From: Clostridia bacterium
Lineage (GTDB): Bacteria; Bacillota; Clostridia; Oscillospirales; RGIG8002
Direction: 5' to 3'
Assembly: GCA_017616855.1 (NCBI GenBank)
Contig: JAFZXI010000125.1
Coordinates: 1-42,939 of the forward strand
DNA: 42,939 nucleotides
The position numbers and the translations under genes were made by a program. Positions 1-42,939 of this stretch are shown here, one piece after another. How positions within the stretch are numbered: position 1 is the stretch's first letter; each line of letters starts with the position of its first letter. The notes under the pieces were generated by a model, which made no database searches, was not told the DNA's origin, and was given only the letters and a program-made list of their open reading frames with translations.

Positions 1-76
1 CGCGTTTCTCGCTCCGCTACCCTCGAGGGGAAGGCTTAACCCGTTATAACCGGCTTGTCATAGAGCCGCTTATATA

Positions 77-88
77 CTTTGCAAAGTA
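77..88 (+). promoter_or_regulatory. Leader element CTTTGCAAAGTA shared by both surface-protein genes
   Basis: The palindrome CTTTGCAAAG followed by TA lies 26 bp before the start codon at 115. Eleven bases of it (TTTGCAAAGTA) recur at 38727-38737, 29 bp before the second surface-protein gene. Both copies are followed by an A/T-rich spacer and AAAGGAGGAAA. I see no good -35/-10 pair in the 114 bp visible here, so the element may be a regulator site or part of the 5' untranslated leader. Confidence 0.45.
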
Positions 89-114
89 AAAAAACACCCA
101 AAGGAGGAAACACT

Positions 115-2028
115 ATGACGAAGAAAAGATCAGCAAAGAACGCGTTCATCAGTTCGCTGGTAATGCTGTGTCTTTGCGTGACCATGCTTGTCGGCACTAC
201 GTTCGCGTGGTATACCGACAGCGTGACGAGCGGCAGAAATACCATCGTCGCCGGCAGCTTGGACATGACGGTTACCGTCCGCACTGTGGATAACAACCAG
301 CAGGTAACTTGGGAAACCGTAGATGCTACGACCCCCGTATTCCCTGACAATCTCTCGTTCGAACCCGGCGCGGTGCACGTCGCTTACATCAAAGTCACCA
401 ACACCGGCGACCTTGCGTTCAAGTATAACGTCAAGGCGGTTGTTGACAACGAGATCCAGGGCACGAACCACGATAATCAGAAGTTCTCTCTTTCTAGTTA
501 TCTGAAGTTCAAAGCGGTTCCGGTCGATGACGTTTTCGGCTCCCGCGCTGAAGCGCTCACGGCTCTCGGCGACAATCCGCCCGCCCTCACGAGCGCTTCG
601 ATCACGGATGACGGCGTTTATCTCGCCGCCGGCGATCCCGATCCCTTCGTGATGCTCGCGCTCATCATCTACATGCCCGAGGACGTCGGCAACATCGCGA
701 ACCCGCTGCCCGGCGACGCCAACAAGCCGAAGATCACCTTCGGTATCGACGCGATTGCGACGCAGTATGTCTCTGAAAACGACAGCTTCAGCAACACTTA
801 TGACGCCAGCGCCACGATGCCTGCTACCGCTCAGAAGGCGGTTGAAACTACCGGCGCAACGACCATTACCGCCGGCGCTGTTACCGTTCAGGTGCCCGCC
901 GGCTCGGACAACGCCAGCACCAGCGATACCCTCTATCTTGACGTTAACAACGTCAACAACAACGATACTACCGGTGTTCTCTCGATGAATATCGACCTGG
1001 TCAATCAAAACGGCGATAAGGTCACCAACAGCACCAATCCGATGACCGTCGCGATTAACGTCGGCCCCGGCAAGGTTCTCACTTCCGTCAAGCACAACGG
1101 AAATGATGTTGCCAATTACACCTATGACGACGCTACCGGCATCCTGACCTTCGAGACCGCGTCCTTCAGCCCGTTTGCGATTACTTATATCGTGGGTAAG
1201 GGTGTTTCTAATGTAACCGAATGGAATGAGGCTCTCGCTGATGCTAGCGTTGATACCATTGTTCTGTTAGCTGATATTTCCCTTACAAGCGCCAACACTC
1301 TTAATAGGAATCTGACGCTGAACCTGAATGGTAAAGCTCTCACTTCTTCTGCGGTTTTGTTTAATATTTATGCAAATTGCGATTTGACGATTAAGGACAG
1401 TGTGGGGACCGGTACTATCACAGTTAACGCGAACAGAATCGTTTACTCTTCTGGCGGCGGTCTTGTTAAACTTGAAGGCGGTAATCTCAGTTTGATTTCC
1501 ACCGATAACTATGGTTACGGTGTTTTGGTTGGTTCCGGATCAAGTTTTGAGATGACCGGCGGATCTATCACTATCCCTAACGAAACAACGTCAACTTATA
1601 GTTACTGCGTGTGCAACAGCGGCTCAGGAACAGTCACTATTGCCGGCGGTGAACTTATTGCCAAGAGCTTTGGCGGTAACTACACCATTAGTGCAAGCGG
1701 TTCCGGCAATCTTTACATTACCGGCGGTCATATCACTGGTATTTATGGCAAAGATAACTGGGGCCTCGCAAGCACTCCGTATGTAATTTATAATACGGGA
1801 AGCGGTACTGCTTATATCTCTGGCGGATATATCAGAGCCGTTGGAAATAAAAATGATGCTGCAGCCGGACATTTGGTAGAAGGTAACGCAAGTATCACCG
1901 GTGGATACTTCGGAGGCGTGTATTTCTATAGCTTATCATCGGATCAAATTGCGCAGGGTTATGCTTCTAACCTCAACGATGACAGCAGTACAAGTGCTGA
2001 TTATAAGTATGTCGTACTTCCGCAATAA
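115..2028 (+). CDS. SipW-type signal peptide, TasA/camelysin-like surface protein with beta-helix C-terminus
   Basis: A 637-aa secreted protein. ATG 115 is chosen over the in-frame ATG 79 because AAAGGAGGAAA lies just before it and the signal peptide then starts normally (MTKKRSAKNAF). The signal peptide ends in TTFAWYTDSVTSG, the signature of SipW-processed TasA/camelysin fibre proteins. Residues 35-240 resemble the TasA-type beta domain. A following module of about 120 residues (to SFSPFAITY) is shared with the gene at 38767. The last 270 residues are Gly/Ser/Thr-rich with repeated GG-x-I/L turns, as in right-handed beta-helix adhesins. From about nt 1195 the DNA becomes visibly more AT-rich, so this part may have been acquired separately. 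A cell-surface matrix or adhesion role is inferred; no sortase motif is seen and no sipW is in the window. Confidence 0.75.
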   Translation: MTKKRSAKNAFISSLVMLCLCVTMLVGTTFAWYTDSVTSGRNTIVAGSLDMTVTVRTVDNNQQVTWETVDATTPVFPDNLSFEPGAVHVAYIKVTNTGDLAFKYNVKAVVDNEIQGTNHDNQKFSLSSYLKFKAVPVDDVFGSRAEALTALGDNPPALTSASITDDGVYLAAGDPDPFVMLALIIYMPEDVGNIANPLPGDANKPKITFGIDAIATQYVSENDSFSNTYDASATMPATAQKAVETTGATTITAGAVTVQVPAGSDNASTSDTLYLDVNNVNNNDTTGVLSMNIDLVNQNGDKVTNSTNPMTVAINVGPGKVLTSVKHNGNDVANYTYDDATGILTFETASFSPFAITYIVGKGVSNVTEWNEALADASVDTIVLLADISLTSANTLNRNLTLNLNGKALTSSAVLFNIYANCDLTIKDSVGTGTITVNANRIVYSSGGGLVKLEGGNLSLISTDNYGYGVLVGSGSSFEMTGGSITIPNETTSTYSYCVCNSGSGTVTIAGGELIAKSFGGNYTISASGSGNLYITGGHITGIYGKDNWGLASTPYVIYNTGSGTAYISGGYIRAVGNKNDAAAGHLVEGNASITGGYFGGVYFYSLSSDQIAQGYASNLNDDSSTSADYKYVVLPQ

Positions 2029-2068
2029 TCTGCTGTTGAGCAAGTGTTGCGCACATGATTAATCACAC

Positions 2069-2104
2069 AAGCGGACGGAGCTTTTGCTCCGTCCGCTTCG
2101 TTTT
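2069..2104 (+). terminator. Rho-independent terminator after the surface-protein gene
   Basis: A perfect 12-bp stem (2069-2080 with 2087-2098) with a 6-nt loop is followed by CGTTTTG. It lies 41 bp past the stop codon. Confidence 0.85.
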
Positions 2105-2163
2105 GTTCATTATTATATTACGCGCGCGAATGGGAACGCCCGCGGAAAAATCGCAAAAAACAC

Positions 2164-2192
2164 TTGACAAACCGCGGGGGAGGGGGTATAAT
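2164..2192 (+). promoter_or_regulatory. Consensus sigma-A promoter of the ylxM-ffh operon
   Basis: TTGACA at 2164-2169 and TATAAT at 2187-2192 are separated by 17 bp, a perfect consensus. Transcription should start near 2199, 57 bp before ylxM. Confidence 0.9.
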
Positions 2193-2199
2193 CTCAACT

Positions 2200-2218
2200 G
2201 TAAAGCAAATTGCTTTAC
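2200..2218 (+). promoter_or_regulatory. Palindromic operator or 5'-end hairpin at the ylxM transcription start
   Basis: GTAAAGCAA, one A, then TTGCTTTAC form a perfect 9+1+9 inverted repeat, and one more T/A pair extends it on each side. It begins at the predicted transcription start of a consensus promoter. It could be an operator for a dimeric helix-turn-helix protein, with YlxM itself a candidate, or a stabilising hairpin at the mRNA 5' end. Confidence 0.5.
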
Positions 2219-2255
2219 ATCAGCACGGCGTCCGCGCCGTCACGGGAGCGTTTTC

Positions 2256-2603
2256 ATGGAGCGCAAGGTTTACTATTCGCGCCTGCTCGATTTTTACGGC
2301 GGGCTCCTGCCCGAAAAGCAGCAGGCGTGTATGTTTCAATATTACTACGACGATCTCTCGCTCGCGGAGGTTTCCGAAAATCTCGGCATCACCCGTCAGG
2401 GCGTCCGCGACTGCGTCAAGCGCGGGGAAGCGGCGCTTGAGAAGGCGGAGAGCGAGCTGAAGCTCGTCGAAAAAGACGACGAAAAGCGCCGTATGCGCGC
2501 CGAAATCGCAGAGAAGCTTTCCGCCCTTGCGGAGGACCTTCCCGAAGAGGTCGCGAAACGCGTGCGCGCGCTCGTCGAATCTATCAAGGCAATGGATGTG
2601 TAG
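2256..2603 (+). CDS. ylxM: YlxM/p13-family helix-turn-helix protein (UPF0122)
   Basis: A 115-aa protein resembling sigma-factor region 4. It carries a helix-turn-helix around LSLAEVSENLGITRQGVRDC, followed by a long charged helix. YlxM is encoded with ffh in most Firmicutes and is thought to modulate SRP; that role is family knowledge, not visible here. The start at 2256 gives the usual N-terminus (MERKVYYSRLLDFYG), and upstream in-frame sequence does not look coding. It is the first gene of the operon, and ffh starts 2 bp after its stop, so the two are probably translationally coupled. Confidence 0.9.
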   Translation: MERKVYYSRLLDFYGGLLPEKQQACMFQYYYDDLSLAEVSENLGITRQGVRDCVKRGEAALEKAESELKLVEKDDEKRRMRAEIAEKLSALAEDLPEEVAKRVRALVESIKAMDV

Positions 2604-2605
2604 CA

Positions 2606-3949
<1,344 letters not shown>

Positions 3950-3974
3950 AAAACCATATTGGAGGCAAAACACA

Positions 3975-4220
3975 ATGGCAGTAAAAATCAGACTGCGCCG
4001 CATGGGCGCGAAGAAACAGCCCTTCTACAGAATCGTCGTCGCGGATTCCAGATATCCGAGAGACGGCCGCTTCATTGAAGAGATCGGTTATTACAATCCG
4101 CTGAGCGATCCGTCCGACGTCAAGGTCGACGCCGAGAAGGTCGAGAAGTGGATCAAGAACGGCGCACAGCCGACCGATACCGTCAAGAAGCTTCTGAAGG
4201 ATAACGGCATCATCAAGTAA
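3975..4220 (+). CDS. rpsP: 30S ribosomal protein S16
   Basis: An 81-aa small-subunit protein with the family N-terminus [22 protein letters not shown] and [21 protein letters not shown] lies 8-14 bp upstream of the ATG. It follows ffh by 25 bp, the standard Firmicutes order. Confidence 0.98.
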
Positions 4221-4272
4221 TCGGACAATTAGCTTTTTCCGGATCATTATCACTCCACAGGAGGTAAGAACG

Positions 4273-4506
4273 ATGAAGGATCTGCTGATCGCTCTGGCAC
4301 AGAGTCTTGTCGAAAAGCCCGACGAGGTAAAGGTCGAGGAGCAGGTTGCCGAAGACGGCAGCGTCGTTTTCTATCTGCGCGTAGCAGAGGGCGACATGGG
4401 CCGTGTCATCGGCAAGCAGGGCAGGATCGCGAAAGCCATCCGTACGCTGCTTCGTGCCGCCGCGACCCGCGAGGACAAGAAGGTCTCCGTCGAGATCGTC
4501 GACTGA
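4273..4506 (+). CDS. khpA: KH-domain RNA-binding protein KhpA
   Basis: A 77-aa single-KH-domain protein (YlqC family). The KH signature GRVIGKQGRIAKAIRTLLRAA carries the GxxG loop (GKQG). KhpA pairs with KhpB/Jag in RNA binding and affects cell division and elongation in other Firmicutes. The Shine-Dalgarno is AGGAGG. Its position between rpsP and rimM is the conserved one. Confidence 0.95.
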   Translation: MKDLLIALAQSLVEKPDEVKVEEQVAEDGSVVFYLRVAEGDMGRVIGKQGRIAKAIRTLLRAAATREDKKVSVEIVD

Positions 4507-4524
4507 CGCTTCGCTTGTCCGCGT

Positions 4525-4548
4525 CCGCGCGGGGATTTCCCCGCGCGG
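4525..4548 (+). other. Strong GC-rich hairpin between khpA and rimM
   Basis: A perfect 11-bp stem (4525-4535 with 4538-4548) has a 2-nt spacer at its apex. No U-tract follows, so it is not a typical terminator. It may act as an mRNA processing or stability element within the operon. Confidence 0.6.
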
Positions 4549-4579
4549 AAAACGCAATACCGACGACAGGAAGATCGTT

Positions 4580-5077
4580 ATGAATGAGTTTTTGGAGGCC
4601 GGCAGGATCGTCGCCGTCCGCGGAATAAAGGGCGAGCTCAAGCTCAACGTTTTCTGCGACGGACCGGAGTTTCTGTCGGATTCGGGGACCCTTTGGTTAG
4701 GCGTTGAAAAAAAGCCCTACGCCGTCGAAAGGGCGTTCCCGCAAAAGAGTCAGCTCATCGTCAAGTTCAAAGACGTTGATTTCCCGGCGGCGCAGGCGCT
4801 TGTCGGGGTTTCGGCGTATATAAAAAAGGACGCCTTTCAGCTTGAGGAAGGCGTTTTTTTCGTGGCCGACCTGATAGGGCTGACCGTGAAGGACGCCGAT
4901 TCCGGCGAGGTTTACGGCAAGCTGAAGGAGGTCCTGCAGACCGGCGCCCGCGACGTTTACGTCGTGAAGGGCGAGCGGGAGCTGCTTTTGCCGGCGATCC
5001 CCGAGGTCGTGATATCCGTGGATATCGCGGGCGGGGAGATGCTTATCAGGCCGCTGGAGGGGCTGTTTGACATATGA
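4580..5077 (+). CDS. rimM: 16S rRNA processing protein RimM
   Basis: A 165-aa ribosome maturation factor for the 30S head that binds S19. The N-terminal domain begins EAGRIVAVRGIKGELKLNVF. The C-terminal PRC-barrel contains DLIGLTVKDADSGEVYGKLKEV and ARDVYVV. ATG 4580 is preceded by AGGAAG and gives the expected N-terminus; the frame is open further upstream, but that part overlaps khpA and the hairpin and looks non-coding. The stop overlaps the trmD start (ATGA). Confidence 0.95.
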   Translation: MNEFLEAGRIVAVRGIKGELKLNVFCDGPEFLSDSGTLWLGVEKKPYAVERAFPQKSQLIVKFKDVDFPAAQALVGVSAYIKKDAFQLEEGVFFVADLIGLTVKDADSGEVYGKLKEVLQTGARDVYVVKGERELLLPAIPEVVISVDIAGGEMLIRPLEGLFDI

Positions 5078-6717
5078 AGTTTTACGTTATGTCCCTTTTC
5101 CCGAAACTCGTGACGGGCGCGCTCGACGACAGCATCATCGGCAGGGCGCTGAGCAAGAAAATAATCAGCATCGAGACCTTCAATATCCGCGATTACACCG
5201 CGGATAAGCACCGCCGTACCGACGATTACCCTTACGGCGGCGGTCTCGGTATGATCATGCAGGCGCAGCCGGTCTTCGACTGCTACACCGAAGTTTGCCG
5301 CAGGGCGGGCAAGCGCCCGAAGCTCATCTACATGTCGCCGCACGGCAAGCCGTTCACGCAGAAGAAGGCGCACGAGCTGTCGAAAGGCGGCGATATCGCC
5401 ATACTCTGCGGGCACTACGAAGGCGTCGACCGCCGCATTATCGACACGATCGTCGATGAGGAGATATCCGTCGGCGATTACATACTCAGCGGCGGAGAGC
5501 TTCCCGCGGCGGTGCTTATCGACGCGGTCTCCCGTCTGCTCGACGGGACACTGAAAACGTCGGAAAGCTATATGGAAGAGAGCTTCGAGCACGGGCTGCT
5601 CGAGTATCCGCAGTACACGCGCCCGGAGGAGTATGAGGGCATGCGCGTGCCGGAGGTGCTGCTTTCCGGCAACCAGGGGGAAATCGACCGCTGGCGCCGC
5701 AGGGAGAGCATAATCCTGACCGCCAAGAGCCGCCCCGACCTTATCTCGAAATGCGAGCTTACCGCGGCGGAAAAGCGGCTGTTTATGAAAAACATCCCCG
5801 AGGAGAGCAATATCTATACTATAACCGACGGCAAGCTGACCGTCCGCGTCAAGCGGCTCGGCGCCGAGCTTTGCTCCGTCGTGAAAAGCGGCGTGGAGTA
5901 CCTCTGGCAGGGCGACGAGCGCTACTGGAAGGAGCAGGCGCCGATACTTTTCCCGACCGTCGCGCGCAGCCGCAACGGCGTCCTGCGCATCGAGGGCAAG
6001 GACTATCCGATGGCTTCGCACGGTTTCGCGAAAAAGATGGAGTTTTCAGTCCAGGCGCAGAGCGAAAACAGCATCACGCTGAAGATCGAGGACACCCCCG
6101 AAACGCGCGAGATATATCCGTTCAGCTTCCGCTTCCTGATGACCTACACCGTCGAAAACGGCGAGCTTACGGTAATTTCACGCGTCGAGAACATCGGCGA
6201 CAACAAGATGTGGTTCACCTACGGCGGGCACCCCGGCTTCAACGTTCCGCTGCGTATAGGCGAGAGCTTCGAAGACTACGAGATCGAGCTCGGCGAGTGC
6301 GCCGATCCGACCGTACCGGCGATGACGGAGGATATGTTCATCGACTTTTCCAACCGCCGCCGCGTCGACGAGGACGGCGTGATAAGCTTGAACCGCGAGC
6401 TTTTCTCGAACGACGCGCTGATTTACGAAAAGGTCCGTTCCTGCACGCTGCGCAGCCGCGTTTCCGGCTGCGGCGTCCGCGTGGAAGCGGACGAAAGCTT
6501 CAACTATCTCGCTTTTTGGACGCGCTATCCCGGCGAGGCGCCCTACGTTTGCATCGAGCCGTGGATCGGCATCGGCAAATGCGCCGACGAGGGCACGCTT
6601 TTCAGAAAGCGCCGCGGCGTTCTTTCGCTCAAACCGGGCGGAGATTTCAGCTGCAAATACAAGATCATTCCCATCGCCGGAAAAAAGCCCGGCAGAAAGA
6701 CGGAGGCGAACAAATGA
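5074..6717 (+). CDS. trmD: Fusion of tRNA (m1G37) methyltransferase TrmD with an aldose 1-epimerase-like domain
   Basis: One uninterrupted 547-aa frame. Residues 1-240 are a full TrmD, with DDYPYGGGLGMIMQ, the SAM-binding knot region ILCGHYEGVDRRIID and VGDYILSGGELPA. TrmD methylates G37 of tRNA to prevent frameshifting. Residues 246-547 match the LacX-like galactose mutarotase family, with YTITDGKLTVRVKRLGAELCSV, GHPGFNVPL and CIEPW. Both halves have the length of free-standing proteins. The only plausible internal start is ATG 5785, which has no clear Shine-Dalgarno, so a single polypeptide is the simplest reading. The usual next gene, rplS, is absent. The start overlaps rimM by 4 bp and the stop overlaps the next gene by 4 bp. 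Confidence 0.9.
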   Translation: MKFYVMSLFPKLVTGALDDSIIGRALSKKIISIETFNIRDYTADKHRRTDDYPYGGGLGMIMQAQPVFDCYTEVCRRAGKRPKLIYMSPHGKPFTQKKAHELSKGGDIAILCGHYEGVDRRIIDTIVDEEISVGDYILSGGELPAAVLIDAVSRLLDGTLKTSESYMEESFEHGLLEYPQYTRPEEYEGMRVPEVLLSGNQGEIDRWRRRESIILTAKSRPDLISKCELTAAEKRLFMKNIPEESNIYTITDGKLTVRVKRLGAELCSVVKSGVEYLWQGDERYWKEQAPILFPTVARSRNGVLRIEGKDYPMASHGFAKKMEFSVQAQSENSITLKIEDTPETREIYPFSFRFLMTYTVENGELTVISRVENIGDNKMWFTYGGHPGFNVPLRIGESFEDYEIELGECADPTVPAMTEDMFIDFSNRRRVDEDGVISLNRELFSNDALIYEKVRSCTLRSRVSGCGVRVEADESFNYLAFWTRYPGEAPYVCIEPWIGIGKCADEGTLFRKRRGVLSLKPGGDFSCKYKIIPIAGKKPGRKTEANK

Positions 6718-7652
6718 GCGTATCCGTAACGCGTCCGACGCTCGTCGTTATGGCGGCGGGTCTCGGCAGCAGATTCGGCGGGCTGAAGCAGCTCGAGCCG
6801 GTCGGCGTGAACGGCGAGATCATCCTCGAGTATTCCGTTCACGACGCGGTAAAAGCGGGCTTCGGCAGAGTCGTTTTCATCATCAACGAAAAGATCGAGG
6901 CGGAGTTCAAGGAGCGCGTCTCCTCGCGCATTCCCGCGTCGGTAAAGTGCGATTTCTGCATACAGGACCCGAATAACATCCCCGCCGGCTACGAAATACC
7001 GCCGGAGCGCAAAAAGCCGTGGGGCACCGGTCAGGCGGTCATGTCGCTGAAGGGCATCGTCAACGAGCCCTTCGCCGTGATAAACGCCGACGACTACTAC
7101 GGTGCGGAAGCGTACAGACTGCTTTACGCCTGCCTGACGGAGCAGGGAAGCGCCGACGGCGTCGCGAACTACTGCATGGTCGGTTACGGCGTCGCGAACA
7201 CGCTTTCCGAAAACGGCACCGTCGCCCGCGGCATATGCGAGATCGGCGAAGACGGCTATCTGCTCGGCGTTACCGAGCGCACGAAGATAATGCGCCGCGA
7301 AGAAGGCATCTGCTTCACCGAGGACGGCGAGACGTGGACCGCGCTGCCGGAGGACTCCGTGGCTTCGATGAACTGCTGGGGCTTCACGCCCGACGTCATC
7401 GACGGGCTCGCGGATGGCTTCCCGCGCTTCTTCGAGGCGAACAGGGATAAACTCGCAACGGCGGAATACTTCCTGCCGGAGTTCGTCGGCGGGCAGCTCA
7501 AAGCCGGAAAAGCGCGCGTGAAGGTACTCACGACGCCGGACGGCTGCTTCGGCGTGACCTACCGCGAGGACCTGCCGAAGCTGCGCGAACGCATCGCCGC
7601 TTTCACCGCGGAGGGCAGATATTCCGCTCCGCTCTGGAAAAATTCGCGATAA
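6714..7652 (+). CDS. Nucleotidyltransferase (sugar-nucleotide pyrophosphorylase fold)
   Basis: A 312-aa protein of the NTP_transferase family. The N-terminus has LVVMAAGLGSRFGGLKQLEPVG, the nucleotide-binding signature G-x-G-x-R-x-G-G...K. AVINADDYYG holds the metal-binding aspartates. Such enzymes join NTP and sugar-1-phosphate, but the substrate cannot be read from the sequence. ATG 6714 overlaps the upstream stop (ATGA), and the pairing with a mutarotase domain suggests linked sugar metabolism. No terminator is obvious after it. Confidence 0.85.
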   Translation: MSVSVTRPTLVVMAAGLGSRFGGLKQLEPVGVNGEIILEYSVHDAVKAGFGRVVFIINEKIEAEFKERVSSRIPASVKCDFCIQDPNNIPAGYEIPPERKKPWGTGQAVMSLKGIVNEPFAVINADDYYGAEAYRLLYACLTEQGSADGVANYCMVGYGVANTLSENGTVARGICEIGEDGYLLGVTERTKIMRREEGICFTEDGETWTALPEDSVASMNCWGFTPDVIDGLADGFPRFFEANRDKLATAEYFLPEFVGGQLKAGKARVKVLTTPDGCFGVTYREDLPKLRERIAAFTAEGRYSAPLWKNSR

Positions 7653-7655
7653 CTG

Positions 7656-7684
7656 TTGCATATCGTCTCAAACGGGTGTATAAT
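7656..7684 (+). promoter_or_regulatory. Sigma-A promoter of the small membrane-protein gene
   Basis: TTGCAT (7656-7661), a 17-bp gap, then TATAAT (7679-7684). It begins 4 bp after the upstream stop codon, and the predicted leader is about 36 nt. Confidence 0.8.
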
Positions 7685-7726
7685 ATATTCATAGAATGAT
7701 GAATCGTTCCGGAAGGAGATATTACT

Positions 7727-8035
7727 ATGAAAGTTTTCAAAAACATTCTCAAGGCGTTATTCATCGTCGCCGGACTGCTGGCGATGTTCGCCCCCTACGA
7801 GTATGAAAAAGAGGAGAACGGCGACTTCACCTACAAGGCGTGGCTGCTCGGCATAAGGCGCAAGACCGAGGAGGAGAAGAAGCACTATCGCATCAGCTTT
7901 TTCACGAAGCCGAAGATCAAGAGGGCGAAGCACGTTTTGCCCGATCTCGAAGACGACAGCGACTTCACCGCTTCGGAAGACGATCTTTCCGACCTCGCGG
8001 ACGACATCAGCGACAAGCTCGCCGGTCTGGAATAA
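7727..8035 (+). CDS. Small single-pass membrane protein of unknown function
   Basis: A 102-aa protein I do not recognise. Residues 5-22 (FKNILKALFIVAGLLAMF) form one membrane segment. A short charged stretch, a basic patch (IRRKTEEEKKH, KPKIKRAKH) and a very acidic C-terminus (DLEDDSDF, DDLSDLADD) follow, probably in the cytoplasm. GGAAGGAG precedes ATG 7727. It has its own promoter and terminator, so it is a single-gene unit between the trmD operon and rnpB. Confidence 0.75.
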   Translation: MKVFKNILKALFIVAGLLAMFAPYEYEKEENGDFTYKAWLLGIRRKTEEEKKHYRISFFTKPKIKRAKHVLPDLEDDSDFTASEDDLSDLADDISDKLAGLE

Positions 8036-8050
8036 TAAGGATAATAAAAC

Positions 8051-8082
8051 AAGCGGCGCACGAAATTCGTGCGCCGCTTTTG
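8051..8082. terminator. Bidirectional terminator between the 7727 gene and rnpB
   Basis: A perfect 14-bp inverted repeat (8051-8064 with 8066-8079). T-rich sequence follows on both strands: TTTTGC rightward, and TTGTTTTATT leftward for rnpB. Confidence 0.8.
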
Positions 8083-8090
8083 CATGCGTT

Positions 8091-8424
8091 GAGCAAGCCT
8101 GTAAGCCGGGTTCTGTCCTTTAAGACTGCCATCTATCTGGGACGCGCGTCGCCGCGCGCCTCGCGCCACCCTTCAAGGCACGGCGAGCAGCCGTATGGCC
8201 TTCTTCGGTGTTGCATCGGATAGGGTTTACAGCGTCCCCGCGTCACCGTGGGGACGGGTGAGCTCTTACCTCGCCTTTCCACCCTTACCGGCAGGAGCCG
8301 GCGGTATATCTCTGTTGCACTTTCCCTGGAGTCGCCTCCGGCGGGCGTTACCCGCTATCCCGCTCTGCGATGCCCGGACTTTCCTCATATACCTAAAAGG
8401 TATACGCGGCAGTCCGACTTGCTC
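8091..8424 (-). ncRNA. rnpB: RNase P RNA, bacterial type A
   Basis: The catalytic RNA of RNase P, which matures tRNA 5' ends. On the minus strand the conserved 5' block GAGGAAAGTCCGGGC lies near 8371-8385 and the 3' block ACAGAACCCGGCTTACAGG near 8098-8117. The ends are set by pairing GAGCAAG (8424-8418) with CTTGCTC (8097-8091), the P1 helix, giving about 334 nt. A promoter sits just upstream on the minus strand and a terminator follows. Confidence 0.97.
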
Positions 8425-8430
8425 GAGTGG

Positions 8431-8459
8431 ATTATATCACGCTTTTTCGGAAAAGTAAA
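8431..8459 (-). promoter_or_regulatory. rnpB promoter
   Basis: On the minus strand TTTACT (8459-8454), 17 bp, TATAAT (8436-8431). Transcription would begin near 8424, exactly where helix P1 starts. Confidence 0.75.
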
Positions 8460-8484
8460 GCGAAAAAAGCGTTTTTTCCTGTTC

Positions 8485-8513
8485 TTGACATTTTCAGAGT
8501 AATGTTGTAAAAT
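8485..8513 (+). promoter_or_regulatory. Promoter of the ClpP-like gene
   Basis: TTGACA (8485-8490), 17 bp, TAAAAT (8508-8513). A perfect TATAAT at 8514-8519 is 23 bp from the -35 and is probably not used with it. Confidence 0.7.
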
Positions 8514-8590
8514 TATAATAGATTATTAGGCGGCATATCGTTTTCATGTCTGCGCATAATAAACCCGTGAACGAAAAGCGGGGTGAACGC

Positions 8591-9256
8591 ATGACGGAAG
8601 AAAACGAAAAAACGCCGGAGCGTGAGGACGTCCGCGAGGACGGCGCAGTCACGGTGAAGACCGGAAGCCACATCATCTACTGCCTGACTGTCATCGGGCA
8701 GATCGAAGGGCATTACGCCCTGCCGCCGCAGGAAAAGGCGACGCGCTACGAGCACATTATTCCGCGTCTCGTCGCCGCGGAGCAGGACGAAGCGATAGAA
8801 GGTCTGCTCCTGTTGTTGAACACCGTCGGCGGCGATATCGAGGCGGGGCTCGCGATAGCGGAGCTCATCGCGAGCATGAAAACGCCGTCGGTCTCGCTCG
8901 TGCTCGGCGGGAGCCATTCGATAGGCGTTCCGCTCGCGGTGTCGGCGAGACGGTCGTTCATCGTGCCGACTGCGACGATGACGGTCCACCCGGTACGGCT
9001 TACCGGGCTTGTGCTCGGGGTGCCGCAGACGTTCGATTATTTCCAGAAGATGCAGGAGCGCGTCGTGCGCTTCGTAGCCGGAAACAGCAGGGTAGCGCCC
9101 GAACGCATGCGCGAGCTGATGCTGAACACGGGCGAGCTCGCGACGGATATGGGCTCCGTGCTCGACGGCGAAGCCGCCGTACGCGAGGGATTTATCGACG
9201 CTGTCGGAGGTCTGAAGGACGCGGTTTCCGCGCTTTATCGGCTGATAGAGGCATGA
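8591..9256 (+). CDS. ClpP-like serine protease (TepA family)
   Basis: A 221-aa protein of the crotonase/ClpP fold. The nucleophile serine is in [12 protein letters not shown] and the histidine in [29 protein letters not shown] is the oxyanion-side motif. The closest family is the clostridial/Bacillus TepA-type 'translocation-enhancing' ClpP relative, a probable cytosolic peptidase, rather than housekeeping ClpP. I chose ATG 8591 (preceded by GGGGTGAAC) over the in-frame ATG 8546, which lacks a good Shine-Dalgarno. It lies upstream of ftsK (uppP intervenes), as is common for tepA-ftsK in Firmicutes. Confidence 0.85.
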
Positions 9257-9325
9257 TACGCGGCGAAGCGGCATAGTTTTTACGGCGGTGAAAACCGCAA
9301 TACATAGTTCGAGGGCGATATCATA

Positions 9326-10162
9326 ATGAATGTTTTTCAGGCGTTCATACAGGGGTTGATACAGGGTCTGACGGAGTTCCTGCCGGTCAGCAGCTCGGGG
9401 CACCTGTCCCTTTTCCGCCACTTTACCGGCACGGAGACGGACGGCAACGCCTTTTCCGTTTTTCTCCATCTCGGAACGCTCGCCGCGGTGGTAATAGCGT
9501 TCTTTCCGCGTATACGCGAGCTGTTTATTGAGTTCTTCCGCATGATAGCGGATATATTCAGAGGAAAGTTCAGTTGGAAAAACGCGTCTCCGACGCGGCG
9601 CATGCTGCTCATGATGATGCTTTCACTCGTGCCGCTCATCTTCGTTTATCCGATAAAAGACTCCATATCCTCGCTCGCTGAGGACGAAGACATAGTCGTC
9701 GAGGGTTTCTGCTTTATTTACACGGCGGTTCTGCTGCTTCTCGCGAGCTATACCGCGAAGCGCACGGAGGAGCCGCTCCGTGAAGTCAATCCCGGCAGAG
9801 CGATCTACATAGGATTGATGCAGACGATAGCGCTGTTTCCGGGCGTTTCCCGCAGCGGTTCGACGATAGGCGCCGGAATGATTTCCGGAGTCGACCGCGA
9901 ATTCATGGTCGAATACTCATTCATAATGAGCATCCCCGTCATAGTCGCCGCCGGAATAAGCGAAGCGGGCGGCGCGTTCAAAGATGGCTTCGGCGTAGGC
10001 GCGTTCCCGCTGATCGTGGGGGTACTGACCGCTGCGGCGGTCGGCTGGTTCGCCATAAAATGCCTGTCGTGGCTGGTCAAGAACGACAAGCTTTGGATAT
10101 TCTCGATATATCTTTTCCTGCTCGGCGGTTTCTCCGTCTTCGCGGGAATAATAGGACTCTGA
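9326..10162 (+). CDS. uppP: Undecaprenyl-diphosphatase UppP (BacA)
   Basis: A 278-aa polytopic membrane enzyme that recycles undecaprenyl pyrophosphate to the monophosphate for peptidoglycan and other envelope polymers; it can confer bacitracin resistance. Diagnostic motifs are GLTEFLPVSSSGHLSL near residue 15 and FPGVSRSGSTIGAGM near residue 175, the two halves of the active site. Length and hydrophobic pattern are normal. The Shine-Dalgarno is weak (GAGGGCG). Confidence 0.97.
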   Translation: MNVFQAFIQGLIQGLTEFLPVSSSGHLSLFRHFTGTETDGNAFSVFLHLGTLAAVVIAFFPRIRELFIEFFRMIADIFRGKFSWKNASPTRRMLLMMMLSLVPLIFVYPIKDSISSLAEDEDIVVEGFCFIYTAVLLLLASYTAKRTEEPLREVNPGRAIYIGLMQTIALFPGVSRSGSTIGAGMISGVDREFMVEYSFIMSIPVIVAAGISEAGGAFKDGFGVGAFPLIVGVLTAAAVGWFAIKCLSWLVKNDKLWIFSIYLFLLGGFSVFAGIIGL

Positions 10163-10195
10163 TCCCGTTTGATTCTGACTTAAGGATGTGTAAAA

Positions 10196-12598
10196 ATGGC
10201 ACAAAGAGGAAGGCCGAAGGGCTCGAAAAATAAAAAGACCGCCTCCGCCTCGTCCAGAAGCGCCGCCGCGAAGAAAGCGGCGGAAACCAGGGCTGCGGCG
10301 GCTGAAAAACAGCGCACCAAAAACGTGATTTGGAGCACCGTCCTGATCCTCGTGGGCGTGCTGCTCTTCGTGCTGCTCGTCGTTTCCGACAGGGGCGTTC
10401 TCGGCGGAGCGATACAGAAGGGAATGCAGTTCCTGCTCTCGTGGGTGATGTATTTCCTGCCTGCGCTGCTTATTTATATCGGAGTGCTGCTCGCGGTGCA
10501 GAAGACGAAGAAATACATAGCGCTGCGCTTTTGGTTCAGTCTGCTCGCGATGTTCATTCTCGCGGCGGTGGTCTTCATCATTTCAGCCGGAAGCGAGGAC
10601 ATCGTCGAGGTGTTCAACGCGAATAAAGTCAACGCCATCGGCTTCGGCATCGGGTTCGTCTTCACGAAGGCGCTCGGCAAGGTCGGCGGCATGATAGCGC
10701 TGTTCCTCGTGCTCGGCGGCTCCCTTATGATGGCGGCCGGCATTACGATAATAAATATCTTCAACTGGTTCAAAAACCTGTTCACGATGGGTACTGACGA
10801 AGACGACGAGGAAGATGAGCTTGAAGGCGATCCCGTCGCCGCGATAGAAAAGATAGGCAAAGAGCCGGAGATGAAGGCGGATAAGAAAAAGCGTTCTGCG
10901 ATAGATATCCCGATTCCGGACGGACCCATCACCGCGCCCGACCTCACCATAGCGGAGCCGACTCCGAAGCCGGAGCTCCGCATCGACGACATAATAAACA
11001 AAGCCGCCGCGCCCGCGGCGACCGCCGAAGTCCCGAAGGCGCAGGACGCCGCGAAACCGGCGGACAAGCCAGCGGACAAAGCCGCGGAAAAGCCGCTGGA
11101 AAAGGCCGAAAAGCCTGCCGAAGCGAAGGAAGGGGAATACAGCTTTCCGCCGCTTTCGCTGCTCAAAAAGGGCGTCGGCGGAATGTCCGAGGACGTTTCC
11201 AACGAGCTGAAGGAAAACGCGGACAAGCTCGTCCGCACGCTGCGCTCCTTCGGCGTTTCCACAACGATAAGCGAAGTCTGCCGCGGCCCGTCCGTCACGC
11301 GCTATGAGCTCCAGCCGGACGCCGGCGTAAAGCTCAGCAAGATTACCGGGCTTGCGGACGACCTCGCGCTTTCGCTTGCCGCCAGCAGCATACGCATCGA
11401 GGCGCCGATCCCGAACAAAGCCGCGGTCGGCATCGAGGTGCCGAACAAGATCAGAAGCAGCGTTCTGCTCCGCGACCTGCTCGAAACCAAGGGTTTCGCG
11501 GACAGCCACAGCCGTCTGACCGTAGCGATAGGCAAGGGCGTTTCCGGCGATCCGATAATCGCGGACCTCGCGGGAATGCCGCATATGCTTATCGCGGGCG
11601 CTACCGGTTCCGGTAAGTCCATCTGCGAAAACTGCATCATAATGAGCATAATATACAAGGCGAGTCCGGACGAAGTCAAGTTCATAATGATCGATCCGAA
11701 GGCGGTCGAGCTGACGGTCTATAACGGACTGCCGCACCTCGCGATTCCGGTCGTTACCGACCCGAAGCGCGCAGCCGGTGCTCTCGCCTGGGCGGTCCGC
11801 GAGATGATGAGGAGATACAAGCTGCTTTCGGAATCCGGCTGCCGCGACATAAAGAGTTACAACCTGCGCGTCAAGGAGGACGAGAGCGCGGAGCCGCTTC
11901 CGCAGTACGTCATCGTTATCGACGAGCTCGCCAACCTGATGATGACCTCGCCGAAGGAGGTTGAGGACAGCATCTGCAAGCTGGCTCAGCTTGCCCGCGC
12001 CGCCGGTATGCACCTCGTTATCGCGACGCAGCGCCCCTCCGTTGACGTCATCACCGGACTTATCAAAGCGAATATCCCCACCCGCGTGGCGCTCGCCGTC
12101 ACGTCGCAGGTCGACTCGCGCACGATAATCGACTACGCCGGCGCCGAAAAACTGCTCGGCCGCGGCGATATGCTCTACGCGCCGATCGACGCCTCCAAGG
12201 CGCAGCGCGTTCAGGGCTGCTACGTATCCGAGGAAGAGGTCCGCAGCGTCGTCGAGTATATCAAGACGAAGGCGTCCGCGAACTACGACGAGAGCATAAA
12301 CGAGGCGATTGACGCCTACTCCGCCAACCAGAAGGACAAGGGCGCCGCTGCCGCCGCCGGCGGCGAAGAAGAAGGCGACACCGACGAAATGCTCGAAGCC
12401 GCGATCGAGATTGCCGTCGAAGCGCAGACGATTTCGACTTCGCTGCTCCAGCGCCGGCTGAAGCTCGGTTACGCGAGAGCCGCCCGTCTTGTCGACGAGA
12501 TGGAGGCGCGCGGCATCGTCGGTCCTTTCGAGGGCTCCAAGCCGCGCCAGGTGCTCCTCACGCGCGACCAGTGGCTTGAAATGAAAAACCGTCAGTAA
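10196..12598 (+). CDS. ftsK: DNA translocase FtsK/SpoIIIE
   Basis: An 800-aa motor that pumps DNA through division or sporulation septa. A basic N-terminus (RGRPKGSKNKK) precedes four membrane segments (about residues 43-200). A Pro/Ala/Glu/Lys-rich linker (about 225-310) follows, then the RecA-like motor with Walker A GATGSGKS (near residue 467) and Walker B-type VIVIDELANLMM. The C-terminal gamma winged helix (about 735-795, LLQRRLKLGYARAARLVDEME) reads KOPS/SRS sites. Whether it acts in vegetative division or in sporulation cannot be told from sequence. AAGGA lies just upstream of the ATG. Confidence 0.97.
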   Translation: MAQRGRPKGSKNKKTASASSRSAAAKKAAETRAAAAEKQRTKNVIWSTVLILVGVLLFVLLVVSDRGVLGGAIQKGMQFLLSWVMYFLPALLIYIGVLLAVQKTKKYIALRFWFSLLAMFILAAVVFIISAGSEDIVEVFNANKVNAIGFGIGFVFTKALGKVGGMIALFLVLGGSLMMAAGITIINIFNWFKNLFTMGTDEDDEEDELEGDPVAAIEKIGKEPEMKADKKKRSAIDIPIPDGPITAPDLTIAEPTPKPELRIDDIINKAAAPAATAEVPKAQDAAKPADKPADKAAEKPLEKAEKPAEAKEGEYSFPPLSLLKKGVGGMSEDVSNELKENADKLVRTLRSFGVSTTISEVCRGPSVTRYELQPDAGVKLSKITGLADDLALSLAASSIRIEAPIPNKAAVGIEVPNKIRSSVLLRDLLETKGFADSHSRLTVAIGKGVSGDPIIADLAGMPHMLIAGATGSGKSICENCIIMSIIYKASPDEVKFIMIDPKAVELTVYNGLPHLAIPVVTDPKRAAGALAWAVREMMRRYKLLSESGCRDIKSYNLRVKEDESAEPLPQYVIVIDELANLMMTSPKEVEDSICKLAQLARAAGMHLVIATQRPSVDVITGLIKANIPTRVALAVTSQVDSRTIIDYAGAEKLLGRGDMLYAPIDASKAQRVQGCYVSEEEVRSVVEYIKTKASANYDESINEAIDAYSANQKDKGAAAAAGGEEEGDTDEMLEAAIEIAVEAQTISTSLLQRRLKLGYARAARLVDEMEARGIVGPFEGSKPRQVLLTRDQWLEMKNRQ

Positions 12599-12637
12599 CA
12601 ATTTCTGCGTATTTATCGTAATATTCATAAAAACGGG

Positions 12638-12673
12638 TGCCTTTGAGCAAAATAAGCTCAAAGGCATCTTTTT
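12638..12673 (+). terminator. Terminator after ftsK
   Basis: An 11-bp stem (12638-12648 with 12656-12666), extendable by G-U and G-C pairs, is followed by TCTTTTTTT. It ends 17 bp before the next start codon, so the downstream gene may depend on readthrough or an unseen promoter. Confidence 0.85.
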
Positions 12674-12690
12674 TTGAAAGGATTGATACG

Positions 12691-13395
12691 ATGAAGGAAC
12701 TGAAGCTTCCGAGTGAGAAAAAGAGCAAACTTGAGGGCAAAAAGAAGTTTATCGCCGTGCTCGCGGCGTGCGCGATAGCCGTGCTCGTCGCGGGATATAT
12801 CGCGGTAGATAAGAGCTTGACCTACACACGCCCCGTCGAGGAACCGCAGCACAGCAGCGAAGCGGAAAAGGTCGATAAGCAGCAGCAGGGCGTCGTCGAA
12901 AAGCCGGAGCCGGCGAGCAGCGCCGTGCCGGAGAGCAGCGCGGAGGACAAACCGGCGAATACCGTTCCGGAGCCGACGCTGCTCATCTGGCCGGTCGAAG
13001 GCGGCACGCTCCTGCGCGAATACAGCGCGGACGCGCTCGTTTTTTCGCCGACGATGCAGGACTGGCGCACGCATAACGGTATCGACGTCGCCGCGCCGGT
13101 CGGTACCGCGGTGCGCGCCATGGCGGCGGGGAAGGTGACTTCGATACGCGAGGACGACATGCTCGGCTGGGTGATAGAAATCGCTCACGGCAGCTATGTT
13201 GTTTCCTACTGCAACGTGCAGGAGGGGATAGCCGTTAAGGAGGGCGACACGGTCGGAATAGGCGACACGATCGGCGGAGTCGGGCAGCAGGCGCGGCTTG
13301 AAATAGGCGACGAACCGCATATCCACCTCGAAGTTCGCAGGAACGGCGAGCTGATAGATCCGCTTTCGGTCATGAATAACACGGATATCGAATAG
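12691..13395 (+). CDS. SpoIIQ-like M23 (LytM-domain) membrane protein
   Basis: A 234-aa protein. A basic N-terminus, one membrane segment (FIAVLAACAIAVLVAGYIAV, about 20-40) and a Ser/Glu/Pro-rich linker lead to an M23 domain (about 105-225). HNGIDVA holds the first zinc ligands and HIHLEV the HxH motif, so the catalytic residues look complete, as in clostridial SpoIIQ rather than the degenerate Bacillus one. SpoIIQ joins SpoIIIAH across the forespore space during engulfment; that function is inferred from architecture. ATG 12691 has AAAGGA upstream; an in-frame upstream ATG lies inside the terminator and is rejected. Confidence 0.75.
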   Translation: MKELKLPSEKKSKLEGKKKFIAVLAACAIAVLVAGYIAVDKSLTYTRPVEEPQHSSEAEKVDKQQQGVVEKPEPASSAVPESSAEDKPANTVPEPTLLIWPVEGGTLLREYSADALVFSPTMQDWRTHNGIDVAAPVGTAVRAMAAGKVTSIREDDMLGWVIEIAHGSYVVSYCNVQEGIAVKEGDTVGIGDTIGGVGQQARLEIGDEPHIHLEVRRNGELIDPLSVMNNTDIE

Positions 13396-13428
13396 CGGCT
13401 CTGCTCACACGAAAATACCGTCTGTATT

Positions 13429-13475
13429 GTAAATCTCACCGTGAAAAGTGCTTTCACCGGTGAGATTTACTTATA
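13429..13475 (+). terminator. Long hairpin terminator after the M23 gene
   Basis: A 12-bp outer stem (13429-13440 with 13459-13470) and a 6-bp inner stem (13441-13446 with 13452-13457) are followed by TTATATTTTA. The U-tract is imperfect. Confidence 0.65.
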
Positions 13476-13481
13476 TTTTAC

Positions 13482-13510
13482 TTGACAAAAGCGTTAAAGT
13501 GTTATAGAAT
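13482..13510 (+). promoter_or_regulatory. Promoter of the opp operon
   Basis: TTGACA (13482-13487), 17 bp, TAGAAT (13505-13510). The predicted leader is about 125 nt (to 13642), and I see no recognisable riboswitch in it. Confidence 0.75.
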
Positions 13511-13641
13511 TAAACAATTAAAAGCAAGATTATTGTTATCGGTGCTGAGATAATTTCTACTCTTACGCCTGCCGCGGAGGGAAAAACGCAGTCCGGGGCG
13601 GCGAAAAATACACGCGAAGAAAACAGAAACAGGGAGATTAT

Positions 13642-14583
13642 ATGACCGCATATATCGTAAAACGTATCATCGCTTCGGTGCTGACATTGCTGTTGATAAT
13701 GTGCATCACCTTCCTTTTGATGAACGCAGTTCCCGGCAGCCCGTTCTTGACTGAAAAGTCGACGCCGGAGATGATAGCCAGGGCAAACGCCAAATACGGG
13801 CTCGATCAACCGCTGTTGGTCCAGCTGTTCAATTACATAAAGAACTATCTTAAGGGCGACCTCGGTACGTCGCTGAAGATGCAGGAGGGCACAAGCGTCG
13901 GAACGATTATCTTCGGCCAGGGAAAGTTCTGGCTTTCGATAAAGCTCGGCGTCGTCGCGTTGGTGCTGGCGGTGCTGATAGGTATCCCGCTCGGCTGTAT
14001 CGCCGCGTATAACCGCGGCAAGTGGATAGACGGTCTGCTCCGCGTAATAACGACGGTGGGCGTCGCGGTGCCGACGTTCGTGCTGGCGACGCTGCTGCTG
14101 GTCACGTTTGCGGTGAAGCTGCGCTGGCTGCCGACGTTGAGCGGAAGTCTGCCCTCGTTCAAGAGTTACATAATGCCGGTCATAAGTCTCTCGTTCTATT
14201 TCCTGTGTTACGTGGCGAAGCTTACGCGTACCAGCATGCTCGACGCGATAAACCAGGACTATATCCGTACCGCGCGCGCGAAGGGTGTCAAAACGCGAAA
14301 GCTTATAGTCAAGCACGCGCTGCGCAATTCGCTTATTCCGGTAATTACCTATCTCGGGCCGGTCATGGCGGGTATTATCACCGGCTCATTCGTCGTTGAA
14401 TCGACGTTCTCCATACCCGGACTCGGCAAATACTTCATTCAGAGCATTCTGAACCGCGACTATCCCGTCATTATGGCGACGACGGTCGTGCTTGCCGCGC
14501 TGGTTATCTTTATGAATCTCGTGGTTGATATCGCGTACAAGATCGTTGATCCGCGTATCACCCTGACGGGGAAGGAGGACTGA
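13642..14583 (+). CDS. oppB: Oligopeptide ABC transporter permease OppB/DppB
   Basis: A 313-aa inner-membrane permease with six membrane segments. The N-terminus YIVKRIIASVLTLLLIMCITFLL is typical of OppB. The cytoplasmic coupling motif is in DYIRTARAKGVKTRKLIVKHALRNSLIP (EAA loop). AGGGAGA precedes the ATG. First gene of the operon oppB-C-D-F-A. The substrate, di- or oligopeptide or another small solute, cannot be read from the permease. Confidence 0.92.
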   Translation: MTAYIVKRIIASVLTLLLIMCITFLLMNAVPGSPFLTEKSTPEMIARANAKYGLDQPLLVQLFNYIKNYLKGDLGTSLKMQEGTSVGTIIFGQGKFWLSIKLGVVALVLAVLIGIPLGCIAAYNRGKWIDGLLRVITTVGVAVPTFVLATLLLVTFAVKLRWLPTLSGSLPSFKSYIMPVISLSFYFLCYVAKLTRTSMLDAINQDYIRTARAKGVKTRKLIVKHALRNSLIPVITYLGPVMAGIITGSFVVESTFSIPGLGKYFIQSILNRDYPVIMATTVVLAALVIFMNLVVDIAYKIVDPRITLTGKED

Positions 14584-14586
14584 CGC

Positions 14587-15951
14587 GTGAACGGCAGATT
14601 TTCAAAATTCAGTCCCTTCCATGTCGATCCGGAAAAGATCGAGAAGACCTTTTCGCTGACCGCGGAGGATTTCGTCCCCGCTAACGACGAAGAAAAGGCC
14701 GCGATGGAGGAAAAGCATAAGAGCGTGTCCTACTGGCGCGACGCCTGGCGCCGTTTCCGTTCCAACACGGTGTCGATGGTGGCGCTCGTGATATTCATCA
14801 TCTGCCTGCTGTTCGCGTTCCTCGGACCGGCGCTTATCCCGTACAGCTACGACGATCAGTACCGGACCTCGCAGAAGATGGGTCCGTTCGAGTATTCAAA
14901 AGGCGAAGAGCTTATCAAGTCGATCGCCGACTCCTGCGACGGTTTTTACGCCACTGCGCTGCGCGCCGGCAGTATCACCGCGCTCAACAAGGGAAACTAT
15001 TTCATAAAAGACAAGGGCAAGATTTACGCGTTCACGCTTGACGGAGCCCTTGAGAAGAGCGTGATCGTTCTTCGCCGCGACGATAAGGATCCGCTTATCA
15101 TCGTTAAGGAAGACGACATCAAAAACGGCTCGTGGAGCAAATACGAGGCGATTTCCTATACCGATACCGCCGCGGAAGACGCGATGAAGCTTGAACTTTC
15201 GACGGGCGTGTTCCCGCACGTTTTCGGAACCGACAGCGCCGGCCGCGACCTGATGGCTCGCACGATGTACGGCACGCGCGTTTCGATAATCATCGGCGTC
15301 ATGGCGGCGATCATAGTTCTGATCATCGGCGCGACGTACGGCGCGATCTCCGGACTTTCCGGAGGCAAGGTCGACTTCGTGATGATGCGTATCGTCGAAC
15401 TCATCTATTCGATTCCCGAGGTCCTGGTGGTGCTGCTGCTTCAGGTCGTTTTGAAGGATCCTCTGACCGAGTGGTTCTCTTCGAGTTCGTCCGGATTCGT
15501 GAAGGCGATGTCTTCGCTCGGCTCCGGCATTATCAGCATATTCATAACGTTCGCGCTGCTGTACTGGGTAACGATGGCGCGTATCGTGCGCGGTCAGGTG
15601 CTTCAGCTCAAGCAGCAGGAGTACGTTACCGCGGCGACTGCGCTCGGCGCGAGCAACGGACGCATCATCCGCAGGCACCTGCTGCCCAACTGCGTCGGCA
15701 GCGTGGTCATCACCACCTGCCTGCAGATCCCCAGCGCGATATTCCTGGAATCCTTCCTCTCCTTCCTCGGTCTCGGCGTTTCCGCGCCGATGGCGAGTCT
15801 CGGCTCGCTCTGCTCCGACGCGTTGGAGACGATTCAGCTTTACCCATATCGCCTTATTTTCCCCGGCATCGTGCTGACGATTGTTATCCTGACGCTGAAC
15901 CTCATCGGCGACGGACTCCGCGACTCGCTTGATCCGCGGCTTAAGAAGTGA
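14587..15951 (+). CDS. oppC: Oligopeptide ABC transporter permease OppC/DppC with a large extracytoplasmic insertion
   Basis: A 454-aa permease starting at GTG 14587 with GGAGG upstream. The N-terminal OppC_N region and first membrane segment (about 58-80) are followed by an extra stretch of roughly 110 residues (about 95-205) before the family motif HVFGTDSAGRDLMARTMYGTR. Five membrane segments and the EAA loop (QQEYVTAATALGASNGRIIRRHLLPN) follow. Typical OppC is 300-340 aa, so the insertion is large; it would lie outside the membrane where it could touch the binding protein. Confidence 0.9.
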   Translation: MNGRFSKFSPFHVDPEKIEKTFSLTAEDFVPANDEEKAAMEEKHKSVSYWRDAWRRFRSNTVSMVALVIFIICLLFAFLGPALIPYSYDDQYRTSQKMGPFEYSKGEELIKSIADSCDGFYATALRAGSITALNKGNYFIKDKGKIYAFTLDGALEKSVIVLRRDDKDPLIIVKEDDIKNGSWSKYEAISYTDTAAEDAMKLELSTGVFPHVFGTDSAGRDLMARTMYGTRVSIIIGVMAAIIVLIIGATYGAISGLSGGKVDFVMMRIVELIYSIPEVLVVLLLQVVLKDPLTEWFSSSSSGFVKAMSSLGSGIISIFITFALLYWVTMARIVRGQVLQLKQQEYVTAATALGASNGRIIRRHLLPNCVGSVVITTCLQIPSAIFLESFLSFLGLGVSAPMASLGSLCSDALETIQLYPYRLIFPGIVLTIVILTLNLIGDGLRDSLDPRLKK

Positions 15952-15967
15952 GAGGAGGCAGACGGTA

Positions 15968-17092
15968 ATGGACGAAAACAAGACTCCGGCAACGGAAGAA
16001 ATAACAGCTCCGGAAATCGAAGAAACCGAAGCTCCGGTCATGGAAGAAGCTCCCGCGGCGGAAGAGACCGCCGCTCCGGAAGCCGATGACGAGAAGGTCC
16101 TGCTCAAGGTCAAAGACCTGAAGGTCTCCTTCTTTACGCCCGCCGGCGAGGTCAAGGCGGTCAACGGCATCTCCTATTCGCTCGGTTACAACGAGGTCAT
16201 GGGCATCGTCGGTGAATCCGGTTCCGGCAAGAGCGTCGAGGCGTACTCGATAATAGGACTCCTGCAAAGCCCGGGCAAGGTCATCGGCGGTTCGATCGAG
16301 TTTGAGGGCGAGGACGTTCTCAAGTATAATGAGGAACAGATGCGGCAGCTCCGCGGCAACAAGATCAGCATGATCTTCCAGAACCCGATGACCTGCCTCA
16401 ATCCCGTATATACAATCGGCAACCAGCTCGTCGAGGCGCTCATGTGACACGACAAGGGCTACGACCGCAAGCAGGCGCGCGCCCGCGCGATTGAGATGCT
16501 GAAGCTCGTCGGAATCAACAACGCGGAAAAGCGCATCGACCAGTATCCGCACGAGTTTTCCGGCGGAATGCGTCAGCGCGCGATGATAGCGATGGCGCTG
16601 ATTTGCGAACCGAAGCTCCTTATCGCCGACGAACCGACGACGGCGCTTGACGTTACGATCCAGGCGCAGATTCTCGAGCTGATGAAGGACCTGCAGAAAA
16701 AGGAAAACACTTCAATCATATTCATAACTCACAATCTCGGCGTCGTCGCGGAAATATGCGACCGCGTCTCCGTCATGTATGCCGGGCATATAGTGGAGCA
16801 GGGCAGTGTCAACGACGTTTTCTATAATCCGCAGCACCCGTATACGCAGGGACTGCTTTCGTCCACGCCACGCATGGACGAAGTTACGAAAGAGCGTCTC
16901 GTGCCCATCGAAGGCACGCCTATCGACCTGCTCAATCCGCCCAAGGGCTGCAACTTCGGCCCCAGATGCGAGCACTGCATGAAGGTGTGCCTGCGTGAAA
17001 AGCCGCCGTTCGTTGAAGTCGGCGACGGTCACATCTCCGCGTGCTGGCTCCATTTCACGCCGCCGGAAGGGAAGGAGGCGACTGAGGAATGA
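15968..17092 (+). pseudogene. oppD: Oligopeptide ABC transporter ATPase OppD, interrupted by an in-frame TGA
   Basis: ATG 15968 has GAGGAGG upstream. An acidic Ala/Glu/Pro-rich N-terminal extension of about 45 residues precedes the ATPase. Walker A (GESGSGKS) and Q-loop (MIFQNPMT) come before a TGA at 16445-16447. The same frame then continues without shift into [14 protein letters not shown], the ABC signature (EFSGGMRQR), Walker B ([12 protein letters not shown]), the H-loop (FITHNLGVV) and the cysteine-bearing OppD C-terminus ([11 protein letters not shown]). The next in-frame ATG is 16496. Everything else in the 374-codon frame is intact, so this is either a recent nonsense mutation, a readthrough site (TGA followed by C) or a sequence error. 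TGA is used as a stop elsewhere in the window. Confidence 0.85.
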
Positions 17093-18081
17093 TCGATGAA
17101 AAGCGTCCGCTTATTGAAGTGGAAAACCTGCGCAAATACTTCCCCGTGAAGGGAACGAATCCTTTCCAGAAGAAAAAATACGTCCAGGCGGTCGAATCCG
17201 TATCCCTGACCGTCTACCGCGGCGAAACGCTCGGTATCGTCGGAGAATCCGGCTGCGGCAAGACCACCCTCGGCCGCACGATTATCCGTCTCTACGAGCC
17301 GACGAGCGGCAGAATCGTTTACGACGGAACGCCCATCTACGACAGCGAACAGAAGATCGCGGTCAAGATGCTCCCGTACCGCCGCAAGATGCAGATAATC
17401 TTTCAGGACCCCTCGGCGTCGCTTGACCCGCGCATGACCGTCGGCGAGATTGTCGGCGAAGCGCTCGATATCCATAAGCTTTGCGCGAACAAGAGGGAAC
17501 GCGCCGAGCGTATCAATTCGCTCCTCGACGAAGTCGGACTCAACACGGAGCACGCCAACCGCTTCCCGCACGAGTTTTCCGGCGGACAGCAGCAGCGCGT
17601 CGGTATCGCCAGAGCGCTGGCGGTTGACCCGGAGTTCATCGTCTGCGACGAGCCGATCTCCGCGCTTGACGTTTCGATCCAGTCGCAGGTCGTCAATATG
17701 CTTGAGGATCTGCAGGCGGAGAACCACCTGACTTATCTGTTCATCGCCCACGATATCAGCGTGGTGCGCCACATTTCCAACCGTATCGGAGTCATGTACC
17801 TCGGTCAGATGGTGGAGCTTGCCGACAGTTACGAGCTCTGCAGTCAGCCCGTCCACCCGTATACGAAGACGCTGCTTTCCGCGGTGCCGCTGCCCGACCC
17901 GGTCAAGAGCAGGGCCCGTCAGCGCATCCTGCTGGAAGGGGAGATCCCGAGCCCGCTGAATCCGCCGAGCGGCTGCCGTTTCCACACCCGCTGTCCCTAC
18001 GCGACGGATCGCTGCCGCGAGGAATGCCCGCAGCTTCGGGAGCTGTCTCCCGGCCACTTTGTCGCCTGTCACTTGCAGTAG
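17089..18081 (+). CDS. oppF: Oligopeptide ABC transporter ATPase OppF
   Basis: A 330-aa ATP-binding subunit. Walker A is GESGCGKT, Q-loop [15 protein letters not shown], signature [16 protein letters not shown], Walker [13 protein letters not shown] and H-loop [10 protein letters not shown]. The C-terminal oligopeptide/dipeptide extension has [20 protein letters not shown], with cysteines that may bind an iron-sulfur cluster. Its ATG overlaps the oppD stop (ATGA). OppF normally pairs with OppD, so a dead OppD would leave OppF without its partner. Confidence 0.95.
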
Positions 18082-18149
18082 GCGGCGCATAAAATCGGTA
18101 TTCGGTTCCATTGGAACTTGATACAATAAATTTTGTATGGAGGAAACAC

Positions 18150-19853
18150 ATGAAGAACTCAAAGAAAATCCTTGCTCTGCTTCTTGCTCTCTGCATGACC
18201 CTCGCGCTTGTCGCTTGCGGCGGCGAAGGCGGCGGCGAAGCGCAGGATGACGAACCCTTTGTGATCAACGCGTGCATCGCGTCTGAGCCCGAGACGATCG
18301 ACCCCGGTCTGATCAGCTCCGTTGACGGCTCCACCTACACTCAGCACCAGTTCGAGAACCTGATGAAGTATCAGATGGTCAACGATCTGGCCGGTGAAGA
18401 TGCGAACATGCACAACACCGAAGTCGTTCCCGGACAGGCGAAGTCCTACACGGTGTCTGACGATCTTTGCGTCTACACCTTCACGCTCCGCGACGACATT
18501 TACTGGTCCGACGGTCAGCCCGTCACTGCGAACGATTTCGTTTACAGCTGGCGTCGTCTCGTCGATCCGGCGACTGCGTCCGACTACGGCTACTTCCTCG
18601 ACGGCATCGTGAAGAACGCTGCCGCCATCCAGGCCGAAGAAATGGCCAAGGAAGAACTGGGCGTCAAGGCCGTCGACGACAAGACCTTCGAGGTCACTCT
18701 GGAAGCACCCTGCGCCTACTTCCTCGAGATGTGCGCGTTCGCCTCTCTCGTCCCGCTGCGCGAGGACATTGTTGAAGGCAACGACAACTGGACCGATCCT
18801 GCGAACATCGTTGTCAACGGCCCCTACATCATCACCGAGTGGGTCCACGACAGCTACATCAAGATGGTTCCCAACGAGAAGTATTACGACGTCGAAAACC
18901 TCGGCCCCGATGAGATTATTTGGTGGCTGAGCGACAGCGAGACCGCCATCCTCTCCGCCTATCAGGCCGACGAGTATGACTTCATCGAGAACTTCCCGAC
19001 CGACATGATCGAGACCCTGAAGGCGTCCGGCGACTGCTACATCAACCCCTACGTCGGCACCTACTATCTCTATCTCAACTGCTCCAAGATCGAAGACTGG
19101 CGCGTTCGTGCCGCGATGGTCCTCTCCGTTGACCGTGAGAACATCGTCAACAACGTGACCCAGGGAGGTCAGTCTCCTGCGACCGGCTTTGTCGCTTCCG
19201 GTATCCTTGATTCCACCGGTGCTGACTTTGCCTACGGCGGCGGCGCTCTCGGCGCTCTGTTCAACACCCTGCAGAAGACCTATGCCGACTATGATCTCTC
19301 GACCTATGCCGGCAGATGCGACCTTGCCAAGAAGCTCTATCAGGAAGCTGTCGACGAGGGCAAGTGGGATCCCAACACCACCGTCGTTTACAACTTCAAC
19401 ACTTCCGAAACTCACAAGGCGATCGCCGAGGCCTGCGGCTCCGACTGGCAGACCGTTCTCGGCATGACCATCAGCCTTGAGAACCAGGAGTGGGCGACCT
19501 ACACCAACGGCCTCGGCGAACACAACTTCGGCGTTGCCCGTCTCGGCTGGATCGCTGACTACAATGACCCGATCACCTACCTTGAACTGCTCGTCACCGG
19601 CAACTCCTACAACTACGGTCTCTACAGCGACACCGAGTTCGATAAGGACATCACCGAAGCGAAGGCGATGCTCGCCGGCGCCGGCCGTGACCAGCTGCTC
19701 TATGAAGCTGAAGAGACCCTCTTCGGCGAAGGCGGATTCCCGGTTTGCCCGATTTACTACTACACCAACATGTACTGCATGAAGGGCCTGACCAACGTCG
19801 GCTACACCGGCATGGGCTACTTCTTCTTCTGGTATGCCAAGGCGGCTGCCTGA
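18150..19853 (+). CDS. oppA: Oligopeptide-binding lipoprotein OppA (family 5 solute-binding protein)
   Basis: A 567-aa extracellular lipoprotein. The signal peptide MKNSKKILALLLALCMTLALVAC ends in lipobox LVAC. Family-5 signatures include ACIASEPETIDPGL, YTFTLRDDIYWSDGQPVTANDFVYSWRRLVDP and GVARLGWIADYNDP. ATG 18150 follows TGGAGGAAACAC; the longer frame to 18111 is rejected because it would bury the signal peptide. Codons are strongly biased to C-ending forms, in keeping with high expression. It lies downstream of the permease and ATPase genes and ends in a terminator. Confidence 0.95.
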   Translation: MKNSKKILALLLALCMTLALVACGGEGGGEAQDDEPFVINACIASEPETIDPGLISSVDGSTYTQHQFENLMKYQMVNDLAGEDANMHNTEVVPGQAKSYTVSDDLCVYTFTLRDDIYWSDGQPVTANDFVYSWRRLVDPATASDYGYFLDGIVKNAAAIQAEEMAKEELGVKAVDDKTFEVTLEAPCAYFLEMCAFASLVPLREDIVEGNDNWTDPANIVVNGPYIITEWVHDSYIKMVPNEKYYDVENLGPDEIIWWLSDSETAILSAYQADEYDFIENFPTDMIETLKASGDCYINPYVGTYYLYLNCSKIEDWRVRAAMVLSVDRENIVNNVTQGGQSPATGFVASGILDSTGADFAYGGGALGALFNTLQKTYADYDLSTYAGRCDLAKKLYQEAVDEGKWDPNTTVVYNFNTSETHKAIAEACGSDWQTVLGMTISLENQEWATYTNGLGEHNFGVARLGWIADYNDPITYLELLVTGNSYNYGLYSDTEFDKDITEAKAMLAGAGRDQLLYEAEETLFGEGGFPVCPIYYYTNMYCMKGLTNVGYTGMGYFFFWYAKAAA

Positions 19854-19888
19854 TCGCAGAAGTAAAACCGATACGTAAAAGCTAAAAA

Positions 19889-19922
19889 AGAGGGACCCGA
19901 TTCAATCGGGCCTCTCTTTTTA
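19889..19922 (+). terminator. Terminator of the opp operon
   Basis: A 13-bp stem (19889-19901 with 19905-19917) containing one G-U pair and one A-C mismatch is followed by TTTTTAT. Confidence 0.8.
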
Positions 19923-19960
19923 TGGAAAAGTGAAAGTTTTGTAAATCATTTAACGGTCGC

Positions 19961-19988
19961 TTGACTTACGCCGGTATTGTAGTATAAT
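19961..19988 (+). promoter_or_regulatory. Promoter of the small lipoprotein gene
   Basis: TTGACT (19961-19966), 16 bp, TATAAT (19983-19988). Confidence 0.75.
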
Positions 19989-20023
19989 CAAATCGGAGAA
20001 TAAAACAAAGGAGGTCGGGAGTT

Positions 20024-20527
20024 ATGTCAAAGAGTATGCTCAGATCGCTTATTGCCGCAGCGTTGCTCGTCTGCGTCGCGCTGTGCGTCTGCGGTTGTGA
20101 AAAGACCGCTTCGGGCGCGGAAAAACGCTTTGAAGAGGTGTTCGCCGACGCCGGTTCCCTGCCTGCGAACTATGTGGACCGCCGCATCGAAGGCGAACCG
20201 GAAAAACTCGTCATCGTCGTCACCGACGACAGACCGAGCGCAAAACAGCGCTACGTCGAGCTGCTTGGCGAGGAGTACGCCGACCTCATCGGGTTTGAAA
20301 AATATGAACTTTCGGAGGCGGAGCTCGGGCAGGTCATCGACGAGATTGGAGCGTATCTGAACGCTCGCGGATTTGCGTATAACACCATCCACGCGTCGGA
20401 GGGGAACATCATTCTTTTCGGCGTAAACGATGAGAACAAAGACGCCTGCGACCTCGCGGATGAGATTTCATCGAGCTTCGGTGTACAAGTTATCATCGAA
20501 ATCACGCCCGACGTGGAACTTGTATAA
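20024..20527 (+). CDS. Small lipoprotein of unknown function
   Basis: A 167-aa protein I do not recognise. The signal peptide (MSKSMLRSLIAAALLVCVALCVCGC) ends in a lipobox-like CVCGC, so the mature protein should be lipid-anchored outside the membrane. The remainder is an acidic alpha/beta domain. AAAGGAGG precedes the ATG by 9 bp. It has its own promoter and ends in a terminator shared with upp, so it is a single-gene unit. Confidence 0.8.
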   Translation: MSKSMLRSLIAAALLVCVALCVCGCEKTASGAEKRFEEVFADAGSLPANYVDRRIEGEPEKLVIVVTDDRPSAKQRYVELLGEEYADLIGFEKYELSEAELGQVIDEIGAYLNARGFAYNTIHASEGNIILFGVNDENKDACDLADEISSSFGVQVIIEITPDVELV

Positions 20528-20538
20528 AATTAAGAATT

Positions 20539-20574
20539 AAAAAATCACCGCTGCGCGCAGCGGTGATTTTTTTG
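20539..20574. terminator. Bidirectional terminator between the lipoprotein gene and upp
   Basis: A 16-bp perfect inverted repeat (20539-20554 with 20557-20572) has A-runs on the left and T-runs on the right, so it works in both directions. Confidence 0.9.
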
Positions 20575-20589
20575 TTATTGCGTTAGCGT

Positions 20590-21225
20590 TTACATCGTGC
20601 CGAAGATACGGTCGCCGGCGTCGCCGAGACCGGGGACGATGTAGCCGTTCTCGTTGAGCTTCTCATCGAGGCAGCCGCAGTAAAGCTGAATGTCGGGATG
20701 CGCTTCCATCAGGCGCTTGATGCCGACCGGCGCGGCGATGATGGACATAAACTTGATGTGCTTGCAGCCGCGCTGCTTGATGAAATCGACGGCGGCGCAG
20801 GCGCTTCCGCCGGTCGCGAGCATCGGATCGAGCAGGATGACGAGGCGCTGATCGATGTCCTCGGGCAGCTTGCAGTAGTATTCGTGCGGCTCGAGCGTTT
20901 CATGATCGCGGTAAAGTCCGATATGCCCGACCTTTGCGGTGGGGACGAGGGCGTGGATACCGTTGACCATGCCGAGACCGGCGCGGAGGATAGGGACGAT
21001 AGCAAGCTTCTTGCCGGAGATGACGGGAGCCATCGTTTTCGTGATGGGGGTTTCAATCGCAATCAGCTCGGTCGGCAGATCGCGAAGCGCTTCATAGCCC
21101 ATCAGGGTGGCTATTTCCTCGACCAGCTCGCGGAACTGCATATTGCCGGTATTTACGTCGCGCAGCAGAGTGATCTTGTGAGAAATAAGCGGATGATTGA
21201 AGATTATCGGATTTTCGTGCAACAT
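20590..21225 (-). CDS. upp: Uracil phosphoribosyltransferase
   Basis: A 211-aa pyrimidine salvage enzyme making UMP from uracil and PRPP. The PRPP loop is [14 protein letters not shown] and the uracil-binding end is [20 protein letters not shown]. The length is the family norm. It is monocistronic on the minus strand and divergent from the capA-like gene, with a good promoter and a strong terminator. Confidence 0.98.
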
Positions 21226-21265
21226 TTTTCGTTCGTCCCTTCACTTTATTTTTTATAACATGCTA

Positions 21266-21294
21266 ATTATAACATACGCTTCGACGCATTGCAA
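21266..21294 (-). promoter_or_regulatory. upp promoter
   Basis: On the minus strand TTGCAA (21294-21289), 17 bp, TATAAT (21271-21266). Confidence 0.8.
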
Positions 21295-21313
21295 CATAAT
21301 TGTAACATAATAT

Positions 21314-21342
21314 TTGATTTTATCCGCCCGTTATGCTAAAAT
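21314..21342 (+). promoter_or_regulatory. Promoter of the capA-like gene, extended -10
   Basis: TTGATT (21314-21319), 17 bp, TAAAAT (21337-21342) preceded by TGC, an extended -10. It lies back-to-back with the upp promoter. Confidence 0.75.
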
Positions 21343-21364
21343 GATAACATCGGAGGTGTTTTCG

Positions 21365-22567
21365 ATGAAGTTAAAGCGTTTTGCCGCTTTCATACTGCTC
21401 GCGCTCGCGCTGTTTTCCTTCGCCGCATGCGGAGTGAAGGAGGAGCAGCCGTCGCTTTCGTCCGCTTCGTCCGCGGAACCCGCGCCGCCGGAACCGGAGG
21501 ATTCCGTCGCGCGCGTTATGGCTGTGGGTGATAATCTTATCCACAACGTTATATACAACCAGGCGAAGCAGCGCGGCACCGCCGAGCTCGAATACGATTT
21601 CTCCTACGTTTACGAAAACGTAAAACCTATAATTCAAAAAGCGGACGTCGCCTTCATCAACCAGGAGACCGTCCTCGCGGGCAAATACTTCGAGCCGTCG
21701 AACTTCCCCCGCTTCTGCACTCCGACCGAAATGGGCGACTGCCTGCTCGACGTCGGCTTCAACGTCTTCAACCACGCGAACAACCACATGCTCGACAAAG
21801 GGCAGAAGGGCATCGCCGCCACGCTCGAATACTGGGATACCAAGGCGGACGAGGATATCTGCATCCTCGGCATGTACAAGGACGAAAACGACCTTTACTC
21901 CTGCCATTACATCGAGAAAAACGGCATAAAGTTCGGCTTCTTCGGCTTCACCGAGCACACAAACGGGCTATCCGCGCCGAAGGACATGACCGAGCGCATC
22001 GTCTACGCCTCGCAGGAGGAGGTTATCAAAAAGGCGGTCGACGTCATGAGGGCGGAATGCGACGTCGTCATCGTTTCCGCGCACTGGGGCAACGAGAATT
22101 ACTCCGAGCGCACGACGACCGCGCTGACGTCGCTCGAAAAGGAACTTTCGCAGAAGCTCGCCGACTGGGGCGTCGACGTGATTATCGGCACCCACCCGCA
22201 CGTCATACAGCCGATGAAGTGGCTTGACCGCGCCGACGGCGGACGCACATTCTGCATCTACTCGCTCGGCAACTTTGTTTCCGCGATGAACGGGCCATGC
22301 AACATGCTCGGCGGTCTTGTCGATTTCGACGTCAGGAAGGACGGGCGCACAGGCGAGATAACCGTCGAAAACATATGCTACGTGCCTATCGTTACCCACT
22401 ACGGCAGAGGAATGTCAAACGTGAAGCTCTACCCCTTGAGCGAATACACCGAGGAGCTCGCTTCCGCTCACGGCTGCAAGTCGAAGACTTACGCGGGCTT
22501 TTCACTGAAATATCTCAACAAAGTCGTTACCGACAATATCGAAGAGGAGTACCTTTTTGAAAAATAA
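21365..22567 (+). CDS. CapA-family lipoprotein (PGA_cap metallophosphatase fold)
   Basis: A 400-aa protein. The signal peptide and lipobox (ALFSFAAC) predict a lipid-anchored surface protein. The CapA domain begins VMAVGDNLIHN and shows FINQETVLAG, NVFNHANNHMLDKG, VIVSAHWGNENY and IIGTHPHVIQP, the metal-binding pattern of the family. CapA proteins take part in poly-gamma-glutamate capsule export or attachment in some bacilli; many relatives have unknown roles and no other cap genes are nearby. ATG 21365 is preceded by GGAGGTG. The 3' end overlaps uvrC by 11 bp. Confidence 0.88.
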   Translation: MKLKRFAAFILLALALFSFAACGVKEEQPSLSSASSAEPAPPEPEDSVARVMAVGDNLIHNVIYNQAKQRGTAELEYDFSYVYENVKPIIQKADVAFINQETVLAGKYFEPSNFPRFCTPTEMGDCLLDVGFNVFNHANNHMLDKGQKGIAATLEYWDTKADEDICILGMYKDENDLYSCHYIEKNGIKFGFFGFTEHTNGLSAPKDMTERIVYASQEEVIKKAVDVMRAECDVVIVSAHWGNENYSERTTTALTSLEKELSQKLADWGVDVIIGTHPHVIQPMKWLDRADGGRTFCIYSLGNFVSAMNGPCNMLGGLVDFDVRKDGRTGEITVENICYVPIVTHYGRGMSNVKLYPLSEYTEELASAHGCKSKTYAGFSLKYLNKVVTDNIEEEYLFEK

Positions 22568-24389
22568 TCGCATTGAAGCGTGCCTGAAAAAGGCGAATTC
22601 GCTTCCGCTTACTCCCGGCGTCTACATCATGAAAAACCGAGAGGGAGAGATTATCTATATCGGCAAGGCGAAGAAGCTCCGCAACCGCGTGAGCCAGTAT
22701 TTCGCGCGCTTTGAAAGTCATACCGGCAAGACGCGCCGCATGGTCGAAAACGTCTACGACTTTGAATATATCCTCACCACCTCCGAGCTGGAGGCGCTGA
22801 CGCTCGAGTGCTCGCAGATAAAGCAGCACCGCCCGAAGTATAACATTCTGCTGAAGGACGACAAGGGCTTCTGCTTCATCCGCCTCAGCAGGGAGCAGTA
22901 TCCGCGTTTCACCGTCGTCTATCACAAGCGGGACGACGGCGCCGAATACTTCGGCCCGTACATGTCCGCAGGCGCGGCGCGGCAGACGCTCGAGCTGGCG
23001 TCGAAGCTGTTTCTGCTGCCCACCTGCACGCGCAAGCTCGAATACAAAAAGCGCTCCGAGCGGCCCTGTCTGAACTACTTTATCAAGCAGTGCTGCGCAC
23101 CCTGCACCGGCAGGGTTAAGCCGGAAACCTACGCCGAAAGCGTGCGCGCCGCGCTCGCCTTCATAGGCGGAGGAATGAAAAAAGCGGTCGACGAAATGAC
23201 CGCGCGCATGAAGGAATACTCCGACGCGATGGAATACGAGAAGGCGGCGCAGCTCCGCGACAAGATTGCCGCCGTCAACCGCGTCTGGCAGCGGCAGGGG
23301 GTCGTGTCCGACGACTGCCGCGAGCACGACGTTTTCACCCTGACCTCCGACGGCTTGACGCAGTGCGTCTGCGTGCTGAACGTCCGCGACGGCAGGGTGA
23401 AGCTGAAGGAATCGAGCTTCTTTGACTGCGACGAGACCGAGAGCGGTCCCGAACTGCTGACGAGTTTCGTCTGCGAATACTACGGCGAACACGAGATCCC
23501 GCCGGTCGTGGCGCTCGCCACCGAGCCGGAGGACTTCACGCTGCTGCGCGACTGGCTCTCCGCGGAGCGCGGCAAGCGCGTTTCTCTGCGCTGCAAGGGC
23601 AGGGGCGAACTGCCGAAGACCGCGCGCATCTGTCTCGACAACGCCGAGGAGGCGCTGGTGCAGTACAGCGTCCGCCGCGGCGGCAGAAAGAAGACGAAGG
23701 CGGCTGAGGAGCTGAAAGGTTACCTCGGCATTTCCGGCGAACTGACGCGCATCGAGGCGTTCGATATTTCCCACACCGGCGGCAAAACGACCGTTGGCGC
23801 GATGGTCGTCTTCGAGAACGGCGCGCCGAAAAAGAGCGATTACCGCCGCTTCCGCGTTTCCGTTTCCGGAGGCGACGACTACGCCGCGACAGCGGAAGTA
23901 ATCTCCCGCCGCCTCGCGCACCTCGGCGAAAAGGGTTTCGAGCGGCCCGACGTGATACTGCTTGACGGCGGTTCGCAGCACGTCGCCGCGATAAGCGCGC
24001 TCTTTGCCGAAAAGGGCGTGGATATCCCGCTTTTCGGCATGGTTAAGGATAACAAGCACTCCCTGCGCGGCCTCGTCGCGCCGGAGGGCGAGATTGATAT
24101 CGGCAAAACGACGCGCGCGTTCCGTCTTGTCTACGCCGTTTCGGAGGAGGTCCACCGCTTCGCGATAAGCTATCACCATGCGGCGCGCTCCGCGGAGCTG
24201 AAGACCTCGCAGCTGACCGTTATCGACGGCGTCGGCGAAGCGCGCGCCAAAGCGCTTCTGAAGGTGTTCGGCAGCATAGACGGAGTGCGTTCCGCTTCCG
24301 TCGAGGAGCTTGCCGCCGTCAAGGGCATGAGCCGCCCCGCGGCCGAAAACGTAAAGAAGTTTTTCGCCGCCATTCCCGCGGAGGAATAA
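22557..24389 (+). CDS. uvrC: Excinuclease ABC subunit C
   Basis: A 610-aa nucleotide-excision repair nuclease that makes both incisions. The N-terminal GIY-YIG domain has TPGVYIMKNREGEIIYIGKAK, the UVR motif is MEYEKAAQLRDKI (about 220), and the RNase H-like domain (about 380-535) has EAFDISHTGG and LLDGGSQHV. The C-terminal HhH pair ends the protein (GVGEARAKALLKVFGS). The start is TTG 22557 with GAGGAG upstream, inside the capA-like gene. I see no LexA-type box (GAAC-N4-GTTC) upstream. Confidence 0.95.
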   Translation: MKNNRIEACLKKANSLPLTPGVYIMKNREGEIIYIGKAKKLRNRVSQYFARFESHTGKTRRMVENVYDFEYILTTSELEALTLECSQIKQHRPKYNILLKDDKGFCFIRLSREQYPRFTVVYHKRDDGAEYFGPYMSAGAARQTLELASKLFLLPTCTRKLEYKKRSERPCLNYFIKQCCAPCTGRVKPETYAESVRAALAFIGGGMKKAVDEMTARMKEYSDAMEYEKAAQLRDKIAAVNRVWQRQGVVSDDCREHDVFTLTSDGLTQCVCVLNVRDGRVKLKESSFFDCDETESGPELLTSFVCEYYGEHEIPPVVALATEPEDFTLLRDWLSAERGKRVSLRCKGRGELPKTARICLDNAEEALVQYSVRRGGRKKTKAAEELKGYLGISGELTRIEAFDISHTGGKTTVGAMVVFENGAPKKSDYRRFRVSVSGGDDYAATAEVISRRLAHLGEKGFERPDVILLDGGSQHVAAISALFAEKGVDIPLFGMVKDNKHSLRGLVAPEGEIDIGKTTRAFRLVYAVSEEVHRFAISYHHAARSAELKTSQLTVIDGVGEARAKALLKVFGSIDGVRSASVEELAAVKGMSRPAAENVKKFFAAIPAEE

Positions 24390-24426
24390 TTTTTGCGAAA
24401 AAAGCGCGGAATATCGAAAAAACCGC

Positions 24427-24455
24427 TTGATATAACTCTTAGGATATGGTAACAT
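24427..24455 (+). promoter_or_regulatory. Putative promoter of the rsmD-coaD-cmk operon
   Basis: TTGATA (24427-24432), 17 bp, TAACAT (24450-24455) with TGG before it (extended -10). An overlapping TATAGT at 24455-24460 has poor spacing. Confidence 0.55.
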
Positions 24456-24519
24456 ATAGTATTAAGGTGGAAGGGTAGGAGTTTCCGCCCTTTCGCGCGT
24501 ATCAAAACGGAGTGAAGCT

Positions 24520-25101
24520 ATGAGAGTCGTCAGCGGCAGCGCGAGAGGCATAACGCTCGAAGCGCCGAAGGGAATGACCACGCGCCCGACCTCCGATAAG
24601 GCGAAGGAAGGCGTTTTCAGCGCAATCCAGTACGAGCTCGAAGGCGCTAAGGTGCTGGACGTCTTTGCCGGCAGCGGAGGCATGGGCATCGAGGCGTTAA
24701 GCCGCGGAGCCGCGTCCTGCGTCTTCGTCGACTGCGACGTCGCCGCCCTGCGCTGCATAAAGGCGAACCTCGCGAAGACGAAGCTCACCGGCAGGAGCGT
24801 TCGCGCGGACGCGATAGCGTTCCTGAGCGCCTGCAAGGATCGCTTCGACGTCATCTTCAGCGACCCGCCCTATAACAGGGGCTGGACGGAAAAACTGCTT
24901 CCGCTTGCGGCGAAGCTGCTTGAAGAAGGCGGCATAATGCTTTGCGAGACAGACTCTTCCGAGCCGCGTCCCGAGCCGGTCGAAGGGCTGGCGGTACGCA
25001 AAGTCTACACCTACGGCAGAGCGGTCGTAACTCTGTTTGAGAAGACCGGAATGAAAGGAGCCGACGCCGATGAAGACAGCGGTATATCCGGGCAGTTTTG
25101 A
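24520..25101 (+). CDS. rsmD: 16S rRNA (guanine966-N2)-methyltransferase
   Basis: A 193-aa SAM-dependent methyltransferase. N-terminal MRVVSGSARGITLEAPKG and TRPTSDKAKEGVFSAI are typical. The SAM-binding motif is VLDVFAGSGGMGIEALSRGA and the catalytic motif IFSDPPYNRGW. The 3' end overlaps coaD by 32 bp, the usual pairing. Confidence 0.95.
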   Translation: MRVVSGSARGITLEAPKGMTTRPTSDKAKEGVFSAIQYELEGAKVLDVFAGSGGMGIEALSRGAASCVFVDCDVAALRCIKANLAKTKLTGRSVRADAIAFLSACKDRFDVIFSDPPYNRGWTEKLLPLAAKLLEEGGIMLCETDSSEPRPEPVEGLAVRKVYTYGRAVVTLFEKTGMKGADADEDSGISGQF

Positions 25102-25549
25102 CCCGATAACGATGGGGCATATCGACATAATCAAGCGCGCCTCGGTGATGTTCGATAAGCTCGTCATCTGCGTGATGTCGAACGCGAAGAAGACCCCGAT
25201 TTTCACGCCCGACGAGCGCGTGGAGCTGATAAAGCGCGCCACCGCCGGCATAGAAAACATCGAGGTAACGTCCTACGGCGGACTGCTCGCGGATTTCGCG
25301 AAGCAGCAGGGGGCCGGCTTTATCGTCAGGGGCCTGCGCGCGCTCTCGGATTTCGAATACGAGTTCCAGATGGCGCTGACCAACCGCAAGCTTTATCCCG
25401 ACGCGGACACGGTCTTCCTGACCACGAGCGCGGAGTATATGTACCTCAGCTCCAGCATTGTTAAAGAAATCATACGTAACGGCGGTTTCGTGAAGGACGC
25501 GATTCCCGAGCCAATCGCCGAAGACGTAATCAAAAAAATAAGACCGTAA
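25070..25549 (+). CDS. coaD: Phosphopantetheine adenylyltransferase
   Basis: A 159-aa enzyme of coenzyme A synthesis (4'-phosphopantetheine + ATP to dephospho-CoA). It shows YPGSFDPITMGHIDII (the T/HxGH nucleotidyltransferase motif), FIVRGLRALSDFEYE and YLSSSIVKEI. The length is normal. GAAAGGAG precedes the ATG from inside rsmD. Confidence 0.97.
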   Translation: MKTAVYPGSFDPITMGHIDIIKRASVMFDKLVICVMSNAKKTPIFTPDERVELIKRATAGIENIEVTSYGGLLADFAKQQGAGFIVRGLRALSDFEYEFQMALTNRKLYPDADTVFLTTSAEYMYLSSSIVKEIIRNGGFVKDAIPEPIAEDVIKKIRP

Positions 25550-25561
25550 GGAGAGAGAACT

Positions 25562-26041
25562 ATGGATATGAACATTGACGACCTGCTCGACATAATGGAC
25601 GAGCTCATCGACAAGGCGTGGAAGGTGCCGCTGTCCTCCAAGAGCATGGTGGACGTGGAGCAGATCAAGGACGTTGTCCAGGATATCCGCCTGAACATGC
25701 CCGCCGAGATCCGCCAGGCGAAGACGATAGTCGCCGACCGCAACAAGATCATCGCCGACGCCCGCCGCGAAGCGGATACCGTTATCCGCGTCGCCGAGGA
25801 GAAGGCGGCGTTCATGGTAACGCAGGAAGAAATCTACAAGGCGGCGCAGCAGAAGGCGAACGAGACCGTCGCCCAGGCGAACAAGATGTCCGCCGACCTC
25901 AAACGCTCCACCAACGAGTATATCGAGAATATGCTCAAGCACACCGACGAGGTGCTGACGCAGGAGCTCACCGAGATCCGCAAGGCGCGCCAGAACATGA
26001 AGAACGTCGGCCGCGGAGACGTTGCCGCCGAAGCCGAATAA
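25562..26041 (+). CDS. Coiled-coil protein of unknown function
   Basis: A 159-aa protein, almost wholly helical and charged. The region from about 45 to 145 has long heptad-like Ala/Glu/Lys/Arg stretches resembling ATP synthase b-subunit or DivIVA-like coiled coils, but it has no membrane segment or DivIVA N-terminal motif. Proteins of this sort often sit after coaD in Clostridia. AAGGAGAG precedes the ATG. Its stop overlaps the cmk start by one base (TAATG). Confidence 0.75.
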   Translation: MDMNIDDLLDIMDELIDKAWKVPLSSKSMVDVEQIKDVVQDIRLNMPAEIRQAKTIVADRNKIIADARREADTVIRVAEEKAAFMVTQEEIYKAAQQKANETVAQANKMSADLKRSTNEYIENMLKHTDEVLTQELTEIRKARQNMKNVGRGDVAAEAE

Positions 26042-26703
26042 TGCTCAACGTAGCGATTGACGGTCCCGCCGGCGCGGGAAAAAGCACTGTCGCACGTGAA
26101 GTCGCGGCACGTCACGGCATACTTTATCTCGATACCGGAGCGCTTTACCGCGCTATCGGTCTGTTTGCGCTCGAAAAAGGCGCGGACACCCGCGACGAAG
26201 CCGCAATCGAAGCGCTGCTTCCCGAAATCGAGGTCTCCCTTCGCTTTGAGGAGGGCGAACAGCACGTCCTGCTCTGCGGCAGGGACGTCAGCGACGAGAT
26301 ACGCACGCCGGACGTTTCCATGGCGGCGTCGGACGTTTCCGCTATTCCCGCGGTCAGGGAGTTCCTGCTCGCGCTCCAGCGCGATATCGCGAGCGAAAAC
26401 GACTGCGTCATGGACGGCCGCGATATCGGCACCGTAATCCTGCCGGACGCGGATATCAAGATATTCCTCACCGCCTCCGCAGAGGAACGCGCGCGCAGAC
26501 GCGTTGCGCAGCTCGCGGAGAAGGGGATAGAGGCGGACTATTCCGCCATCGTCGAGGATATAAAGCGCCGTGACGAAAACGACAGCACGCGTGAGATATC
26601 GCCGCTGAAGCCCGCTCCCGACGCTGTCGTCGTCGACTCTACCGATATGACCTTCGAGCAGGTGGTCTCGTATATTTCCGGAATGATAGGAGAGCTTGTC
26701 TGA
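26041..26703 (+). CDS. cmk: Cytidylate kinase
   Basis: A 220-aa kinase phosphorylating CMP and dCMP. The P-loop is AIDGPAGAGKST at the N-terminus; YLDTGALYRAIG, VMDGRDIGTVILPDADIKIFLTAS and the lid region RRDENDSTR follow. The N-terminus fits ATG 26041; the longer open frame upstream is a shadow of the coiled-coil gene. Confidence 0.97.
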   Translation: MLNVAIDGPAGAGKSTVAREVAARHGILYLDTGALYRAIGLFALEKGADTRDEAAIEALLPEIEVSLRFEEGEQHVLLCGRDVSDEIRTPDVSMAASDVSAIPAVREFLLALQRDIASENDCVMDGRDIGTVILPDADIKIFLTASAEERARRRVAQLAEKGIEADYSAIVEDIKRRDENDSTREISPLKPAPDAVVVDSTDMTFEQVVSYISGMIGELV

Positions 26704-27317
26704 TGAGCTTTTACGCGGTTGCGAAGGTTATAATAACGCCGTTTTTCAAGCTGTTTTACGGTCAGCGCGTCATTAACAAAAAGGGTTTCCCGATGGACGA
26801 ACAGGTCATCGTGGCGTCGAACCACACCTCGTTTATCGACCCGATACTTATCGGAATGGCGTGCAAAAAGCGCCTCTATTACATGGCGAAAGCGGAGCTC
26901 TTCCGCTTCAAGCCCTTCGGAGCGCTCATCCGTTCCCTCGGCGCCTTCCCGGTGCACAGAGGAATGCGCGACAGCGACGCGACGAACAAAGTCTACGAGA
27001 TAATCGAAGAAGGCAAGACCTTCGCGATCTTCCCCCAGGGGACGCGCACGCCGTACAAGGAGGACCCCGATGACGGCAAGCCCGGAATCGCGATGTTTTC
27101 CGACAAGACCGGCGTCGGCGTGCTTCCCGTTTACGTTTATAACAAAAAAGGCAAGGTGCGCGTCTTCTCGCGCAACGTCGTCGTAATCGGCGACGTTATC
27201 CCCGCGTCAGAGTTCTCGGTCGAGGGCGGCTCGATGCTCGATTACCGCCGCAAAGCGAGCGGGTTTATGGAAACGCTCTTCGCGCTTAAAGAAAGGGTAC
27301 CCGAAAAATGGAAGTGA
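26703..27317 (+). CDS. plsC: 1-acyl-sn-glycerol-3-phosphate acyltransferase
   Basis: A 204-aa membrane-associated acyltransferase forming phosphatidic acid. The catalytic HX4D motif is NHTSFIDP, and the glycerol-phosphate site is FAIFPQGTRTP. It overlaps cmk by 1 bp (TGATG) and ispH by 10 bp, within the conserved cmk-plsC-ispH run. Confidence 0.95.
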   Translation: MSFYAVAKVIITPFFKLFYGQRVINKKGFPMDEQVIVASNHTSFIDPILIGMACKKRLYYMAKAELFRFKPFGALIRSLGAFPVHRGMRDSDATNKVYEIIEEGKTFAIFPQGTRTPYKEDPDDGKPGIAMFSDKTGVGVLPVYVYNKKGKVRVFSRNVVVIGDVIPASEFSVEGGSMLDYRRKASGFMETLFALKERVPEKWK

Positions 27318-29614
27318 TCCTCGCGAAAACCGCGGGTTTCTGTTTCGGAGTCGCCCGCGCAGTCGAACTTGCCCGCGGACTTATCGCCTCCGGTAAACCC
27401 TCCGCGGCGCTCGGCGAGCCGATACATAACCCCGCCTTCACGAAGGAGCTTCTGGAAGGCGGCATGCGCCTGATTGCGTCGCCCGACGAAGCGCGGAAGG
27501 GCGAAACGGTGCTTATCCGTTCCCACGGCGAAGGTCCGGATACCTACGCGGCTCTCGCCGCCGCCGGAGCGCAGACCGCGGACGCGACCTGTCCCTTCGT
27601 CAAGCGCATCCACGAGCTCGCGGCGTCGCTCGGAGAGGGCGACCTGCTGCTCCTTGCGGGCGACGAAACGCATCCGGAGATAAAAGGGATAATAAAATAC
27701 GCAAAAAGTGCCGTTTTTGTCTTCAAAAATGCTGATTTTTTCAAAAAAACTCTTTACGAATCGAGAATTACGGAGTATAATAATATAATTCTGGCGGCTC
27801 AAACGACCTTTTCCGTAGCCGAGTGGGAGAAATGTGCGGCGCTCGCCGCTGAACTGCTCCCGCAGGCGCGAGTGGAAAAAACGATCTGCGGCGCCACCGC
27901 CGCGAGACAGAAGGAAGCCGCGGAGCTTGCCGCGAAGTGCGACGCGATGATTGTCGTAGGCGGCAGAAACAGCTCCAACACCGCGAAGCTTTACGAGCTT
28001 TGCCGCAAGCATTGCGACAATACCGTTCTTATCGAGAGCGCAAGCGAGCTCGATATGAGCCGGTATGAATATACCGATATTGTCGGGATTACCGCCGGAG
28101 CGTCCACTCCGTCGGGAATAATTGAGGAGGTTGTTCACAAGATGAACGAAGAAACAAAAGATGCGATCATCGAATCGCAGGAGCCCGAGGCGATAGCCGA
28201 GGAGACCAAAGCGGCCGAGGCCGTTGAAACTGAAGTCAAGGAGGAAGAACCTGTTAAGGAAGTAGACCTTGACGAGATGAGCTTTGCCGAAGCAGTCGAT
28301 TACACGTTCAAGACTTTATATACAGGGGAAAGGGTAACCGGAAGAGTTATAGGCATAACTCCGACGGAGGTACAGATCGAGCTGAATACCAAGCACTACG
28401 CTTTTATTCCGCTTGCCGAGCTGAGCAGTGACACGACCAAGTCGCCCGAAGAACTCGTTTCCATCGGCGACGAGCTCGACCTTATCGTCACCAGAGTCAA
28501 CGACGTTGACGGCATGGTCACGCTTTCCAAGAAGCGTGTCGACGCGATGAGGGGCTATGAAGAAATCGAAAAGGCCGTCGGAACTCAGGTCCCGCTCGAA
28601 GGCACCGTCACCGACGCCGTCAACGGCGGCGTAATCGCGATTGTCAACGGCGTGCGCGTGTTTATTCCCGCGTCCCGCACCGGCATTCCGCGCGACGGAG
28701 ACCTTTCCGTCCTGGTCGGCACCACCCAGAAGATAGTGATCCTTGAGATCAATCCCCGCCGCCGCAGAGTCATCGGCTCCATCAAGGCCGGCGAACGCCG
28801 CACCCGCAAGGAGCTCGCGGCGCAGCTCTGGTCCGAGATTGAGGTCGGCAAGAAGTATACCGGCAAGGTCAAGTCCCTTACCAGCTACGGCGCGTTCGTC
28901 GACATCGGCGGCGTGGACGGCATGGTCCACGTTTCCGAGATGTCCTGGGAGCGCGGCAAGAAGCCGGAAGACATCTTCAAGATCGGCGACAGAGTCGAAG
29001 TCTACGTCAAGGATTTCGATCAGGAGAAAAAGCGCATTTCCCTCGGCTACCGCAAGGAAGAGGATAACCCGTGGAACACCTTCACCGAGAACTTCGCCAT
29101 CGGCGACGTCATCGACGTGACCGTCAACCGCCTGATGAGCTTCGGCGCTTTCGTCGCCATCGTTCCGGGCATCGACGGACTTATCCACATTTCGCAGATC
29201 GCGGACCGCCGCATCGAGAAGGCGTCCGACGAGCTGAAGGTCGGCCAGCAGGTCAAGGCGAAGATAACCTCTATCGACCCCGAGAACCACAAGGTCGGGC
29301 TCTCCATCAGAGCGCTTCTCCCGAAGAAGACCGAGGAAGCCCCCGCTGAGGAAGCCGCCGCCGAAGCGACCGAAGCCGTCGCCGAAGCCGCCGAGGATCC
29401 CGCCGCGATAGAAGTCCCCGCCGAGGTCGCTCCCGCCGCTGAAGCGGTCGAGGAAGCCGCAGCGGTCGTTGAAGAGGCCGCCGCTCCCGTCGAGGAAGCT
29501 GCCGCCGCTGCCGAAGAGACTGCCGAAGCGGTAGAAGAAGCCGCCTCTGCCGTCGAAGAGAAGGTCGAGGAAGTCGCTGAAGCCGTCGAGGAAAAGACGG
29601 AAGCAGCCGAGTAA
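27308..29614 (+). CDS. ispH: IspH (HMB-PP reductase) fused to ribosomal protein S1-like domains
   Basis: One 768-aa frame. Residues 1-281 are IspH, the last enzyme of the MEP isoprenoid pathway, with the three [4Fe-4S] cysteines in AGFCFGVA, ATCPFVKR and TICGATAARQ. An acidic linker (about 282-330) leads to four S1 RNA-binding domains (about 338-405, 424-495, 513-580 and 598-667). The last 100 residues are an almost pure Ala/Glu/Val repeat. IspH-S1 fusions are known in many Clostridia, so the fusion itself is expected, but the long acidic tail is unusual. It ends the rsmD operon with a strong terminator. Confidence 0.95.
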   Translation: MEVILAKTAGFCFGVARAVELARGLIASGKPSAALGEPIHNPAFTKELLEGGMRLIASPDEARKGETVLIRSHGEGPDTYAALAAAGAQTADATCPFVKRIHELAASLGEGDLLLLAGDETHPEIKGIIKYAKSAVFVFKNADFFKKTLYESRITEYNNIILAAQTTFSVAEWEKCAALAAELLPQARVEKTICGATAARQKEAAELAAKCDAMIVVGGRNSSNTAKLYELCRKHCDNTVLIESASELDMSRYEYTDIVGITAGASTPSGIIEEVVHKMNEETKDAIIESQEPEAIAEETKAAEAVETEVKEEEPVKEVDLDEMSFAEAVDYTFKTLYTGERVTGRVIGITPTEVQIELNTKHYAFIPLAELSSDTTKSPEELVSIGDELDLIVTRVNDVDGMVTLSKKRVDAMRGYEEIEKAVGTQVPLEGTVTDAVNGGVIAIVNGVRVFIPASRTGIPRDGDLSVLVGTTQKIVILEINPRRRRVIGSIKAGERRTRKELAAQLWSEIEVGKKYTGKVKSLTSYGAFVDIGGVDGMVHVSEMSWERGKKPEDIFKIGDRVEVYVKDFDQEKKRISLGYRKEEDNPWNTFTENFAIGDVIDVTVNRLMSFGAFVAIVPGIDGLIHISQIADRRIEKASDELKVGQQVKAKITSIDPENHKVGLSIRALLPKKTEEAPAEEAAAEATEAVAEAAEDPAAIEVPAEVAPAAEAVEEAAAVVEEAAAPVEEAAAAAEETAEAVEEAASAVEEKVEEVAEAVEEKTEAAE

Positions 29615-29633
29615 TCGACGTTATAAAAAAGGA

Positions 29634-29665
29634 AAAAACCGCACCCTACGGGGTGCGGTTTTTAT
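29634..29665. terminator. Bidirectional terminator between ispH-rpsA and the Y-family polymerase gene
   Basis: A 13-bp inverted repeat (29634-29646 with 29651-29663) with a TACG loop and A/T runs on both sides. The polymerase stop codon (29662-29664) overlaps its edge. Confidence 0.9.
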
Positions 29666-30897
29666 GTTTCAATAAACTTGAGCGGGTCGGCGAACGCGGG
29701 AGGGATATACTCTCCCGCTTTTTGCAGCAGCAGCGCCGCGGGAGTTATCGCGCCCTTGCCGTAGCGCGAGCGTATGCCGTCGGCGGTGCGCTCGATGAGC
29801 TCCGCGCGCTCGTGCCGCTCGAAACCGCCGCCGAAATCGAGCTGCGCCGGGAAGTCCTCGGCGCACAGGTTTATTGCCGTTATTGTGACCGCGCGGACGG
29901 GGCGGCTCCAGTCGTACCTTTCGCGAAAGAGGCGGAAGCCCGTTTCCGCAAGCTCGTACGCGCAGGAGGTGGGCCAGCGCGTCGCAATCTGATACTGTTC
30001 GAAGGCGAGGAAGCTGTCCCGCACACGAATGGAAACGCCGCGCGCCGCGAGTCCGTTCTGCCGCAGGCGCCTGCCGACGTCCTGCGCGAGCTTCAGTAGC
30101 ATGAGCCAGACCGCGCCGTTCGTTTCCATATCCGCGGGCGGCGTCTGCCCGTGCCCGACGCTCTTTATCGGACTGACGTAGCCGATCGGCATGACCGGCG
30201 AGGCGTCCAGCCCGTTGGCGTACCGCCAAAGCACGTCCCCCGCCTTGCCGAAGACGCGGCGCATGAAGTCCGGATTCGTCTGCGCCAGGTCGCCTATCGT
30301 GCGGATGCAGTAGCGGTCGAGCTGCTTCCTGCAGCTGCGGCCGACGCCGAGCATGTCGGAGGCGGGCAACCCCCATATCTTATCGCGGAAGTCGCCGCCG
30401 ATGACCGTCACTGCGTCCGGCTTCTTCATATCCGAGCCGAGCTTCGCGAAGACTTTGTTGAAGCTGACGCCGACGGAGATCGTCAGCCCGACCTCCTCGC
30501 GCATGCGCCGCCGCAGCTCATCCGCTATCGCGCGCCCGTCGCCGAAAAGCAGTCCGCTCGCGGTCACGTCGAGCCAGCATTCGTCCATGCCGAACGGCTC
30601 GACGAGGTCGGTGTATTCGGCGTAAAGCTCCCTCGCCGCGCGCGAGAACCGCGCGTATTCGCCGTAGTGCGGCTTGACTATCACGAGCTGCGGACACTTT
30701 TTCTGCGCCTGCCATATCGGCTCGGCGGTCGCGACGCCGTATTTCTTCGCCTCCTCAGACTTCGCGAGCACGATACCGTGGCGCTCCTCTTTCGAGCCGC
30801 AGACGGCTATGGGCAGTCCCTTCAGGGAAGGGTCGAGCACCGCTTCTATCGAGGCGAAGCAGTTGTTTATGTCGCAATGCAGCACCGTGCGGTTCAT
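29662..30897 (-). CDS. Y-family DNA polymerase (DinB/UmuC-type translesion polymerase)
   Basis: A 411-aa polymerase. Palm motifs are LHCDINNCFASIEA (first catalytic Asp) and MDECWLDVT (Asp-Glu pair); NKVFAKLGSDMKKPD and GVGRSCRKQLDRYCIRTIGDLA (HhH) follow. The little-finger domain ends with AQLDFGG, resembling a beta-clamp motif. I chose ATG 30897 (GGAAGGGAG upstream), giving the normal N-terminus; the frame runs open further upstream but through the operator region. Whether it is closer to DinB or to UmuC/UvrX is not settled by eye. It is transcribed away from an XRE repressor and an ImmA/IrrE protease that probably control it. Confidence 0.92.
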   Translation of the reverse strand: MNRTVLHCDINNCFASIEAVLDPSLKGLPIAVCGSKEERHGIVLAKSEEAKKYGVATAEPIWQAQKKCPQLVIVKPHYGEYARFSRAARELYAEYTDLVEPFGMDECWLDVTASGLLFGDGRAIADELRRRMREEVGLTISVGVSFNKVFAKLGSDMKKPDAVTVIGGDFRDKIWGLPASDMLGVGRSCRKQLDRYCIRTIGDLAQTNPDFMRRVFGKAGDVLWRYANGLDASPVMPIGYVSPIKSVGHGQTPPADMETNGAVWLMLLKLAQDVGRRLRQNGLAARGVSIRVRDSFLAFEQYQIATRWPTSCAYELAETGFRLFRERYDWSRPVRAVTITAINLCAEDFPAQLDFGGGFERHERAELIERTADGIRSRYGKGAITPAALLLQKAGEYIPPAFADPLKFIET

Positions 30898-30911
30898 ATT
30901 CTCACTCCCTT

Positions 30912-30951
30912 CCGCAAAAACGGCGTCAATAAACAAGCCCTCGCCGTTTGC
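30912..30951 (-). promoter_or_regulatory. Leader hairpin next to the polymerase ribosome-binding site
   Basis: In the polymerase leader CCGCAAACGGCG (30951-30940) pairs with CGCCGTTTTTGCGG (30925-30912) with a 2-nt bulge and a 14-nt loop. It ends immediately before the Shine-Dalgarno and includes five U residues on its 3' arm. Confidence 0.55.
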
Positions 30952-30962
30952 GGAGTTCCGGC

Positions 30963-30990
30963 GCGAAAAACGCGGTTTTTCGCAAAAACC
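30963..30990 (-). promoter_or_regulatory. Two mutually exclusive hairpins in the polymerase leader
   Basis: Inverted repeat 30963-30971 with 30975-30983 and inverted repeat 30974-30980 with 30984-30990 share one arm, so only one can form at a time. This resembles a riboregulatory switch, but no ligand motif is recognisable. Confidence 0.4.
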
Positions 30991-30992
30991 TC

Positions 30993-31021
30993 TTGACAAA
31001 CGGTGAAAGTTGATGTAATAT
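30993..31021 (+). promoter_or_regulatory. Putative promoter of the XRE-ImmA/IrrE operon
   Basis: TTGACA (30993-30998), 17 bp, TAATAT (31016-31021; 4 of 6 match). A GTGAAA site lies in the spacer, and the predicted start (near 31028) is inside the GTGAAA-GTTG-TTTCAC palindrome. Confidence 0.6.
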
Positions 31022-31103
31022 ATCGGTGAAAGTTGTTTCACTTTCGCTTGCATATACTATTGTAAGTGAAACGAAGTTCGTTGTCAAGTGAAAGATAGTG
31101 AAA
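31003..31103. promoter_or_regulatory. Array of six GTGAAA operator half-sites
   Basis: GTGAAA occurs at 31003, 31026, 31066, 31088 and 31098 on the plus strand and once inverted at 31036-31041 (TTTCAC). The pair at 31026-31041 is a perfect palindrome, GTGAAA-GTTG-TTTCAC. Most offsets (23, 40, 22, 10) are close to whole helical turns. They overlap both divergent-gene promoters, as expected of operators for the adjacent XRE repressor. Confidence 0.75.
31059..31087 (-). promoter_or_regulatory. Promoter of the Y-family polymerase gene
   Basis: On the minus strand TTGACA (31087-31082), 17 bp, TACAAT (31064-31059). Transcription should start near 31052, giving a leader of about 155 nt. A GTGAAA site lies in the spacer and another abuts the -35. 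Confidence 0.8.
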
Positions 31104-31150
31104 ATCATTTCCTATTTTCAACCGTTTTTTGTATAAGAGGAGGAAACTAA

Positions 31151-31543
31151 ATGCTGTTCGGAGAAAAGCTCAAGGAACTGCGCAAGAGGGAAGGTCTGAC
31201 GCAGGAGGCGCTCGCTTCCGAGATAGACGTTACCAAGCGCACGCTTATCAATTACGAGAGCGGCCGCTGCTATCCGAAGCAGACGGAGATTATCATGCGG
31301 CTTGCCAAGCGGTTTTCGGTCAGCGCCGATTACCTGATGAGCGAGGCGGACGAGTTCGTCGCGCAGGCGCATGCGCGCGGAGGCGCGCGCGGCATGGCGC
31401 AGGCGAAGGAACTTGTCGCCGAGGTGAGCGGTCTGTTCGCCGGCGGCGAGCTTGAGGAAAGCGACAAGGACGCGGTCCTGCGCGCTATCATGGACGCCTA
31501 CTGGGACGCGAAAAGCGATAACAAAAAGTACGCGAAGGTCTGA
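31151..31543 (+). CDS. XRE-family transcriptional repressor
   Basis: A 130-aa protein. The helix-turn-helix is at residues 5-60 (LKELRKREGLTQEALASEIDVTKRTLINYESGRCYP), the Cro/CI type. A hinge and a helical C-terminus (SGLFAGGELEESDKDAVLRAIMDAYWDAK) follow, probably the dimerisation and protease-sensing part. AGAGGAGGAAAC precedes the ATG. It is coupled to the ImmA/IrrE gene 5 bp downstream, like ImmR-ImmA and DdrO-IrrE. By analogy the repressor is cleaved by the protease under DNA damage; that is inference. Confidence 0.88.
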   Translation: MLFGEKLKELRKREGLTQEALASEIDVTKRTLINYESGRCYPKQTEIIMRLAKRFSVSADYLMSEADEFVAQAHARGGARGMAQAKELVAEVSGLFAGGELEESDKDAVLRAIMDAYWDAKSDNKKYAKV

Positions 31544-31548
31544 CCGTA

Positions 31549-32043
31549 ATGAACTATATCGAATCGGAAGCGAAAGCGCTTGCGGCGAAGCACGGCACGA
31601 ACGATCCGTTTGAGATTGCGCGCGCCGAAGGAATCGCGATATATTACAGAGACGATTTCACCAAGCTGAAGGGCATGTACAAGGTCATTCTGCGCCGCCG
31701 CTGCGTATTTCTAAACGCCGGGCTTCCCGAAGAAGAGCTGCGCTATATCTGCGCGCACGAACTGGGGCACGACCGGCTTCACCGCGCGGCCACCGCGAAG
31801 GCGGGGCTGTGCGACTTCGTGCTGTTCGACGTTAAGAACAAACTGGAGTACGAGGCGAATCTTTTCGCCGCGAATCTGCTTATAGACGACATGGAGGTTT
31901 CCCACGCCGCCGTGAACGGCTTGACCGCCGCGGAGCTCGCGGCTTCGCTCGGCGTACCCGAAAACCTCATCACGATAAAGGCGGCGAACTACGAGAAACG
32001 CCGCCAGTTCCACCCACCGCGTGAGCTGAAAAACGCGTATTGA
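31549..32043 (+). CDS. ImmA/IrrE-family metallopeptidase
   Basis: A 164-aa zinc peptidase. HEXXH is in YICAHELGHDRLH (near residue 70), and the third ligand is in NKLEYEANLFAANLLI, the standard COG2856 arrangement. It lacks the extra C-terminal sensor domain of Deinococcus IrrE and resembles the compact ImmA type. It lies 5 bp after the XRE gene. Known relatives cleave their partner XRE repressor between helix-turn-helix and dimerisation regions. Confidence 0.9.
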   Translation: MNYIESEAKALAAKHGTNDPFEIARAEGIAIYYRDDFTKLKGMYKVILRRRCVFLNAGLPEEELRYICAHELGHDRLHRAATAKAGLCDFVLFDVKNKLEYEANLFAANLLIDDMEVSHAAVNGLTAAELAASLGVPENLITIKAANYEKRRQFHPPRELKNAY

Positions 32044-32077
32044 CGCGGCGTATCAAATTGAATGAAAACTTGCGGAA

Positions 32078-32099
32078 GGAGGGCGCTCCCTCCGTTTTT
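32078..32099 (+). terminator. Terminator after the ImmA/IrrE gene
   Basis: A 6-bp GC stem (32078-32083 with 32088-32093) is followed by GTTTTTC. Confidence 0.75.
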
Positions 32100-32184
32100 C
32101 GTTCTATTCCGGACTTGCCCTCAATAGAATGTAGCGAGACTGATTGTCCCTGTGCGATCAGCGACTGCTGAAAGGGTGAGTCAA

Positions 32185-32379
32185 ATGAAAAAAGCATTGT
32201 CGCGTCTCGGCGTCGGCACTGCGCGAATCGCGCTTTCCGCGCTCGTCGTCGCGGTGCTGCTGACGGTACGGTTTTGCGGCGGCAACACCTCCGGCGTTAA
32301 GCGCGAGATCGTCTCCGGCGGAAGCACGATCGGGGTGGTGAAGTACGTTGTCGGCAAATATAACGAGTTCACGGCGTAG
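32185..32379 (+). CDS. Small single-pass membrane protein, upstream partner of the M50 protease
   Basis: A 64-aa protein I do not recognise. One membrane segment (about 12-30, ARIALSALVVAVLLTV) is followed by a short extracytoplasmic tail. AAAGGGTGAG precedes ATG 32185. Its 3' end overlaps the putative protease gene by 32 bp, suggesting coupled translation. By position it could be a very short counterpart of SpoIVFA, the partner of SpoIVFB, but no M23 or LysM domain is present, so this is a guess. Confidence 0.5.
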   Translation: MKKALSRLGVGTARIALSALVVAVLLTVRFCGGNTSGVKREIVSGGSTIGVVKYVVGKYNEFTA

Positions 32380-32953
32380 TCACGGGCTGCGGTTCGACGT
32401 AGGCGTCGCGTTCCTGATCTCAATCGGGCTGCTCGCATTTATAAGCGGAGGTCTCGCGGTATGGGCGGTCTTCGCCGCCGCCGCGCATGAAGCGGCGCAC
32501 CTGCTCGCGATATACGCCTGCGGCTTCCGGCTGCGGCGCGTGTCGCTGCACGCGGGCGGCGTGCGCATGGAGCTGAACGCCGAGCCGCCGAAGACGAAAG
32601 CGGCGCTGATTCTTGCCGCTGGCTGTTTCGGTAACCTGCTCGCCGCGGGCGCGGTAAAGGCGTTCGGCGGCGCGTCGCTGCGCGCGTATATCTTCTTCGG
32701 CGCTAATCTAATCCTTTGCGCGCTGAACGCGCTCCCGCACTCCGCGCTCGACGGGGGAAAGCTCCTGCGCCTCGCGCTCGGGGAGCGTCCGAACGCGGAA
32801 AGGATATCGTTCGCCTGCGACGTCGCCGTTACGTTTCTGCTGACGGCGGCGGGAGCGTATATTTTCTTCGCCTTCGGCAAAAACCCGACCGCGCTGCTGC
32901 TCGGGCTTTGCCTTGTCTCAAAATTGCTGACTTTCCGCAAAAATACCTATTGA
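32348..32953 (+). CDS. Putative M50-family (SpoIVFB-like) membrane metalloprotease
   Basis: A 201-aa polytopic protein. AAAHEAAHLLAIYACGF holds an HEXXH in a membrane segment, and ALPHSALDGGKLLRLAL near the end supplies the third ligand (LDGG), as in site-2 proteases. SpoIVFB of this family cuts pro-sigma-K during sporulation, but other M50 proteases exist. The start is uncertain: TTG 32348 with a GGTGAAG-like site overlaps the preceding gene. No CBS domain is visible. The next promoter's -35 overlaps its stop codon. Confidence 0.65.
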   Translation: MSANITSSRRSHGLRFDVGVAFLISIGLLAFISGGLAVWAVFAAAAHEAAHLLAIYACGFRLRRVSLHAGGVRMELNAEPPKTKAALILAAGCFGNLLAAGAVKAFGGASLRAYIFFGANLILCALNALPHSALDGGKLLRLALGERPNAERISFACDVAVTFLLTAAGAYIFFAFGKNPTALLLGLCLVSKLLTFRKNTY

Positions 32954-32977
32954 AATCCGCGCCGATTGTGGTATAAT
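32950..32977 (+). promoter_or_regulatory. Promoter of dapL-asnS-fur
   Basis: TTGAAA (32950-32955), 16 bp, TATAAT (32972-32977). Confidence 0.8.
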
Positions 32978-33009
32978 TACATACATAATAAAATGGGTAG
33001 GGATTTACT

Positions 33010-34200
33010 ATGAAGGTAAATGAAAACTTCGGCAGGATGAAGCCGAGCTATCTGTTTTCCGAAATCGCCAAGCGCACCGCCGAGTTCCGCGAGCGAAACC
33101 CGCAGGCGGATATAATCCGTCTCGGCATCGGCGACGTTACGCGTCCGCTTTGCCCCGCCGTCGTTGAAGCGGGGAAGAAGGCGACAGAGGAGATGGGCGT
33201 TGCGGAGACCTTCCGCGGCTACGCGCCGGACGGCGGCTATCCCTTTATCCGCGAAGCCGTCAGCCGCTATTACGGCAGGCGCGGCGTGAATATCGCGCCG
33301 GATGAGATATTCGTTTCCGACGGAGCGAAGTGCGACGTCGGCAATATTCTCGACATCTTCGCCTCCGGAATAACGGCGCTCGTGCCCGACCCCGTCTATC
33401 CCGTCTACGTCGATACCAACATAATGGCGGGCAACGAAATCGTCTATATCGGCGGCAACGCCGGTAACGGCTTCCTGCCGGTGCCGGACGAAACGACGCC
33501 CGCCGCCGACGTGATATACATCTGCTCTCCGAACAACCCCACCGGCGCCGTCTATGACGCGGAGCAGCTGAAAAAGTGGGTGGATTACGCGCGAAACTGC
33601 GGCGGCGTGATACTTTTCGACGCCGCGTACGAGGGCTTCGTGCAGGGCGACCTGCCGCACAGCATCTTCGAGATCGAGGGCGCGAGGGAGTGCGCGATCG
33701 AATTCGGCAGTCTTTCCAAGACCGCCGGCTTCACCGGAACGCGCTGCGCCTACACCGTAGTTCCGAAGGAGCTTAAGTCCGGAGACGTCAGCTTGAACGC
33801 GCTCTGGGCGCGGCGCTCCGCGACGAAGTTCAACGGCGTCTCCTACATCGTCCAGCGCATGGCGGAAGCTGCGCTCAGCGACGAGGGGCTGAAGCAGATA
33901 GCGGAAAACCTCGCCTACTATGAAGAAAACGCGCGTATCATTTCCGCGGCTCTCGACGAGCTCGGAATCGAATACACGGGCGGCAGGAATTCGCCGTATA
34001 TCTGGCTGAAATGCCCGAACGGCATGGGCTCATGGGAGTTCTTCGACCTGCTTCTGAGCAAGGCGAACGTCGTCGGCACTCCGGGCGCGGGCTTCGGAGT
34101 CAACGGCGAGGGCTACTTCCGTCTTACCGCGTTCGGGGACAGGGAACGCACCGCGGAAGCGGCAGAAAGAATTAAGAAAACCCTTAGGGAGGAAATATAA
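33010..34200 (+). CDS. dapL: LL-diaminopimelate aminotransferase
   Basis: A 396-aa PLP enzyme converting tetrahydrodipicolinate directly to LL-DAP for lysine and peptidoglycan. DapL features are IIRLGIGDVTRPL, ETFRGYAPDGGYPFIREA, FVSDGAKCDVGN and CSPNNPTGAVY; the PLP lysine is in FGSLSKTAGFTGTRC. The length is typical. asnS begins at the base after its stop codon. Confidence 0.96.
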   Translation: MKVNENFGRMKPSYLFSEIAKRTAEFRERNPQADIIRLGIGDVTRPLCPAVVEAGKKATEEMGVAETFRGYAPDGGYPFIREAVSRYYGRRGVNIAPDEIFVSDGAKCDVGNILDIFASGITALVPDPVYPVYVDTNIMAGNEIVYIGGNAGNGFLPVPDETTPAADVIYICSPNNPTGAVYDAEQLKKWVDYARNCGGVILFDAAYEGFVQGDLPHSIFEIEGARECAIEFGSLSKTAGFTGTRCAYTVVPKELKSGDVSLNALWARRSATKFNGVSYIVQRMAEAALSDEGLKQIAENLAYYEENARIISAALDELGIEYTGGRNSPYIWLKCPNGMGSWEFFDLLLSKANVVGTPGAGFGVNGEGYFRLTAFGDRERTAEAAERIKKTLREEI

Positions 34201-35586
34201 ATGAAACATACAGATCTTTGCGATATCCATAAGCAGTATAAAGAGCTTATCGGGAAAGAAATGACCGTTTGCGGCTGGATCAAGTCAATCCGAGACTCCA
34301 AGCAGGTCTGCTTCATCGAGCTCAACGACGGCACGTCGATGAAAAACCTGCAGGTCGTCATCGACAAAGCGTCGTTTGCCGACGTAGATACCGTTCTGAA
34401 GCAGAACACCGGCGCGTCCCTTGCCGTTCACGGCAAGCTCGTCGAATCCATCAACCCCAAGCAGCCCTTCGAGCTGCACCCCGACAAAATCGACGTGCTC
34501 GGCGAAGTGCCCGAGGACTACCCGCTGCAGAAGAAGGCGCATTCGCTCGAGTTCCTGCGCACGATCCCGCACCTGCGCGGCAGGACCAACACCTTCGCGG
34601 CGATGTTCCGCGTCCGTTCGCAGCTCGCGGCGGCGATCCACGAGTTCTTCCGCGGCAGAAACTTCACCTACGTCCACACGCCGATAATCACCGGCAGCGA
34701 CTGCGAGGGCGCGGGCGAGATCTTCCACGTCACGACTCACGTCTTCGGCGAGGATATCAAGAGCGCCGAGGAGTACGCCGCGACGGACTTCTTCAAGCGC
34801 ACCGCGGGCCTGACTGTTTCCGGTCAGCTCGAGGGCGAAGCGATGGCGCTTTCGCTCAGCAAGATATACACCTTCGGCCCGACCTTCCGCGCCGAAAACT
34901 CGAATACGCCCCGCCACGCCGCGGAGTTCTGGCAGATCGAGCCGGAAGTCGCGTTCGCCGACCTTTTCGACATCATCGAGCTCGCGACCGCGATGATAAA
35001 GCATATCACGAACAGCGTCCTCGTCAACTGCCCCGAGGAAATCGACTTCTTCGAGCGCTTCTATGAAAAGGGCCTGAAGGACAAGCTCCTCAACATCGTC
35101 AATTCCGAGTTCGCCGTCGTCGAATACACCGAAGCGATAGAGCTTCTCAAGAAGTCCGGCAAGCAGTTCGACTATCCCGTCGACTGGGGCCTCGATCTCC
35201 AGACGGAGCACGAAAGATACCTCACCGACGAGGTCTTCAAGCGTCCCGTCTTCGTCATCAACTATCCGAAGGACATCAAGTCGTTCTACATGAAGCTGAA
35301 CCCCGACGGAAAGACCGTCGCCGCCACCGACCTGCTCGTTCCGGGCGTCGGCGAGATCATCGGCGCGAGCCAGAGAGAAGACGACTACGACCTGCTGATG
35401 AAGCAGATAACCGACCGCAAGATGACGATGGACGATTACGTCTGGTACACCGACCTGCGCCGCTTCGGCTCCGTGCCGCACGCCGGCTACGGTCTCGGCT
35501 TCGAGCGCATGCTTATGTACATCACCGGCATCGGCAACATCCGCGATACCATCCCGTTCCCGAGAGCGAAGAACCTGCTCGCGTAA
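34201..35586 (+). CDS. asnS: Asparaginyl-tRNA synthetase
   Basis: A 461-aa class IIb synthetase. The N-terminal OB-fold (VCGWIKSIRDSKQVCFIELNDG) binds the anticodon. Motif 2 is around FRAENSNTPRHAAEFWQIEPE and motif 3 is GYGLGFERMLMYITGIGNIRD. AGGGAGG lies before the ATG, within the end of dapL. No T-box leader is present because the gene follows dapL without a gap. Confidence 0.97.
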   Translation: MKHTDLCDIHKQYKELIGKEMTVCGWIKSIRDSKQVCFIELNDGTSMKNLQVVIDKASFADVDTVLKQNTGASLAVHGKLVESINPKQPFELHPDKIDVLGEVPEDYPLQKKAHSLEFLRTIPHLRGRTNTFAAMFRVRSQLAAAIHEFFRGRNFTYVHTPIITGSDCEGAGEIFHVTTHVFGEDIKSAEEYAATDFFKRTAGLTVSGQLEGEAMALSLSKIYTFGPTFRAENSNTPRHAAEFWQIEPEVAFADLFDIIELATAMIKHITNSVLVNCPEEIDFFERFYEKGLKDKLLNIVNSEFAVVEYTEAIELLKKSGKQFDYPVDWGLDLQTEHERYLTDEVFKRPVFVINYPKDIKSFYMKLNPDGKTVAATDLLVPGVGEIIGASQREDDYDLLMKQITDRKMTMDDYVWYTDLRRFGSVPHAGYGLGFERMLMYITGIGNIRDTIPFPRAKNLLA

Positions 35587-35595
35587 GGTGAAGCC

Positions 35596-36009
35596 ATGGC
35601 GAACAGAGTTTACAACACGCGCCAGCGCGAAAGCGTGCTTGCCTGCGTGAAAGAAAGCGCCGGCGAACACATGACCGCCCAGCAGGTGACCGACCGCCTT
35701 CACGCGAAGGGCGAGCGTATCGGATTGACCACCGTCTACCGCTGCCTTGACCGGCTCGTGGGCGAGGGAGTGCTCGTGAAGTACGCCACCGCCGACGGAG
35801 AAAGCGCCTGCTTCCGCCTCGCCGATTGCGGAAGCGAAAACTGCTTTCACGTGAAGTGCGAAAGCTGCGGCGCGTTCTTCCACCTGACCTGCGACCATCT
35901 TTCCGAGGTCGCCTCGCATATGCTCGACGACCACGATTTCACCGTCGATCCGTACAAGACGGTGTTTTACGGCACCTGCGGCGAATGCCGCCGTCGTCAG
36001 TCCAAATAA
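35596..36009 (+). CDS. Fur-family metalloregulator (Fur/Zur/PerR)
   Basis: A 137-aa repressor. The winged helix is at about 5-80 (MTAQQVTDRLHAKGERIGLTTVYRCLDRLV). The structural zinc site has two CxxC pairs, VKCESCG and GTCGECRR. The regulatory-metal residues (HLTCDHL and neighbours) do not tell iron from zinc or peroxide sensing. Its 3' end overlaps the convergent PBP gene by 13 bp. Confidence 0.9.
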   Translation: MANRVYNTRQRESVLACVKESAGEHMTAQQVTDRLHAKGERIGLTTVYRCLDRLVGEGVLVKYATADGESACFRLADCGSENCFHVKCESCGAFFHLTCDHLSEVASHMLDDHDFTVDPYKTVFYGTCGECRRRQSK

Positions 36010-37586
36010 TCACAAATCATACGAAAAACGGGAGCCGCGCTTCGAGAGCCGCTGCTCCCGTTTTCGCATAAAACGACGATTGCGTATTGCGGGTTTTCGG
36101 CGGGCCAGAAGCCGACGAACCAGGCGTTGTTCACGCGCGCGCCGCCGGAAAAACTGCCGGTCTGCGCGGTCGCGGTCTTGCCGCCCGCGCCGCCGTTCTT
36201 CGGCTTAGCGGCAGCGCCGGTGCCGTTTTCAACCGCGTTCACCATAAGCGCGCGGAGCTCCGCGGCGACCTCCTCCGAAAGCGCGCGCACCGGCTCCGCG
36301 GAGTCGAAGACCTCCGTCTTATCGCCCATTTCTCCGATGACCGCGGTGACGAGCCGCGGCGTCGGGCGGAGTCCGCCGTTCGCGACCGCGGAAACCATCA
36401 CCGCCGCCTGAACGGGTGTTACCATTAAGTCGCCCTGCCCGATGGAGAAATTCGCCTTCGCCGCCGGAACGGAAAGGGAGCTTTTTTCGGTCAGATTACC
36501 GCCGTCCGTGACCATTCCGTCGGCGAGCCGGTACGCGCGTCCGATCCCGAGACGTTCAGCGGCGCCTATCAGTCCGTCGGCGTCGAGCTTGAGCGCGGCG
36601 TTGATGAAGTAGGGGTTGCAGCTGTTCGCGAACGCGGCGGCGAGGTCCTCCGCGCCGTGACCGCTCTCATTGTGGCAGGCGACGTCGCGCCCGCCGACGT
36701 GGATATAACCGCGGCAGGTGTATCGCGTCCCGCCGAGCCCGCCTTCGAGTATCGCTGCGGCGGTAACGATTTTGAACGCGCTGCCGATATTGAAAGCGGA
36801 GAATGCGCGGTTGAGCAGGGGGGCGTTCGCGCCGTTCAGCGAGTCCGCGACGTCGTTCGGGTCGTAGTCGGGGAAGGATTCGCAGGCGAGCAGATCGCCG
36901 TTTTTCACGTCCATGACGACGACGGCACCGCGCTCGTTGCCCTCTACGGAATAAAACGCCGCCCGCGCCATCAGCGAAAGGTTTTTGTCGACCGTCAGCG
37001 CGACGGCGCTCCTGCCGCCGCTTCCGCCGCCGCTTATGACGGCGTCCGTCAGCTCGCGCCCGCGGGCGCTTACGGTGACTGAGGCGTTATAGACGCCGTC
37101 GCAGGTCAATACGTCGTCGAAAGCGCGCTCGATGCCGCAAACACCCTTGCCTTCGCCGTCGACGTAGCCGATTATATGCGCCGCCACGCCGTCGGAGGGG
37201 AAGCGCCGCGGCACCTCCAGCAGCGCGACGTTTTCGAGCCGCAGGTCCGCGTCGCCGACCTTCAGCGCGAAGGGCATGCCGCTTTCAACGTTCTTCGCGA
37301 CGCGCTCCGCGGAAACGCCCGCGGCTTCCGCGAGCCGCCTTATCGCGTACTCGCCGCCCTTCAGCGGCGGAACGCATACGGCGTAAACGTCGTTTTCGCC
37401 GTCGAGCAGGGAGGCGCCGTTGCGGTCGACGATGTCGCCGCGTATCTCCGTCAGCTTGACGGAATAGCGCCTGCCCGAAGCGAGCACCGCCATGCTTTCG
37501 TCGCTCATGACGGAATAGACGCGCGTCAGCAGTGCGGTCAGAGTAAGTATCAGCAGTGCGTAAAACTTGAGCGTTCGTCTTTTCAT
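35997..37586 (-). CDS. Class B penicillin-binding protein (PBP2/PbpA-like transpeptidase)
   Basis: A 529-aa membrane-anchored transpeptidase. The N-terminal anchor (about 8-24) and pedestal (RGDIVDRNGASLL) lead to the catalytic domain with SxxK in FNIGSAFKIVTAA, SxN in FANSCNPYF and a KTG-box written GGKTATAQTG (KTA, not KTG). It cross-links peptidoglycan outside the membrane. It could serve elongation or sporulation (SpoVD lacks an N-terminal match here, and no PASTA domain is seen). The 3' end carries the terminator of the opposing fur gene inside its coding region. Confidence 0.9.
   Translation of the reverse strand: MKRRTLKFYALLILTLTALLTRVYSVMSDESMAVLASGRRYSVKLTEIRGDIVDRNGASLLDGENDVYAVCVPPLKGGEYAIRRLAEAAGVSAERVAKNVESGMPFALKVGDADLRLENVALLEVPRRFPSDGVAAHIIGYVDGEGKGVCGIERAFDDVLTCDGVYNASVTVSARGRELTDAVISGGGSGGRSAVALTVDKNLSLMARAAFYSVEGNERGAVVVMDVKNGDLLACESFPDYDPNDVADSLNGANAPLLNRAFSAFNIGSAFKIVTAAAILEGGLGGTRYTCRGYIHVGGRDVACHNESGHGAEDLAAAFANSCNPYFINAALKLDADGLIGAAERLGIGRAYRLADGMVTDGGNLTEKSSLSVPAAKANFSIGQGDLMVTPVQAAVMVSAVANGGLRPTPRLVTAVIGEMGDKTEVFDSAEPVRALSEEVAAELRALMVNAVENGTGAAAKPKNGGAGGKTATAQTGSFSGGARVNNAWFVGFWPAENPQYAIVVLCENGSSGSRSAAPVFRMICDYLD
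36025..36067 (+). terminator. Terminator of the dapL-asnS-fur unit, inside the opposing PBP gene
   Basis: An 11-bp stem (36025-36035 with 36054-36064) with an 18-nt loop and a T-run lies 16 bp after the fur stop and wholly within the last codons of the convergent PBP gene. Confidence 0.7.
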
Positions 37587-37617
37587 AAAATTATTTTGCC
37601 CGTTTTCTCAAAGAGTA

Positions 37618-37646
37618 TTGAAAAAACCGCGCCGAAGGTGTAAAAT
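37618..37646 (+). promoter_or_regulatory. Promoter of the pduL-like gene
   Basis: TTGAAA (37618-37623), 17 bp, TAAAAT (37641-37646). Confidence 0.75.
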
Positions 37647-37681
37647 AACGGGTGTAAGAAAAACGAAAGGAAGTATTATTA

Positions 37682-38254
37682 ATGGAAAGAACCGTACTCA
37701 TCGAATCATCCGCCCGCCACGTCCATCTGACGCAGGAGCACGTTGAGATCCTTTTCGGCAAGGGCGCCGAGCTTACCTTCAAAAAGGAGCTTTCCCAGCC
37801 CGGCCAGTTCCAGTCGGAGCAGCGCGTCGACCTCGTCGGCCCGAAGAACACGCTCAAAAACATCTCCATTCTCGGACCCGTCCGCAAGGCGACGCAGGTC
37901 GAGCTTTCCTGCACCGACGCGAGAGCGCTCGGCATCAAGGTGCCCGTCCGTGAATCCGGCGACATCGCCGGCAGCGCGCCCGTGACCATCGTCGGCCCCG
38001 AAGGCAGCATCGACATCCCCGAAGGCGCCATCGCCGCGAAGCGCCACATCCACCTGACCCCCGCGGACGCCGAGGAGTTCGGCGTGACCAACGGCCAGAT
38101 CGTCAGCGTCAAGACCGAAGGCGAGCGCGGACTCGTTTTCGACAACGTCGTCGTCCGCGTCAGCCCGAACTTCAAAAAGGCGATGCACATCGACACCGAC
38201 GAAGCCAACGCTATGGGCTACGCCGGCGAGACCTACGGCGTGATCGTCGGATAA
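37682..38254 (+). CDS. pduL: PduL-type phosphate acyltransferase
   Basis: A 190-aa enzyme exchanging acyl-CoA and acyl-phosphate (phosphate propanoyl- or acetyltransferase). The two PduL zinc-ligand regions are SSARHVHLTQEHVE at the N-terminus and AAKRHIHLTPADAEEFGV near residue 120. No microcompartment encapsulation peptide or shell gene is visible, so a cytosolic acetate or propionate energy role, with acetate kinase encoded elsewhere, is likely. GAAAGGAAG precedes the ATG. Confidence 0.93.
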   Translation: MERTVLIESSARHVHLTQEHVEILFGKGAELTFKKELSQPGQFQSEQRVDLVGPKNTLKNISILGPVRKATQVELSCTDARALGIKVPVRESGDIAGSAPVTIVGPEGSIDIPEGAIAAKRHIHLTPADAEEFGVTNGQIVSVKTEGERGLVFDNVVVRVSPNFKKAMHIDTDEANAMGYAGETYGVIVG

Positions 38255-38308
38255 CGGCAAAAAGACTGATTGTCCTTACCGCCAATCAGTCAAAATCAAT
38301 AAAAATAC

Positions 38309-38343
38309 AAGAGCGTATACGCGTTTGCGTATACGCTCTTTTG
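38309..38343. terminator. Terminator after pduL
   Basis: A perfect 14-bp stem (38309-38322 with 38327-38340) with a GTTT loop and TTG after it. On the minus strand it is followed by GTATTTTTATT, so it should also stop leftward transcription from 38421. Confidence 0.85.
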
Positions 38344-38350
38344 TTCTGCA

Positions 38351-38368
38351 ACATAATTGCTATTATGT
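38351..38368 (+). repeat. Left 18-bp inverted repeat of the putative invertible segment
   Basis: ACATAATTGCTATTATGT. It is an exact inverted copy of 38551-38568, and each copy is itself a near-palindrome (7-bp arms ACATAAT/ATTATGT around an asymmetric TGCT core). Confidence 0.8.
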
Positions 38369-38550
38369 AGTCGTGCGTTTCTGCCAAAAGGGCACTAATT
38401 ACAGTATCAAGCGATAATACAAATCGTATTTTATACGATTATTTAATAAATGTCAATACTTTTATAGAAAAAACGCCTGATTTACTCCGTGTTTTAAGCA
38501 ACCGACGCCGGTTTGAAACGAGATTTCCCCCGTTATTATTCCGAATTATA
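38369..38550. other. AT-rich putative invertible promoter segment
   Basis: This is the stretch between the two inverted repeats. It is clearly more AT-rich than the flanking genes, has no plausible gene, and contains a strong leftward promoter overlapping an 8-bp inverted repeat (38422-38429 with 38433-38440). In the present orientation the promoter reads into the pduL terminator; inverted it would read toward the surface-protein gene at 38767. Confidence 0.6.
38428..38456 (-). promoter_or_regulatory. Orphan leftward promoter inside the putative invertible segment
   Basis: On the minus strand TTGACA (38456-38451), 17 bp, TAAAAT (38433-38428), with a predicted start near 38421. No gene follows in this direction: the left repeat, a terminator and the antisense of pduL come next. 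If the segment were inverted, the start would fall near 38498 and reach the ATG at 38767 with a leader of about 270 nt. Confidence 0.75.
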
Positions 38551-38568
38551 ACATAATAGCAATTATGT
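38551..38568 (-). repeat. Right 18-bp inverted repeat of the putative invertible segment
   Basis: It reads ACATAATAGCAATTATGT on the plus strand, the exact reverse complement of 38351-38368. The centres are exactly 200 bp apart. Confidence 0.8.
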
Positions 38569-38643
38569 AGTAAGCGGCGGAGCGACGTATATGAGCTGAC
38601 AACATTCTTAATTGTTGTGATGCTATTTTCAAACGCGGCGTAA

Positions 38644-38677
38644 GGAACAGCCGCACCATGACGTCAGCGGCTGTTCC
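38644..38677 (+). promoter_or_regulatory. Leader hairpin before the second surface-protein gene
   Basis: A perfect 11-bp stem (38644-38654 with 38667-38677) has a loop that contains the palindrome TGACGTCA. No U-tract follows. An additional IR (ACAACA 38599-38604, TGTTGT 38613-38618) lies upstream. The role is unknown; mRNA stability or an operator are possible. Confidence 0.5.
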
Positions 38678-38726
38678 CGTTCGCGTCCCCACCCCGTCAA
38701 GAAGAGGTCATGCTCTTTTTGAATAT

Positions 38727-38737
38727 TTTGCAAAGTA
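38727..38737 (+). promoter_or_regulatory. Leader element TTTGCAAAGTA, second copy
   Basis: The same 11 bp as at 78-88, again with an A/T-rich spacer and AAAGGAGGAAA, 29 bp before the start codon. Confidence 0.45.
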
Positions 38738-38766
38738 TATTTTTTCCAAAGGAGGAAAAGCAAACC

Positions 38767-40665
38767 ATGAAGAAAAAGTCAACGAAGCGCGCGCTGATAA
38801 GCTCCCTGCTTATCCTTGCGATGTGCTTCACCATGCTGGCCGGAACTACCTTCGCGTGGTTCACCGACAGCGTAACGAGCTCCGGCAACAAGATCGTTTC
38901 CGGTAAGCTCGATATCGCGCTGTATCTGGCTGATGCCAACGGTGTCTACAATGAGATCACCGGCGCCAGCGATCCCATTTTCGGCAAAGCCGATTCTCTC
39001 GTTGCGCAAAACAACATTCAGGACACCCTTTGGGAGCCCGGCAAGACTCAGATCGCTTTCCTGCAGATCAAGAATCTGGGCAATCTTTGCGCCAAATACA
39101 GAGTCATCATCGATGTGATCGACGGTGGTCTGATCGGTTCTCTCGAGTATGCCGTTATCGGCAACGCCGAGGCTGGGAATTATCCGGCCGCTACCCTCGC
39201 TCAGATGAAGTGGACCGACATCACGGGCGCGCAGGGCGTTGAAAGCGGCGATCTCGCCGCCGGCCGCATCACTGCCGCCAATCAGGGCGCCCTTGCCCCT
39301 GCCGGCGATACCTACGATGCGACTGATGCTGTTACCCAGCAGGTCACCACCATCGACGACAGCGACTACTTTGCTCTCGCTATCCACATGAAGGAGACCG
39401 CGGGCAACGAGTATCAGGAGAAGGACGTCACCATCGACATCACCGTCGTTGCCACTCAGGACAACGTCGAAGAAGACAGCTTCGATAAGAACTATGACTT
39501 TGACGCCACGCTGCCCGCCGTTGCGAGCGTAACGGTCGCCCCGAACGGCGCCGCTTCCTCGATCACCGCGGGACCGGTCACCGTAGCTCTGCCCGCGAAC
39601 ACCGATCCTAACGCCGCCAAAGAGTACAGACTGGACGTTTCCAACGCCAGCACCGAAGTTGACGCCGCGAGCGGCGAGACTTCCGTTGCTTTTGACGCTA
39701 CTCTGTATCTGAACGATACCAAGGTCACCTCCACCACAAGCGGTAATATTTATGCGATGACCCTGACCCTCCCCGCCGGCGCGAACGTCACTTCCGTCAA
39801 GCATAACGGAACGGCTCTGACCGCCGCGACCACCGGCGCGGATCAGACCTATACTTACGATCCCGCCACGGGCGTGCTGACGATCTACACCAAGTCCTTC
39901 AGCCCGTTTGAGGTCACTTATACTGTTCCGATCCCTGTCACAGGAATTGCGCTTGATCAATCGGCGCTTGACGTTGAAATGGGAACGACCGCAACGCTTA
40001 CGGCGACGGTTTCGCCCGATAACGCTGACGATAAGACCGTGACATGGACTTCGTCCAACGAAGCGGTCGCCACCGTTGCGGACGGCGTTGTCACCGGCGT
40101 CGCTCCCGGCACCGCGACGATTACCGCTGCTGCAGGCGACTTCAGCGATGCCTGCACGGTAACGGTTTTCAAAGAGTTTGTAGTGAAAACTGCGTGGCAG
40201 TCAGGAAATACTGTAATAACTACATCCGGAAACTTTTCACCTATTTTAACTTGTAATCCGTCTATTGTCGCTTACTCGATTTTTGATGGAAATACCAGAA
40301 TCACAAAGGAAGTACATTTCTGTTTTAACAGAGTCGAAAAGCAAACAATCGATTCAAATACTTGCAAGATTATCATTGATTTGGAGATAAAGGATGCGGA
40401 TGGCAACGATTTGGTATTGAAGCCGGGTAATTCAAATCCTTATTACCCGGAAAATGGATTTGAATACTTTAAGGCTTATATAAACCTGCTCGAAGCTTTC
40501 CCGTCCGGTTATTCCGTATCGGAAGTTAAAGTGAACAACAACTCTTTAACCAAGACAACGGCCGATAATCCGGCTATTGGAGAATACCTTATCGGGGTAG
40601 ATGGCATTTATCTCCAGTCTATGACAGCGGGGCTTATTGAGGTTACGTTGACAAAAACGAACTGA
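38767..40665 (+). CDS. SipW-type signal peptide, TasA/camelysin-like surface protein with Ig-like (Big_2) domain
   Basis: A 632-aa paralogue of the protein at 115. ATG 38767 has AAAGGAGGAAAA upstream. The signal peptide (MKKKSTKRALISSLLILAMC) ends in TTFAWFTDSVTSSGNKIVSG, the SipW/TasA signature. A TasA-like beta domain (about 35-250) is followed by the shared module ending in SFSPFEVTY (near 395). A Big_2 domain (about 398-480, VTGIALDQSALDVEMGTTATL, VTWTSSNEAVATVADG) and an unrecognised AT-rich C-terminus (about 483-632) follow. Surface fibre or adhesin function is inferred. Its expression is probably set by the putative invertible promoter upstream. Confidence 0.78.
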   Translation: MKKKSTKRALISSLLILAMCFTMLAGTTFAWFTDSVTSSGNKIVSGKLDIALYLADANGVYNEITGASDPIFGKADSLVAQNNIQDTLWEPGKTQIAFLQIKNLGNLCAKYRVIIDVIDGGLIGSLEYAVIGNAEAGNYPAATLAQMKWTDITGAQGVESGDLAAGRITAANQGALAPAGDTYDATDAVTQQVTTIDDSDYFALAIHMKETAGNEYQEKDVTIDITVVATQDNVEEDSFDKNYDFDATLPAVASVTVAPNGAASSITAGPVTVALPANTDPNAAKEYRLDVSNASTEVDAASGETSVAFDATLYLNDTKVTSTTSGNIYAMTLTLPAGANVTSVKHNGTALTAATTGADQTYTYDPATGVLTIYTKSFSPFEVTYTVPIPVTGIALDQSALDVEMGTTATLTATVSPDNADDKTVTWTSSNEAVATVADGVVTGVAPGTATITAAAGDFSDACTVTVFKEFVVKTAWQSGNTVITTSGNFSPILTCNPSIVAYSIFDGNTRITKEVHFCFNRVEKQTIDSNTCKIIIDLEIKDADGNDLVLKPGNSNPYYPENGFEYFKAYINLLEAFPSGYSVSEVKVNNNSLTKTTADNPAIGEYLIGVDGIYLQSMTAGLIEVTLTKTN

Positions 40666-40701
40666 CCGATAGCCTTCACCGCAGTCAAATAGGACAATAG
40701 C

Positions 40702-40740
40702 AAACAAAGGACACGCAATCGCGTGTCCTTTGTTTTTGTT
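40702..40740 (+). terminator. Terminator after the second surface-protein gene
   Basis: A perfect 15-bp stem (40702-40716 with 40721-40735) is followed by TTGTTA. It also lies downstream of the convergent phosphatase-RuvX gene. Confidence 0.85.
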
Positions 40741-40762
40741 AGTCATCTACGGTTTAACTTTT

Positions 40763-41848
40763 TTATCTCTTTTTTATGTAATCGAGATAGCCCTGCAGTA
40801 TCAGACACGCCGAGGCGGTGTCGATATTGTCCTTGCGCTTTTTGCCCTTGAAGTCGGTGGCGTTCATATAGGCGGCGGCGCCGACGGTGGTCAGCCTCTC
40901 GTCCCAGAAGTAGACGGAGATGCCGCTGCGCATCTCGAGCTCGAAGGCGAACGCCGAAGCCTTTTCCGCGCGCGGCCCGCGCGTGCCGTTCATATTCAGC
41001 GGCAGCCCGACGATGATCTGCGCGCAGTTGTTCTCGTGCGCGAAAGCGGAGATCTTATCTATCAGCTTGTCCGCGTCGGCTTCTTTTATCGTGCCGGCGG
41101 GGGAGGCGAGCGTCTTGCTCTCGTCGCTGAGCGCGAGTCCCGTCCGCGCGTCGCCGTAGTCGACGCCGAGTATGCGCGTCGGATGCGCGGCGGATTCCTT
41201 CCACCACGACTGGCGGCGGAAGGTCGCCAGCTCCTCCGGCAGGTGCGAAACATCCGCGTCGAGCGCGAAGGTGGGGTTGAGATCGTCGTCGAAGTCGATT
41301 ATGTAAACGGCGGTGTTGTCGCACCACGGGATCGTGCCGAGCTTCTCGAAGTCGACGCCTTTCAGCGCGCATAGCAGCGCGCGCATCGCGCACCCGTGCG
41401 AAACGACAAGTATGCTTTTGCCGGCGTTTTTGCGCACGATATCCGTGATCGCGGCGTAGGTGCGGTCGTAGACCTGCTTCATCGTTTCGCCGCCCGGCGC
41501 CGCGAAGCGGTAGGGCTCGTTCGTCCAGAGGCGGTAGTCCTCCGCGAAGCGGACCGTCAGCTCGGCGTAGGGCACGTCCTCTAACTCGCCGATATTCATT
41601 TCGATCAGCCGCGGCTCGATTTGCAATTCGAGGTCGCGGTCGCCGATCGCGGCGAGCGCGGTCTGCTTCGCGCGCGTCAGCGGGGAGGAGTAGGCGGCGT
41701 CGAAGTTGTATTCCGCGCAGCGCTTTTTGAGGTATTCGAGCTGCTTTTCGCCGGTCGGCGTCAGCCCCGCGTCGGTATGCCCCTGAAAGCGCCTTTGGAT
41801 ATTTCCCTCCGCCTGCGCGTGGCGTATGAGGTAAACTCGTGTGGTCAT
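40763..41848 (-). CDS. ruvX: Fusion of a histidine phosphatase (phosphoglycerate mutase-like) with RuvX/YqgF
   Basis: One 361-aa frame. Residues 1-215 are a histidine phosphatase: LIRHAQAEGN (catalytic His), YSSPLTRAKQTA, the acid residue in PRLIEMNIGELE, and VSHGCAMRALL (second His). Residues 224-361 are a full-length RuvX/YqgF (pre-16S rRNA 5' nuclease, formerly putative Holliday junction resolvase) with ILGVDYGDARTGLALSD, IIVGLPLNMNG, FWDERLTT and DNIDTASACLIL. No start codon occurs near the junction, so it is one protein. AAAGGA lies before ATG 41848. yrzB upstream is the usual ruvX neighbour. The phosphatase substrate is unknown. Confidence 0.9.
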   Translation of the reverse strand: MTTRVYLIRHAQAEGNIQRRFQGHTDAGLTPTGEKQLEYLKKRCAEYNFDAAYSSPLTRAKQTALAAIGDRDLELQIEPRLIEMNIGELEDVPYAELTVRFAEDYRLWTNEPYRFAAPGGETMKQVYDRTYAAITDIVRKNAGKSILVVSHGCAMRALLCALKGVDFEKLGTIPWCDNTAVYIIDFDDDLNPTFALDADVSHLPEELATFRRQSWWKESAAHPTRILGVDYGDARTGLALSDESKTLASPAGTIKEADADKLIDKISAFAHENNCAQIIVGLPLNMNGTRGPRAEKASAFAFELEMRSGISVYFWDERLTTVGAAAYMNATDFKGKKRKDNIDTASACLILQGYLDYIKKR

Positions 41849-41883
41849 AATCGGTTCCTTTTCGTTTGAATATCCGCGGATAT

Positions 41884-42058
41884 AAAAATCCCCGCGGCGC
41901 GACAGCGTATTTCAAACCCGCTTATGTGCAGGTGGGTGTCCGCCTCGCTGTTCACGCTCCCTTCTTCCGCCTGGGCGGGAGGTCTGCAATCCGAGACGAG
42001 AGCCGGATGTCCCTTATTGAAATTGTAGGTTTTAAATGCTGCCGCGTTTGGCGAGGAC
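41884..42058 (-). ncRNA. ssrS: Probable 6S RNA
   Basis: A non-coding stretch with a strong minus-strand promoter. GCGGCAGC near the 5' end pairs with GCTGTCGC near the 3' end and is continued by ATTTAAAACC with GGGTTTGAAAT, forming a long closing stem. Inside are a large open region, ATCCG/CGGAT and CTCCC/GGGAG hairpins, and CGGACACCCACC, which I recall from Firmicutes 6S RNAs. Length (about 175 nt) and shape fit 6S RNA, which mimics an open promoter and holds sigma-A RNA polymerase. An alternative is a structured leader of the downstream fusion gene. End positions are approximate. Confidence 0.65.
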
Positions 42059-42064
42059 ACTTAT

Positions 42065-42092
42065 ATTATACACAAAAATAACGGGATTGCAA
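42065..42092 (-). promoter_or_regulatory. Promoter of the 6S-like RNA and phosphatase-ruvX
   Basis: On the minus strand TTGCAA (42092-42087), 16 bp, TATAAT (42070-42065). Confidence 0.75.
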
Positions 42093-42099
42093 CAGTTTT

Positions 42100-42134
42100 G
42101 GGAAAAGAAAAAAGGAGGAATATTATTCCTCCTC
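42100..42134 (-). terminator. yrzB terminator, overlapping its last codons
   Basis: On the minus strand a 9-bp stem (42134-42126 with 42122-42114) is followed by TTTTTTCTTTTCC. The upstream arm is encoded by the terminal Glu codons and the loop holds the stop codon. Confidence 0.8.
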
Positions 42135-42443
42135 TTCCTCCTCGTCAAAGCCGCCTTCCTCGAAAATGCGGGTGTATTCCATCGCGGCGGCGTCGTATTC
42201 GTCCTCGTCCTCGATGAGCGCGAACGCCTGCTCACCGTTCTCGTCGGTGACGAGCTTCATCAGCCAGACTTCGCCTTCCTCGTCTTCGCAGTCGCAGTCG
42301 TCGTCTTCGCAGCCGCAGCCGTCGAGCGAAAGCATCGCGACGTAGCAGTTTCCGCCGACGTCGAAGGTGCCGATGTGCTCCCAGGTCGATTCCTCGCCGT
42401 TTTCATCGGTAAGTACGATGAGATCGTCAAATTCTTCAGCCAT
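42123..42443 (-). CDS. yrzB: DUF1292 (YrzB) family protein
   Basis: A 106-aa very acidic protein. The DUF1292 core is DDLIVLTDENGEESTWEHIGTFDVGGNCYVAML with a later WLMKLVTDENGEQAFALI. A Cys-rich acidic insert (CGCEDDDCDC) may bind metal, and the end is a run of Glu. GAAAGGAGTC precedes ATG 42443. In Firmicutes this family travels with ruvX (yrrK) and ireB; here ruvX lies downstream in the same direction. The function is unknown. Confidence 0.88.
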   Translation of the reverse strand: MAEEFDDLIVLTDENGEESTWEHIGTFDVGGNCYVAMLSLDGCGCEDDDCDCEDEEGEVWLMKLVTDENGEQAFALIEDEDEYDAAAMEYTRIFEEGGFDEEEEEE

Positions 42444-42475
42444 TGTATTGACTCCTTTCAGTTGCCTATGCTGAT

Positions 42476-42504
42476 ATTTTATCACATCGGCAGGCAAATT
42501 ACAA
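42476..42504 (-). promoter_or_regulatory. yrzB promoter
   Basis: On the minus strand TTGTAA (42504-42499), 17 bp, TAAAAT (42481-42476). Confidence 0.75.
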
Positions 42505-42629
42505 GTGAAAATAAGCCGAAACGGAAAATAACCCGCCCGTTTGTTTTCCGGCACGAATCAATGCGGGGAAAGCTTCATAATATATAAGACGAGCCCTGAT
42601 TTACGGCGTGAAAAAGAACGTTTTTTAAG

Positions 42630-42694
42630 GGTTGAAAAATTTTTTTGAAAAAGTAAAAAAAGTTCTTGACAAAGGGATAGTGCGGTGGTACAAT
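42630..42694 (+). promoter_or_regulatory. rRNA operon promoter with UP-like A/T tract
   Basis: TTGACA (42666-42671), 17 bp, TACAAT (42689-42694) preceded by TGG (extended -10). Runs of A and T at about 42634-42662 resemble an UP element. The layout is that expected of a strong rrn promoter. Confidence 0.9.
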
Positions 42695-42912
42695 AATCAA
42701 GCTGTCCCCAAAAAACGGGTACGTTTGCGGGGCTGTACGGACCTTGAAAATTAAACAACATTATGACAATTACAAGAACCCTTAATTTTTTTGAGAGTAC
42801 TTTTTACAAGCGCCTGAAGAAGGCGTGAGTAAATCTAGACGCAAGCGATTCTGTAAAGCAGAGTCAAAGCTCTAAAGAAGGTTGTAGGCGCTTAAGGCGC
42901 TTATGATACAAT
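42695..42912 (+). other. rRNA leader with boxA-like element
   Basis: About 215 nt of leader without a gene. ACCTTGAAAATTAAACA (42741-42757) resembles the boxA-type antitermination sequence of Firmicutes rrn leaders. AAGCGCCT (near 42809) and AGGCGCTT (near 42887) can pair across the leader. Confidence 0.65.
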
Positions 42913-42939
42913 TTTTTAGAGAGTTTGATCCTGGCTCAG
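42913..42939 (+). rRNA. rrs: 16S ribosomal RNA, 5' end only
   Basis: The window ends with AGAGTTTGATCCTGGCTCAG (42920-42939), the universal positions 8-27 of bacterial 16S rRNA. The mature 5' end should therefore lie near 42913. Confidence 0.97.

Follow-up and report, generated by a model that had tools for sequence, protein, structure and literature searches.

A putative invertible promoter upstream of a SipW-dependent surface-protein gene of a Clostridia bacterium, and a family of related paired sites in Clostridia

The window, i.e., the whole analysed stretch of 42,939 nucleotides from a Clostridia bacterium (contig JAFZXI010000125.1), carries between positions 38351 and 38568 what we regard, with a rough probability of 90%, as a phase-variation switch, in which a recombinase of the family termed C98 here would invert a promoter segment and which would be OFF in the assembled orientation. 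An earlier note on this DNA had proposed such a switch, and support for it now comes from inverse cores in paired sites of other genomes, recombinase genes adjoining these sites, flipped interiors in homologous loci, and similar switches that precede paralogs of the gene in sister species. Switches of this kind, mostly adjoined by a recombinase gene of their own, are widespread in Clostridia of gut and rumen.

Sites, predicted promoter, and presumably controlled gene in the window

The left recombination site (ACATAAT-TGCT-ATTATGT, 38351–38368, plus strand) and the right one (38551–38568, minus strand) were found by sequence comparison to be exact reverse complements over 18 nt. As the earlier note had it, their centres, like their starts, lie 200 bp apart, and 7-bp palindromic arms (ACATAAT/ATTATGT) surround an asymmetric core (TGCT/AGCA). 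They enclose a putative invertible segment of 182 nt (38369–38550), and the same motif forms 85 pairs overall. Further copies with up to three mismatches were found neither in the rest of the window (shuffles expect 0.00) nor across the 1.8-Mb genome. A reading of the site as a dispersed element was dropped, since it has no other copy in the genome.

A consensus match to a sigma-70-type promoter (TTGACA-17-TAAAAT, score 11/12) is located inside the segment on the minus strand (38456–38428) and points away from the surface-protein gene, towards a two-way intrinsic terminator (38309–38340, terminator scan) between the switch and a pduL-type gene, a phosphate propanoyltransferase gene (PTAC, PF06130). 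Both the promoter and its aim had been described correctly before, and mapping the inversion again placed the promoter at 38463–38491 on the plus strand, where it would sit afterwards. The terminator would end the OFF-orientation transcript. From the terminator to the start codon (ATG) at 38767, a consensus scan revealed no promoter-like site on the plus strand; a promoter of another type may lie nearer to the surface-protein gene. A perfect palindrome (ATCGTAT-TTT-ATACGAT, 38423–38439), read from the sequence, covers the -10 box and is a possible operator. When OFF, the promoter would give rise to a short RNA of about 110 nt (window 38304–38420, minus strand) terminating at the two-way terminator. 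Rfam matches over the terminator region (GibS, icaR 3' UTR, and others) were far below the gathering scores and were taken as chance.

The presumably controlled gene (38767–40665, plus strand) encodes a surface protein of 632 aa with a SipW-dependent-type signal peptide (model TIGR04088, scored above the cut-off) and one Big_2 domain. It had been called TasA-like; Pfam gave Big_2 only and no match to a TasA/camelysin family, so that the label is loose. Upstream of the gene, a leader hairpin (TCAAGAAGAG-GTCATG-CTCTTTTTGA plus ATATTTTGCAAA, 38697–38734, plus strand) was detected that is common to paralogous genes of the genus. It consists of a 10-bp stem, a loop bearing GTCAT, and the tail ATA(T/C)TTTGCAAA, and it precedes SipW-dependent paralogs also at window positions 50–90 and at loci L054, L055, L056, L058, L061, L063, L064, L066, L069, and L071. 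Two-sided base-pair changes were found at 5 of 10 stem positions, tallied on hand-set stems, the automatic alignment having put the stems out of register. A comparison with Rfam gave no match, and we consider the hairpin a candidate cis-acting RNA. The contig itself begins just 5' of another paralogous SipW-dependent gene (start near 115), and this stretch (window 1–120) resembles a repeat (CTCCGCTACCCTCGAGGGGAAG) also seen before paralogs in the sister genomes G001 and G003.

Paired sites and their recombinase across Clostridia

When 84,980 species genomes were scanned for site pairs, with both cores left free, at least 118 stretches emerged, nearly all of them from Clostridia. Family counts were taken from 80 loci read, with 81 pairs, among the matches listed. 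There, the two cores were exactly inverse in 78 of 81 pairs, direct in none, and palindromic in none, while a core match by chance is expected at 1/256 per pair; of the three pairs that deviate, one comes from a Bartonella contig. The 85 pairs overall displayed 51 distinct cores, none of them self-palindromic, as expected if the core has to set direction. Read outward, the half-site consensus is ATTATGT(T/G)GT(A).

Enclosed promoters pointed towards the far gene in 25 and towards the recombinase in 39 of 64 scored pairs. Interiors flipped relative to their flanks were identified for L107/L154 (flank 86% over 595 bp, interior 81% over 185 bp) and L119/L165 (flank 82% over 598 bp, interior 86% over 208 bp), and the homologous loci L153 and L165 likewise differ by an inverted interior. 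These comparisons show that both orientations of the predicted promoter occur between homologous loci of other species. Three-site arrays with two direct copies about 32–74 bp apart and one inverted copy were seen at L144, L147, L249, L250, and L260; they would permit two inversions of unequal lengths. Contigs commonly stop at or near a switch or recombinase (G007:C11, G007:C7, G034:C42, G003:C4, G084:C11/C12), which is expected if both orientations confuse assembly.

Start-to-start spacings peaked at about 229–233, 239–245, and 247–253 bp. A Rayleigh test over 78 loci gave R 0.55 and nR2 of about 23 with a best period of 10.25–10.5 bp, and pairs from other genomes, mostly beyond the distance range of the first scan, agreed in phase (p about 0.002), the p-values for spacing being optimistic because the loci share ancestry. 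The 200 bp of the window switch are moderately in phase (cosine 0.67) and unusual in length, as most pairs span 228–258 bp, which is in part an effect of the range of the scan.

The absence of similar sites near any recombinase gene would, according to the earlier note, have spoken against a switch. Clearly, such sites do lie near one: a tyrosine recombinase of the C98 family was present in 65 of the 80 loci read among the matches listed, and its 3' end faced the inverton in 64 of 64 scored pairs, typically about 14 bp off and usually within about 20 bp. Among 117 genomes of the order, the recombinase occurred in 17 of 20 site-bearing genomes compared to 30 of the 97 that lack an exact site (Fisher p 1e-5). 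The three site-bearing genomes that lack it harbored one unpaired site apiece, and many family enzymes in genomes without an exact site had a variant pair 3' of the stop codon, with arms ACA(G/A)AAT or ACATTAT. Placed on a recombinase tree of 100 rows, arm type required three changes; 15 of the arm labels were assigned manually, using either the inverted-repeat list or sites at a greater distance from the gene. The nearest solved structures to the family are XerC-like, XerA, and XerD proteins.

Several genomes carry many recombinase paralogs (15 copies in G034, 7 in G007; loci L244, L245, L254, L256, L257, and L259), and some paralogs in such recombinase-rich genomes have ACATTAT-type sites of their own. 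At L223 (10373–12819), on a contig from a viral collection, a holin-like frame is followed by the recombinase, a switch with core TGCG, and an SPFH-like gene resembling SPFH genes that adjoin other switches; we read this locus as a phage or prophage edge. Plasmid pMM59_01 of Pusillibacter faecalis (L224) carries a family recombinase, then an inverted repeat, and then an S-layer homology gene. At L149 (4813–6453), a frame opens with a signal peptide and later matches large serine recombinase domains, perhaps owing to an element inserted in the frame.

The genus and competing explanations

The genus, which makes up its entire family, comprises four genomes with one genome per species. A segment orthologous to the window switch was not found in the other three, and no site pair was found beside any of the four genus recombinases, which form one clade nested among enzymes with ACATAAT sites. 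As the earlier note had stated, the recombinase is not in the window: the window genome has a single C98-family ortholog, an XerD-like enzyme on another contig (C98, about 27,804–28,664). Being the lone ortholog and encoded apart from the switch, it should act in trans. Its catalytic residues R, K, H, R, H, and Y are all kept.

Sites of the form ACATAAT-NNNN-ATTATGT are located 5' of several paralogs of the window surface-protein gene in sister genome G002. Six pairs (cores TGGC, AGGG, TGAC, AAAT, GAGC, and GCAT) were identified there and one (core CAGT) in G001. All seven are intact or one arm base off, and the cores are inverse inside each pair and different from locus to locus. The promoters enclosed by these pairs (TTGATT-17-TATAAT or close to it), located by consensus, were directed towards a surface-protein gene in 7 of 7, compared to which the window promoter is the one pointing away. 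One segment (G002:C56) is flanked by two divergent surface-protein genes, so that a flip would exchange which of them is expressed. At G001 locus L066 (4155–5592), a 519-bp switch was seen with a divergent signal-peptidase-like gene on one side (a weak match to TIGR02228, under the cut-off) and a gene for a SipW-dependent protein on the other.

A once-active switch, since locked in one orientation by loss of recombinase activity on it, would also fit a recombinase that has no switch of its own in the genus, and at two G002 loci, L054 (15131/15374) and L063 (499/701), one site is intact while the other has decayed. Yet neither window site deviates in any of its 18 bp, the C98 recombinase is intact in all catalytic residues, and the seven sister-species pairs persist intact or nearly so; we consider a fixed switch unlikely and infer that the window copy still flips. 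Slightly less probable still is flipping by another enzyme of the genome, namely the XerC-like enzyme on C128 or the large serine recombinase on C13, both of which are present. The enzymes adjoining sites in 65 of 80 loci are of the C98 family, however, and site arms follow the tree of this family, while the C128 gene occurs in 4 of 4 genus genomes; these observations point to the C98 recombinase as the enzyme that would cut the window sites. A very improbable alternative, which core matching and the association with recombinases led us to reject, takes the palindromes as operators at which a dimeric regulator would loop or repress the enclosed promoter, with no inversion. This would suit near-palindromic sites close to a promoter and also helical phasing, as looped operators too would show it, but it needs neither cores that vary by locus yet are inverse within 78 of 81 pairs, nor arms that track recombinase phylogeny, nor flipped interiors, and it leaves the adjoining recombinase genes unneeded.

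Proposed mechanism and known systems

In the promoter-inversion reading, the C98 XerD-like recombinase, encoded elsewhere in the genome, would bind ATTATGT(T/G)GT half-sites and exchange strands across the TNNNNA core of both inverted sites, whereby the 182-bp segment would flip and carry the promoter along. In the assembled orientation, this promoter points at the terminator (OFF), and inversion would turn it towards the SipW-dependent surface-protein gene (ON), which it probably drives, judging from the match to the promoter consensus. Beyond the single locus, one orphan XerD-like recombinase might run several promoter switches before SipW-dependent paralogs, the arms serving as the name of the enzyme, the core as a private address of the locus, and phasing limiting the spacings that can synapse; for this wider scheme we see the chances as evenly balanced. 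A different 4-bp core per locus would, as part of the private-address idea, allow independent flipping without rearrangements between loci.

Fixed arms, free but inverse cores, phasing of about 10.5 bp, and a recombinase 3' end at the site make up a simple, searchable rule by which switches can be looked for across Clostridia and paired with their enzymes, including orphan switches like that of the window. The findings also suggest that, in uncultured Clostridia of rumen and gut, a single recombinase makes the expression of surface proteins phase-variable at many loci.

In the searchable literature, a search for the exact site motif gave nothing beyond PMC11892184, and no earlier description was found there of a trans-acting set with private cores, of a match between arms and enzyme clade, or of helical phasing for such switches. 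According to that paper (PMC11892184, Microbiome 2025, hCom2 gut community), inverton group 139 comprises 33 invertons, 32 of them from Clostridia, has a statistical link to a tyrosine-type recombinase close by (invertase group 35), and shows both orientations in reads; the two examples printed there are spaced 231 and 241 bp from start to start (PMC11892184), which resembles the family found here. Judging from the spacings, the class of the hosts, and the type of enzyme, our family is probably inverton group 139 together with its invertase group 35, so that its kind is already known. A difference lies in the position of the enzyme: in group 139, nearly all members have the recombinase within 5 kb (PMC11892184), as does the wider family found here, whereas in the window genus it is encoded away from the switches, of which it should serve several in trans; for the window locus, the only ortholog is that on contig C98.

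The fim switch of Escherichia coli (FimB/FimE), as summarised in PMC2784873, is similar in that a promoter moved by dedicated recombinases turns a surface structure ON or OFF, and it differs by two recombinases encoded beside the switch and a Gram-negative host. By analogy, the nearest trans-acting parallel to the window switch is cwpV/RecV of Clostridioides difficile, where an inverted segment of about 200 bp likewise lies before a surface-protein gene and is flipped in trans by an XerC/XerD-family tyrosine recombinase encoded elsewhere (PMC2784873). The cwpV switch has imperfect 21-bp repeats and no promoter in its segment, and a terminator-based model has been proposed for it (PMC2784873); its promoter is located outside the segment, whereas that of the window switch lies inside.
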